IMG/VR virus record: IMGVR_UViG_3300043436_002687
Span: 1 to 42,188 of that record
Origin: a virus
Direction: 5' to 3' (one strand)
DNA: 42,188 bases
Part shown: positions 1 through 42,188 of the stretch, in pieces
How the letters are laid out: each line of letters begins with the position of its first letter
Numbering within the stretch: the stretch's first letter is position 1
Notes under the pieces: model-generated
Told to the model about the DNA's origin: nothing
Database searches by the model: none
What the model saw: the letters and a program-made list of their open reading frames with translations, nothing else
Translations under genes and position numbers: made by a program

Positions 1-226
1 TTACGTTGGATTCCCATTCCGGTTTCTTCACATCCCTTAACCGTTTGTATCCATCCATAACCAATAAGACCAAACGCCCAAAGATCAGCAAAGCCGCACC
101 GTGAATAAGAATCCAGTTTTCGGTCTGGGAGAATAAAGCCGCAACGCTGACCGTTCCAATGTCGCCAATAAATTTCATTGTGTCCTCTTTGAGCCGACAA
201 ATAAAGTGATTGATTACATCTTTCAT
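1..226 (-). CDS. Holin-like small membrane protein, partial copy cut by the window edge
   Basis: This is the 5' part of a gene whose complete copy lies at 41357-41668. The start codon is at 224-226 and overlaps the stop of the endolysin gene by one base (TAATG). The protein has a hydrophobic segment around residues 40-57 (ILIHGAALLIFGRLVLLVM) and a basic tail, as expected of a small phage lysis-associated membrane protein. The gene is not broken; the coordinate system simply starts inside it. It differs from the right-hand copy by a few substitutions, for example V for A at residue 4. Confidence 0.6.
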   Translation of the reverse strand, partial: MKDVINHFICRLKEDTMKFIGDIGTVSVAALFSQTENWILIHGAALLIFGRLVLLVMDGYKRLRDVKKPEWESNV

Positions 227-228
227 TA
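1..228. repeat. Left end overlap, block 1 (matches 41443-41670)
   Basis: The block repeats 41443-41670 with only a handful of substitutions (around 128, 152-165 and 216) and no gap seen. The match stops right after the endolysin stop codon. Together with the block at 592-753 it shows that the two ends of the window are the same genomic locus. Confidence 0.9.
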
Positions 229-588
229 CTTTGACCAAATGACGTGAGAAGGTAAAGAAGGATCACAATCAACATGAATCCATGATTTGTAAATGCCGAC
301 CCGGTTGAATCCTACCGCCTGAAGTGAGCAGAGAATCCTGTACCCTTCCGTTCCTGATGAATAGCCGATGTCAGCCGCCCAACCTTTCGTATGCGATGAA
401 TTAGGTTCACCACCGATGGCCTTATTGTGTGCAATGGTCCGAAAGCCTGAATTGATTTTGAAAGGGATTCCGCATAAAGCACGGGCCTTGTCAAGTTTGG
501 TCAAAAAGTCTGGCTGCATTTGTGAACCAGAACCAGGGGCATCCTTCGAATCAAATTCCGAAAGAGTGAAATGTTTCAATTGTAGCAT
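226..588 (-). CDS. Endolysin, peptidase M15 family (allele A)
   Basis: This 120-residue protein is a zinc D,D- or L,D-carboxypeptidase-like murein hydrolase of the Peptidase_M15_3 type. The expected zinc ligands are visible: H66 and D73 in HTKGWAAD, and H105 in WIHVD, with D107 next to it. R50 in SGFR fits the substrate-binding arginine of the family. It has no signal peptide, so release would depend on a holin. The start ATG at 586-588 lies four bases from a TAAAATTTG box, so the message may be nearly leaderless. The gene overlaps the holin-like gene downstream by one base. At the other end of the window the same position is filled by a very different M15 enzyme (41668-42021). Confidence 0.88.
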   Translation of the reverse strand: MLQLKHFTLSEFDSKDAPGSGSQMQPDFLTKLDKARALCGIPFKINSGFRTIAHNKAIGGEPNSSHTKGWAADIGYSSGTEGYRILCSLQAVGFNRVGIYKSWIHVDCDPSLPSHVIWSK

Positions 589-592
589 TTGG

Positions 593-601
593 CAAATTTT
601 A
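593..601 (-). promoter_or_regulatory. Probable -7 box for the lysis operon
   Basis: On the minus strand the sequence reads TAAAATTTG, one base longer than the Bacteroidota TAnnTTTG core. It sits four bases from the endolysin ATG. The same box is kept at 42028-42036 in front of the other endolysin allele. Confidence 0.4.
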
Positions 602-683
602 CCCTAAAAATTGTGTAATCAAAACGCCCTGTAAATCAGAGGGATAAAAATTATTTGAAATTTATTTTACATTTCTTTTCAAA

Positions 684-719
684 TATGTTTGCAGAATTTA
701 AAAGAAAGGGTTTACTTTG
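684..719 (+). promoter_or_regulatory. Probable Bacteroidota-type promoter for the 750 gene
   Basis: A TTTG at 688-691 (within TATGTTTG) is followed after 21 bases by TACTTTG at 713-719. This resembles the Bacteroidota sigma factor -33/-7 pair with one T missing in the -7 box. It drives rightward transcription, divergent from the lysis operon. Confidence 0.5.
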
Positions 720-749
720 TCTCAACGAAAACAAAAACAGAAAAAAGAC

Positions 750-902
750 ATGAGCAACGAAACAATGAAATTAAGAACTGAAAAAGAATTAACTAAAATG
801 GGTTTTTCGGCTAATGAAGTCAAAGCCTTAATTGAAAAATTCTGGAATCAAGCTTCTTATTTGAAAACTGCAAGAGAAAAAGCCCTGTACATGACCGCTT
901 AA
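750..902 (+). CDS. Small hypothetical protein
   Basis: The product has 50 residues and is charged and likely helical. The ATG at 750 is preferred over an upstream TTG at 717 because 717 lies inside the -7 box, and the A-rich stretch between them is a normal Bacteroidota leader. A GGGGC-UUCG-GCCCC terminator follows 8 bases after the stop. The last bases of the window (42185-42187) hold the same ATG again. I recognise no family. Confidence 0.6.
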   Translation: MSNETMKLRTEKELTKMGFSANEVKALIEKFWNQASYLKTAREKALYMTA

Positions 903-908
903 ACCAAA

Positions 909-930
909 ACGGGGCTTCGGCCCCTTATTT
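909..930 (+). terminator. Intrinsic terminator after the 750 gene
   Basis: GGGGC (911-915), loop TTCG, GCCCC (920-924), then TTATTTT. The stable UUCG tetraloop hairpin recurs at 32843-32856. Confidence 0.75.
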
Positions 931-956
931 TCAAACAATCAAAAACAGAAAACAAA

Positions 957-1136
957 ATGAAGACTTACAAGCAAATCAATTTTAAAAGAGATTACGAAAC
1001 CACTAATGTAAAATTCATTCAGGTTTTAGATGATTCGGTATTAGATTCAAAATATTGGATTGAGTGTAATGACTCTGAAATAGACTGCAATCAATTGTGG
1101 AAAGAAGGTAGTAAAATTATGTTCGGATATGCCTAA
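957..1136 (+). CDS. Small hypothetical protein
   Basis: A 59-residue protein starting with MKTYKQINFKRDYE, preceded by an A-rich leader (AAAACAGAAAACAAA) typical of the genes in this window. It contains two cysteines and a WI-E-C-N stretch but no family I recognise. Its last 8 bases overlap the start of the next gene, so the two are probably translationally coupled. Confidence 0.5.
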   Translation: MKTYKQINFKRDYETTNVKFIQVLDDSVLDSKYWIECNDSEIDCNQLWKEGSKIMFGYA

Positions 1137-1308
1137 AGGAATCCCAAACAACGGCCCTCGCAAAGCCGGATGCGGACGCAAGTCTGGAGAGCCAACCACG
1201 ACAATTGCATTCAGAGTTCCGGTTGTTGAAAAGGAAAGATTGAAAATCCTGATCGGCAACATGGTTGATGAATATTTGGACAACAAAAAACAAAACCCTC
1301 TTAGTTGA
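1129..1308 (+). CDS. Small basic protein, possible ribbon-helix-helix DNA-binding protein
   Basis: The 59-residue product has a glycine- and arginine-rich N-terminus (MPKGIPNNGPRKAGCGRKSG) followed by TTTIAFRVP and a helix pair VEKERLKILIGNMVDEYL. That strand-helix-helix pattern resembles Arc/MetJ-type ribbon-helix-helix proteins, which bind DNA as dimers. The start overlaps the previous gene by 8 bases and a terminator hairpin overlaps its stop codon. The assignment is by pattern only. Confidence 0.5.
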   Translation: MPKGIPNNGPRKAGCGRKSGEPTTTIAFRVPVVEKERLKILIGNMVDEYLDNKKQNPLS

Positions 1309-1320
1309 GGGTTTTTCTTT
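1292..1320 (+). terminator. Intrinsic terminator overlapping the 1129 gene stop
   Basis: CCCTC (1296-1300), loop TTAGTT, GAGGG (1307-1311) followed by TTTTTCTTTTT. The stop codon lies in the loop and descending stem. Confidence 0.75.
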
Positions 1321-1321
1321 T

Positions 1322-1329
1322 TACCTTTG
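1322..1329 (+). promoter_or_regulatory. -7 promoter box TACCTTTG for the 1335 RNA
   Basis: A perfect TAnnTTTG match placed directly after the preceding terminator and in front of a stretch with no reading frame. It implies a separate transcript starting near 1335. Confidence 0.55.
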
Positions 1330-1332
1330 GGC

Positions 1333-1528
1333 CGCAATTATTTATTGTCGAAAGACTATTCCAGATGAAAGGTGAACCCTCGGCTCCGTATCTGTCTTAA
1401 ATGACAAGTAGATAAGCAAGTTGAAACTCCGGTGACGGCTGGACCATTCCGGGAAGCCTAGTAGCACTGATACGGCACGACTGCGTAAATGTTGCAAAAA
1501 AGCCAGTTCTTAAAGGATTGGCTTTTTA
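1333..1528 (+). ncRNA. Probable stand-alone structured RNA, about 190 nt
   Basis: The segment has a promoter box, no convincing reading frame and its own terminator. By eye it folds into a closed multibranch structure. CGCA (1333-1336) and GTCG (1347-1350) pair with the contiguous strand CGACTGCG (1478-1485). CCGTATC (1386-1392) pairs with GATACGG (1469-1475). Inside lie hairpins TGTC/GACA (1393-1406) and GGCT/AGCC (1437-1458). The terminator is AAGCCA/TGGCTT (1500-1524) plus a T-run. I do not recognise a known RNA class. A long untranslated region of the late operon is the alternative, but the terminator argues against it. Confidence 0.5.
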
Positions 1529-1531
1529 TTT
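1500..1531 (+). terminator. Intrinsic terminator of the 1335 RNA
   Basis: AAGCCA (1500-1505) pairs with TGGCTT (1519-1524) across a 13-base loop, then TTTATTTT. It abuts the next promoter box at 1532. Confidence 0.6.
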
Positions 1532-1539
1532 TATATTTG
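1532..1539 (+). promoter_or_regulatory. -7 promoter box TATATTTG for the packaging and tail operon
   Basis: A perfect TAnnTTTG core 17 bases before the ATG at 1557. The leader GCGAAAACGATTTCAATT is unstructured. It is the first promoter upstream of the terminase genes and may drive the late operon. Confidence 0.6.
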
Positions 1540-1556
1540 CGAAAACGATTTCAATT

Positions 1557-1712
1557 ATGCCGCTAAAAAAAGGATCAAGTCAAAAGACTATAAGCCAGAA
1601 TATCAGCATGGAATTGAAGAAGAATCCTTCCATGAAACCAAAGCAAGCGGTTGCAATCGCACTAAGCACCGCAGGCAAGGCAAAGAAGCCCAAGGGCAAA
1701 AAGAAGATGTAG
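1557..1712 (+). CDS. Small basic phage protein (DUF6496-like)
   Basis: The 51-residue protein [20 protein letters not shown]... with [16 protein letters not shown] near its end matches the pattern of a small lysine-rich protein common beside phage terminase genes (DUF6496-like). Its function is unknown; the strong positive charge suggests nucleic acid contact. The ATG at 1557 is chosen over an upstream in-frame ATG at 1518, which lies within the terminator and promoter region. The next gene follows after one base. Confidence 0.7.
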
Positions 1713-1713
1713 T

Positions 1714-1944
1714 ATGGCTGAAAAGAAGTACAAGAAAACAATAGGAGACAAAACCGTTAAGTTCGGGGCAAAGGGTTATTCTATTGCACCCGGCACGGCT
1801 AAAGGTGACTCCTACTGTGCCAGATCAGCCGGAATAAAGAAATGCAAGAATCCACCATGTGCCAATGACCTGAGCCGCCAGGCATGGGGATGCGTTGGTA
1901 AAAAGTCTGTCAAGTCAAAGGCAGTCAAATTCAAAAGAAACTAA
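1714..1944 (+). CDS. Small basic cysteine-containing phage protein
   Basis: A 76-residue, lysine-rich protein with four or five cysteines: CARSAGIKKCKNPPC followed by NDLSRQAWGC. The spacing of the cysteines suggests metal or disulfide structure. Proteins of this pattern (CARS...LSR..W.C, close to DUF6321-like sequences) are found in Bacteroidota phages next to the DUF6496-like gene and the small terminase. No enzymatic motif is visible. It belongs to the same transcription unit as the terminase genes. Confidence 0.6.
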   Translation: MAEKKYKKTIGDKTVKFGAKGYSIAPGTAKGDSYCARSAGIKKCKNPPCANDLSRQAWGCVGKKSVKSKAVKFKRN

Positions 1945-1990
1945 TTCAAATCATTTACCGTGAGAACGGAACTACTTAAAATGTTAAACT

Positions 1991-2437
1991 ATGCAATTCA
2001 CCGTTGGGAATGAATTTTGGAAACGAAGGACAAAACACGGACGGGACAAACTATTCAAAGACCCTGAAACACTTTGGGAAGCCGCACAGGAATACTTCCA
2101 ATGGTGTCACGATAACCCTCTGATTGAAATTGACTTTGTTGGGAAGGATGCTCAACAGGTTGAAAAGCCAAAAATGAGGGCTTTTACATGGTCAGGATTA
2201 GAAATCTATCTTGATATTGATTCGTTAAAGCACTATAAAAGCGATCCAAACTATTCCGATTTTTTCCCCGTCATCACACGCATAGAGAAAATCATGTACA
2301 CCCAAAAGTTTGAAGGGGCTGCTGCCGGATTTCTAAATCCAAACATCATTGCAAGGGATTTGAGGTTATTTGACAATGATCCCACTCCGACAAATCTAAC
2401 CGTCACCATTTCCGGACCTGTTCCACCGTCTGAATAA
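1991..2437 (+). CDS. Terminase small subunit (gp3-like DNA-packaging protein)
   Basis: The 148-residue protein starts with GNEFWKRRTKHGRDKLF and continues with LWEAAQEYFQWCHDNP, the signature of the gp3-type DNA packaging family. It should recognise phage DNA at the packaging start site and hand it to the large subunit encoded 60 bases downstream. The N-terminal helical part is the expected DNA-binding region. The C-terminus is a low-complexity proline-containing tail (TISGPVPPSE). The length is usual for the family. Confidence 0.88.
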   Translation: MQFTVGNEFWKRRTKHGRDKLFKDPETLWEAAQEYFQWCHDNPLIEIDFVGKDAQQVEKPKMRAFTWSGLEIYLDIDSLKHYKSDPNYSDFFPVITRIEKIMYTQKFEGAAAGFLNPNIIARDLRLFDNDPTPTNLTVTISGPVPPSE

Positions 2438-2497
2438 GTCCTGATGTGCTAACATTGCAGCCGGACGAAATTAGCATATGTGATATAAACCTTATCA

Positions 2498-3796
2498 ATG
2501 CACTACGATTTTCAGCGTAATTTCTGGCTTAAATGGTACTGGCCTTTCGTAGAGACTCTCTACACCAAGGAAGGCCACTACGGCACAAGACAATCGGCAA
2601 AGTCTCACAACATCGCCAGAAAGCTGATCTACCATTCCTTTCAACCGTATCAGTTCAATGTGATCCATTCCAGAAAGGTCTATTCCGACATTGAAGGTTC
2701 GACATTTACCCTGCTGACCAATCTAATCTACAAACACTTCAAGAATGATTTCATCATTCGCAAGAATCACTTTGAGATCATCAACAAGCATACAGGTAAT
2801 TGGTTCAGGGGGTTGGGGATGGACAAGGCAGAAAAGGGTAAGGGTGTCGAAGGGGCTAACATTGCCTGGTTAAACGAAGCCAACCAGTTTACCCGGGAAG
2901 ATGTGGATTACATCGACACAACTCTTCGAGGGGAGACGGGCGTTCCCATTTCATTGATCATGGATTGGAATCCTGAATCCATAAATCATTGGCTGAAAAA
3001 GGAAGTTGACGAAAACAAGGATAAACCGGATTGCATCTTCCACAAATCAACCTTTTGGGATAACTACACCATTGACCGTGAAGCATTGCACGAACGATTG
3101 CTTCGGATCAAGTCACACGGATTGGAAGGCGAAAGAAGATATAAGGTTTGGGCGTTGGGCGATTGGGGAGTTGAAGACATTGATTCAACCTTTGCCTATT
3201 CATTCGAGGCTGATAAGCACGTTATAAAGGGCAGGATCAACATCAACCCTCAGTTTGAAATATACCTTTCATTTGACTTTAACGTAACCAACACCTGCGG
3301 AGTCTACCAGTTCCTCAAGAACGTCAAAGGTCAAAAGTATTATGCTACCATCAACAAGATTAAAACCTACCGAATCGGGGATCTGAAAATCCTTTGCGAA
3401 ACAATCAAAGCCGAATTCCCAAAAGCAAAGTTCATCATCAACGGGGATGCGTCCGGTCAAAACAAGTCTGCATTCACATCTGATAACATCTCAGCATACA
3501 CCGCCATCAAATCACATTTGCAATTGAATGATATGCAGATTCAGGTTGCACCTGCTAACCCTTCGCACATTCAATCAAGGGTTATCACCAACATGGTCTT
3601 GCAGCGTTGTAATGTCCGAATAGCGGAAGAAAATGATCTTTTAATTGAAGATTTAAAACAGGCACAGGTTGATCGAAAAGGAAGTCTTGACCCTTGGAAG
3701 CTGAAGAACCCGAACCTGTCGCACAGTCTCGATGAGTTCAGATATTTTGTTTTCACAAATTTTCATGAAATTGCCAACGATTACGAAATTGAATAA
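2498..3796 (+). CDS. terL: Terminase large subunit (ATPase and nuclease)
   Basis: This 432-residue protein is the packaging motor. The ATPase domain shows a Walker A-like TRQSAKSH at residues 30-37 and a Walker B-like stretch NIAWLNEA at 121-128 with the catalytic glutamate. The nuclease domain of RNase H fold shows candidate acidic metal ligands D260 (YLSFDFN), D317 (INGDASG) and D412 (HSLDEFRY). The length is typical of PBSX/phage terminase 3-type subunits. It follows the small subunit and its stop overlaps the next start by one base (TAATG). Confidence 0.95.
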   Translation: MHYDFQRNFWLKWYWPFVETLYTKEGHYGTRQSAKSHNIARKLIYHSFQPYQFNVIHSRKVYSDIEGSTFTLLTNLIYKHFKNDFIIRKNHFEIINKHTGNWFRGLGMDKAEKGKGVEGANIAWLNEANQFTREDVDYIDTTLRGETGVPISLIMDWNPESINHWLKKEVDENKDKPDCIFHKSTFWDNYTIDREALHERLLRIKSHGLEGERRYKVWALGDWGVEDIDSTFAYSFEADKHVIKGRININPQFEIYLSFDFNVTNTCGVYQFLKNVKGQKYYATINKIKTYRIGDLKILCETIKAEFPKAKFIINGDASGQNKSAFTSDNISAYTAIKSHLQLNDMQIQVAPANPSHIQSRVITNMVLQRCNVRIAEENDLLIEDLKQAQVDRKGSLDPWKLKNPNLSHSLDEFRYFVFTNFHEIANDYEIE

Positions 3797-4197
3797 TGAA
3801 TAATTCCTGCTGCAACACTTGTTACTCCATCTGTGAGCCTCTGATTTCCTGCTTTGAGGATTTGATTATCTACGTTCCAATTGGATACATGGAGGACCAG
3901 ATTAAAGTCAGGATCAAGAACGGACAAGGCCATGTCACTTATCAGACCTTGGATGTCCTCGGTGGTACTCACGTTGAGATCAATGTTGAAACGGCAGCAA
4001 TCCCCGAAGGGTTCTTCTCGTCCTATGGCAGCCCGTATGAAATCCGGTTCGTGAATCCATCCTTGCAGGAATTATTATTTGTTGCAATTGATGGAAAAAT
4101 GTATAATTGCATCACATTCAATATTGCGAACGGATCGACAAACGAAACGGTTGCTTTTGTGAATGCTTTTTACAACGAATTGCCGCAAGGTTATTAA
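3796..4197 (+). CDS. Hypothetical protein in the packaging-tail operon
   Basis: The 133-residue protein has a cysteine-rich N-terminus (NNSCCNTCYSICEPLISC) and a beta-rich remainder with regularly spaced hydrophobic strands. It overlaps the terminase stop by one base, which implies translational coupling. The mix of strands and the position suggest a small virion or tail component, but no family is recognised. The last residues overlap the leader of the next gene only slightly. Confidence 0.65.
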   Translation: MNNSCCNTCYSICEPLISCFEDLIIYVPIGYMEDQIKVRIKNGQGHVTYQTLDVLGGTHVEINVETAAIPEGFFSSYGSPYEIRFVNPSLQELLFVAIDGKMYNCITFNIANGSTNETVAFVNAFYNELPQGY

Positions 4198-4198
4198 C

Positions 4199-4519
4199 AT
4201 GAGAATAGTAAACGGTCTTAAAGTATTCACACATGACGAAGCAGTTGATATGCTGAGTCAGGATGAACCGAAGCCAGACAAGGACACGAAATCAGCATTT
4301 AGGATTATCTTGTCCTTGGCGATTGCGGTCATTCTTGCAATCCTTTTGTTTTCCTGCTCAAAAAAGGAATCCTTTTCTGTTTACACGGTCAGGACAATTG
4401 AAAGACCAGGGACATTTGCCTGCAAGATTACGGCCCGTTCACCCGGGAAACCTGACCTTGTCTTTTATGAGGAATGCGGAAAGTATAAGGTTAATCAGAC
4501 GTTTAAGGTTGAATTTTGA
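4199..4519 (+). CDS. Small single-pass membrane protein
   Basis: A 106-residue protein with a soluble N-terminal 35 residues, one strong membrane segment at about 38-55 (ILSLAIAVILAILLFS) and a C-terminal beta-like domain with two cysteines. A cysteine just after the hydrophobic stretch (FSCSKK) looks like a lipobox, but the segment is too far from the N-terminus for a normal lipoprotein. The ATG at 4199 follows the previous stop by one base and is preferred over an overlapping upstream start at 4163. Function unknown. Confidence 0.6.
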   Translation: MRIVNGLKVFTHDEAVDMLSQDEPKPDKDTKSAFRIILSLAIAVILAILLFSCSKKESFSVYTVRTIERPGTFACKITARSPGKPDLVFYEECGKYKVNQTFKVEF

Positions 4520-4528
4520 TGAGTAACT

Positions 4529-4858
4529 ATGAATCAAATTGTGGGGGCAAGCGGAGAGGGTGCTGCATTATTATGCCTGTTTCAGATAGCGATAGTGTCG
4601 GCAATGCTATCATTGTTCTTGGATTACCTGATGGATCATATGCCGCCTTTCCAATGGTATCTAAGTCAGTTAAGCCAACTGCCCGAAAACATCGCAAAGC
4701 CGTTAGGTGAATGCCTCTTTTGCTCTGGTGCATGGCAGTATCTCATTATTTCAATTTTCCTCTTTAATCAACCTTTATGGCTTTCAATATTTGGCCTTGG
4801 AATAAACCACATAAGCCTCAAACTACTGGCATACTTACGTCAGAAGATCAACCTATAA
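4529..4858 (+). CDS. Small multi-pass membrane protein (DUF1360-like)
   Basis: The 109-residue protein has about three hydrophobic segments (residues 10-30, 64-82 and 84-98) and the motif PLGECLFCSGAW, similar to the CxxC-GxW motif of DUF1360 membrane proteins. The role is unknown. Its last 82 bases overlap the start of the tail assembly chaperone gene, which is longer than any other overlap in this operon. An alternative frame at 4516-4710 covers the same DNA but has no recognisable features. Confidence 0.55.
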   Translation: MNQIVGASGEGAALLCLFQIAIVSAMLSLFLDYLMDHMPPFQWYLSQLSQLPENIAKPLGECLFCSGAWQYLIISIFLFNQPLWLSIFGLGINHISLKLLAYLRQKINL

Positions 4859-5523
4859 TACCTCAATACAATGGGACTGCCGACCGTAAGCATTGGGATA
4901 AGATCAAGTTTGCGTTTCGTTCTGGTGATCGGAATTACTTCTGCTTTGGTCACGACATCAACATTCCATACGAACGGATGCACGCAGCCATTGACATTTA
5001 TCGGGAGTTGGATGCGGCAGTTAATCCGGTTTATCTCGATAGCCATTGCAAGGCCGTTGATGCCGTTCTTGAATCCGAGAAGATCAAGACCAACAAGAAA
5101 CTGATTGAGATCGGGATATTGAACGCCAGACTAAAGGAACGCAAAGAACTGGCTATCTCTGTACAGATTCAAATCAAACTGGCAACGGTTAAATATTTTG
5201 ATGAGGTAGAAAACCCGTTCAGCTATCAGCACGATTACAACAAGTCAAAAATCGAACATTGGGCCAAAAATGCTGATGTTCCTACTTTTTTTTTGAGTCT
5301 GCCGGAAAATCAATATCTGACTACTGGAGACGAATTACAGAGGAGTTTGAACACCTATTTAACGGGGGAAACTCTGATGAATTTAAAGATGTTAGAGCAT
5401 CATATTACATTGTTAGCCTCAGAGACTTCAAACGCAGATTCAACGAAAATCTTAGCTTTGCAAAAGGAATGGGAACAGACCTTTCTGAATTGGTCGAACA
5501 ACCCCTCTACACTTACTACCTGA
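4777..5523 (+). CDS. Tail assembly chaperone, unshifted product (gpG-like)
   Basis: The 248-residue product sits immediately upstream of the tape measure gene, where siphophages encode the G and GT tail chaperones. The N-terminal 170 residues are helical and charged. At codons 170-173 the message runs through nine T residues (5286-5294). From there two frames are open: the zero frame for another 76 residues, and the -1 frame for 95 residues ending on the start codon of the tape measure gene. The chaperones coat the tape measure protein and recruit tail tube subunits. No sequence signature of the family is visible, so position and frameshift carry the call. Confidence 0.6.
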   Translation: MAFNIWPWNKPHKPQTTGILTSEDQPIIPQYNGTADRKHWDKIKFAFRSGDRNYFCFGHDINIPYERMHAAIDIYRELDAAVNPVYLDSHCKAVDAVLESEKIKTNKKLIEIGILNARLKERKELAISVQIQIKLATVKYFDEVENPFSYQHDYNKSKIEHWAKNADVPTFFLSLPENQYLTTGDELQRSLNTYLTGETLMNLKMLEHHITLLASETSNADSTKILALQKEWEQTFLNWSNNPSTLTT

Positions 5524-5579
5524 TGTATTCGCATTGGGTAGCATCACTGAAAGCTGACAAATCCAATGCGAAAAAATGA
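5292..5579 (+). CDS. -1 frameshift extension of the tail assembly chaperone (gpGT-like)
   Basis: In the zero frame the codons are ACT TTT TTT TTG. A slip by -1 on T TTT TTT (5286-5292) continues as FESAGKSISDYWRRITEEF and stays open to a TGA at 5577-5579. The predicted fusion has about 267 residues. The extension reads like a real helical protein (DFKRRFNENLSFAKGMG) and its stop overlaps the tape measure ATG as ATGA, the usual arrangement for GT. It has no good start codon of its own near the slip site. A one-base homopolymer error is the alternative. Confidence 0.6.
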   Translation, partial: FESAGKSISDYWRRITEEFEHLFNGGNSDEFKDVRASYYIVSLRDFKRRFNENLSFAKGMGTDLSELVEQPLYTYYLMYSHWVASLKADKSNAKK

Positions 5580-8050
5580 GTACCTTAAGTACCAATCAGA
5601 TTGTTGTCGAATACATCATTAAAGGTGAAGATGTATTAAAAGCCAAAAATCAATTTGACGGTCTAACAAAGGCTGAGACCGAAAGCCTGAATGCCCTAAA
5701 AAAGATCAATGACCAATTAAAAGTAAACGGTGATCAGGCTAAAAAATCAGGGGATGATTTAGTAAACGCATTAGGTAAATCAGATAATCAAGTCAAAGGA
5801 TTAGGAAGTTCACTTAAGGGAATAACACCACTTTTAGCCGGAGCATTTTCGATAGCCGCAATATCTGCATTCACCAAACAAGTAATTGAAACAACTACAA
5901 AGTACCAAGCATTTCAAAAAGCAATTGATTTTGCATCTGGATCACAAAAAGAAGGGGCAAAGAATTTTGAATTTCTTTCCGAACTAGCCAGAAAGCTAGG
6001 GCTTGATCTTGAAGCGACCGCAATGGGCTACAAGACATTTGCTGCATCTTCCAATTTAGCAGGGGTATCAATTGAAGAAACTAATCGGCAATTTACTTCA
6101 GTATCAAAAGCCGTTGCTGCACTTGGATTAAGTGGGGAAGATGCAAAAGGAGTTTTTCTTGCACTTGGTCAGATTATTTCAAAAGGAACTGTTTCAAGCG
6201 AAGAATTAAGAGGCCAAATCGGTGAGCGTTTACCTGGGGCATTCAATATTGCCGCAAAGTCAATGGGTGTAACAACGGCTGAATTGGGAAAACTTTTGCA
6301 AAAAGGAGAAATCGCATCAAAGGACTTTCTTCCAAAGTTTGCGACCGAACTTGAAAAGACATTTGGACCAGAGGCAGAAAAAAACCTAAATTCATTAACT
6401 GCATCCCAAAACAGATTCAACAATGCAATTGATGGTCTAGTTTTAGCAGTTGGTCAAAAACTTGAACCATTCCTCAAAGGTGCTTATGATTTGGCCGCAG
6501 GAATTGCAACTGAATTGGCAAAAGTTGGTAAAGCTGCCAAAAAAGAATCTGCTGAGAATCTTGGATTGAAACGAGCCGAAGCGGATATTGTAAAGCAATT
6601 GATTAAGTATGGTGGCGATCTAACCGTTCAGAATCAAAAGTTCATCCGTCAGCAGGAAGCCGTGTTGCTTCTTTTGGGAATGGAAGAAAAAATTTATAAT
6701 CAACAAGTTTTGGTGACCGAAAAAAGAATAATGGCACAAAACGATTTTAATGGTGTGGCAACCAAAGCCCTTAAAGATGCTGAGAGCGAACTTAATATTT
6801 TGATTGCCGAAGAAAAGGAACTGGAAAAAATCGCAGGAATTGAGGTTAAGAGGGGCGAAGAGAAAAAAGTATTAAATGAGGCTGATATAAAAGCCCTTGA
6901 AGCTAGATTTAAGTTAGAAGAAAAACGTCTTGAAATCCTTACACAAATAAGGAAGGTTGAATTGGATTCGGCAGGTGGAAACTTAGGTGCTGATAAGGCT
7001 CTCTATGATGCCAAACTTGAGTTGAGAAGAAAATACACTGCTCAAGGTTTGAAATTTGCTAAAGAAGAAACCGACTTACTAGAAGCCCAATCAAAAAAGA
7101 CTGGAGAAGCGTTGATTCAGCAGGATTTAAAAGACCGAATGGAAGGTAAAAACATCATGGATCAGTATCACAAAGATTCTGAAAAATCCTATGATCTATA
7201 CCTAAAAAACATTGGGGATAAAAAACTGAAACAAATCGAACTTGACAAATCCGGAAATAGGGATTTCATAAAAGATGAACAGAAAAAATGGCAAGAGATC
7301 ATTCAGCTTACAACCGAATATTCACAGGTTGCCAACGACATTGTTCAGGGATTTGCAAACTTACGGCAAGCCAGAATAGACAATGAAATCACTCAATTAA
7401 ATCAAAAGTATTCCGAAGAAATCCGTTTGGCAGGTGACAATCAACAAAAGGTTTTAGAGTTGAAACAAAAGCAAGAAGCCGAAGAAAAAGCATTGCGAAG
7501 AAAGGCATTTGAAGCCCAACGACAGGCCGCAATCGCTGAAGTTATATTCCGTGTTGCCCCAATCATTGCTCAACAGATAGCCGGAGTTATTACCGCACCA
7601 TTGGCGATTGCTTCTTATGCCACCGCAGCCGCACAAATCGCATTCATCGCAGCGCAACCAGTTCCAGAATTCAAAGAAGGAACGAAAGGTAAGCCCTTCA
7701 AAGGAGGTAAGGCTATTGTCGGTGAGATTGGTAAAGAGTGGGTTGTGACTACATCGGGAGCAGTTTACGAAACACCAGGAGTAGCTACCTTGGTGGACCT
7801 TCCAAAAGGATCACAGGTAATTCCGCACCATGAAGTGATCAAATCCGAACGGTTTATGGGTTCAAAGCTGATGAATCAGGGGCGTGGTGAGTCTGGAACA
7901 GGGCAAATTGTGGAACGGTTAATCAGTCTTGAAAATACCATGAGCAAGCTGCCAATCACATCCCTGACGATGGATGAACGAGGGTTCACAAAGAAGATTC
8001 AGACCAAATCAAGAGAAACCAGAATCCTAAACAATCGGTTTGGTAATTAG
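5576..8050 (+). CDS. Tape measure protein
   Basis: The 824-residue protein sets tail length and is threaded through the tail tube. The N-terminal third contains the tape measure domain, recognisable by SSEELRGQIGERLPGAF and the following LLQKGEIASKDFLPKF around residues 210-265. A long coiled-coil region covers roughly residues 380-680. Two hydrophobic segments near 655-700 (IIAQQIAGVITAPLAIASY) could act in membrane passage. The C-terminus (KGGKAIVGEIGKEW) has the pattern often seen in Bacteroidota phage tape measures. Start ATGA overlaps the chaperone extension. Confidence 0.93.
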   Translation: MSTLSTNQIVVEYIIKGEDVLKAKNQFDGLTKAETESLNALKKINDQLKVNGDQAKKSGDDLVNALGKSDNQVKGLGSSLKGITPLLAGAFSIAAISAFTKQVIETTTKYQAFQKAIDFASGSQKEGAKNFEFLSELARKLGLDLEATAMGYKTFAASSNLAGVSIEETNRQFTSVSKAVAALGLSGEDAKGVFLALGQIISKGTVSSEELRGQIGERLPGAFNIAAKSMGVTTAELGKLLQKGEIASKDFLPKFATELEKTFGPEAEKNLNSLTASQNRFNNAIDGLVLAVGQKLEPFLKGAYDLAAGIATELAKVGKAAKKESAENLGLKRAEADIVKQLIKYGGDLTVQNQKFIRQQEAVLLLLGMEEKIYNQQVLVTEKRIMAQNDFNGVATKALKDAESELNILIAEEKELEKIAGIEVKRGEEKKVLNEADIKALEARFKLEEKRLEILTQIRKVELDSAGGNLGADKALYDAKLELRRKYTAQGLKFAKEETDLLEAQSKKTGEALIQQDLKDRMEGKNIMDQYHKDSEKSYDLYLKNIGDKKLKQIELDKSGNRDFIKDEQKKWQEIIQLTTEYSQVANDIVQGFANLRQARIDNEITQLNQKYSEEIRLAGDNQQKVLELKQKQEAEEKALRRKAFEAQRQAAIAEVIFRVAPIIAQQIAGVITAPLAIASYATAAAQIAFIAAQPVPEFKEGTKGKPFKGGKAIVGEIGKEWVVTTSGAVYETPGVATLVDLPKGSQVIPHHEVIKSERFMGSKLMNQGRGESGTGQIVERLISLENTMSKLPITSLTMDERGFTKKIQTKSRETRILNNRFGN

Positions 8051-8063
8051 TTCTTTTTGTTGC

Positions 8064-8071
8064 TATATTTG
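8064..8071 (+). promoter_or_regulatory. -7 promoter box TATATTTG for the 8077 small RNA
   Basis: A perfect TAnnTTTG core 13 bases after the tape measure stop. No reading frame starts within the next 140 bases, so it probably drives the small RNA that follows. Confidence 0.55.
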
Positions 8072-8074
8072 CAA

Positions 8075-8157
8075 CTGACGTACTACTTCAGTCATACTCT
8101 TTTTTTGTTTTTTCGTTTGTTTTCAAAAAGCCCGGCTCATAAGGTCGGGTTTTTTGT
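8075..8157 (+). ncRNA. Probable small RNA, about 80 nt
   Basis: The segment starts just after a TATATTTG box. It contains a 5' hairpin (ACTGA/TCAGT around 8074-8091), a single-stranded U-rich stretch and a terminator hairpin CCCGGC/GTCGGG (8131-8149) with a T-run. It opens the moron-like insert between the tape measure and distal tail genes. Alternatively it is a strong terminator region with a cryptic promoter. Confidence 0.4.
8131..8156 (+). terminator. Intrinsic terminator
   Basis: CCCGGC (8131-8136), 7-base loop, GTCGGG (8144-8149; one G-U pair), then seven T. It ends the tape measure transcript and the small RNA. Confidence 0.75.
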
Positions 8158-8167
8158 TGCAAAATAG

Positions 8168-8198
8168 TTTGGTAGTTCAATTCTCTTGTTTACTTTTG
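8168..8198 (+). promoter_or_regulatory. Promoter for the 8222/8488 gene pair
   Basis: TTTGG at 8168-8172 and TACTTTTG at 8191-8198 (perfect TAnnTTTG) are spaced about 19 bases apart, matching the Bacteroidota -33/-7 pattern. The ATG follows 23 bases after the box behind an A-rich leader. Confidence 0.65.
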
Positions 8199-8221
8199 TT
8201 GCAAATTAAAACAAGCGAAAA

Positions 8222-8473
8222 ATGAAAATTACTAACTTACAAGAAGTTGAAGGTCAGACTAAAGAGTTGATTTCCTTTGCGGAACAACATGAGCATTCAG
8301 CATTTATAGTCTTTGTTGAAAAAGGCTCGGAATCAATATACTCTAATTTGATTGGAAGCAAACCTGATTTAATAGATGGGTTTTTACATCTAATGGGTAC
8401 AGAAAGTACTTTTTTAGATTTGATTTTTACCGTAGTGAAATTGTGGCAACAGGATAAAATTTCAAGAAATTAA
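8222..8473 (+). CDS. Small hypothetical protein, paralogue of the next gene
   Basis: The 83-residue protein has a central beta segment (HSAFIVFVEKGSES) followed by a hydrophobic helix near the C-terminus (FLDLIFTVVKLW). The next gene shares the layout and several aligned positions, so the two probably arose by duplication. The pair is AT-rich, has its own promoter and lies between two terminators, which marks it as a moron in the tail operon. No known family; a host-modifying or superinfection role is only a guess. Confidence 0.6.
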   Translation: MKITNLQEVEGQTKELISFAEQHEHSAFIVFVEKGSESIYSNLIGSKPDLIDGFLHLMGTESTFLDLIFTVVKLWQQDKISRN

Positions 8474-8487
8474 AAACAAACAAGAAA

Positions 8488-8805
8488 ATGGCAAAGAATT
8501 TTATAGAAAATCAAGAGTTGAAAAAACAAATAATAGAATCTCTTTCGGATTGTGATACTTTTTTGATTGTAGCGTGTAAAAATCATGAGCATAAAATTTA
8601 CATAGAATCAGAAAAGGAAAACATGGGAATTCTTAGTGACATTGCCGGAGCAATGCTTGCGTCTATTGATTCTCTGGAAGAAAAAGCAAGGTCTCAATCT
8701 TTTGGATTGGGATTAATACTGATTGTTGTATTCAGTCAAGCAATTCGTAATTGGAATAAAAAAATAAGAGATTTGACTGGTTCTATAATTACTATTCAAA
8801 AATAG
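8488..8805 (+). CDS. Small hypothetical protein with C-terminal hydrophobic helix
   Basis: The 105-residue protein contains a beta segment DTFLIVACKNHEHKIYI, a helix ILSDIAGAMLASIDSL and a hydrophobic stretch FGLGLILIVVFSQAI near residues 72-86, followed by a basic tail. It resembles the previous protein (segments IVFVEKGSESIYS and IVACKNHEHKIYI align). The gene follows after 14 bases with an A-rich leader and ends before a terminator at 8828. Function unknown. Confidence 0.6.
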   Translation: MAKNFIENQELKKQIIESLSDCDTFLIVACKNHEHKIYIESEKENMGILSDIAGAMLASIDSLEEKARSQSFGLGLILIVVFSQAIRNWNKKIRDLTGSIITIQK

Positions 8806-8825
8806 GGTCTTTTAATAGCATTCAA

Positions 8826-8852
8826 AAGGGGTAGATTTCTACTCCTTTTTTG
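8826..8852 (+). terminator. Intrinsic terminator after the moron-like pair
   Basis: GGGGTAGA (8828-8835) and TCTACTCC (8838-8845) form a stem with one G-U pair, flanked by AAA and TTTTTT. Confidence 0.75.
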
Positions 8853-8855
8853 TTT

Positions 8856-8863
8856 TACCTTTG
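8856..8863 (+). promoter_or_regulatory. -7 promoter box TACCTTTG placed at a start codon
   Basis: A perfect TAnnTTTG core only four bases from the ATG at 8868. In Bacteroidota transcription begins a few bases after this box, so the distal tail message would be leaderless. The box follows the moron terminator and would restart tail gene transcription. Confidence 0.6.
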
Positions 8864-8867
8864 TCAC

Positions 8868-11228
8868 ATGGCAGGATGGAAGTTCTATTTAAACAATATT
8901 CAGGTTGCAGAACCGATCGGGTTTGATGCAATCGAATTCACGGCCAAACGGCTACCTTCTTACGGGATTGATTCGCCATTCTCAACTGAACTGACTTTCA
9001 CAGGAAAGGCCGCAAACTTAATAAAGGCTGAATATGATGTTCATTACATCAATGCTGAAATATCCATCCTGATTCAATCGGATGTCAATGTGAACGGTTC
9101 AGCGTATGCCTTTGTTGGATTCCTTAATCTATCAATCTATTCCGAAAAGAACGTCTGTGATACCAATGGATTCGAAGTGACCGTTGGAATTATTGAAGAC
9201 AATTTCAGAGAGCAGTTTTTGGCCCGTCAGAACGTGGAGATTGATTTGTTGTCAGCAAAGGACTTGGATGAAAACGTAATCACTCCGGTTGTTCTGGATA
9301 CGATTGTGACCCATACGCAGGAATTGTTTCTGATCGGAAAGGCACGGAACTATTCTGAACAAAATGCCGTTTTAGAATATAATACAAGCGGATGGACATT
9401 AGATGATTTTGCAGCATTAATACCTTCATTTTTTTCTAATTCAGATTTTCAAGGAGTATTCGGAAGTACATTTAACCCCTTATCAACCGCATACACTACC
9501 ACAAGCCCATCGTTTATTAATAATTCTGATTTTATTAGAACCCTAAAATTTACATCTTCTTTGGTAGGGTATTTTAATTGGTTCTTAAATATTAATCCTG
9601 ACGAAACCGCCAACCTTACATTTTCAATTCAAGTTCGTGACTCAACAAATGAGACTCAAAGGTTTTATCTTTATGATACCGGACTAAGCAATTCTAATGA
9701 CTCATTTGCTATCCCTTACGACTTTACAGTTGAGCAGGAAATCACATTAAATCCAGACGATCGGGTATTTGTATTTATGCAATGGGGATTTAATGGAAAT
9801 GTTAAGCCGGGAACAACTCCAAGCCCCGATATGGCACGGAGGATAATTAATACCATAACTAATTGTTGCCTTATAATCACAGAAACGAACTCTGCTGCTG
9901 ATGCCTCTACTACCGATGGCCTCACCGTTTACAATGCACTTCAAAGAGCCGTGTATTTATTGACAGGCAATCCTGACGGGTTAGTCTCTGATACATTCAG
10001 CAATCCTGACGGATGCTATTGGAACAACTTTATAACAACGGGTTTGTACATCCGTAATGCAACAACAATTCAACAGGCAGTCAATGGATGTGTCAATGTG
10101 GAAGAAGACAACATCTATGCAATCAAGACATCCTTTCAGAAGCTATTTGACGGGCTGAACCGGATTTTCTGTTTGGGTTGGCAATTCGAACAGGACACTT
10201 ACGGAACTTGGAAATTGAGAGTCGAAAAGGCTGACTACTTCTTCAATACAAACACGGTTGTTCAATCATTTCCGAAAGTTAGACAGATTATTCAGAACGC
10301 CATGTCTGATAAACTGGTGAACAACATACGACTTGGGTATTCGGATAAGTTCAAGAACATCGCCATTTCAGCACTAACCGAAATCAATGCTGACCGTAAT
10401 TACTTTATTGCCAATAAAGCAAGGGCGGACAATTCATCTGTTAGTCTGGATTTACTTTCAGACATCATTGGCTCTGGTTATGCAATTGAGTTTTACAGAC
10501 GTTTGCAGTTCCTCCGTGACGATTCAGGATCATCTGATAGGCCCAATGATTATGATCTATTCATCATCTGGATCAATCGCTATGAGGTCACGGTTGATCT
10601 CGACACAGAGCCGGGAATCGGTTATCGGTTGGAAGGCGAAACGGGAAGCAAGACCTTTGCACCCGGAACAGTTAGCTACGGTTCAAACTTCATCGCTGAA
10701 TCAAACGGCCCAATTGATCGGGTTTACAATGTCTACAATTCACCTGCTCGAATCGCTGCAAGATGGTGGAAGATACTTGGAATGCATACTTATGGTCTAC
10801 CAACCGCAAAGGCGATTCTTGCCTTTCAGGTAGGTCAATACTTCACGGATTATTCCAGTCGAATTGATTCGACATCTGAACCAGAAGGATGTATGGAAGT
10901 AATCAATGGTGCATCTGATGTGTTGTTTGAAAATACCAACATCGGGCCGGACATTCTGGTTCCTGGTGAAGTTGAATATCTAATGAAGCCAATAACGGTT
11001 GAATTTGATTCACCACAAACCCTCTGTTCATTCATTGACATGAGTTACAATGGTAACGGGTTGGTAAAGGTAACATCTGGAAGTCTTGAACTATTCGGAT
11101 TCATTGATGAAGCGACTAATAAACCGCAAGACCCTAATTCTGGAATTTCAACTTTAAAATTAACTTTGGCAAACAAAATCGGAAGCGGAAGAGCCTTTTC
11201 AGATGGATTCTCTGACGGATTTGGATAA
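8868..11228 (+). CDS. Distal tail / baseplate-like protein
   Basis: This 786-residue protein directly follows the tape measure (apart from the moron insert), the usual place for distal tail or tail-tip proteins. The N-terminus MAGWKFYLNNIQVAEPIGFD and a beta-rich composition fit a tail hub protein of Bacteroidota siphophages. The C-terminus ends in a short repeat FSDGFSDGFG. The ATG at 8868 is chosen because an earlier in-frame ATG (8850) lies in the terminator and promoter. No enzymatic motif is visible. Confidence 0.7.
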   Translation: MAGWKFYLNNIQVAEPIGFDAIEFTAKRLPSYGIDSPFSTELTFTGKAANLIKAEYDVHYINAEISILIQSDVNVNGSAYAFVGFLNLSIYSEKNVCDTNGFEVTVGIIEDNFREQFLARQNVEIDLLSAKDLDENVITPVVLDTIVTHTQELFLIGKARNYSEQNAVLEYNTSGWTLDDFAALIPSFFSNSDFQGVFGSTFNPLSTAYTTTSPSFINNSDFIRTLKFTSSLVGYFNWFLNINPDETANLTFSIQVRDSTNETQRFYLYDTGLSNSNDSFAIPYDFTVEQEITLNPDDRVFVFMQWGFNGNVKPGTTPSPDMARRIINTITNCCLIITETNSAADASTTDGLTVYNALQRAVYLLTGNPDGLVSDTFSNPDGCYWNNFITTGLYIRNATTIQQAVNGCVNVEEDNIYAIKTSFQKLFDGLNRIFCLGWQFEQDTYGTWKLRVEKADYFFNTNTVVQSFPKVRQIIQNAMSDKLVNNIRLGYSDKFKNIAISALTEINADRNYFIANKARADNSSVSLDLLSDIIGSGYAIEFYRRLQFLRDDSGSSDRPNDYDLFIIWINRYEVTVDLDTEPGIGYRLEGETGSKTFAPGTVSYGSNFIAESNGPIDRVYNVYNSPARIAARWWKILGMHTYGLPTAKAILAFQVGQYFTDYSSRIDSTSEPEGCMEVINGASDVLFENTNIGPDILVPGEVEYLMKPITVEFDSPQTLCSFIDMSYNGNGLVKVTSGSLELFGFIDEATNKPQDPNSGISTLKLTLANKIGSGRAFSDGFSDGFG

Positions 11229-11242
11229 AAAGAAAAAATAAA

Positions 11243-12349
11243 ATGGCAAATACTAGATCGCAACAGACAACACTAATAGCTGCTAACATTCCTGACAATA
11301 GTACGGGACTAGTAACTCCTTCAAAGATTCGTGAGGTTGATAATGCCGGAGTGACGGCTGCTGCATTTGTGGACGACAACAACAACTTCACAGGAATCAA
11401 CACCCACACCGCACAGGTAAGATGGCATAAAGGTGATAATTTGGCATCAGGAAGTGAAATAACACTTGGGAATACAGGTAATTTTCACCACATCACCGGA
11501 AACACTACCATCAACTCAATATCCACAAAGCAGCATGGGACAAGGATATTGTTGTACTTTAATTCTACCCCTCTGTTAGCCCATTCATCAGCCTTGTTTC
11601 TTCCGAACGCTACCAATCTTCAGGTAATTGCCGGAAGCCTCTATGAGTTCATTTCAGAGGGCGGTGGTAATTGGCGTATGTTGAACAATGATTCATTAAA
11701 TAATGTGGTCATTAGTTCAATTGCAGATGATCAGGTTTTGCAATATGAGGCATCAACTAAGAGTTGGAAGAACGTAGGATTTGGAACGGCATTGGGAAAT
11801 GCAATTGGTAATTCTGGAACTTCTGGCTACACAGTAATAACAGATGGGGCAGGAACTCTATCATGGGCTCCAAATGGTGGGCCTATTTTATCACAATTCA
11901 TCCGTAATCTAACGGCTGCAACGGTTACAGGAGTTACTGCTAATACTTACCTGACTGGGTTGTTGATTCCTGCCAACACATTCACAGCAGGTGATTCATT
12001 TGATGTATTGGTACGAATCGGAAGAAATACAGGTACTGCTACTTGTGTGCAGAATGTTTATCTCAACACTGCAAATTCTATTTCTGGGGCAACATTGATC
12101 GGACAAGCTACAATTGCCAACGGATTCGTAGGATCATTATGGAGTCGTAATCTGTTAATCAGATCGGCTATCAGTACAATGTATTTTCCTTCAAACGTCA
12201 ATGCCAACACGGATATTGTACTGAATGCTTTTGCATTTGGCTTTTCTAACTTCGATTGGACTGTTAATCAATATTTAGTCATTGCAGTTCAGCCTTCTGC
12301 AACCACTCAAACCATAACTCACTATTCAACTGTAATCGCACCACACTAA
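11243..12349 (+). CDS. Tail fibre or tail-tip adhesin
   Basis: A 368-residue protein rich in T, N, S, A and G, with beta-structure-like repeats and no charged coiled coil. The N-terminal 45 residues (NIPDNSTGLVTPSKIREVD) resemble the start of the protein at 12600 (FVNNTTGDITPAEEKAY), which suggests a shared virion attachment module. The C-terminal half (residues about 210-368) looks like a compact beta sandwich that could bind a receptor. Role inferred from composition and position. Confidence 0.6.
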   Translation: MANTRSQQTTLIAANIPDNSTGLVTPSKIREVDNAGVTAAAFVDDNNNFTGINTHTAQVRWHKGDNLASGSEITLGNTGNFHHITGNTTINSISTKQHGTRILLYFNSTPLLAHSSALFLPNATNLQVIAGSLYEFISEGGGNWRMLNNDSLNNVVISSIADDQVLQYEASTKSWKNVGFGTALGNAIGNSGTSGYTVITDGAGTLSWAPNGGPILSQFIRNLTAATVTGVTANTYLTGLLIPANTFTAGDSFDVLVRIGRNTGTATCVQNVYLNTANSISGATLIGQATIANGFVGSLWSRNLLIRSAISTMYFPSNVNANTDIVLNAFAFGFSNFDWTVNQYLVIAVQPSATTQTITHYSTVIAPH

Positions 12350-12354
12350 TCAAC

Positions 12355-12585
12355 ATGGTTATACTACTTTACAATAATGGCATTGTAATTCATAACGACA
12401 TTGAATATTCGGCCATAGGCTACCAACTTCTTCACTCGGACGGGTTGCACATATTCCTAGAAAACAGTGAATACAACACGGCTATTTACCTAGAAATTGA
12501 CCTAACAATGATCAATAATATTGTCTGTACTTCAACAAATCAGATAATCGAATCATTAGGCAATCCTCCTGTAATGCCTGATTAA
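12355..12585 (+). CDS. Small hypothetical protein between fibre genes
   Basis: The 76-residue acidic protein has alternating hydrophobic residues (VILLYNNGIVIHND, TAIYLEIDLT) that suggest a small beta fold, and it ends in PPVMPD. It lies five bases after one fibre gene and 14 before the next, in the same operon. It may be a tail accessory or chaperone protein. No family recognised. Confidence 0.5.
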   Translation: MVILLYNNGIVIHNDIEYSAIGYQLLHSDGLHIFLENSEYNTAIYLEIDLTMINNIVCTSTNQIIESLGNPPVMPD

Positions 12586-12599
12586 TAATTTCAAAAACA

Positions 12600-13115
12600 A
12601 TGGCACAGAAAACACGAGAACAGCTAAATACGGCTAACGCAGCCCTATTTGTAAACAATACAACTGGAGACATTACCCCAGCAGAAGAAAAAGCATACAA
12701 TGAGGATGTGAATGATTCCTTTGTAATTCGAGGTGAAGGGTATTTCAAGGTAGAGCTGACACAGCCGCAAATATTTGGTGGTGCAACCGTTGACATTCCT
12801 GAATGCCCTGAACTACCTGCTGGATTTGCGTGGGTTGTGAATAATGCGCAGGTGAAATATACGTTTGGGACAGAACCGTATGATAATGTTCAAGTTAGCG
12901 TTCAGCCAGAAACGGGCCGTCCTCCATTTGGCAGTGGTAATGCAATAAAAGATGCAAGTGAATCATTTTTTGCACCTATGATTAGAAACGATTGTGAGGC
13001 TCTAGATAGTATGATTATCGAATCTAAAAAACTTCAGGTTCTGATCACTTCTGAATCCACCACCGGAGATGGTACGGCTATCATTTACGGACAAGCAATA
13101 TTATTATCATTGTAA
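12600..13115 (+). CDS. Virion protein with fibre-type N-terminal module
   Basis: The 171-residue protein shares its N-terminal module with the fibre protein at 11243 (spacing N-TTG-ITPA). The rest is beta-rich with aromatic and proline turns (YTFGTEPYDNVQVSVQPETG), ending in a hydrophobic strand AIIYGQAILLSL. It overlaps the next start by one base (TAATG). A trimeric tail or decoration protein is likely. Confidence 0.55.
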   Translation: MAQKTREQLNTANAALFVNNTTGDITPAEEKAYNEDVNDSFVIRGEGYFKVELTQPQIFGGATVDIPECPELPAGFAWVVNNAQVKYTFGTEPYDNVQVSVQPETGRPPFGSGNAIKDASESFFAPMIRNDCEALDSMIIESKKLQVLITSESTTGDGTAIIYGQAILLSL

Positions 13116-15217
13116 TGGGCAACGCACATCCTTTCTACCGATTCAGTCCGGCCAATGTCAATGGTGGCTTTGAACCAGGGTACAGTCTTCAGTCATTTCT
13201 AATCAGTGATTTTATTGGTCTTTTTTCGGACGGTGATTTTGTGACAGCCCCAATTCAGGAATCCATAAACACTCTTAAAAACCAACTCAAAACCCTGTTT
13301 AATAATCCTGAAATAGGGGGCGATTTGACTTTTGTTTATCCAAAACCATATCCAACCATTACAGGTGTTCAGACATTGGTTTTCTACGTTCAAAACAATC
13401 AGTTGCTTGCCGTTGATTCAACTCAAAGGGGAGTAATTACATTTGAATTGTCAGATGGGATTATAACAGATTCAACCTTTGTCGCTAACAGTATCGTTTC
13501 GGCTTCATCAACCTACGATGACCCGATTCTTGATGTTGAATTATTGGTTGAAAGAGCCTTGGAAATCTATTACCAAAACGGATCTGCCATTTTCCCCATT
13601 ACCTATTCATTCGACCGGACAACAGGCATTGCAACCAGTTCAATTGCGAGGGCAAAGGATTGGAAGGTTGATTTGGACACGGGCGTTGTTGGTCGTTATC
13701 CTGCACAGACTAATCCATTTGGTCCGGTGAAATCCGTGACTTTTTCGGCTTTAAATCCGTCTCAGAATTACATCTTATCCATAATGGAACGGATCATTTC
13801 TTTGACCATTGCAGACCAGACTTTGACGGCTACCGACCTGACCAATGCAATCAATCTGTTACACTTGCCGGATGATTACACGGTGAGCATCGACACGGAT
13901 TCATCAGGTGCTATTGAAAGGGTTTCAGCACTATTTACGGGTGAAAGGTCATTCATTTTATTAGGTCGTACTGACGGCTCTTTCTGGTACTTTCAAAGGT
14001 TTGTGATTGACGATTCAACTCCGAGTGATTCGTTTCTTTCGGATTACGTCATTGCCACATCATTACCCTATGAGCCATTAACGGGGCAGTTGTTTTCGGG
14101 CGGTTGGTACGATCTGGATTTGATCCAGTTCGACAAGGGATGCGAACTGGAAGACCTTGATACGTTTCAAATGCCAATCAAAACGGGTGACACGTATCAA
14201 TTCAACATCATTCCTGAACAGGCCAACCTGACCGGATTGACCTCTTGCCAGATCGGTCTGTTTGATGAGAACCTGAACTTCGTAAGTGAGATTGGAACGG
14301 CAGTTTATCCAGAATGTTTGACTGATCCTTTGAATATTTTATTGAGCAATTCTGATGTTATCAACCTTTTGGATTCATTCGATGATGTTGTTGTTTTATT
14401 TTTGGATTGTAACGGAAGTCAAGTCGAAAGCATTACAGTTCCATTTGCCGACTTAGACCAAAGTTCCGCTACGAATTATGCACAATCAATTATTGACTTT
14501 ATAAATCCATTGGATATTGTTGTTGGGTCATTTATTGTTGATGCCGGATCAATCACTTTTTCTTTTTCGGTAATTTCCCCTTTAAATCAAACGGTTTCAA
14601 TAACCTATAATGTTGGGGCTTTTGATGAGCAATCAAATAATTCAAGATGTTCAGGAGCCACCCAATTCCAAGCAACCGTTACAATCCCATTTGCACCCGA
14701 TGGATGCTATGTGTTTGGCCTGTATGATGACAACTACCCAAATCAATCCATATTTGCCTTCTCAAATTCACTTGAGTTGAATAATCAGGATTGCTTCAGT
14801 TCAATGTGGGAGTTTGGATCGTCTGATGATGCCATTATCGAGGGGTTTGAATACTATTCCGGTTGGATGCAGAAGTTACGGCTACCCATCAACGGGGCAG
14901 GGCAAAAGCCAAAGATTGAAGAAAGCATTTATCGGAACTCAGACGGAACGTATCAAAGACCTTCCAATTATTCTGATTTAACCGTAGATTTGCATAGTGA
15001 TTATTTGGACTTAGAAACAAGGAATGCGGTATTTTCTGCCACAAGATGCCCGATCCTAATTTTCGAAGACCAATCAATATTTGTTTCTGGGGATTTGGAC
15101 GTTGCCACCGTTCAGGACTTTTCGAACAAAACCTCTTATAGAAAACTTGCACAAATGAAGTTTTCAGCACTGATCCAAGGCTTTCAGCCTAACAACAACG
15201 CCTGTATAGGGTGTTAA
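13115..15217 (+). CDS. Large virion protein, probable tail component
   Basis: The 700-residue protein is acidic, rich in S, T, D and N and strongly beta-like, with a cysteine-containing C-terminus (NNNACIGC). Several stretches resemble consecutive Ig-like or jelly-roll domains in the middle (residues about 370-560, where YVFGLYDDNYPNQ recalls a CFGLFDENLNF-like strand pair). It sits in the tail operon between fibre genes and the probable tube protein. A tail spike or side fibre is likely. No catalytic motif seen. Confidence 0.6.
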   Translation: MGNAHPFYRFSPANVNGGFEPGYSLQSFLISDFIGLFSDGDFVTAPIQESINTLKNQLKTLFNNPEIGGDLTFVYPKPYPTITGVQTLVFYVQNNQLLAVDSTQRGVITFELSDGIITDSTFVANSIVSASSTYDDPILDVELLVERALEIYYQNGSAIFPITYSFDRTTGIATSSIARAKDWKVDLDTGVVGRYPAQTNPFGPVKSVTFSALNPSQNYILSIMERIISLTIADQTLTATDLTNAINLLHLPDDYTVSIDTDSSGAIERVSALFTGERSFILLGRTDGSFWYFQRFVIDDSTPSDSFLSDYVIATSLPYEPLTGQLFSGGWYDLDLIQFDKGCELEDLDTFQMPIKTGDTYQFNIIPEQANLTGLTSCQIGLFDENLNFVSEIGTAVYPECLTDPLNILLSNSDVINLLDSFDDVVVLFLDCNGSQVESITVPFADLDQSSATNYAQSIIDFINPLDIVVGSFIVDAGSITFSFSVISPLNQTVSITYNVGAFDEQSNNSRCSGATQFQATVTIPFAPDGCYVFGLYDDNYPNQSIFAFSNSLELNNQDCFSSMWEFGSSDDAIIEGFEYYSGWMQKLRLPINGAGQKPKIEESIYRNSDGTYQRPSNYSDLTVDLHSDYLDLETRNAVFSATRCPILIFEDQSIFVSGDLDVATVQDFSNKTSYRKLAQMKFSALIQGFQPNNNACIGC

Positions 15218-15232
15218 AATTCAAACATTCAA

Positions 15233-16075
15233 ATGAATATTACTCTCAATTGTCCTCCGGTTTCTTGTTACAAGAACTACCGTTGCGATGTGGATTATAA
15301 AGGTCGGATCATTGGGGCTGCATTGGTGAAAAAGACCGTAGCGAGCCTCATCGACAAGACAGATGCTACTACTCTTCTGGATTCAATCTTCTACCAAGCA
15401 CTTGACGGGAATGCTATTATGTTCCTGAACATTGCAGGTGATAAACCGAAACCAGAAACTGCTGAACTTCCGGGTGTTGGTTTGCGAATCAATCGACCAG
15501 GGGCGAAGACTCACACATTGAACTTCATTGATGCTCAAGTGATCGCCAATGTTGATTCGTACAACAAAATCCTTCGTTCATCACAGAACTATGACCTGTA
15601 CTACTTCACACCGGAGTTGTATTGGGATGCTTCTGGAACGCAGGTGACGGTTATCGGCGATCCAGTTATCCAGAATGACCTGACTCAGTTCATCAATGGC
15701 GAAACGATGATCAAATGGGTAGCGGATTCAAACCCTGTCCCGTCTGACTTTGACACGGATACTCTTCTTGAAGGTCTTTTCTACGAGGTAAGCGGAGTTG
15801 ATGCCATTGCTGCACCAATCGGTTTCATTCAGAGTGAAACATATACAGCCTCTCTGAACTACGATTTCGGTTCACAAAGTCTTCCATCAACCGTTTGGTC
15901 ACTCGGTTCATCTGTTGCCGTTATTGCGGCCTTGGGTGCAACGATTGACGCAACAAGTGGTTCACTTGACATTGATCCGCAAGTTGTTGGGGATTATGTC
16001 TTGACCGTAGTTGCATCCAACGAAGCCGGATGTATCTTTGGAACTCTTGATGTATCAGTAACTGTAACTGCATAA
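15233..16075 (+). CDS. Probable major tail or decoration protein with C-terminal Ig-like domain
   Basis: This 280-residue protein has an alpha/beta N-terminal domain and a C-terminal 75-residue segment (TYTASLNYDFGSQSLPSTVW to the end) with the pattern of an Ig-like fold: a GSLDIDPQVVGDYVLTVVAS strand pair and a final DVSVTVTA. Added Ig domains are common on tail tube and capsid proteins. It is located just upstream of the portal gene. The exact structural role is inferred. Confidence 0.55.
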   Translation: MNITLNCPPVSCYKNYRCDVDYKGRIIGAALVKKTVASLIDKTDATTLLDSIFYQALDGNAIMFLNIAGDKPKPETAELPGVGLRINRPGAKTHTLNFIDAQVIANVDSYNKILRSSQNYDLYYFTPELYWDASGTQVTVIGDPVIQNDLTQFINGETMIKWVADSNPVPSDFDTDTLLEGLFYEVSGVDAIAAPIGFIQSETYTASLNYDFGSQSLPSTVWSLGSSVAVIAALGATIDATSGSLDIDPQVVGDYVLTVVASNEAGCIFGTLDVSVTVTA

Positions 16076-16079
16076 TAAC

Positions 16080-17903
16080 GTGAACGAGCAACTTCTTTTG
16101 GGCATTATCAAACTTCTCTCTAAAGACAAAATTAGAGAGGGTAAATCAGAGTACATCCATGACATCCGTGAGATAGCGGATGAACTTGAGCCGCACTTTG
16201 ACGAAGATTACCCGAAGAAGTTGCTTCGTGTGCAGCATCCCGGTGAGCAGGATTGGATGAAAATCTACCGGAAGGAGAGATGGCAACCCAAGACTAGAAC
16301 GGCAACCGGAAGGGTTTATACTACCCTGCAAAAGATTCAACAAGCGGATGATTTCAAAATCATTTTCAAGAATGATTTTAAGGACATCGGCATAAGCGAA
16401 AGTAACCCGAAAGGACTTCCTTCGAATTATTGTCTTGAGAACCTGCCGAAATTTGGATCTGTCGAAACATGGACTTTCTCATTGGGCTTATCCAAGTACC
16501 TGGAGAATCCTAACTCGGTGGTTTTTGTCGGTCCTGATCTGGAATCATGGATTGAAGACCCAACACCAGGCAATGAAATGTTCATTAATTGGGAGAAACC
16601 ATATCCGCAAGTATTCGAAGAAGAACACATCGTCTACAAGGCTGACGGTGGAATTATTTTCAAGTTAGATCAGTACGAAAATAAGGACGGTGACAACGTA
16701 CAAAGGAAGTACGATCAATTCCTTGCCGTATCAATGGAAGGTCTGGTTCTGGTTCGTCAGATAAGACCGTATAAAGGGGATGAGGATGTATTTGATACCT
16801 TTACCGCACCTTACGCATTCCTTCAATACCCAATCTATTCGGTTGGTTCGGTAATCTGTGAAATTGAAGATGGTCAAATCGTTTATGATTCAATCCTTAC
16901 TCCTTGCCTTCCTGCATGGAATGATGCCTTATTTACCAATGATGATTTACTGGTTAATAAAGCCCTTCATTCGAATCCAATCTTTTGGCGTTATAAAAAC
17001 TCACCTTGCAAGACCTGTAACGGATCAGGCTTGTTATCTGGAAAGGATAACACACAAAGAACTTGCGGTAGCTGTAACGGAAACGGACTGGGTTCAGAGG
17101 GTTCACCATTCGCCTCCATCGAAATAAACCTGCAGAAGAAGAACGCAACCAATCCAGATGTCCAGTATCCAACTGGCCCACCTGCCGGATATATTCAACT
17201 CGACATTGCGGCTCTTGAAGCCCAAAAGAAAGACATTGATGATGACATTTACCGAGGCTTCCAAGCGATCGGAATTGAACTATTGGCAAACGTACCTGCA
17301 TCGCAATCCGGCATCGCTAAACAGTACGATAGGAAGGAACTAAACACCTTCTTCTTTCAGGTTGCCGTTCACCTTGGTTATCTGATTGAAGAAATATCCT
17401 TTGCCATTTTCCTGCAACGATACCGGACGGAAATCGAATCCAGGCTCTTGACATTGGATCAAATCGAGGCCAACAAGCCCAAGGTAGTGATCCCGTCAGA
17501 CTATGATGTATTGACTACACAAGTCCTTTCTGCAAATCTTTCTGATGCGATTAAGAACCAGTTTGACCCGATCATTACAATGGGCCTGACTGCTCAATAC
17601 ACAGAGAAGGTCTTCGGTGAAAATAGCTATCAATTGAAGGTGTTAAAAATCAAGACGGCCCTTGATCCATTGCCATACATGACGGCTGAAGAGAAACTGA
17701 TTCTCAAAGATTCAATGGGTTGCACAGAACTTGACTACATCACATCGGCTTATCTGAGTTCGTTTGTGACAGAGTTGATTGAAGTCAATATGGATTGGAT
17801 TAATGAACCAAGGCCAAAACAAAGGGCCGATGTCAAGGCAATGGCAATGGTGAAACAAAAAGAAATCAAAGCCGGATTGGTTACTTTGATGCCAGAGCAA
17901 TGA
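16080..17903 (+). CDS. Portal protein with DnaJ-type cysteine motifs
   Basis: This 607-residue protein probably forms the portal ring through which DNA enters the head. The call rests on size, on the position directly before the MuF-like gene, and on similarity in layout to Bacteroidota phage portals. Two zinc-binding motifs CKTCNGSG (from residue 310) and CGSCNGNG (from residue 329) resemble the DnaJ zinc finger. The start is a GTG at 16080, four bases after the previous stop. The stop overlaps the next ATG (CAATGA). The C-terminal part is helical, as in portal stems. Confidence 0.65.
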   Translation: MNEQLLLGIIKLLSKDKIREGKSEYIHDIREIADELEPHFDEDYPKKLLRVQHPGEQDWMKIYRKERWQPKTRTATGRVYTTLQKIQQADDFKIIFKNDFKDIGISESNPKGLPSNYCLENLPKFGSVETWTFSLGLSKYLENPNSVVFVGPDLESWIEDPTPGNEMFINWEKPYPQVFEEEHIVYKADGGIIFKLDQYENKDGDNVQRKYDQFLAVSMEGLVLVRQIRPYKGDEDVFDTFTAPYAFLQYPIYSVGSVICEIEDGQIVYDSILTPCLPAWNDALFTNDDLLVNKALHSNPIFWRYKNSPCKTCNGSGLLSGKDNTQRTCGSCNGNGLGSEGSPFASIEINLQKKNATNPDVQYPTGPPAGYIQLDIAALEAQKKDIDDDIYRGFQAIGIELLANVPASQSGIAKQYDRKELNTFFFQVAVHLGYLIEEISFAIFLQRYRTEIESRLLTLDQIEANKPKVVIPSDYDVLTTQVLSANLSDAIKNQFDPIITMGLTAQYTEKVFGENSYQLKVLKIKTALDPLPYMTAEEKLILKDSMGCTELDYITSAYLSSFVTELIEVNMDWINEPRPKQRADVKAMAMVKQKEIKAGLVTLMPEQ

Positions 17904-18766
17904 CCGAGAAGCAACTTGATATAATCAAACGGATTCAGACTCTTCAGGCTGAACTGGAAGAGGGCATGAATTCACGATTGCCTGAGATCTTCAAAGGGTT
18001 GTCCGATCAGGTTATTGAACTGACCAATGACCTGCCACTTGACCCGAAGAAAAGGGCCGCAAACATCAGGGCCATCATCGGGTTGAAAATACAATTGACC
18101 AAAGTCATTGTCACCAATCCTGAATACGTAAAAGAAGTTGGTCGGGTTTTGGATGGGTTTAAAGACTTGAAGAAACTATCTGACCTCTACTTTAGCGAAC
18201 TCATTGACGGGTTCAATGCGAAAGAGGTGTTATATCAGGAAATCCTAAAAGCCAATATCGAAATCACAAAGGATATGCTTTTGGGGAGTGGAATCAGGAA
18301 TAACTTTGCGAATAGTATCCAAGAGGTGCTTAAGGCCAATGCAGCCGGAACTACTAACCGGACATTGCTGCAAAAGACTTTGAAAGAGTTCATAGAAGGC
18401 ACGGATGCAGAAAAGGCATACCTGAACCGATATATTAAGCAAACGACCTCAGATGCCATTATGACCTTCAGCAGGGAGTATGACAATACCATTGCTGCGG
18501 ATCTCAATTTACAATTCTACTTTTATGCCGGAACATTGATTAAAGATTCCCGGCAGTTTTGCAGAGCCAGAGCAGGAAGGTATTTCAAGAAATCCGAGGT
18601 GGAAAATTGGGCTAACTTGGGGAATTGGGACGGGAGAAAAGCAAATACCACCAAAAGCACCATTTTTGCCTACTGCGGTGGATGGGGTTGCAGGCATCAA
18701 CTGCATCCGATCAGTCAAACTCAGTATCGGGTTGCAGAGAAAAAAGGGCTTACGGGGTTAAAGTGA
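17900..18766 (+). CDS. MuF-like minor head protein
   Basis: The 288-residue protein has a helical N-terminal region and the C-terminal signature of phage Mu F-type head proteins: DSRQFCRARAGRYF around residues 214-227, then WDGRK and a final YCGGWGCRHQLHPIS. These proteins assist head morphogenesis and are encoded next to the portal. The ATG overlaps the portal stop by four bases. Its stop overlaps the convergent HNH gene by nine bases, so the homing gene has inserted right at the end without disrupting it. Confidence 0.85.
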   Translation: MTEKQLDIIKRIQTLQAELEEGMNSRLPEIFKGLSDQVIELTNDLPLDPKKRAANIRAIIGLKIQLTKVIVTNPEYVKEVGRVLDGFKDLKKLSDLYFSELIDGFNAKEVLYQEILKANIEITKDMLLGSGIRNNFANSIQEVLKANAAGTTNRTLLQKTLKEFIEGTDAEKAYLNRYIKQTTSDAIMTFSREYDNTIAADLNLQFYFYAGTLIKDSRQFCRARAGRYFKKSEVENWANLGNWDGRKANTTKSTIFAYCGGWGCRHQLHPISQTQYRVAEKKGLTGLK

Positions 18767-19342
18767 TTCATAATCCGAAATTGGTAATCCTTTTGATAGT
18801 AGGGCATTTAAAAGGCGGATTTTAGCTTCTTCTAGTGTTTTAGAATCACGTGTAAAAAATAATTTACCTTCAAAAGTAAATCTGCCTTGGTATCGCATAC
18901 GTTTTTTATGAAAACTTATCCCTACCAGTCCATACATATTGGTTTTCTTTTTTGAATAAACAACATTCCCTCGTTGAGTTGTCCATTCTAGATTTTTATA
19001 GAAATTGTTTGTTTTGTTTTCGTCTAAATGGTTTACTACATTCTGTTCTTTTTTTTGCAGAATAAAGTGACTCGCAACCAATGAGTGGACGGTAAAAGCC
19101 GTTTGTTCCCCATTTTTCCATAAACAAACCATTTCATATTGTTTATTTATAGCTAATGGAGTTGGTTTTATTTTACCTTCAATTGTTCTATTTCTATATT
19201 GGATAACTCTTGAATGAGAAAAAATTCTACCAAAAGAACTTATAGAATATTGCCCCTCAAACCCTTCTATATCTTTCCATTCTTCGACATAAAGAACTCC
19301 GTCATGCAAACGGGTAAGTAATTCAACTTCTTGAATATTCAT
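18758..19342 (-). CDS. HNH homing endonuclease with NUMOD4 motif (copy 1)
   Basis: This 194-residue protein starts with a NUMOD4-type segment (WKDIEGFEGQYSISSFGRI) that contacts DNA. An HNH core follows: H at HSLVASHF, then VVNHLDENKTNNFYKNLEW. The C-terminal part (YGLVGISFHKKRMRYQGRF) looks like an AP2-type DNA-binding segment. Such free-standing phage endonucleases cut alleles lacking them and spread by repair. The ATG at 19342 follows a pseudoknotted leader RNA. It lies between the MuF and 19488 genes, opposite to both, and has its own promoter. Confidence 0.88.
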   Translation of the reverse strand: MNIQEVELLTRLHDGVLYVEEWKDIEGFEGQYSISSFGRIFSHSRVIQYRNRTIEGKIKPTPLAINKQYEMVCLWKNGEQTAFTVHSLVASHFILQKKEQNVVNHLDENKTNNFYKNLEWTTQRGNVVYSKKKTNMYGLVGISFHKKRMRYQGRFTFEGKLFFTRDSKTLEEAKIRLLNALLSKGLPISDYESL

Positions 19343-19349
19343 AAAATTT

Positions 19350-19440
19350 AAAAGCCCAGTCAAAATGGGTAGAGGGCCACTTCAACTAGGCTTTAAAGGT
19401 TTTACAACCAAAATCTTTAATCGGAAAGCCTCTACTCTTT
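19350..19440 (-). ncRNA. Pseudoknotted 5' leader RNA of HNH gene 1
   Basis: On the minus strand helix a pairs GTAGAGG (19429-19435) with CCTCTAC (19369-19375). Helix b pairs AAAGCCTAGT (19385-19394) with ACTGGGCTTT (19351-19360), ten pairs with one G-U. One b strand lies inside helix a and the other outside, so the fold is an H-type pseudoknot. A GGTT/AACC hairpin sits in the loop of a. The leader ends 8 bases before the ATG behind TAAATTTT. Confidence 0.65.
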
Positions 19441-19448
19441 TCGATGCC

Positions 19449-19456
19449 CAAATTTA
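19449..19456 (-). promoter_or_regulatory. -7 promoter box for HNH gene 1
   Basis: The minus strand reads TAAATTTG, a perfect TAnnTTTG core, about 13 bases upstream of helix a of the leader RNA. Confidence 0.6.
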
Positions 19457-19487
19457 AGTTTTATCCGTATTTTTACAAAAAAAAGTT

Positions 19488-20540
19488 ATGAACAATTGTT
19501 TGGATGGATTCATAGGGCTCAGAGGTTGCTCAACAACTGAACCCGAATCCGGTGTGTACATTAATCAGTATCCGGGTATGTCTTCCGAACTGATGGATAA
19601 AATCGCAAGTCAGGATCAAGTAACCTTTGCACAGGTCTGGAAGGACATTCAGCAAACGGCTTATCTCGAACTGAAGACAAGTGTTCAGAAGGCTTTGAAG
19701 GACTTTGCAGGGGCAAGGTTGGATCAGGTTCTTTTCCAGACTTCCCGGCTATTCGTCCAACAATGGCAACAAATCAATCCTGTTCCTGAAGAAGCAATAT
19801 TCAAAGGTGTATTCACATCAATCGCAGGTTCAAAGTATGCCGGACTTCGAATCAAGAAAGCCTACATCTACAATTCCGGTTCAGTAGCGGTTGCTGATGT
19901 ACCCATCAAGATATTTCAATGTCAGGATGGTACTGTACTTTGGGAAACAACTGCAACCATTCAACCAGGGGCGAACATAATCAACATTGGGCAGACGTTC
20001 GGGTTGGTCTTTGACAAGATCAACATCGCCATGTTGGTGGATTGCACAAACCTACCAACGCTAACCGGTCAATTCATTGACAATGGCTCTTGGAACTGGC
20101 AGGGAATGGATGCCCAATGTGCAAGCCGTTATTATTCATGGTTGAACACATCCGGTTACAACATCTTCCCGGTGACCGCCCCATTGAACTATGGTTTAGG
20201 TGAGCAATGGAATAATGATTGGAGTCAATCAGCTATCTATTGGGATGCTGAACTACTCTGCTCATTGGATTCATTCATCTGCGGACAAAGGGAGTTTCTT
20301 TTGGAATCATGGGGCAATTTACTGGCCGCACAGACACTTCGTTTTAAACTTGGGTCCAACCGTGTCAATTACTTCACGCAATCCAACACAGACCGAACAG
20401 AACGCAGCCTTGTGACTTTTGAAGATAAGTTCAAAGAGGCCATTAACAATTGGGCCGAACAGTTGAACCTTGGTGCTGAAGGTTTGTGCTTTGATTGCGA
20501 AGATCAGGCCATGATTGCGACAACGGGCAGAAGGCCATAA
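19488..20540 (+). CDS. Virion-associated hypothetical protein
   Basis: The 350-residue protein is located between the MuF and capsid modules and is followed by a terminator. The N-terminal part is helical (TFAQVWKDIQQTAYLELKTS); the middle is beta-rich (residues about 105-180) and several cysteine and tryptophan residues are scattered over the C-terminal half. It has no membrane segment or catalytic motif. A head-tail connector or neck role would fit its place, but this is inferred. The leader GTATTTTTAC plus A8 resembles that of the 37403 gene. Confidence 0.6.
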   Translation: MNNCLDGFIGLRGCSTTEPESGVYINQYPGMSSELMDKIASQDQVTFAQVWKDIQQTAYLELKTSVQKALKDFAGARLDQVLFQTSRLFVQQWQQINPVPEEAIFKGVFTSIAGSKYAGLRIKKAYIYNSGSVAVADVPIKIFQCQDGTVLWETTATIQPGANIINIGQTFGLVFDKINIAMLVDCTNLPTLTGQFIDNGSWNWQGMDAQCASRYYSWLNTSGYNIFPVTAPLNYGLGEQWNNDWSQSAIYWDAELLCSLDSFICGQREFLLESWGNLLAAQTLRFKLGSNRVNYFTQSNTDRTERSLVTFEDKFKEAINNWAEQLNLGAEGLCFDCEDQAMIATTGRRP

Positions 20541-20571
20541 AAAAACCGGACTAAAATAATCCGGCCTTTCT
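20541..20571. terminator. Bidirectional terminator between convergent operons
   Basis: CCGGA (20546-20550) pairs with TCCGG (20560-20564). On the minus strand the hairpin is followed by seven T, ending the glycosyltransferase operon; on the plus strand CCTTTCTTC is weaker. Confidence 0.75.
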
Positions 20572-20591
20572 TCGTTCTAAACATGGTTCTT

Positions 20592-21341
20592 TTATGGATT
20601 ATGGATTCGAAAGCATTCATTACCGCCCCATGCCTGATAGACATTATTGGTAGTGCCTCTGAATATGCAAGCCCAAAGGCCGGTATTTCCTGTTGTAATT
20701 AATAGTTTGTCGAGTTGCGAAAGTACAATTAAGGCCGCAATGAAATCAACCAGAAAGGCTGATCTGTTTTCAGGCATCACATATTTTGAATGATCCTTAT
20801 TAATCATTGGGATAGACTCAATCCGAACAGAATCGGGAAAGCGAGTTTTCCAGAAGTGATAAAATTCAACTTCATCTGTTTGAATAAGCCATTTCTGACC
20901 ACCTGAAGCAACTCCCATGTCTAACATGGTATTGTAATCAACCGGAGCAACTTCCAAAGCCTTATCATTACCTCTGTAAAGAACTCCCGACCTATCACGA
21001 TATTGCTGAAAATATGATAGGGCTTTATTGTTTATCTCATCCGAAATGCAGCAAACCTTTAAAGACAAATTTTTGATCTTTTTAATTTGAAGTTCATTGT
21101 ACCAAGCAAATTGCCATCCATGATCAAAATTAATGTAGTCAGAGTCAAAAGGTTTGTAGTATGGCCCAAAAACCAAATCTGAAAGGTCTTGATCATTGTT
21201 TAGTTTGAAAAAATCAAACTGTGTAGATGAATCAATTGAATCCGGCCAAAATCCATTTTTTTCATAAAAACGGCAAGCATCATGAAGCCTAACTGAAATG
21301 CAGGATGTTGCACCTGATCCACTATTTACGATTAAATCCAT
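20592..21341 (-). CDS. Fucosyltransferase-like glycosyltransferase
   Basis: The 249-residue protein resembles the GT-B enzymes of the GT11/GT23 fucosyltransferase group. Features: a short N-terminal sugar-binding half, the segment GVLYRGNDK (about residues 117-125) like the basic HxRRxD nucleotide-sugar motif, and FIAALIVLSQLDKLLITTGNTG near the C-terminus, like the donor-site motif with SNxSWW-type loop. It would transfer a deoxyhexose from a GDP-sugar. It is the last gene of a minus-strand operon and overlaps the preceding gene by 20 bases. Function assigned by pattern. Confidence 0.6.
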   Translation of the reverse strand: MDLIVNSGSGATSCISVRLHDACRFYEKNGFWPDSIDSSTQFDFFKLNNDQDLSDLVFGPYYKPFDSDYINFDHGWQFAWYNELQIKKIKNLSLKVCCISDEINNKALSYFQQYRDRSGVLYRGNDKALEVAPVDYNTMLDMGVASGGQKWLIQTDEVEFYHFWKTRFPDSVRIESIPMINKDHSKYVMPENRSAFLVDFIAALIVLSQLDKLLITTGNTGLWACIFRGTTNNVYQAWGGNECFRIHNP

Positions 21342-21918
21342 ATTTTAGTCTAAATGGTTCGTTTCTAAATTTGTAATGATAAAGCGGTTTTGCGATGTGG
21401 TATTCAGTCTGAATCAAACCTGACTTTTTGAGCCTTTTTGAGAACTCGTAATCTTCACCGTATCGCAAGTCAATGAATCCAATCTGCAAGGCAATAGACC
21501 GTTTGATAGGCACTTTGTGGTATGGCAACCTGACGTAATCAAACCCGTCAAAATTATCTTTCCAATCGGGGTAGTTATTGCTGACATTAGCCCGTTTACC
21601 CTTGGTTCCTGAACATGAAATCTCAAAGGTGATACAATCCGGTTGTTCTTTAATGGCCCTCCAAATTTCAGCGATGTAGTCAGTCATTATTGCATCATCC
21701 GAATCAATTGATACAACGTATTCACCTTTGGCCCTTTCGTGCATCCTCTGGCGTTTAACACCTATTGATACTTCCCGATTATCAATGTCGGTCAGTATTT
21801 CAACCTGATCTGTCACGCCTAAATCATCAATCTGATTCTGAACATTTTCAACCAATAAATCCGTCATCCTGATCCGGTCGGTTGTCGAGGGGATGAGAAT
21901 TGATAATTTACAAACCAT
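21322..21918 (-). CDS. Family 2 glycosyltransferase
   Basis: This 198-residue GT-A enzyme begins with a strand LSILIPST, has the metal-binding motif DSDD at residues 72-75 and a likely catalytic-base motif GEDYEF at 154-158. It lacks a C-terminal membrane anchor, so it is probably soluble. It starts 11 bases inside the end of the FkbM gene, and its end overlaps the fucosyltransferase-like gene, which points to co-translation. The acceptor could be a phage protein or host glycan. Confidence 0.85.
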   Translation of the reverse strand: MVCKLSILIPSTTDRIRMTDLLVENVQNQIDDLGVTDQVEILTDIDNREVSIGVKRQRMHERAKGEYVVSIDSDDAIMTDYIAEIWRAIKEQPDCITFEISCSGTKGKRANVSNNYPDWKDNFDGFDYVRLPYHKVPIKRSIALQIGFIDLRYGEDYEFSKRLKKSGLIQTEYHIAKPLYHYKFRNEPFRLKYGFNRK

Positions 21919-22525
21919 AAATCAGGTTCTCAAAGTTCATGTGAATCAATCGCATTTCAAAGGACTTGAAGATTGAGTGAAATGCTGATTTCAATTGTGC
22001 ATTATGATTCCATTCGACACAAACCAGTTTTGTCTGCATAGCCGAAAGGTCCATCTGATTTAAGATGAAGAAATCCAGACCTTCTGCATCAATTGAAATG
22101 AAGTCAAAGGTTTCAACACCGCATCCACCATAGAATGAATGCCATGTAAAGACTTCAACTTCTGATTCGATGAACTGCTCTGTGCCTTGCCACCGCTTTA
22201 TTTCTTCCGGTTCAAGTGTAGACAATAAACCAGAATCGCCCTTGTGTAAGTGAGTGCCAGATATGTGAAAAGGCATCCGGCCATTGGTCTTGCCAATTGC
22301 ACATTCAAACACAAGAACCTTTGTTCCTTCGTAAAGTGTTTCCAGTTTTTGAAACGGATCAGGTGCAGGTTCTACACATACGCCAGACCAACCAGATAAG
22401 GCAAGTGCATGGGTATTTGATAGGGTTTTCCCATCATTCGCCCCAATGTCAAGAAAGGTTCCTTCCGGCTGATTCTTGAAGTATTCCAGGATAACTTCCT
22501 GTTCTTTATTTTGAGAAAAATTCAT
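21908..22525 (-). CDS. FkbM-family methyltransferase
   Basis: The 205-residue protein has the SAM-binding motif FLDIGANDGKT at residues 24-34, an acidic strand end VCVEP at about 51-55 and the FkbM signature FDFISIDAEGLDF near 145-157. FkbM enzymes O-methylate sugars or related hydroxyl groups. Its place among glycosyltransferases suggests that it caps or modifies the transferred glycan. It has an A-rich leader and directly follows the second HNH gene in the direction of transcription. Confidence 0.88.
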   Translation of the reverse strand: MNFSQNKEQEVILEYFKNQPEGTFLDIGANDGKTLSNTHALALSGWSGVCVEPAPDPFQKLETLYEGTKVLVFECAIGKTNGRMPFHISGTHLHKGDSGLLSTLEPEEIKRWQGTEQFIESEVEVFTWHSFYGGCGVETFDFISIDAEGLDFFILNQMDLSAMQTKLVCVEWNHNAQLKSAFHSIFKSFEMRLIHMNFENLIYGL

Positions 22526-22558
22526 TTTGGAAAATTAAGTTTTTGTCTGCGTAAAAAG

Positions 22559-23080
22559 TTAAAAAGACCAGTAATAGCCTCCTGCGGTTTTTCTTTTATT
22601 TGTAGCTGATCTTGCTTGACAAATTGATTGTCTGCAAATGCCGGTAATTTTAGATGCCTCTGTTGCTGAATAAAAAGCTATTAAAAATAAGCCCTCAGGG
22701 CTTAGCATTATTGCTGGCTTATTCAACCAATTATCTTTTGAGTCAATAAGTTGAGATGGGGCTTTTCGACCACAAATCTTATATGAATGAGAAAGATTTT
22801 CAGACTGAGTGACCCATTCAAGATTCTCAATTCTATTGTCGGTTTTAATGCCGTTAATATGATTGACTTGCGGCTTGTTCTCTGGATTACAAATAAATGT
22901 AATGGCAATTGCTCTATGGCAAATCACATTTACCGTTTTTCCATTAACGGATAAGTTTAAAAATAAGTATCCGTCTTTTGTCCTTTGAGGCTTTCTTTCT
23001 TTGCCTTTAAATTTAAAAATTCCACAAGGAGAAATTTCTATTTCAATCCCAGAGTGGTGTATAAATTTTGAAAATTCCAT
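22559..23080 (-). CDS. HNH homing endonuclease with NUMOD1-like C-terminus (copy 2)
   Basis: The 173-residue protein carries the HNH_3 core HRAIAITFICNPENKPQVNH followed by DNRIENLEWVTQ. A C-terminal NUMOD1-like helix-turn-helix (YSATEASKITGICRQSI) ends in GGYYWSF. The ATG at 23080 is chosen because upstream in-frame codons are part of the structured leader. The gene separates a glycosyltransferase from the FkbM gene in an operon otherwise built of overlapping genes. Nucleotide identity with copy 3 is high in the HNH core, so the two copies share a recent origin. Confidence 0.88.
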   Translation of the reverse strand: MEFSKFIHHSGIEIEISPCGIFKFKGKERKPQRTKDGYLFLNLSVNGKTVNVICHRAIAITFICNPENKPQVNHINGIKTDNRIENLEWVTQSENLSHSYKICGRKAPSQLIDSKDNWLNKPAIMLSPEGLFLIAFYSATEASKITGICRQSICQARSATNKRKTAGGYYWSF

Positions 23081-23087
23081 AAAAAAA

Positions 23088-23182
23088 GATTGCCCCAACT
23101 GCAAAGGCTCGTCCGACTTCCGAATGGAAATAGGCAATGCAGAGGGGGCAAAGTTTTTTGAGGTTTTCATATCGGACGAGCA
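23088..23182 (-). ncRNA. Pseudoknotted 5' leader RNA of HNH gene 2
   Basis: Minus-strand helix a: GCTCGTCCGA (23172-23181) with TCGGACGAGC (23107-23116), ten perfect pairs. Helix b: TTGCCCC (23145-23151) with GGGGCAA (23090-23096). Hairpin c: TTCC/GGAA (23118-23129), one base from helix a. One b strand is inside a, the other follows it, giving a pseudoknot. An A-rich joint TATGAAAACCTCAAAAAAC lies between a and b, and TCTTTTTTT between b and the ATG. All three helices recur with other bases in the leader at 25857-25950. Confidence 0.75.
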
Positions 23183-23185
23183 ATA

Positions 23186-23193
23186 CAAAGATA
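23186..23193 (-). promoter_or_regulatory. -7 promoter box for HNH gene 2
   Basis: Minus strand TATCTTTG, a perfect TAnnTTTG core, placed five bases after the stop of the upstream glycosyltransferase and four bases before helix a of the leader. Confidence 0.6.
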
Positions 23194-23198
23194 TTAAA

Positions 23199-23873
23199 TT
23201 ACAGCAATTTATGAAGCTGAGTTTTTAATCTTTTATAAAGATTCTCGTCATGTCGCCAAAGCAAATCATTCTTTTTGTATTGCTGATCAGATTGTGCTTT
23301 GCCATAACTCGGGTGAAGATGGTCGAAGATAACGTCCGGTATAAACCGATAACACCCTCTTGCCTTTGCAAGGTCTTGTGAGAGGTTGTCACAATAAAAA
23401 CTTTTGAATCTTGGATCGTAGATAAACCCATCCCGTTTAAAGTAATCCTGACCGATAATTGACAAGGTGCAAAGGGCATCAATTGGATCGTGGTTTGTAT
23501 CTCTGAAATGCAAAAACAAATCCGTTCCATTGGCGAATTTAAACGCATCAATGATTTTCTGATCAAATCCTTTGACTGTGAATACTTGGTCGTCGGAAAC
23601 ATTAACCAGAATATCCCAAAAGGTGAAGTGTTGCAAATCCCTGTTTATGGCATCAATCTTGTTTTTTGATTTGCCATAAAATACACTTAACTCAATCCAA
23701 AAATTCTCATTAATCCATTCTGTAAATGCCGGATTATTCACCGTCTTATCGTCCTCATCCAAAGTTAGGCAAATAAGGTAGTTGGGATTCGTGGACATTT
23801 CCTGAATGTTCAAAAGCGTTCTTTTCAGGTTGTCGGGCCGTGAACGTGATGTGACTTTATACAGGATTTTCAT
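23199..23873 (-). CDS. GT-A type glycosyltransferase
   Basis: The 224-residue protein starts with a family 2-like strand MKILYKVTSRSRPDNL, and has an acidic stretch DEDDKT at about 39-44 and a metal-binding SDDQ at 93-96. There is no membrane segment. It starts 17 bases inside the end of the 23857 gene, as is usual in this operon. The HNH gene 2 leader promoter begins directly after its stop codon. Sugar specificity cannot be read from the sequence. Confidence 0.75.
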   Translation of the reverse strand: MKILYKVTSRSRPDNLKRTLLNIQEMSTNPNYLICLTLDEDDKTVNNPAFTEWINENFWIELSVFYGKSKNKIDAINRDLQHFTFWDILVNVSDDQVFTVKGFDQKIIDAFKFANGTDLFLHFRDTNHDPIDALCTLSIIGQDYFKRDGFIYDPRFKSFYCDNLSQDLAKARGCYRFIPDVIFDHLHPSYGKAQSDQQYKKNDLLWRHDENLYKRLKTQLHKLL

Positions 23874-24243
23874 TTTTCAATTCTAATTCGGTTCCGGTCA
23901 ATGCGAAGTAAAGGTTCATCAACTGATGAACATACTTAAGCGGCTCACCATATTCTTGCCCAACATAATTATCAGGGATATAAAGCGAAAACTCATCCTC
24001 TGACTGTTGGATTTCAAACCAGTCTTTTCTCCAGTATATCCCCCTATCAAACCCAAACTTCAAAAGCCAATCTTCTGTGATGGGAATTCCAAATAGATAA
24101 TCCAATTGACTAATTGTATCTGACTTGTCTATTACTGTTTTGGTAAATGAATTGATACAGGTAATTTCAAAAATATCAAATCCAATTCCATCACTTGATT
24201 CATAAACCAGATTCCCAATCCGTAATTCGTTTGCTTTAATCAT
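23857..24243 (-). CDS. Conserved phage hypothetical protein
   Basis: The 128-residue protein begins MIKANELRIGNLV and ends with LKYVHQLMNLYFALTGTELE. This layout is widespread in phages and prophages of Bacteroidota, but its role is unknown. The ATG overlaps the stop of the upstream 44-residue gene as ATGA, and the end overlaps the next glycosyltransferase by 17 bases. Confidence 0.7.
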   Translation of the reverse strand: MIKANELRIGNLVYESSDGIGFDIFEITCINSFTKTVIDKSDTISQLDYLFGIPITEDWLLKFGFDRGIYWRKDWFEIQQSEDEFSLYIPDNYVGQEYGEPLKYVHQLMNLYFALTGTELELKNENPV

Positions 24244-24374
24244 TTTCGTTTTTTGAATTCAATGTATAAAAATCCGTCTTTGTCTGGTTGCTCTAATTTA
24301 ATCATCCGATAGCCTTTTATTGCCGGACATTTAACTCCAACATATCCTTCGATTTCTTTCTTTTTTGCTTTCAT
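24240..24374 (-). CDS. Very small basic protein (44 residues)
   Basis: The frame encodes MKAKKKEIEGYVGVKCPAIK followed by a short basic and aromatic tail ending FKKRK. It is joined to both neighbours by ATGA overlaps (start with 24371 gene stop, stop with 24243 gene start), which strongly supports real translation. It would otherwise be the only gap in this part of the operon. Function unknown. Confidence 0.65.
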   Translation of the reverse strand: MKAKKKEIEGYVGVKCPAIKGYRMIKLEQPDKDGFLYIEFKKRK

Positions 24375-24670
24375 TTTCTCTTCAGTTTTCCTTGTTCAAA
24401 AAAGTCCTTATGTTCTGGAAAATTAGCGGTGAAAAGTCTGGAGTACATGGATGAATAGTCGTTGTTGATTTTGAAGTCTAGACCTCCACGAATAGCCGTA
24501 TTAAACCGGATTGTGTGCAATATAGCATCTGCGCTGAAATGCGACCTACCCGCCTTTATCAGTTGAAAGGAGAGGGTTTTAAATGCCTCCCAAATCTCTG
24601 GATTCTTTGCGTGATACTTTTCGAATTTGACCTGTTTCGGGTCAATTTCAAAGATTGATAGTTGGTTCAT
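24371..24670 (-). CDS. Conserved phage hypothetical protein
   Basis: The 99-residue protein contains WEAFKTLSFQLIKAGRSHFSA followed by IRF and a C-terminal FPEHKDFFEQGKLKRK. This pattern (a helical domain with AGRxHFS-x-AI-x-RIR) is common in small proteins of many phages and may be a DNA-binding fold, but no function is established that I know of. It overlaps both neighbours as ATGA. Confidence 0.7.
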   Translation of the reverse strand: MNQLSIFEIDPKQVKFEKYHAKNPEIWEAFKTLSFQLIKAGRSHFSADAILHTIRFNTAIRGGLDFKINNDYSSMYSRLFTANFPEHKDFFEQGKLKRK

Positions 24671-25341
24671 GGCTTTACGTGCCTACCATTTCCACCCGAA
24701 TGTACGCAGAAGCCTTCCAACAACGTTGCAGCCCGAAACCCATTCTTAAAATACTTCTTCCCGACAAGTTGTTCAGCCTGTAATGGATTTGACGGACTCC
24801 AATGGATTTCAGAGTACATCCCATTTGGAAAGAGTTTTTGGTAATCGGACAACCTGCGAAGACCAGGATTGAAAGAATGCCCATGCCAGACACCACGATA
24901 GCCCGTTTTCATCATTTGATACTTCACCCCGTCAGATGTCTTTTGAACCTGTCCTGATGCCGGATGACCGTTGCGGTCGTTTGGTTCACGAATCCAGACC
25001 TGACTAATCATTGGGTTTTCTTTCAAGATTGAAAGTGACTTTTGGATGAATCCGGTTTTGGTAAACGTCCAATCGTCTTCTAAAAACATGATGTATTCAT
25101 TCTCAACTTTTGAGTAAAGAGAATCAATCGCAAAAATTTGACCTGTCTTTTTTAATGGTTCAATCCATTTTATAAATGGGAACTCTGTTTTAAAATACTC
25201 AGGGATTGGTTGTCCAGAATCTTCGTAGACCCAAAAGTTTGCAATCGGTAAATCAGCAAACTCAAAAAATGAACTAAGCGTTGTGGAAAGCAAATCCCAT
25301 CTTCCGCAACTTGTTAAAATGCAATCTATTTTCTTTTCCAT
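24667..25341 (-). CDS. GT-A type glycosyltransferase
   Basis: This 224-residue protein has an N-terminal strand KIDCILTSCGR typical of GT-A enzymes and an acidic EDDW motif at 88-91 that should hold the metal and nucleotide-sugar. Two conserved-looking stretches (HGHSFNPGLRRLSDY and HSGGNGRHVKP) lie in the C-terminal acceptor half. The ATG at 25341 overlaps the end of HNH gene 3 by 16 bases, so the homing gene has settled flush with this start codon. Substrate unknown. Confidence 0.75.
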   Translation of the reverse strand: MEKKIDCILTSCGRWDLLSTTLSSFFEFADLPIANFWVYEDSGQPIPEYFKTEFPFIKWIEPLKKTGQIFAIDSLYSKVENEYIMFLEDDWTFTKTGFIQKSLSILKENPMISQVWIREPNDRNGHPASGQVQKTSDGVKYQMMKTGYRGVWHGHSFNPGLRRLSDYQKLFPNGMYSEIHWSPSNPLQAEQLVGKKYFKNGFRAATLLEGFCVHSGGNGRHVKP

Positions 25342-25850
25342 ATAAACCCATGTGCTGATTTTTGAAGACCTGATATGCAATTCATAATGCAGCCCTGACG
25401 AAATCCAAGTTCTCTTGTCGGATGCCTACTTGATTCCCATTCCCGTATAAATTCCCCTGATTTAGAAAGTTGAATTATTGGCTTGCTTCTTTTGTCGTTT
25501 TTGCCTTTTGGAAGAACTTTTAAGCCAGTTCGATAAGCGTGTATATTATTCTCTAAAGCTGTGCACCATTCAAGGTTTTCAACTCTGTTATCGGATGTTA
25601 TCCCGTTAATATGATTGACTTGCGGTTTGTTCTCTGGATTTGGGATAAAGGCAATAGCTACCAGCCTATGAACTGTTTTGCTGATAAAATTTCCATTAAT
25701 TTTAATGGCTACCTCTGGATATCCACGATTCAATCCAGTTTTTAAGACCTTGCCAGATTTGTTTTTGCCGAACGATATTACACGGCCAAAATTCGAAACC
25801 AACATTTTAAAGTCGCATTCAGCAACTTCTTTCCAGATTTCATTTTCCAT
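25326..25850 (-). CDS. HNH homing endonuclease with NUMOD4-like N-terminus (copy 3)
   Basis: The 174-residue protein starts ENEIWKEVAECDFKMLVSNF, a NUMOD4-like segment, and carries the HNH_3 core HRLVAIAFIPNPENKPQVNH plus DNRVENLEWCT. The C-terminal region (IIQLSKSGEFIREWES...) resembles a NUMOD1 DNA-binding unit. Its core is closely related to copy 2, also at the DNA level. The ATG at 25850 lies 8 bases after a pseudoknotted leader. It interrupts the operon between the 25970 and 25341 genes. Confidence 0.88.
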   Translation of the reverse strand: MENEIWKEVAECDFKMLVSNFGRVISFGKNKSGKVLKTGLNRGYPEVAIKINGNFISKTVHRLVAIAFIPNPENKPQVNHINGITSDNRVENLEWCTALENNIHAYRTGLKVLPKGKNDKRSKPIIQLSKSGEFIREWESSRHPTRELGFRQGCIMNCISGLQKSAHGFIWKRK

Positions 25851-25856
25851 AAAAAA

Positions 25857-25951
25857 CATTGGCCCTACCCCAAAGGCGTATCCGTCTGCCGACAGGCAAA
25901 AGGCAATGAGGCAGGAACCAAGATTTTTGATGTTTTCATAACGGATACGCA
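25857..25951 (-). ncRNA. Pseudoknotted 5' leader RNA of HNH gene 3
   Basis: Minus-strand helix a: GCGTATCCGT (25941-25950) with ACGGATACGC (25876-25885), ten perfect pairs. Helix b: TTGGTTC (25915-25921) with GGGCCAA (25859-25865), with two G-U pairs. Hairpin c: TGCC/GGCA (25887-25898), one base from helix a. The A-rich joint TATGAAAACATCAAAAATC and the bases CATTGCCT in the loop match the leader of HNH gene 2, while all three helices differ by compensatory changes. Confidence 0.75.
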
Positions 25952-25954
25952 TTT

Positions 25955-25962
25955 CAAATATA
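25955..25962 (-). promoter_or_regulatory. -7 promoter box for HNH gene 3
   Basis: Minus strand TATATTTG, a perfect TAnnTTTG core, four bases before helix a of the leader RNA. Confidence 0.65.
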
Positions 25963-25969
25963 CAAAAAA

Positions 25970-26173
25970 TTATTTGATTTTCCATTTGCTTAAATTTGAA
26001 ACGTGAGTAATTATTGAATCCTTATAGTCCCCAAATCGACAAACATTTGCAGTCCCATCGGATTCAATCGAAAGAACGACAACCTGCGAATCAGGGCTAA
26101 TAATCCGGCCCTTGTCCCCTTGGATCAATCCTTTCGGGTAATAGATACCGTACTGGCTAATTGGTGATTCCAT
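25970..26173 (-). CDS. Small hypothetical protein
   Basis: A 67-residue protein MESPISQYGIYYPKGLIQGD... with VVVLSIESDGTANVCRFGDY suggests a small beta barrel. Its ATG lies within the end of the upstream membrane protein gene (17-base overlap). Its C-terminal codons reach into the region just upstream of the HNH gene 3 promoter. Function unknown. Confidence 0.6.
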   Translation of the reverse strand: MESPISQYGIYYPKGLIQGDKGRIISPDSQVVVLSIESDGTANVCRFGDYKDSIITHVSNLSKWKIK

Positions 26174-26303
26174 AGTGTTTTAGGAGTTGTGGCGCAACAA
26201 CGGCAATTAGTAACAGGATTACACAGATGGTAATCATCGTCCAACAAAAGAGTCCTTTGTAGGACTCCTTCAGTTCGTTCTTGGTTTCGTTATTTGGAAG
26301 CAT
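26157..26303 (-). CDS. Small single-pass membrane protein (48 residues)
   Basis: The frame reads MLPNNETKNELKESYKG, then a membrane segment WTMITICVILLLIAVVAP (about residues 21-38) and a short basic tail. It overlaps the genes on both sides by 14 and 17 bases, as all neighbours in this operon do, which supports it as real. Function unknown. Confidence 0.6.
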   Translation of the reverse strand: MLPNNETKNELKESYKGLFCWTMITICVILLLIAVVAPQLLKHYGITN

Positions 26304-26643
26304 CGGAAAGGACTAAGTATTGGTTATCAATAATTGTCAATTGAGTGCCTTTCTCAAAAATGGATGTATTGGCCTGAAACGCATCTTTTTGAAGCATGAT
26401 TGCCAGTTTCGTCGTAAAAACAAAAATCCACAATTCGCACTTCCCAATTTTGGAATGGTAGTAAATATGCTCTCCGGTTGATTCGTCAGTAATTTTACTG
26501 ATTGAAACATTGCCGCCAAATAATTGAACGGCTTCCTGAATAGACTCTAATGAGCCGTCACATACAGTCAGTCTGGTTAAATGTTGGCCTTCTGCTAATA
26601 GTGCAACAGAGGTCAAATGATTTGCTGATGCTTTTGTTTCCAT
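26290..26643 (-). CDS. Hypothetical protein, first gene of the minus-strand operon
   Basis: The 117-residue protein METKASANHLTSVALLAEGQ... has mixed alpha/beta character and no recognised motif. It is the promoter-proximal gene of the operon that contains the glycosyltransferases: a good promoter box lies 29 bases upstream with an A-rich unstructured leader. It could be regulatory or an accessory protein of the operon. Confidence 0.55.
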   Translation of the reverse strand: METKASANHLTSVALLAEGQHLTRLTVCDGSLESIQEAVQLFGGNVSISKITDESTGEHIYYHSKIGKCELWIFVFTTKLAIMLQKDAFQANTSIFEKGTQLTIIDNQYLVLSDASK

Positions 26644-26671
26644 GTTTTTTGCTTTATTTTGTTTCGTGCTT

Positions 26672-26679
26672 CAAATATA
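26672..26679 (-). promoter_or_regulatory. -7 promoter box for the glycosyltransferase operon
   Basis: Minus strand TATATTTG (perfect TAnnTTTG) with a TTG about 21 bases upstream. It precedes the 26643 gene and is the only strong box for the operon apart from the internal HNH promoters. Confidence 0.65.
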
Positions 26680-26719
26680 GTAGAATCCCTTTCAAATTTG
26701 CAACAATTAATTTTAAGAA

Positions 26720-27184
26720 ATGCCAAAATATAATTCTCTTCAGGCGTTTGCAGCTCAACAACTAGCTAACTTTCAGAATGCTACGGATGCCAATAAAGTT
26801 TTGCGTCAGGCCGTGATTGTTGTTGTTCCAGAGATGAAACGTAGGATTCAGAATGATGGTAAAAACTCTGCTGATGTGAAGATGAGAACCAAGTCGGCCC
26901 GTAAATACGGGGCTTATTCAAGGGCTTATGGACGATTTAGGAACAAGAAAGGATTCCAGACCGCCATCATTGATCTGACCTTATCGGGCGCAATGATGAA
27001 TTCATTAAAGGCCGGGCCGACCGGACCGAACAGTTACGGCATTGGATTTCTTGGGCCGGATGAGTTTAAGAAGGCAGGATGGAATGAAGGACGATTTGGA
27101 ACTATCTTTGATCCGTCCAAATATGAACTACAAGTGAGTCTCGATGTGATAAATCGTCAGGCTCAGAAACTACTTTCAAAATGA
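26720..27184 (+). CDS. Tail completion / head-tail joining protein (HK97 gp10-like)
   Basis: The 154-residue basic protein has a helical N-terminus (LQAFAAQQLANFQNATDANK) and the segment GAYSRAYGRFRNKKG followed by LTLSGAMMNSLKAG and a C-terminal strand region. This layout matches small HK97 gp10-type proteins of head-tail connection. It overlaps the next gene as ATGA, and that gene also looks like a tail completion protein, as is common for this pair. The start is divergent from the glycosyltransferase operon. Confidence 0.55.
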   Translation: MPKYNSLQAFAAQQLANFQNATDANKVLRQAVIVVVPEMKRRIQNDGKNSADVKMRTKSARKYGAYSRAYGRFRNKKGFQTAIIDLTLSGAMMNSLKAGPTGPNSYGIGFLGPDEFKKAGWNEGRFGTIFDPSKYELQVSLDVINRQAQKLLSK

Positions 27185-27651
27185 CAACAGTATCAAACGA
27201 ACTTTGGAGACTCTGCGATAAAATCAGCCTGAAATTCGGGATTAATTGCCTGAACTATGGCGAGGCTCATGAAGTCATATTGGAGAATGAAGGGGCTAAT
27301 TATGCCAGTATTGAACAGGCAGTTCCTTGTTCAGTTAATGACAACTACGACCTTGTTCTATTCATCGTTCGAACCGGATCAAGCCCAAAGGATCAATTGA
27401 AAGGTGGATACCGCAACAAGCTATCGAGAGAAGTCACGTTCAAATTGATCGGGAATTCAAAGAATGCTGATGCTGAATTCAACCTGACTGCCATCATCAA
27501 CTCGATTCCTGGATTGAACTACACAGGGACGGACAACGCTGCAAAGTCAATTGCTCAGACCTATTTCGGAACGGAAGAACACAACTTTGAAACGTTTTTC
27601 TTTGCAATAGATTTTACCAACGTGGAAACGATTGTCTGCGAAAGGTGTTAA
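27181..27651 (+). CDS. Probable tail terminator or neck protein
   Basis: The 156-residue protein follows the gp10-like gene with an ATGA overlap. It has a helix LWRLCDKISLKFGI, a central strand pair (YDLVLFIVRTGSSP) and ends in IVCERC. Size, position and mixed alpha/beta pattern fit a tail terminator, which caps the tail tube. The family is not certain from sequence alone. Confidence 0.5.
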   Translation: MTTVSNELWRLCDKISLKFGINCLNYGEAHEVILENEGANYASIEQAVPCSVNDNYDLVLFIVRTGSSPKDQLKGGYRNKLSREVTFKLIGNSKNADAEFNLTAIINSIPGLNYTGTDNAAKSIAQTYFGTEEHNFETFFFAIDFTNVETIVCERC

Positions 27652-27671
27652 CCATTCTCGATTGCAACGTA

Positions 27672-27703
27672 TTTGAATAATCAAATATTCAAATGTAAAT
27701 TTG
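27672..27703 (+). promoter_or_regulatory. Promoter of the family 25 glycosyltransferase gene
   Basis: TTTG (27672-27675) and TAAATTTG (27696-27703) are 20 bases apart, an excellent Bacteroidota -33/-7 pair. The box lies five bases before the ATG at 27709, so the message is probably leaderless. Confidence 0.7.
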
Positions 27704-27708
27704 CAAAC

Positions 27709-28377
27709 ATGGTTTTGCCTTTTCATAAAATCTACATCATCAGTCTCACCAAATCCACAAACAGACGGACTAACCTATTCAAAGAGTTTGATCGGGTCGG
27801 TGGTGTGACGGATATAAATGGCAATTCACCTGTAATCTTTCCGGCAAGCAATGGCATCAGGTATGGTCACAATGTTGACAATACCATCAAACGCCAAAAC
27901 AAGAAACAACCAATCAGTCAGGGCGAAATCGGGTGCTTTGCATCTCATCGGCAAGTCTGGTCTGACTTCATGGAATCGGGAATTGATAATTGTTTGATTC
28001 TGGAAGACGATATTCGATTCGGTCAATTTGCTGAAAAGGTCTTTTCAAATTTTGACAAATTTCCAGATTGGGATTATGTGAATTTTGGGTTTATCAGCAA
28101 CAACAAGTCCATCAAAAACGACCTAAAACCCATCAAACATGAATCCTTCCCTTTGCTCTTTTCGGGTTGTGGTATGTGGCTTACCCATGCGTATTCGGTC
28201 AATCAGACTGCGGCTAAGTTCTTCTACGATCAAACCCAAGTTCAAACAGGTGGCATTGACTGGCAACTAACCGGATTACAGGACAAGGTCAAGTCATTCG
28301 GGTTTCAAGGCAATCATGTTATCTGCCAAGCAAAGGTCACTCCTTGCAATCCCTCTTTAATAAAGCACACTCAATAA
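27709..28377 (+). CDS. Family 25 glycosyltransferase (LPS-type)
   Basis: The 222-residue protein shows the family 25 pattern: KIYIISLTKSTNRRTNLFK at the N-terminus, the conserved GEIGCFASH at about 72-80, and the metal-binding LILEDD at 96-101. Family 25 enzymes add galactose or related sugars to lipooligosaccharide or to proteins. It sits in the head gene cluster between a tail terminator-like gene and the capsid module and has its own strong promoter. An upstream in-frame ATG (27673) overlaps the -33 element and is unlikely to be used. Confidence 0.88.
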   Translation: MVLPFHKIYIISLTKSTNRRTNLFKEFDRVGGVTDINGNSPVIFPASNGIRYGHNVDNTIKRQNKKQPISQGEIGCFASHRQVWSDFMESGIDNCLILEDDIRFGQFAEKVFSNFDKFPDWDYVNFGFISNNKSIKNDLKPIKHESFPLLFSGCGMWLTHAYSVNQTAAKFFYDQTQVQTGGIDWQLTGLQDKVKSFGFQGNHVICQAKVTPCNPSLIKHTQ

Positions 28378-28384
28378 AATTTAT

Positions 28385-28786
28385 ATGTCAGATCAATTAG
28401 CTTACATCCGTCAAGCCGCAAGTAAAGGCGAACGGGCAATGGTCATCCGCACTAAGGTAAGCCCAAAAACGGGCCTTATTGAAGTCGATGCCAAGATTGA
28501 AGTAAATGCTACTACTGCTTTACAACAACTCTCATTGCCTAACAATCAAAGGCAATCAATCTGGAAGCGTATCTATCCAATTGGATATGAGGCGAAGCTG
28601 ACAGGTGGCCTTTCCGGTTCAACCAAGCAGGATACGAACCCATTATCAGACGATGAACTGATCCAGAAGGTTCTGGCTAATCCTGAACTTTTAAAGCAAC
28701 TGAAAGCAGGTGAGAAGGCTTTGAAGAAGGCCGACAAAGAAGCAATTGAACCAGAAACCACCGACAACATTGATCCCCTTGTATAA
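28385..28786 (+). CDS. Hypothetical protein of the capsid module
   Basis: The 133-residue protein has a basic N-terminus (SDQLAYIRQAASKGERAMVI), a middle segment WKRIYPIGYEAKLTGGL and a charged helical C-terminus (LANPELLKQLKAGEKALKKA). Its stop overlaps the scaffold start by one base. The position directly before scaffold and capsid suggests a head assembly role. No family recognised. Confidence 0.55.
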   Translation: MSDQLAYIRQAASKGERAMVIRTKVSPKTGLIEVDAKIEVNATTALQQLSLPNNQRQSIWKRIYPIGYEAKLTGGLSGSTKQDTNPLSDDELIQKVLANPELLKQLKAGEKALKKADKEAIEPETTDNIDPLV

Positions 28787-29682
28787 TGACGAACGCACTC
28801 GAATTCATCAAAAGCATTGCGGCACGGGCCGGAATAAAGGACAATCAGGAATTTGATCTGGCTTTGGCCGGATCAGCTGCCGATACATTGAAAGGTTTAG
28901 AATTACCGGATTCAGTAGTGAACCAGGTCAATACAAACCTGATGGACTTCAACACGGCCAAATCTAATTTGGATCTAAAAAACCATTTTACCGGAATGGC
29001 ATTCAACGGGATGGAATCAGCCGTATTCGATCAACTTAAAGCATCTGGTTTTGATGATGCAGAAATCGAAGAAATCAAAGCTGCTTCAAAATCTACTGGG
29101 CAAAGAATGAGTAAGATTCTGGATAAGTACAATTCCAGAATTGATGAGGCCAAGAAGCACAAACCAGGATCAGACGAATACGTGCGTAAATTATCCGAGG
29201 CTCAAAAGGCTCTGGAAGATGCGAAAGCAAAGTTTGAATCTGAAAAGTTCCAGATTCTGGAAACGCAGAAGGCAAAGCAACAAAACCTTTGGATGCGGAA
29301 TCAACTTGCATCCGTTCAATGGAATGATGCCATTCCTGAAATTGCAAGAGAGGCAACGTACAATGCTGCAATGTTTGCCCAACTTTCCAAACTGGAAGCG
29401 AAGTTGGTATTTGATCCAGAAACGCTATCAGCCCGACTGGTAAACGCAAAGGATGAAACATTGCCTTTGGTGGTATCAGGGAAAGAATTTGCATTTAATG
29501 ACTTGCATTCAGTAATATTGCAGGAACATAAACTTATGAAGGAATCAGGAGGTGGCAATCCGAATCCTTCACCCACTCCCCCCTTTACCCCTTCCAACAA
29601 TGGAGGTGGTAGCACTAAGCCGAAGCAACACCCAATGGTGGCAAACGCTTTGGCGAACCTGAACATCCCTTCAATGGGTTAG
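28786..29682 (+). CDS. Probable capsid scaffolding protein
   Basis: The 298-residue protein lies immediately upstream of the major capsid gene. It is helical and charged with a predicted coiled coil at about 120-165 (LSEAQKALEDAKAKFESEKF) and a flexible glycine- and proline-rich stretch near 247-280 before a short C-terminal helix. This layout, helical body plus flexible linker plus terminal helix, is that of scaffold proteins that bind capsid by their C-terminus. There is no protease motif. Confidence 0.65.
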   Translation: MTNALEFIKSIAARAGIKDNQEFDLALAGSAADTLKGLELPDSVVNQVNTNLMDFNTAKSNLDLKNHFTGMAFNGMESAVFDQLKASGFDDAEIEEIKAASKSTGQRMSKILDKYNSRIDEAKKHKPGSDEYVRKLSEAQKALEDAKAKFESEKFQILETQKAKQQNLWMRNQLASVQWNDAIPEIAREATYNAAMFAQLSKLEAKLVFDPETLSARLVNAKDETLPLVVSGKEFAFNDLHSVILQEHKLMKESGGGNPNPSPTPPFTPSNNGGGSTKPKQHPMVANALANLNIPSMG

Positions 29683-29706
29683 TTTCAGTAAACTCCTTTA
29701 AATAAA

Positions 29707-30846
29707 GTGTCTACTGCATTAAACAATATTAGCCTTGGGGTACTTACCTCATTGACGGCTAACCTCATAAACAATGCCGAAACGGTCGGTATCAATACCG
29801 GAGCCTTGGGAGCATTGAACACAGCCGAGAACCTTGCCTCTGGTAAGATCATCAGACTGGCAAACGATGACGGAACAGGCCATCAGAAACAAGTAAGTGT
29901 TGTAACCAAGCAACGCCAGACTGCTGATGATACAGTTTCTTCAAAAGATTGTACTCCAGGTTCTGAACTCTTGTACGAAGAAGAAGTTGTGACCATTACT
30001 GACTATGTCGGTGGTAAGTTCCTTTTGAACGAATCTACCGTCCGTCAGTACGATTCATCTTACTCTGAACTTGTACGTTTGACAGGATCAAAAGACCCTC
30101 GTCAGATCGTAATGAAAGCCTCTGAAATGGGTTCAGCTACAACTGAACTTTCCGTAATTCGTGAAATGTTCGGCGACTTCCAATTGTCAATGGATGCCAT
30201 GATTCAGGCCGTGAACAAGAAAATTCTTGCCTACGCTGATGCGGCAAAAGGAACTTGGGTTGGTGGTGCTGCTTCCAAATCATATGTTGTTCAAAACGGT
30301 TCAACGTATGTGAATGGTGCGGGTAGTATCAACGCAGGTGGATTGATGAGCTTCCGTCAGGATGCCCGTTCAACCAAGTTCAACGGATTGCCTCACATCA
30401 TCTCTGGTTATGGCGCAATGGATCGTATCTTCCAACAGGATTCAAGGTATTTCGGACCGGGTGCAAATGGATTTGACTTCGCATCTGTTCGGGGTGCTGC
30501 AGGTCAGGAAATGCGTTTGTTTACGGATGAAAACGTAGTGGATCAATTCGCTTCTGAAGATGCTGCTATCGTGTTCATGCCGGGTTCAATGCTTTACCTT
30601 CCATTCCTTCAGTATGTGGGTAACTTCGGAGATATTGGAGTGATGAAGCGTTTCACAATGCCAATCCCACAATTGCCAAACGTGAACATTGATGTTCGGA
30701 TTTTGCCTGATGAATGCTCAGAAAATTACGCAGTATTCTTGGATCAGTTCTTCGAAATCTACACGCCTTCAATGGAGTTGTTTAAATCAACTGACCGTTT
30801 GACTGGTGTGAATGGTGTTTTTGAAGCCGCTTTTACACAATCGTAG
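29707..30846 (+). CDS. Major capsid protein
   Basis: The 379-residue protein follows the scaffold gene and starts with GTG at 29707, 24 bases after it. It has the expected HK97-like layout: a helical N-arm, a long central domain with QFASEDAAIVFMPGSMLYLP and a C-terminal segment FLDQFFEIYTPSMELF. The codon choice changes here toward highly expressed type (CGT, GGT, AAC rich), consistent with the most abundant virion protein. In the -1 frame an extension (DGLGGYSNGYSAGYD) runs past the stop codon. Confidence 0.8.
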   Translation: MSTALNNISLGVLTSLTANLINNAETVGINTGALGALNTAENLASGKIIRLANDDGTGHQKQVSVVTKQRQTADDTVSSKDCTPGSELLYEEEVVTITDYVGGKFLLNESTVRQYDSSYSELVRLTGSKDPRQIVMKASEMGSATTELSVIREMFGDFQLSMDAMIQAVNKKILAYADAAKGTWVGGAASKSYVVQNGSTYVNGAGSINAGGLMSFRQDARSTKFNGLPHIISGYGAMDRIFQQDSRYFGPGANGFDFASVRGAAGQEMRLFTDENVVDQFASEDAAIVFMPGSMLYLPFLQYVGNFGDIGVMKRFTMPIPQLPNVNIDVRILPDECSENYAVFLDQFFEIYTPSMELFKSTDRLTGVNGVFEAAFTQS

Positions 30847-30899
30847 ACGGTTTAGGAGGATATTCTAACGGATATTCAGCCGGATACGATTAATTACAA

Positions 30900-30929
30900 A
30901 AGGGAGTCTAAATCAGGCTCCCTTTTTAT
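30900..30929 (+). terminator. Intrinsic terminator after the capsid gene
   Basis: GGGAG (30902-30906) and CTCCC (30918-30922) followed by TTTTTATTTTT. Confidence 0.8.
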
Positions 30930-30942
30930 TTTTAAGACAAAA

Positions 30943-30974
30943 AAAGAGAGGGGCCAAAAACCCCTCTTTTTTAT
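30943..30974. terminator. Bidirectional terminator between capsid and recombination operons
   Basis: AGAGGGG (30947-30953), loop CCAAAAA, CCCCTCT (30961-30967), with A-run before and T-run after. It can stop transcription from both sides. Confidence 0.85.
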
Positions 30975-31009
30975 TTCATTCATCAACCAAAATTAACCTA
31001 TTCTCTAAA

Positions 31010-31786
31010 TCATAAATTCTCCATGAATTCCCATGCCTTCTGAACTTTCAATTTGATGAGTTCAATGTCTGATTCATCTCTTGGTACAACGACCGTATAA
31101 AACCTTTCTGATGCCGCAATATCGTATTTCCATTCCGACACATTCAAATGTAAATCAAAGTTCGGATAACGTTTTCTAAAACCTGCCAGATCGTAAATCA
31201 TGTTACGTTCAACCATTGCAGCCCGTTCGATAAATTCCGGTGTCTCTTCAAAATCAATCAATCGCATTGCATAGCCTAGCTTTCTGATTTCATCCCGTAT
31301 AAGGTCATCAGTAGCGTTCAAAAGGCAATAGCGAAGTCTGGCTTCTTTTGCTCCAGTCAGCATCATGTAGCCCTGCATCTGCCAGTAATAAAGATCATTC
31401 AGCTTCTTTTGCTTTGTCCGGTTGAAAGTAAACACATCCCATGAACATTTCGTATCTTCGATGAATTCAGCATTTTCAATATCCGGCCCAATGAACAAAT
31501 CCGGTGTTCCTGAAATCCATTCGTTCGAAAGGTTCTTTTCGTTTTTTTTGTGGAAGATTCCAGTCTGAACAGAAACAAGGGTAATTGCATCCTCTTCCAG
31601 TTCATTGCCTTTTTCAATGTACTTAGAATAAAGTTCTTCTCTGCGTTTGTACTTCCAATTGGTCCATACATCAACAACATGAGTTTTCGCACCTTCTGAA
31701 AGGTTTCCTGCGTCTTTATCGGCTTTCAATTTCGGTTCGGTCATTAAGTGACCAATTCCGGAGCATCTGAATTTAGGCTTTTGCAT
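31010..31786 (-). CDS. YqaJ-type viral exonuclease
   Basis: The 258-residue protein belongs to the lambda exonuclease-like (YqaJ) group of PD-(D/E)XK nucleases. Key elements are GTPDLFIG (about residue 92), the EDTKCSW strand (about 110-116) and the helix YYWQMQGYMMLTG (about 133-145). It degrades one strand of duplex ends to give single strands for the RecT protein encoded upstream. The ATG at 31786 is chosen over in-frame codons further upstream because those overlap most of the previous gene. It is the last gene of the minus-strand recombination operon. Confidence 0.88.
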   Translation of the reverse strand: MQKPKFRCSGIGHLMTEPKLKADKDAGNLSEGAKTHVVDVWTNWKYKRREELYSKYIEKGNELEEDAITLVSVQTGIFHKKNEKNLSNEWISGTPDLFIGPDIENAEFIEDTKCSWDVFTFNRTKQKKLNDLYYWQMQGYMMLTGAKEARLRYCLLNATDDLIRDEIRKLGYAMRLIDFEETPEFIERAAMVERNMIYDLAGFRKRYPNFDLHLNVSEWKYDIAASERFYTVVVPRDESDIELIKLKVQKAWEFMENL

Positions 31787-31970
31787 CTTCAATAATTGTT
31801 TTGATTTTACCATCGCCAACCCATTCAGCAACCATTTTAAACTGCCATGAAAGAAAAAAGGCAGCAGGGTGTTTTTTTTGCCAAGGCTCAACCCAAACAC
31901 ATTTAGCGCATTGTGCTAAAATTATCAAGTCTAATGGATTTACCATGATTTTAGTTTTAGGCTTGTCCAT
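31773..31970 (-). CDS. Small protein between RecT and exonuclease
   Basis: The 65-residue protein has a hydrophobic N-terminal half (MVNPLDLIILAQCAKCVWV) with two cysteines and a tryptophan-rich middle. It starts 14 bases inside the end of recT and overlaps the exonuclease start by 14 bases, so translation is coupled. A role as a recombination accessory protein is possible but unproven. Confidence 0.55.
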   Translation of the reverse strand: MDKPKTKIMVNPLDLIILAQCAKCVWVEPWQKKHPAAFFLSWQFKMVAEWVGDGKIKTIIEDAKA

Positions 31971-32826
31971 TTGCTGAAGCAATAAAGATTCTGTGATTCT
32001 CAATAACCGGATGCAGTTCAATTTTCAATTCGTCAGAAACCTGGTTTAATACAGATTCCAATTTTTCAACCGTTGTAGTTGATTCAACCATCTCTTTTGC
32101 CCGTTCGAATTCGTGATTGATTTCGGGTTCTGTGTTGTCTTGGTAGGCCACATCCAACGTGTCGGGATTCTCAATAACTCCCTGATCCGTAATAACCGCC
32201 TTTTGCATTTCAACTGACAAAGGAGCAAACTTTGAAAGAAGAAGTTTTAAGACCGTTTTAAGGGCCATTGATTCGAAATCATCCTTCCATAAACCCTGAC
32301 CTCTTTTAAAGGTCTGAGAGAAGCGCAAACCGTGTTGTTTAAGTTCTTCGGTTGTCATATACAATGTCTTTTGAAATCCGTTCAAGAGTTCAAAATATGC
32401 GGCATAACCAATCGGCAATCCTGACTTTGCAACTTTGAAATCAAACACAAATCCGGTCAAAGGATTTTCCTCTACCAACTGCCCTGCATAAATCGGACTT
32501 GCTGAAATGGTCTTGAATTGTCCTGACCTTTGAGCCAGTTGAATGAAGCCCCTGTAACCCATTTGGAATTGAGCATCCTTTCCGTAAGGTACAATATATG
32601 CAAATCCAAGGTTGTTGTTTATTGGCAGGTCTAAAGTTGCCGCAACACAGGCCGCATTGAATACGGATTGAGGACTTGCATTTTGAAGGTAGGAATTATT
32701 ACTGACAATCTGCAATACAGAAGTCATAAATGCCGAAGAACGCTTACCAAGCAATTCTTCAAACTTGCGCTTAACAGAATCTTGCTGAAAGAACTGTTTC
32801 GCTGATACTTGAATTTGTTGTGACAT
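31957..32826 (-). CDS. recT: RecT-family single-strand annealing protein
   Basis: The 289-residue protein contains the RecT core: KFEELLGKRSSAFMTSVLQI near the N-terminus, AACVAATLDLPINNNLGFAY, then YIVPYGKDAQFQMGYRGFI around residues 70-110. It anneals complementary single strands and works with the YqaJ exonuclease of the same operon. The C-terminal 60 residues are acidic and probably flexible. The ATG at 32826 follows a terminator-like hairpin, so expression of the two downstream genes may depend on partial readthrough. Confidence 0.93.
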   Translation of the reverse strand: MSQQIQVSAKQFFQQDSVKRKFEELLGKRSSAFMTSVLQIVSNNSYLQNASPQSVFNAACVAATLDLPINNNLGFAYIVPYGKDAQFQMGYRGFIQLAQRSGQFKTISASPIYAGQLVEENPLTGFVFDFKVAKSGLPIGYAAYFELLNGFQKTLYMTTEELKQHGLRFSQTFKRGQGLWKDDFESMALKTVLKLLLSKFAPLSVEMQKAVITDQGVIENPDTLDVAYQDNTEPEINHEFERAKEMVESTTTVEKLESVLNQVSDELKIELHPVIENHRIFIASANGQA

Positions 32827-32840
32827 AAAATATGTGAAAA

Positions 32841-32858
32841 ATGGGGCCGAAGCCCCGT
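32841..32858 (-). terminator. Hairpin terminator between the 32864 gene and recT
   Basis: On the minus strand GGGGC-TTCG-GCCCC (32843-32856) followed by ATTTTTC. It has the same stem-loop as at 911-924 and could attenuate transcription into recT. Confidence 0.6.
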
Positions 32859-32863
32859 GAAAA

Positions 32864-33217
32864 TTAACGGTCGCTATTTCTGTCTTCCGGTGATTCAAAA
32901 TTGAATTCGTCTTCAAGTTCCGGAGCCATTTCTCTGAGTTTTTCAGTGACTTCATCCCGATCATCCGTCATAAACCATTCCTGATGTTCCGGAACGTAGA
33001 CGTAGAACATTTTGAAAAAGTAAAATCCATGAGCCTCTAAATAATCTTCATCATCTCTTTTGCCATAAGACAAATCTTCAATCGGATTGTCCTTAATATC
33101 GTCAGGAAGGCATTCAACAAATAAATCCAATGAAGGAGTATTTTTGACCCGAATATCCAGATCAATTTCTTCTTTGATATAAAGTTCGAACAGGTTTTTT
33201 AAAAGTTGCTTTTCCAT
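32864..33217 (-). CDS. Acidic hypothetical protein
   Basis: The 117-residue protein is strongly acidic (repeated DD, ED and EE) with aromatic residues in the middle (FYFFKMFYVYVPEHQEWF). Acidic proteins of this size near RecT are sometimes DNA mimics or partners of recombination proteins, but nothing here proves that. It follows a good promoter box at 33246-33253 with an A-rich leader and is the first gene of the recombination operon. Confidence 0.6.
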   Translation of the reverse strand: MEKQLLKNLFELYIKEEIDLDIRVKNTPSLDLFVECLPDDIKDNPIEDLSYGKRDDEDYLEAHGFYFFKMFYVYVPEHQEWFMTDDRDEVTEKLREMAPELEDEFNFESPEDRNSDR

Positions 33218-33245
33218 GTTTTCTTTTGTCTTTTTGTTTGTCTGA

Positions 33246-33253
33246 CAAAGATA
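33246..33253 (-). promoter_or_regulatory. -7 promoter box for the recombination operon
   Basis: Minus strand TATCTTTG, perfect TAnnTTTG, with the ATG 29 bases downstream after an A-rich leader. Confidence 0.65.
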
Positions 33254-33355
33254 AATCAATTATTTCAATTGCAACAAAAAAAAGTAAAAAGGACAAAAAA
33301 ATAGGTCAGAAAATCCGACCTAATTTCAACATGAATAACAAATTGATAACCATTA

Positions 33356-33577
33356 CTATTTCCGAAAACGCTTGTGCCTTGTCGATTCAATTTCTAAAGC
33401 AGCACTAATATTTTCCTCACAGTCAAGGATTTTCGGCTTACACCCCTCGACTGTTTCGGCCCACTTAAATCTGTCAGTATGCCTTGTAATTGCATACTTC
33501 GGTATATTATAAAGCCTCGAAAAGTCAGATGGCGTAAGAGCCATAACCACCTTTTCCGCTTGTCGTTTCTTTGCCAT
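33356..33577 (-). CDS. Small helix-turn-helix DNA-binding protein
   Basis: The 73-residue basic protein contains LTPSDFSRLYNIPKYAITRHTDRF, which has the pattern of an excisionase- or MerR-like winged helix. It is divergent from the VRR-NUC gene, and the intervening 55 bases hold two palindromes with half-site TTGCA/TGCAA, the probable operators of this protein. It may control early genes on both sides. The ATG at 33577 is chosen to leave the palindromes outside the coding region. Confidence 0.6.
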   Translation of the reverse strand: MAKKRQAEKVVMALTPSDFSRLYNIPKYAITRHTDRFKWAETVEGCKPKILDCEENISAALEIESTRHKRFRK

Positions 33578-33591
33578 ATTGAAAATATCTG

Positions 33592-33624
33592 TTGCAATAC
33601 TATGCAACTTTTTGCAATATGCAA
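33592..33624. promoter_or_regulatory. Two operator-like palindromes between divergent genes
   Basis: TTGCA-N6-TGCAA at 33592-33607 and TTGCA-ATA-TGCAA at 33612-33624. The same half-site appears four times in 33 bases. They lie exactly between the HTH gene and the VRR-NUC gene, so they probably bind the HTH protein and regulate both directions. Confidence 0.6.
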
Positions 33625-33632
33625 AACAAATC

Positions 33633-34025
33633 ATGCCGGGTTTCTCAATGTCAATAATTCCATTTAATAAAATAGGGGAGTTTCAGCCCTACATCGGATC
33701 AGAGGATAATTTCCAAAAGTCCGTAGCCCGATACCTGGATTCAAAAGGTGTGCTATGGTTCCATTGCCCAAATGGTGGTCACAGGAATGTAGCTGAAGCC
33801 GCAAAACTCAAAGCGATGGGAGTCAAGGCAGGCGTTCCGGATGTGCTGATCTTCGAACCTCGAAAAGGTTATCATGGATTTGCCATTGAATTGAAAGTTG
33901 CAAAAAATAAGCGGACAGAACATCAAATGGAAATGCAGGAATTATTCATGTCGCACAATTGGAAGGTCATCACCAGTTATTCATTGGATGAAGTCATTGC
34001 TGAAATCGACAATTATTTTTCTTAA
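33633..34025 (+). CDS. VRR-NUC domain nuclease
   Basis: The 130-residue protein has the compact VRR-NUC fold of PD-(D/E)XK enzymes: FQKSVARYLDSKG, then HCPNGG, the catalytic GVPDVLIFEP and IELKVAKNKRTEHQ, and the final SYSLDEVIAEI. These nucleases act on branched or flapped DNA and are common in phage replication modules. Start codons at 33633 and 33648 are both possible; longer versions would run through the operator palindromes. It opens the rightward replication operon. Confidence 0.85.
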   Translation: MPGFSMSIIPFNKIGEFQPYIGSEDNFQKSVARYLDSKGVLWFHCPNGGHRNVAEAAKLKAMGVKAGVPDVLIFEPRKGYHGFAIELKVAKNKRTEHQMEMQELFMSHNWKVITSYSLDEVIAEIDNYFS

Positions 34026-34082
34026 TAATTTGCAACAGAAAAAAATATCACTTTCATTTGTCGAAAATTAAAAAACGAAAAC

Positions 34083-34718
34083 ATGAGTGAATTAAAGTAC
34101 AAAGTCGGTGACATAGCCGGACCGTTTGAGATTATTGACATTGATTTAAAAGATCAACAATGGCCGTACAGGGTTGAATGGCATGGTCATAAAGAATGGC
34201 TTCCAAGTGACACAACGGAATCGCTTTTTGACAATTATACAAAAAGCCAATCTTTGGAAACCAAAATTGAACTTCTCGAAAAGAAAGCTGAAAGCCAACG
34301 GAAAACGATTGCTTACTGGAAGAAGAAATCAAATGATTGGGAGCAGAAGTATTTTGTCTTTCAGGAAAATGTCAATACCGAAATCGAGGCCATTGGTCAG
34401 GATTTGGACTCCGCATTAAGCAGCCTGAAAGAAGCCAAAACTCACTTGAAATGGTCGCAAGAATCCAATTGTGAACTTCTTGAAAGATGCAAGAATGCAG
34501 AGGCGTTGGAACTAGCTTCAAAGGCTGAGATCAAAGTCAAGAATGTTGAAATATCATTGCTGAAGTCCGACTTTGAAACGAAATCGTCAGAACTCGAAAT
34601 CATCGAGGAAGATTACAACCAGTTTAAAGCCGATAGCCTTCACACAAGAACCCTTGCATGGGTTGGTTGGATCATGTTCTTCATTTCAATTTTCGGAATG
34701 ATCTTTTTGAGAAATTAG
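34083..34718 (+). CDS. Coiled-coil protein with C-terminal membrane anchor
   Basis: The 211-residue protein has an N-terminal 50-residue domain with SH3- or Tudor-like beta pattern (YKVGDIAGPFEIIDID, YRVEWHGHKEW), a long charged coiled coil (about 55-185) and a tail membrane segment WVGWIMFFISIFGMIFL. It would sit on the inner membrane with the coil in the cytoplasm. It may anchor replication or act on host envelope processes. The stop overlaps the promoter of the following leader RNA. Confidence 0.6.
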   Translation: MSELKYKVGDIAGPFEIIDIDLKDQQWPYRVEWHGHKEWLPSDTTESLFDNYTKSQSLETKIELLEKKAESQRKTIAYWKKKSNDWEQKYFVFQENVNTEIEAIGQDLDSALSSLKEAKTHLKWSQESNCELLERCKNAEALELASKAEIKVKNVEISLLKSDFETKSSELEIIEEDYNQFKADSLHTRTLAWVGWIMFFISIFGMIFLRN

Positions 34719-34726
34719 TATATTTG
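34719..34726 (+). promoter_or_regulatory. -7 promoter box for the DUF6291 leader RNA
   Basis: TATATTTG, a perfect TAnnTTTG core, overlaps the stop of the 34083 gene and precedes the pseudoknotted leader. Confidence 0.65.
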
Positions 34727-34741
34727 CAATGCCGAAAGGCC

Positions 34742-34831
34742 AGCGGGGTAGGAGCCGTCTGAAAAATCTTGGTTTAAAACCAACAAAGCCTGTCTGATGG
34801 AGACTCCTACCTCCTGATGACGGGCTTCTTT
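34742..34831 (+). ncRNA. Pseudoknotted 5' leader RNA of the DUF6291 gene
   Basis: Helix a: GGTAGGAG (34747-34754) with CTCCTACC (34804-34811), eight perfect pairs. Hairpin: TTGGTTTAAAACCAA (34769-34783). Helix b: AAGCCTGTC (34786-34794) with GACGGGCTT (34819-34827), nine pairs with one G-U. One b strand lies inside a and the other after it. The leader shares AAAGCCT, the GGTT/AACC hairpin and GGGCTT with the HNH gene 1 leader. It ends 9 bases before the ATG behind CTTTATTTT. The b helix plus U-rich tail could also act as a terminator. Confidence 0.75.
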
Positions 34832-34836
34832 ATTTT

Positions 34837-35499
34837 ATGGCAGTTGATAAAAATTCTATCATAGTTTATGCCGATTGGATTGAACTATTTGAGAACCTAA
34901 GCGATGATGAGGCCGGAAGGTTGATTAAACATTTTTTTCGATATGTAAATGATCAAAATCCAGAGCCACCGGATAGGCTGACTGAATTGGCATTTATCCC
35001 CATCAAAACATCATTAAAACGGGATTTAAAGAAGTGGGAAGGCACTAAGGAAAAGCGTTCAATTGCGGGATTAGCTAGTGCAGCCGCAAGGAAAACAGCT
35101 AAAGAAGAAAGTGAACAAAATTCAACAAAATCAACAAGTGTTGAAAGTGTTGAACAAAACCAACAAGAGGCAACAAATCCAACTGTTAGTGTTAGTGTAA
35201 CTGTAAGTGATAGTGTAAGTGTTACTGATACTGTTATTAATACAATTAAAGAGCGCAAACAAAAGTTTGCTTCCACTCTCGAACCTTTCCAGAAATTATA
35301 TCCTAAACAAATGCTTTCTGATTTTTACAAATATTGGGGCGAACTCAATAAGTCAGGAACTAAATTCAAGCAGGAACTTGAAAAGACCTGGGATTTGGAA
35401 AGAAGACTTGAAATGTGGGCAAGACGTGATAAAGACTTTAATAAAAACCAACCTCAATCCGGCCCTCTTAGCTTTTCATCCAAAAACATGAACCGATGA
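34837..35499 (+). CDS. DUF6291-type replication protein
   Basis: The 220-residue protein has the DUF6291 N-terminal domain (NSIIVYADWIELFENLSDDE...GRLIKHFFRYVND, residues about 5-75), a low-complexity linker of S, V, T and D (about 115-138), and a C-terminal helical domain (FYKYWGELNKSG...DLERRLEMWARRD). Such proteins are found before DnaB-type helicase genes and are thought to act as replication initiators or helicase loaders. The stop overlaps the helicase ATG (ACCGATGACA). It starts directly after a pseudoknotted leader. Confidence 0.75.
   Translation: MAVDKNSIIVYADWIELFENLSDDEAGRLIKHFFRYVNDQNPEPPDRLTELAFIPIKTSLKRDLKKWEGTKEKRSIAGLASAAARKTAKEESEQNSTKSTSVESVEQNQQEATNPTVSVSVTVSDSVSVTDTVINTIKERKQKFASTLEPFQKLYPKQMLSDFYKYWGELNKSGTKFKQELEKTWDLERRLEMWARRDKDFNKNQPQSGPLSFSSKNMNR
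35182..35237 (+). repeat. Degenerate GTTAGT/GTAACT tandem repeat
   Basis: An imperfect hexamer repeat (pattern TGTNA/AGTG) encodes the linker SVSVTVSDSVSVTDTV in the DUF6291 protein. It is a likely site of slippage and length variation. Confidence 0.7.
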
Positions 35500-36833
35500 C
35501 ACAAATCGAATTAGAACAAATAATCCTTGGGTCAGTCCTGATTGACAAGGATGCTCAGATTGAATTTTTCGCATTGGTTCAATCCTGCGAGGTCTTCACC
35601 GAAGACAAATACAAGATCATGTGCAATGCGTTGAAATCACTTTACGACCAGAATAAGCCGATTGACTTGGTAACGGTTGCTGAAGTCGTTAAAAAGTCTG
35701 GCCTTTATAAAAACATGGGAGGCGGTAAGACCTTGGCTGAATGTGCCGGAAAGGTTTCATCTGCGGCTCACTTCTCAATTCATATCCGCTATCTTTTGGA
35801 AGCCTATCTGAAACGTGGGATCGGATCATTTGCACAACAACTGCTGACCTCATCAGTCAATGATGTGGATGATGTCTTTGAACGGGTAGCCAAAGTTCAG
35901 ACCGGACTTGAAAATCTAGTGAACCAGGTAATCATCAAAGACGAAAAAAGCATTTCTGAAACCCTTCGTGAAATCCGTGAAAAATGGGAAGTTGAGAATG
36001 TTTCAGGATTGGCAGGTACTCCAACGGGGCTGAATACTCTGGACGTTGCCACAGGCGGCCTTGTAGACACCGATCTGATAGTTTTGGGTGCAAGGCCCGG
36101 TCAAGGGAAAACGGCTTTCCTGATGAGCCTAATTCAGTCCTATTGCAAGCGAGGCATTCCGGTTGGAATGTTCAGCCTTGAAATGGGACAGATTCAATTG
36201 GTTCAAAGGTTGCTTTCTTTGGAATCGGATGTATTTGCCTATAAAATCCGAAATGACAAATATGACACTTACGACCGTCAGAGGCTTTCGGATGCCTCGG
36301 TCAGAATTGATAATTGGCCTTTGTTTATCAATGATGAAGCCGGAATGACATTGCGGAGATTGCGGACTAGGGCGCACATCTGGAAGAAGCAACACGGCAT
36401 CAAACTACTCTGCGTTGATTACCTGCAACTGATGTCGAGTGACAACAAGAAAGGCAACCGGGAATCAGAGATAAGTGAGATTTCAAGAGGATTAAAGATT
36501 TTAGCCAAAGACCTGCAAATTCCAATCATTGCACTTTCGCAATTATCGAGAGCCGTAGAATCAAGGCCAGATAAGATGCCGCAATTGTCAGACCTGCGTG
36601 AGTCAGGTGCAATTGAACAGGATGCCGATTCAATCTGGTTTCTGATGCGACCGGGATATTATTCACAGTTCAGAGATTCACCAACAACAACCGTTGAAGG
36701 ATCGGAGTATTCAACTGATGACCTCTGCATTCTTTCAATCGCAAAATTTAGAGCAGGTGAAACCAAACTTTTGCCTTTAAAATGGAATTCAAACCTTATG
36801 AAATTTTCAGATTATGAAAGAACCACTTTCTAA
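35496..36833 (+). CDS. dnaB: DnaB-type replicative helicase
   Basis: The 445-residue protein has a DnaB N-terminal helical domain (EQIILGSVLIDKDAQ) and a RecA-type motor. Walker A is GARPGQGKT at 198-206, with FSLEM at 226-230 and Walker B LLCVDYLQLM at 304-313. A conserved ISRGLKILAKDL and SQLSRAVESR follow, with DLRESGAIEQDADSIW near 370. It unwinds DNA at the phage fork with the loader encoded just upstream. Confidence 0.95.
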   Translation: MTQIELEQIILGSVLIDKDAQIEFFALVQSCEVFTEDKYKIMCNALKSLYDQNKPIDLVTVAEVVKKSGLYKNMGGGKTLAECAGKVSSAAHFSIHIRYLLEAYLKRGIGSFAQQLLTSSVNDVDDVFERVAKVQTGLENLVNQVIIKDEKSISETLREIREKWEVENVSGLAGTPTGLNTLDVATGGLVDTDLIVLGARPGQGKTAFLMSLIQSYCKRGIPVGMFSLEMGQIQLVQRLLSLESDVFAYKIRNDKYDTYDRQRLSDASVRIDNWPLFINDEAGMTLRRLRTRAHIWKKQHGIKLLCVDYLQLMSSDNKKGNRESEISEISRGLKILAKDLQIPIIALSQLSRAVESRPDKMPQLSDLRESGAIEQDADSIWFLMRPGYYSQFRDSPTTTVEGSEYSTDDLCILSIAKFRAGETKLLPLKWNSNLMKFSDYERTTF

Positions 36834-36978
36834 AGATCAATGCAATCAGATTCAACCGTTCGTGAATGCATTGCAGAATCGGATCAAAGATCAAACCGTG
36901 ACCAAGATGGACATTTCAATTTTCATCACCCTGGTCAAAGACATTTTGAAAAATGATTCACATGAACAAATCCGGTAA
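36814..36978 (+). CDS. Small hypothetical protein (54 residues)
   Basis: The frame MKEPLSKDQCNQIQPFVNAL... encodes a short helical protein that overlaps the helicase end by 20 bases and the following gene by 26. Its continuity with neighbours supports translation. No family recognised. Confidence 0.5.
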   Translation: MKEPLSKDQCNQIQPFVNALQNRIKDQTVTKMDISIFITLVKDILKNDSHEQIR

Positions 36979-37201
36979 CGGCAATTCAAAGGACATCCGG
37001 TTGATTGAACAGATGATTGAATCTGTCATCAGGAAACGGGATCAACACTACGACAAGGCCAAAAGCCTATCAACCAAGAGCCAAATCAAAGAACACAAGT
37101 CCAATGCTGAATTTTATGATTGTCAGTTTTGGATGCTCAAAGATTACAAACGATTAAAAACCAAAGAAATAAGCTATGCAACACTACCAGAAAAAGATTA
37201 A
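36953..37201 (+). CDS. Small hypothetical protein
   Basis: The 82-residue basic protein has a long helix (IRLIEQMIESVIRKRDQHYD...LSTKSQIKEHKSNAEFYDC). Nine bases downstream a second in-frame ATG (36962) is possible. Located after the helicase in the early operon; function unknown. Confidence 0.55.
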   Translation: MIHMNKSGNGNSKDIRLIEQMIESVIRKRDQHYDKAKSLSTKSQIKEHKSNAEFYDCQFWMLKDYKRLKTKEISYATLPEKD

Positions 37202-37205
37202 GAAA

Positions 37206-37382
37206 ATGTCCGACTATCACGGGATGCGAAAATTGACCGCAACATTTAACGATGAGCAAATGGACCGATTTCTTGCCGTATTCGGGCAAATGAACCGTTC
37301 AAAGCTGATTCGTGAACTTGTCATGAAGGCCGTAAGAGAAAAAGAGTCTGAAATAAATTTGCAACAAAAAGAAATTGATTAG
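37206..37382 (+). CDS. Ribbon-helix-helix DNA-binding protein
   Basis: The 58-residue product shows RKLTATFNDEQMDRFLAVFG followed by NRSKLIRELVMKAVRE, the strand-helix-helix pattern of Arc/CopG-type proteins, which bind operators as dimers. An alternative start at 37176 would add ten basic residues and overlap the previous gene. The 3' end holds a TAAATTTG box (37354-37361) that may serve the secreted protease gene. Confidence 0.65.
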   Translation: MSDYHGMRKLTATFNDEQMDRFLAVFGQMNRSKLIRELVMKAVREKESEINLQQKEID

Positions 37383-37391
37383 TATTTTTAC
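37354..37391 (+). promoter_or_regulatory. Possible promoter for the secreted protease gene
   Basis: TAAATTTG (37354-37361) is a full -7 core; alternatively its TTTG acts as -33 element to GTATTTTTAC (37383-37392), the same motif plus A-run that precedes the 19488 gene. Confidence 0.4.
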
Positions 37392-37402
37392 AAAAAAACA
37401 AA

Positions 37403-39019
37403 ATGAAAAACCTCCTCACTCTCCTGCTCCTGATCGCAGTATCGGTGGCAGCCGTCGCTCAAAAAGCCGACTCAACAGACCTTACACTTCCAAAGTTTGA
37501 GGTCAAAGACGAGAACGGACATTCCCAACGGTTCACCCATCCACGCATGAAACGCTTAAAAGGTAAGTTGTTCATGAACGGGAAGGCCAGAGGGGAAAAG
37601 GTAGCCGATAGCGTTGTGTTTGCCCCTGTTGAGGTTGATCCTACGCCAATCATGGTTCCGGTTCCGCAACAAACCATTACGACACCAGAGGCTATGTCGG
37701 TAGGGCCGGTAATGCCGAAGCTGTTGATTGTAGTGGAACACGATAAATACGTTCAGCTTGGTTCCAATGTTCAGAATTGCGTGAACTACGTTTCGGAATT
37801 ATTTGGCAAAGTGCAACTTGCTTTTGATAGGGCGGGATTGCCGAAATGGGGAATCAAAGAAGTGATTGTTCACACTTCCCCAACGGTACTCACAAACCTT
37901 CCATCCAACACCACAACACAAACCCTATACAACGAGTTCGGGGTAATGTACTGCACGAGGTGGGATGTTGATGGGAAGTTATTGCTGACAACCCGAAACG
38001 TCGGTGGTATTGCTAGTATGGGAGTGTTGAATAACAACGCTGATCCGAACAAGCGAATCTGGAATGTTGCGGTAATTGGCGCACCGAGTCAGTATCTTAT
38101 CCCACTCCCGACCTACAACACGCTTAATTCAACCACGCACGAGATGGGGCATTGGCTAAACGGTCGGCATACTTTTGTTTGCAACGACTTTCCAGACGGA
38201 ACGCAAAGACGGATTGATAGCACTTACTTTGAAAACGGTTCACCTTGCGGCACAACAACGAAACGACCATTCAAACCAACGTCCGTCTTAAGCTACGGAC
38301 AATTGTATCAGGCATTGGATACGGCCAATACATTTCATCCTGTTTCAGCGGCCCGAATGGTAGCATACTGGAACGCACAAAAGGGAGTATTGCCAGTTGA
38401 TCCTGCACCGGCCTGTACCACGACCGTAGGCCCGTGGAGTAGCTATTCCGGTGGATACAGAACCAGACTTGTGACGGCCACTCCATTGAATTGCAGAGGC
38501 ATCGTTCCGGCTTCGATTGAGAAGCAACCATCCAATCCACCATGCACCTATTCCCTGACGCTAGGGCCGTGTATCAACGGGTTCCAAACGATTACGCCAA
38601 CTGCAATCAATTCGCCGTGTACTGGCAGCTATACAGGCCCGACAAGTCAAATCTGTTCTGTTCCTGTCACCAACACCTTCACTATCTCCGGAACGCCATA
38701 TCAGGGATTCACAAGGGCCGACACAGCAAAGGCGGTTGATGGCAACGAAACAACCCGATTCTTAACAACCGGAGCCACAACGCTGACATGGGCGTTTGCA
38801 CAGCCCACGACACGGACGCAGGTTTATTTGAGTTCGGGGTATGGAACTGGCAGCCCTAACCAGACATTGACACTGACGGTTGATGGTCGGGATATTCCTT
38901 TGGCGTTCGATAAGAAGGTGAAGTTCACCAAGGTGATTAATGCGACCGGAAGACGGTTTGTTTTGACGACAACGGGAACGGGGAACATCAGCAGGATTTT
39001 TGAAGTGGGAGTGAAATGA
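37403..39019 (+). CDS. Secreted metzincin-like zinc protease with C-terminal F5/8-type domain
   Basis: The 538-residue protein has a clear Sec signal peptide (KNLLTLLLLIAVSVAAVAQ, cleavage after about residue 19). The catalytic domain carries HEMGHWLNGRH at 246-256 (H246, E247, H250, H256), like metzincins but with the glycine shifted by one position. SVLSYG at 294-299 is in the place of the Met-turn, with leucine instead of methionine. Two cysteine-containing repeats (about 338-420) resemble TSP1-type modules, and residues 425-538 look like an F5/8 type C binding domain. It is encoded among early genes and would act in the periplasm or outside. Confidence 0.75.
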   Translation: MKNLLTLLLLIAVSVAAVAQKADSTDLTLPKFEVKDENGHSQRFTHPRMKRLKGKLFMNGKARGEKVADSVVFAPVEVDPTPIMVPVPQQTITTPEAMSVGPVMPKLLIVVEHDKYVQLGSNVQNCVNYVSELFGKVQLAFDRAGLPKWGIKEVIVHTSPTVLTNLPSNTTTQTLYNEFGVMYCTRWDVDGKLLLTTRNVGGIASMGVLNNNADPNKRIWNVAVIGAPSQYLIPLPTYNTLNSTTHEMGHWLNGRHTFVCNDFPDGTQRRIDSTYFENGSPCGTTTKRPFKPTSVLSYGQLYQALDTANTFHPVSAARMVAYWNAQKGVLPVDPAPACTTTVGPWSSYSGGYRTRLVTATPLNCRGIVPASIEKQPSNPPCTYSLTLGPCINGFQTITPTAINSPCTGSYTGPTSQICSVPVTNTFTISGTPYQGFTRADTAKAVDGNETTRFLTTGATTLTWAFAQPTTRTQVYLSSGYGTGSPNQTLTLTVDGRDIPLAFDKKVKFTKVINATGRRFVLTTTGTGNISRIFEVGVK

Positions 39020-39318
39020 GCGATCTGACGGAAGATATACTACTAAATGAAATGGGGTTCGAAAGAATCCCACATTTCACAGTCTCCAATGCTTTGATTT
39101 ATCAGCTTGGAAGAAACAGGCATTTGAGCGTTGGAAGCGTTGGAACACCCAATGAAACGCTTTTTGTATGTGAAAGCGATTTCAAGGATTACCGAAAAAT
39201 AACTGATTTGGTTTGCCTTCATAACTACGATTATGATGGGTATTTGACCAAGGAAAAGTTAGAAAACTTAATTGCCAGTATTGGGAAAACTCACGCCCCG
39301 TCTGGAACTCATCATTGA
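39016..39318 (+). CDS. Hypothetical phage protein
   Basis: The 100-residue protein contains LLNEMGFERI and a C-terminal LHNYDYDGYLTKEKLENLI, a layout found in small proteins of Bacteroidota phages. The start overlaps the protease stop as ATGA. Function unknown. Confidence 0.6.
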   Translation: MSDLTEDILLNEMGFERIPHFTVSNALIYQLGRNRHLSVGSVGTPNETLFVCESDFKDYRKITDLVCLHNYDYDGYLTKEKLENLIASIGKTHAPSGTHH

Positions 39319-39363
39319 CTCAGGGCGGGTTGATACAATGTATGTTTATAAAGTTGAAGGGAA

Positions 39364-39591
39364 ATGAATTCAGAACGAATAAAACAAATACAATTACAGA
39401 CGGCATATCCTGAAAGTCATTCTGTAAAAGACGCATTGCTTCAGGTTTGGAATGAATGCCAACAGGAAAATGCTAAATTGAATGCAGAAAGAATGTATAG
39501 TGAAATCGAATTAGAAGTAGCTTTTTTTGAAGGTAGAGAAAATGGTTTAACTTTTATTGAATGGTTTCAACAATTTAAAAAGAAGCCATGA
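39364..39591 (+). CDS. Small hypothetical protein
   Basis: The 75-residue protein MNSERIKQIQLQTAYPESHS... is helical and acidic, ending FIEWFQQFKKKP. It overlaps the next gene as ATGA. A 45-base gap with no feature separates it from the previous gene. Confidence 0.6.
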   Translation: MNSERIKQIQLQTAYPESHSVKDALLQVWNECQQENAKLNAERMYSEIELEVAFFEGRENGLTFIEWFQQFKKKP

Positions 39592-40118
39592 CACCACACC
39601 CCGACACCGAACGCCTCCGGTATGAGATTGACAAACGAATGAAAATAATTTTCCTTGATATTGACGGAGTTTTGAATGTAATCAATCAAGGGCGTGACGA
39701 GTTTGGCCATAAATTCAATCCGAAATTTGTCGAAAACCTAAAAACCATCATTGACCAGACTGAAGCTAAGATTGTGATTTCATCCACTTGGAGAAATGCC
39801 GGATTAGTCAAAATGCAGTTGATGTGGGAAGTCAGGGATTTGCCCGGAGAAGTGATTGATGTTACACCGAATTTCAGGCATACAAACGCAGTCAGGGGCG
39901 AAGAAATAGCCGAATGGCTGCGACTGAATGAAGTTGATAAATATGTGATTCTGGATGACGACACAGATATGCTACCGGAACAACTCCCGTACTTTGTATG
40001 CTGTTCAGGTGGCAAAAGATTATCCCGTCACATATTCAGTCTGGATGGATACGGTCTGACAAAAGAAAGAGCAATGAAAGCAATCGAAACCTTAAACGCC
40101 TCGAAAGGGGAGATGTGA
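39588..40118 (+). CDS. HAD-superfamily phosphatase-like protein
   Basis: The 176-residue protein has the HAD motif FLDIDGVLN (first D as nucleophile) and VISSTWRNAG as second motif, and the acidic VILDDDTDM as the fourth. This is the HAD type found in Swiss Army Knife RNA repair proteins (HAD_SAK), which suggests a nucleotide or RNA end phosphatase. Start 39588 (ATGA overlap) adds 17 residues before MKIIFLD; the inner start at 39639 is possible. Confidence 0.8.
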   Translation: MTPHPDTERLRYEIDKRMKIIFLDIDGVLNVINQGRDEFGHKFNPKFVENLKTIIDQTEAKIVISSTWRNAGLVKMQLMWEVRDLPGEVIDVTPNFRHTNAVRGEEIAEWLRLNEVDKYVILDDDTDMLPEQLPYFVCCSGGKRLSRHIFSLDGYGLTKERAMKAIETLNASKGEM

Positions 40119-40119
40119 G

Positions 40120-40437
40120 ATGAGAAAGTTGCTAATAATCGTGCTGCTAGTTTGTTCATGTGGGCATCAAATCCACAAAGGAAAAGTAGTTAAAAAACGG
40201 TACGAACCTGCTAGGCACTACCAATATACTACTTACATGAAGGTTGGGAAAATAATGATTCCGCAATTTCATAAAGGATACGACGATCCTGATTGGGTTG
40301 TTACGGTTCAAGGCAAGGCTAAAAGCGAATGGATTATTGAAGAGTTTTATATTAGTCAGTCAAAGTACAACTGCATAGCAATAGGCGATTTATTCAACGA
40401 TTCAATTCCATGTAGCAGGAAAGATTTGCACCCCTAA
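40120..40437 (+). CDS. Phage lipoprotein
   Basis: The 105-residue protein has a short signal RKLLIIVLLVCSC with lipobox VCSC, followed by KGKVVKKRYEPARHYQYTT and DDPDWVVTVQG. This pattern is common in small lipoproteins of Bacteroidota phages. The role may be exclusion of other phages or envelope modification, but that is unproven. It is the last gene before the tRNA-like region. Confidence 0.7.
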   Translation: MRKLLIIVLLVCSCGHQIHKGKVVKKRYEPARHYQYTTYMKVGKIMIPQFHKGYDDPDWVVTVQGKAKSEWIIEEFYISQSKYNCIAIGDLFNDSIPCSRKDLHP

Positions 40438-40439
40438 CA

Positions 40440-40524
40440 CCCCACATCTACTTTTCGGGGAGTGGATGACTAAGACTACCCCAATCGACAAAAAGCATTG
40501 ACGGCCCGGAAAGACGGGTAAAAT
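40440..40524 (+). other. Structured region upstream of the tRNA-like gene
   Basis: Two potential hairpins are seen: CGGGG (from 40456) with a CCCC at 40479-40482, and CCCG-GAAAGA-CGGG (40505-40518). There is no reading frame. It may be a processed 5' trailer of the tRNA transcript or part of a larger RNA. Confidence 0.35.
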
Positions 40525-40632
40525 GGCTGGGTGGCAGAATGGAGATGCTGAACGTACCCACAGACTGAGTAGAGGCACATTAGTTTGCAACTGGACAATC
40601 TCAGCTTACGGGTTCGAATCCCGTCCCAGCCG
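40525..40632 (+). tRNA. tRNA-like gene, 108 nt, oversized anticodon region
   Basis: The acceptor stem is perfect: GGCTGGG (40525-40531) with CCCAGCC (40625-40631). The D-arm has GCA/TGC with a G-G loop, and the T-arm is ACGGG-TTCGAAT-CCCGT (40608-40624). No CCA is encoded. Between D-arm and T-arm lie about 59 nt, too many for a class I or II tRNA. The best anticodon loop is TTTGCAA (40583-40589) in a weak TTAG/CTGG stem, which would give TGC (alanine), but the acceptor lacks the G3-U70 pair of tRNA-Ala. Possible insertion, intron or tRNA-mimic. Confidence 0.5.
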
Positions 40633-40660
40633 CTTTTTTAGGGTTGAATATAGAGATAAA

Positions 40661-40690
40661 ATGCCTCTGCCGTTGGTAGGGGCTTTTTTT
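40661..40690. terminator. Terminator between tRNA-like gene and lysis operon
   Basis: GCCTCT (40663-40668) pairs with AGGGGC (40678-40683; one T-G pair), followed by seven T. It closes the rightward transcript; the minus-strand lysis operon ends here too. Confidence 0.7.
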
Positions 40691-40838
40691 AGAACACCCG
40701 TTTCGGATTTGGTCGGGCTTTCATTGGCCCTTTATTATGCCAATATTGATTCCGCTTGGAATATTCCGAATACTTGATTTGACGGGAACAACCGAAAGCA
40801 AAGAGAACCAGGAGAACGCTAATCAGTAGCTTTTTCAC
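40689..40838 (-). CDS. Small lipoprotein, o-spanin-like
   Basis: With the GTG start at 40838 the product has 49 residues: a signal KKLLISVLLVLFAFGC with lipobox AFGC, then a short basic tail. Tiny lipoproteins at the end of a lysis operon are typical outer membrane spanin (Rz1-type) candidates. It overlaps the previous gene by 20 bases, as o-spanin genes often do. The non-ATG start makes the call less certain. Confidence 0.5.
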   Translation of the reverse strand: MKKLLISVLLVLFAFGCSRQIKYSEYSKRNQYWHNKGPMKARPNPKRVF

Positions 40839-41049
40839 GTTGTTGATTTGGTTGTGATTCAATCCGGTTTCGTTTCTTGACCATATCCCAAAATCCGGTG
40901 ATAAACTGACCGAGGACATAAATTAGAATAGTATCGGACTTGTCTATCTTTTCAAATTTGTAAAGCCAACCGACGCCCAACAGAAGGCCGGCCGTCATCA
41001 GAGTGACAACGGCAAAACTTATACCTTCCATCCATCGTTGGAAGTTCAT
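40819..41049 (-). CDS. Holin-like small membrane protein
   Basis: The 76-residue protein has two hydrophobic segments (about 10-30: ISFAVVTLMTAGLLLGVGWL; and 41-55: ILIYVLGQFITGFW) and a charged C-terminus rich in K, R and Q. Size and layout fit class II holins, which form lethal membrane holes. It overlaps the 41049 gene by one base. Several membrane proteins compete for the holin role here. Confidence 0.5.
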   Translation of the reverse strand: MNFQRWMEGISFAVVTLMTAGLLLGVGWLYKFEKIDKSDTILIYVLGQFITGFWDMVKKRNRIESQPNQQREKATD

Positions 41050-41360
41050 TAAAGACCCGGGAACAATCCTTTAATCAGTCCGCCAATGAACCGACCTCTT
41101 TTCTCCGCTCTTTCAGTTTTAAACCCTTTTGACTCATGGACCGAATCCAGATACTGAACGCAGATAGCCAAATTTTGAATGCGACGATTAAGCGAATCAT
41201 TGGCATTGCTCAGAACCTGAATCCTGACGGATTGAACCAACATCAATGAATCAACCTTCCGGTCGATCTTGGTACGTTTCTGGATGTTTGACTGGATTTG
41301 ATATTCAATTCCACCAATGCCCACTGCAAGGAGTGATAAAGCGACAATTACAAATTTCAT
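41049..41360 (-). CDS. Membrane-anchored coiled-coil protein, i-spanin-like
   Basis: The 103-residue protein starts with a membrane segment FVIVALSLLAVGIGG and continues with a periplasmic coiled coil (SLMLVQSVRIQVLSNANDSL...). This layout is that of inner membrane spanins. A small lipoprotein lies two genes downstream. It overlaps the 41357 gene by four bases. Confidence 0.5.
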   Translation of the reverse strand: MKFVIVALSLLAVGIGGIEYQIQSNIQKRTKIDRKVDSLMLVQSVRIQVLSNANDSLNRRIQNLAICVQYLDSVHESKGFKTERAEKRGRFIGGLIKGLFPGL

Positions 41361-41668
41361 AAAGTTGACTTAAAAAGGTTTTTGATTTTCTGCCATGTTG
41401 AAAGTTTTCTTTCACGAAGTGCATCTGTTTTTAGGATCGGCTTTACGTTGGATTCCCATTCCGGTTTCTTCACATCCCTTAACCGTTTGTATCCATCCAT
41501 AACCAATAAGACCAAACGCCCAAAGATCAGCAAAGCCGCACCGTGAATAAGAATCCAGTTTTCGGTCTGTGAGAATAAAGCCGCAACGCTGACTGTCCCA
41601 ATGTCTCCTATAAATTTCATTGTGTCCTCTTTGAGCCGACAAATAAAGTGATTGATTGCATCTTTCAT
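41357..41668 (-). CDS. Holin-like small membrane protein, complete copy
   Basis: The 103-residue protein follows the endolysin gene, with a one-base overlap. It has a hydrophobic segment at about 38-58 (ILIHGAALLIFGRLVLLVM) and a basic C-terminus (DALRERKLSTWQKIKNLFKS). An inner start at 41620 (MKFIGDIG) is possible. It probably works with the endolysin. The partial copy at 1-226 is the same gene at the other end. Confidence 0.6.
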   Translation of the reverse strand: MKDAINHFICRLKEDTMKFIGDIGTVSVAALFSQTENWILIHGAALLIFGRLVLLVMDGYKRLRDVKKPEWESNVKPILKTDALRERKLSTWQKIKNLFKSTL

Positions 41669-41670
41669 TA
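41443..41670. repeat. Right end overlap, block 1 (matches 1-228)
   Basis: See the block at 1-228: the copies differ by a few substitutions over 228 bases and stop matching at the endolysin stop codon. Confidence 0.9.
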
Positions 41671-42021
41671 TCTGATATTCATTTCAAAATGATTACCATC
41701 GACCAAAGATTTGAAGTCACCGCCCCATCGGTTAAGCGTATGTAAGCCTTTCCAGATGTCTCCAAGCGGTTTGTATTTACTTGAATCCGTTATGTAGCCA
41801 TAACCGGAAGTAGGCGTTTTTAAAAGGTTCAAATCAAATGCAAGTTTATCCATGTGCAATGATCGGCTAATCTTTGACTTACCTGCTTTCAGATTCAGTT
41901 GATGTTGTTCTTCCGTTCGTAAGACTTCACCCATTGAAAATTCATATCCGGCCTTGTATGCCTCAATGATGAACCGCCCTAAATTATAGGAGAAGATTCG
42001 TTGTGCTTCTGATAGTTCCAT
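41668..42021 (-). CDS. Endolysin, peptidase M15 family (allele B)
   Basis: With the ATG at 42021 the protein has 117 residues (a TTG at 42030 would add three). It is an M15-type L-alanyl-D-glutamate or D-Ala peptidase: H56 and D63 in SLHMDKLAFDLNL and H111 in VDGNHFEM are the zinc ligands, and E113 lies next to the last. The sequence is of the VanY/M15_4 kind and shares almost nothing with allele A at 226-588. It keeps the same neighbours: the TAAAATTTG box upstream and the holin-like gene downstream. Confidence 0.85.
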   Translation of the reverse strand: MELSEAQRIFSYNLGRFIIEAYKAGYEFSMGEVLRTEEQHQLNLKAGKSKISRSLHMDKLAFDLNLLKTPTSGYGYITDSSKYKPLGDIWKGLHTLNRWGGDFKSLVDGNHFEMNIR

Positions 42022-42026
42022 TGAAT

Positions 42027-42188
42027 GCAAATTTTACCCTAAAAATTGTGTAATCAAAACGCCTTGAAAATCAGAGGGATAAAAATTATTTGAAATTTAT
42101 TTTACATTTCTTTTCAAATATGTTTGCAGAATTTAAAAGAAAGGGTTTACTTTGTCTCAACGAAAACAAAAACAGAAAAAAGACATGA
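42027..42188. repeat. Right end overlap, block 2 (matches 592-753)
   Basis: See the block at 592-753. The window ends one base after the ATG that corresponds to the gene at 750. Confidence 0.9.

Follow-up and report, generated by a model that had tools for sequence, protein, structure and literature searches.

Pseudoknot leader RNAs that covary in front of homing endonuclease genes of a virus

There are several described RNAs that resemble the leaders reported here. The leader pseudoknot of gene 32 in phages T4 and T2 serves autoregulation by gp32 (PMC3014915). As in that system, the present RNA is an H-type pseudoknot in a phage 5' leader that lies upstream of an A/U-rich initiation region, and translational control of a DNA-replication protein is a further likeness, with the control being inferred in our case. 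The T4/T2 pseudoknot is separated from the AUG by 67 nt carrying A/U-rich repeats and it serves one gene, whereas the present knot abuts the AUG, includes the extra helices c and d, is common to unrelated genes and moves with endonucleases. Like a gene-32-type operator, the leader has a pseudoknot and a U-rich tract, although prediction places this tract in paired regions. Moreover, the leader is common to unrelated products, which argues against autogenous binding of the gene 32 type.

The homing endonucleases I-TevI, SegB and MobE of T4 and Aeh1 are preceded by hairpins that sequester the RBS (PMC2988022). There, as is inferred here, the leader of a phage homing-endonuclease gene is structured and shuts the initiation region. 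However, those structures are simple hairpins over a Shine-Dalgarno (SD) site and are escaped by late promoters, whereas the present leader is a pseudoknot that has no SD and has its own promoter outside the structure. A promoter within the structure, as needed for the T4 type of escape, was not found, since in the leaders with a TAnnTTTG box the whole box is upstream of helix a.

The STAXI motif (RF01728; PMC2864571) is likewise a pseudoknot RNA near genes for DNA-handling proteins of phages and plasmids, but it is found in Enterobacteriales and its pseudoknots occur in tandem, with UUCG loops, and the present leaders have no Rfam match. The HEARO or omega RNAs that belong to IscB and IsrB guide large RuvC-HNH nucleases and are several hundred nucleotides long. 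The present RNA also adjoins an HNH-type nuclease gene, but it is only about 100 nt long, it precedes genes for small NUMOD/HNH_3 and GIY-YIG endonucleases and replication proteins, and again it matches nothing in Rfam.

A leader family without an Rfam entry

The window is a stretch of 42,188 nucleotides of viral DNA. An initial annotation had described two minus-strand leaders with helices a, b and c in front of the endonuclease genes HNH2 and HNH3, and this claim held far beyond chance, both by shuffles and by covariation among homologues. The count of two was too low, as the window holds four such leaders (Table 1): these two, which belong to one RNA family lacking an Rfam entry, and two that share the architecture only (class II), located ahead of HNH1 and a replication-initiator-type gene.

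We found 22 distinct copies of the family in viral contigs, and they score 48-117 bits with covariance model R1. Those found by pattern were selected for CATTGCCT and CCTTTG, and conservation of these letters is therefore partly by construction; copies L060, L083, L011 and L119 were not selected in this way. The position of the leader is constant, right behind TAnnTTTG (promoter consensus, PMC7366714) and right ahead of ATG.

No described class was known to the initial annotation, and the Rfam check agrees. The whole window gave no match to Rfam 15, which includes riboswitches, HEARO, STAXI and ribozymes, each leader searched alone at E<=10 gave only chance matches, and 13 related loci yielded none at the gathering threshold. 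No covariance-model match was found in 396 Bacteroidota genomes, a scan made without a positive control. Two pattern matches in bacterial genomes did not show the helices, all four pattern matches in genome contigs were unrelated, and blastn of the leaders against named phages gave only chance matches. A pattern for class II leaders recovered the known copy L015 and chance matches, and nothing else. With very strong covariation, these leaders likely constitute an undescribed class of structured RNA. Their general kind is that of a cis-regulatory 5'-leader RNA, because a conserved, covarying structure always lies at the same location, with the promoter on one side and the start codon on the other; an effect on expression is inferred, and the evidence for it is limited to accessibility and composition.

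Table 1. Positions of leader, promoter and gene features in the window
Feature	Position	Strand	Remark
TAnnTTTG (-7) promoter box TATCTTTG of HNH2 cassette	23186..23193	-	
HNH2 leader transcript region	about 23078-23182	-	
HNH2 helix a, 5' strand GCTCGTCCGAT	23171..23181	-	
HNH2 A-rich joint J1 ATGAAAACCTCAAAAAAC	23153..23170	-	
HNH2 helix b, 5' strand TTGCCCC	23145..23151	-	
HNH2 helix d, 5' strand CTGCA	23138..23142	-	then conserved unpaired TTGCC
HNH2 hairpin c TTCC-ATTC-GGAA	23118..23129	-	
HNH2 helix a, 3' strand GTCGGACGAGC	23107..23117	-	
HNH2 helix d, 3' strand TGCAG	23099..23103	-	
HNH2 helix b, 3' strand GGGGCAA	23090..23096	-	
U-rich tract TCTTTTTTT	23081..23089	-	abuts HNH2 start codon
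HNH2 ORF	22559..23080	-	HNH_3 endonuclease, 173 aa
Mobile cassette: HNH2 ORF, leader and promoter	22526..23224	-	absent from relative G017
TAnnTTTG promoter box TATATTTG of HNH3 cassette	25955..25962	-	
HNH3 leader transcript region	about 25848-25951	-	
HNH3 helix a, 5' strand GCGTATCCGTT	25940..25950	-	
HNH3 A-rich joint J1	25922..25939	-	
HNH3 helices b and d, 5' strand TTGGTTCCTGCCTCA	25907..25921	-	
HNH3 hairpin c TGCC-TGTC-GGCA	25887..25898	-	
HNH3 helix a, 3' strand GACGGATACGC	25876..25886	-	
HNH3 helices d and b, 3' strand TGGGGTAGGGCCAA	25859..25872	-	
U-rich tract ahead of HNH3 start codon	25851..25858	-	
HNH3 ORF	25326..25850	-	NUMOD4 and HNH_3 endonuclease, 174 aa
HNH1 class II pseudoknot leader	19343..19456	-	E -34.6, 0/100 shuffles
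HNH1 leader promoter box TAAATTTG	19449-19456	-	
HNH1 leader helix a, GTAGAGG with CCTCTAC	19429-19435 with 19369-19375	-	
HNH1 leader helix b, AAAGCCTAGTTGAAG with TTTTGACTGGGCTTT	19380-19394 with 19351-19365	-	
HNH1 ORF	18758..19342	-	NUMOD4/HNH endonuclease, 194 aa
Mobile cassette: HNH1 ORF, leader and promoter box	18771..19467	-	absent from relative G003
Class II pseudoknot leader of replication-initiator-type gene	34719..34836	+	E -38.2, 0/100 shuffles
Replication-gene leader promoter box	34719-34726	+	
Replication-gene leader helix a, GGGGTAGGAG with CTCCTACCTC	34745-34754 with 34804-34813	+	
Replication-gene leader helix b, AAGCCTGTC with GACGGGCTT	34786-34794 with 34819-34827	+	
Replication-initiator-type ORF	34837..35499	+	PHROG primosomal protein, ATG 34837

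Covariation and the pseudoknot

Across the 22 homologues, helices a and c are paired in 97.5% of cells, compensatory changes occur in 14 of their 15 pairs, and their covariation is 0.843 compared with at most 0.11 in slid controls. Helix a comprises 10 bp and a closing U-G or U-A pair. For helix b, its own partner is the best partner (0 of 20,000 permutations), and homologues lacking b pairing, which would have refuted the proposal, were looked for and not seen. The claim that covariation marks a conserved RNA therefore now stands on 22 homologues.

In the HNH3 leader, helix b is formed by TTGG, a bulged T and TCCTGCCTCA with TGGGGTAGGG-CCAA, and thus it continues into a further helix. This fourth helix, d, pairs the CA of CATTGCC with the UG of CCUUUG and covaries. 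The initial annotation had missed this helix and described these segments as constant. The pairing of CA with UG means that CATTGCCT and CTTTG are in part double-stranded; UUGCC and CUU are the nucleotides that are conserved unpaired. The A-rich joint, described as unchanging, is 60% A across the family but is not invariant. Helices b and d thus form one long hairpin directly ahead of the U-rich tract and AUG. The loop of this hairpin is locked by helix a, which makes the structure a pseudoknot. A triplex between the A-rich joint and the U-run was also proposed and is unsupported as written; the two runs look like a lengthening of the b stem by ordinary A-U pairs.

When upstream pseudoknots were scored for 207 candidate ATG starts in the window, those of the two family leaders were the strongest (E -40.4 and -38.2; 0/100 dinucleotide shuffles each), and the four best were those of HNH3, HNH2, the replication gene and HNH1. 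Energies of -28 or lower are found ahead of 30 of 162 endonuclease ORFs, compared with 25 of 1473 other ORFs in the same loci. Of the class II leaders, that of HNH1 has L015 as a homologue and that of the replication gene shows compensated changes in L252. Architecture-only relatives are also located ahead of replication genes in the cultured phages 11b and phi13:2.

The initial annotation had linked the leader to HNH genes, but it is not restricted to them. Homing endonucleases follow 16 of the 22 copies (14 HNH and two GIY-YIG) and replication-initiator genes follow three; where the gene behind the leader is not an endonuclease, it encodes a replication initiator or a primosomal protein or, in one case, a RecT. 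Nearly identical leaders can serve dissimilar proteins: L132 (GIY-YIG) and L141 (HNH) have leaders that are 95% identical, L012 and L119 share 93% with unrelated proteins, and the HNH2 leader is 91% identical to L011 with only 29% protein identity. In relatives that lack HNH1, HNH2 or HNH3, the ORF, leader and promoter box are missing together, and the empty HNH2 site in G017 has about 22 nt. Thus, the leader belongs to a mobile homing-endonuclease cassette of promoter, leader and ORF, which is present or absent as a unit at an otherwise intact site, and the suggestion of a mobile unit held.

A proposed translational gate and its rivals

Bacteroidia ribosomes do not use SD and follow an upstream-adenine rule for initiation (PMC9976891). 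At positions -15 to -4 the unpaired probability is 0.20 in the leaders and 0.53 in controls (p=2e-11), and the leaders have 0.43 of the four upstream adenines used for initiation compared with 2.06 in controls (p=4e-9). The initiation region is therefore unusually occluded, U-rich and poor in the adenines used by these ribosomes. The MFE and accessibility calculations consider nested pairs only and leave out the pseudoknot.

These data lend new, indirect support to the earlier suggestion of translational control, and our best reading, which we hold with moderate confidence in the absence of transcript or translation data, is a cis-acting translational gate that keeps the start codon closed. 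What has been shown is a covarying structure that is present or absent together with its gene and promoter, the occurrence of such leaders ahead of unrelated ORFs, and the poor computed accessibility of the initiation site. In this model, the leader would be transcribed from its own Bacteroidota-type promoter, with the transcript beginning at helix a, followed by the A-rich joint. Helices b and d fold as one interrupted hairpin of 12-15 bp, whose loop, holding UUGCC, hairpin c and a', pairs back to the 5' end via helix a. The b' strand and the U-rich tract, which may itself pair with the A-rich joint, would cover the 30S landing site just ahead of the AUG. Leader and endonuclease move as one cassette, and phage replication-initiator genes use the same leader. 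The default state is inferred to be translationally off, with opening by an event common to replication and endonuclease genes, perhaps infection timing, the passage of a ribosome or a factor from phage or host.

The transcript from the leader's own promoter carries the whole structure, and therefore promoter choice cannot relieve closure as it does for the T4 endonuclease hairpins; no opening signal is known. These points weigh against the gate, as does the fact that intrinsic terminators, too, are built as a GC-rich hairpin with a U-run behind it.

The main rival is accordingly a transcription attenuator, in which the b+d hairpin between the A-run and U-run acts as a conditional intrinsic terminator that helix a stabilises or disturbs. 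In its favour, most class I leaders have a GC-rich stem followed by 5-7 U within 8 nt, A-run/U-run pairing lengthens the stem, and a terminator scan flags helix b of the HNH1 leader as well as short stems within the leaders of HNH2 and HNH3. However, a GC stem running directly into a U-tract is not found in all members: the U-run is absent in four leaders (L083, L145, L123 and L137) and weak in L059 and L071, and the pseudoknot is kept. In addition, the region has no excess of terminator-like matches (7 versus 5.4 in shuffles), and an antiterminator would be expected to compete with the terminator stem, which helix a does not do. We consider this explanation unlikely. A separate hairpin, GCCUUUG...GGGC, was examined as an alternative terminator and rejected, as it is not conserved in L015 or L132.

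Two other rivals are less probable still. In the first, an upstream ORF that begins within the A-rich joint, and in many copies reads MKTSK..., would be translated through the knot, with re-initiation at the main AUG, to give a leader-peptide or translational-coupling switch. An ATG is present in J1 of 18 of the 22 leaders. In most, the frame remains open until about 20 nt or less ahead of the main ATG, and there are overlaps, for example ATGA and TAATG. However, a control frame is open as well (13/22), CATTGCC falls in three different frames, and therefore the peptide is not conserved, the L119 frame is shifted by 2 nt with hairpin c kept, and the ATG is missing in L083, L145, L153 and L137. 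The peptide MKTSKx6LPx8-9PL looked convincing in the first six copies, where motif spacing was in multiples of 3, and was dropped because it failed on L119 and on copies without the frame or ATG.

The second is a metabolite riboswitch or an autonomous translation enhancer, an RNA that would dock ribosomes to phage genes in hosts that initiate without SD pairing. The conserved unpaired UUGCC and CUU, a compact pseudoknot right beside the AUG and the lack of SD use by Bacteroidia ribosomes would fit this view. Against it, class II leaders keep the architecture without the conserved unpaired nucleotides, control genes have better initiation determinants than the genes behind the leaders, and the targets are not metabolic genes. 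An HDV-like ribozyme was also rejected; the strand order is similar to that of the HDV fold, but both P4 and the catalytic core are lacking.

Returning to the translational gate, a bolder version, which we regard as improbable, holds that in Bacteroidota phages a single pseudoknot class, common to replication initiators and unrelated homing endonucleases, senses the replication state through a phage or host factor. Expression of the endonucleases would then be confined to times at which DNA copies fit for homing are available, and their leader would have been acquired from a replication gene.

The architecture recurs in many phages, belongs to the mobile unit of selfish endonuclease genes and is common to replication initiators, in a setting of bacteria without SD use where translational switches are little known. 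This undescribed family of RNA control may link gene homing to virus replication, and the timing of homing endonucleases becomes a testable question in culturable Flavobacterium and Cellulophaga phages.

Pseudoknot leaders in the window and their homologues

Every candidate ATG in the window was scored for the energy of an a-J1-b-J2-a'-J3-b' layout ending 5-22 nt before it, with energies taken as simple stacking sums. The four best pseudoknots precede the endonuclease ORFs HNH3 (-40.4), HNH2 (-38.2) and HNH1 (-34.6) and a replication-initiator-type gene at 34837+ (-38.2), and for each leader none of 100 shuffles was equally good. The initial annotation had placed leaders before HNH2 and HNH3, and both were found as stated; it overlooked the one before HNH1, the third HNH gene of the window. 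A TAnnTTTG box lies shortly 5' of all four leaders. Because this box corresponds to the -7 promoter consensus of Bacteroidota (PMC7366714), helix a is expected at or near the 5' end of the transcript.

There are 22 distinct full copies of the leader, mostly metagenomic, from pattern scans of IMG/VR and protein searches. The search patterns held some letters fixed; the copies in loci L060 and L083 were obtained by protein searches only, and those in L011 and L119 depart from the search motifs. A covariance model (CM) of helices a and c recovers all 22. Virus records carry one copy each, and the window carries two. One phage with a canonical leader (L123) also has a second, divergent one, wherein helix a is 14-15 bp and helix b is long and interrupted.

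Coordinates of leaders and other features
Feature	Locus	Positions	Strand	Remarks
HNH1 leader	window	19343-19456	minus	pseudoknot; unrelated sequence; close homologue in L015
Leader before replication-initiator-type gene	window	34719-34836	plus	pseudoknot
Upstream ATG in J1	window	23001-23228 (plus strand) and J1		both HNH2 and HNH3 leaders
Common end stretch	window	~600-740; 42040-42188		684 and 42119 have the same TATGTTTG context
Divergent second leader	L123	4675-4802		precedes another HNH gene
HNH2-like leader and ORF	L125 (record G003)	1351-1949		different HNH ORF, different site; orientation opposite to adjoining genes
Leader before replication-type gene	L256 (phage 11b)	640-768		same layout
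Leader before replication-type gene	L257 (phi13:2)	760-901		same layout

The stretch common to both window ends possibly reflects a terminal repeat or a circular overlap of the contig.

Covariation and fold

Pairing in helices a and c holds for 97.5% of cells of the CM alignment, with changes on both sides in 14 of 15 pairs. Their covariation score is 0.843, versus 0.04-0.11 for slid partners (0/500 shuffles). Helices a and c were themselves the basis for fitting this alignment; slid controls and plain sequences give the same picture. Helix b lies outside the CM, and among 12 cluster representatives the leaders' own b/b' pairing is better than all 20,000 permuted pairings. Likewise outside the CM is a further helix, d, in which the CA of CATTGCC pairs with the UG of CCUUUG and which extends outward by 1-6 pairs. 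Its pairing holds in 86% of cells, with compensation at five of its six pairs and a score of 0.58 versus at most 0.13 for slid partners. L011 (TATTGCC, CCTTTA) is the only copy in which both motifs are broken, and it keeps the pairing by compensation, CTGCA/TGCAG becoming CTGTA/TACAG. Thus, part of the apparent sequence conservation is base pairing.

From sequence alone, we infer that b and d combine into a single interrupted hairpin; its loop would hold UUGCC, hairpin c and a', with a' pairing to the 5' end. In MFE folds, b is lengthened by pairs between the A-run and the U-run, reaching the AUG.

The translation initiation site

Initiation in Bacteroidia does without Shine-Dalgarno pairing by the ribosome and instead depends on low structure, the absence of a nearby AUG and adenines at -3, -6, -12 and -13 (PMC9976891). 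The leaders have 0.43 of the four adenines versus 2.06 in 289 control genes (p=4e-9; cluster representatives p=8e-5), and U makes up 50% of their last 15 nt. The unpaired probability of positions -15 to -4 is 0.20 versus 0.53 in controls (p=2e-11), and 18 of the 22 leaders include an upstream AUG. The controls were not matched for base composition. The leaders thereby violate each initiation rule, and because of this we infer that their default state is closed for translation, although this inference rests on sequence and neither transcription nor folding in cells has been shown. In the proposed mechanism, the pseudoknot would keep the start codon shut by default, and some opener would then be needed. 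The gene product is an improbable candidate, because unrelated products have a common leader. The nearest precedents come from T4: the gene 32 leader (PMC3014915) and the hairpins at the ribosome site of its homing endonucleases (PMC2988022).

Termination at the U-tract is another possibility. Most class I leaders, which carry the CATTGCC core, include a GC stem plus U-tract; however, this combination is absent from four leaders that retain the knot.

The frame opened by the ATG in J1, the A-rich joint (MKTSK...), frequently extends to the main start codon, and in HNH2 it shares the reading frame of the endonuclease. A control frame stays open almost as frequently.

Mobility and gene associations

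Nucleotide comparison with related virus records shows that the unit present or absent is ORF, leader and promoter together; gain and loss are not resolved. Record G017 has ~22 nt where the window has ~700 nt with HNH2, its leader and promoter. G003 lacks ~700 nt covering HNH1, its leader and box, and is ~630 nt shorter at the site of HNH3 and its leader. Near-identical leaders precede unrelated proteins, and in G015 and G017 conservation of the replication leader is 81-89%, while the ORF behind it is non-homologous. On these two observations, leaders also recombine away from their ORFs.

Pseudoknots with energies of -28 or lower lie upstream of 18.5% of 162 HNH/GIY-YIG ORFs on viral contigs, versus 1.7% of 1,473 other ORFs at the same loci. 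Many of those passing are class II, which keeps the layout and lacks the core (HNH1 of the window, L163, L166, L170, L089, L098, L075, L206 and others). Replication genes are among the other ORFs that pass. Where the product behind a leader is not an endonuclease, its PHROG match is to a primosomal, O-like or replication initiation protein (window 34837, L012, L119, L144, L007) or, in L114, RecT. Across the replication leaders of the window, L007 and L252, both helix a (GGGGTAGGAG/CTCCTACCTC to GGGGTACGAG/CTCGTACCTC) and helix b (AAGCCTGTC/GACGGGCTT to AAGCCTGAA/TTCGGGCTT) covary.

Phages of Flavobacterium, Cellulophaga, Olleya, Riemerella and Bacteroides account for nearly all relatives of the window's replication protein, and the host is therefore placed in Bacteroidota. 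Leaders of this layout are found just upstream in two cultured phages, Flavobacterium phage 11b and Cellulophaga phi13:2 (0/60 shuffles each), which are suitable laboratory systems.
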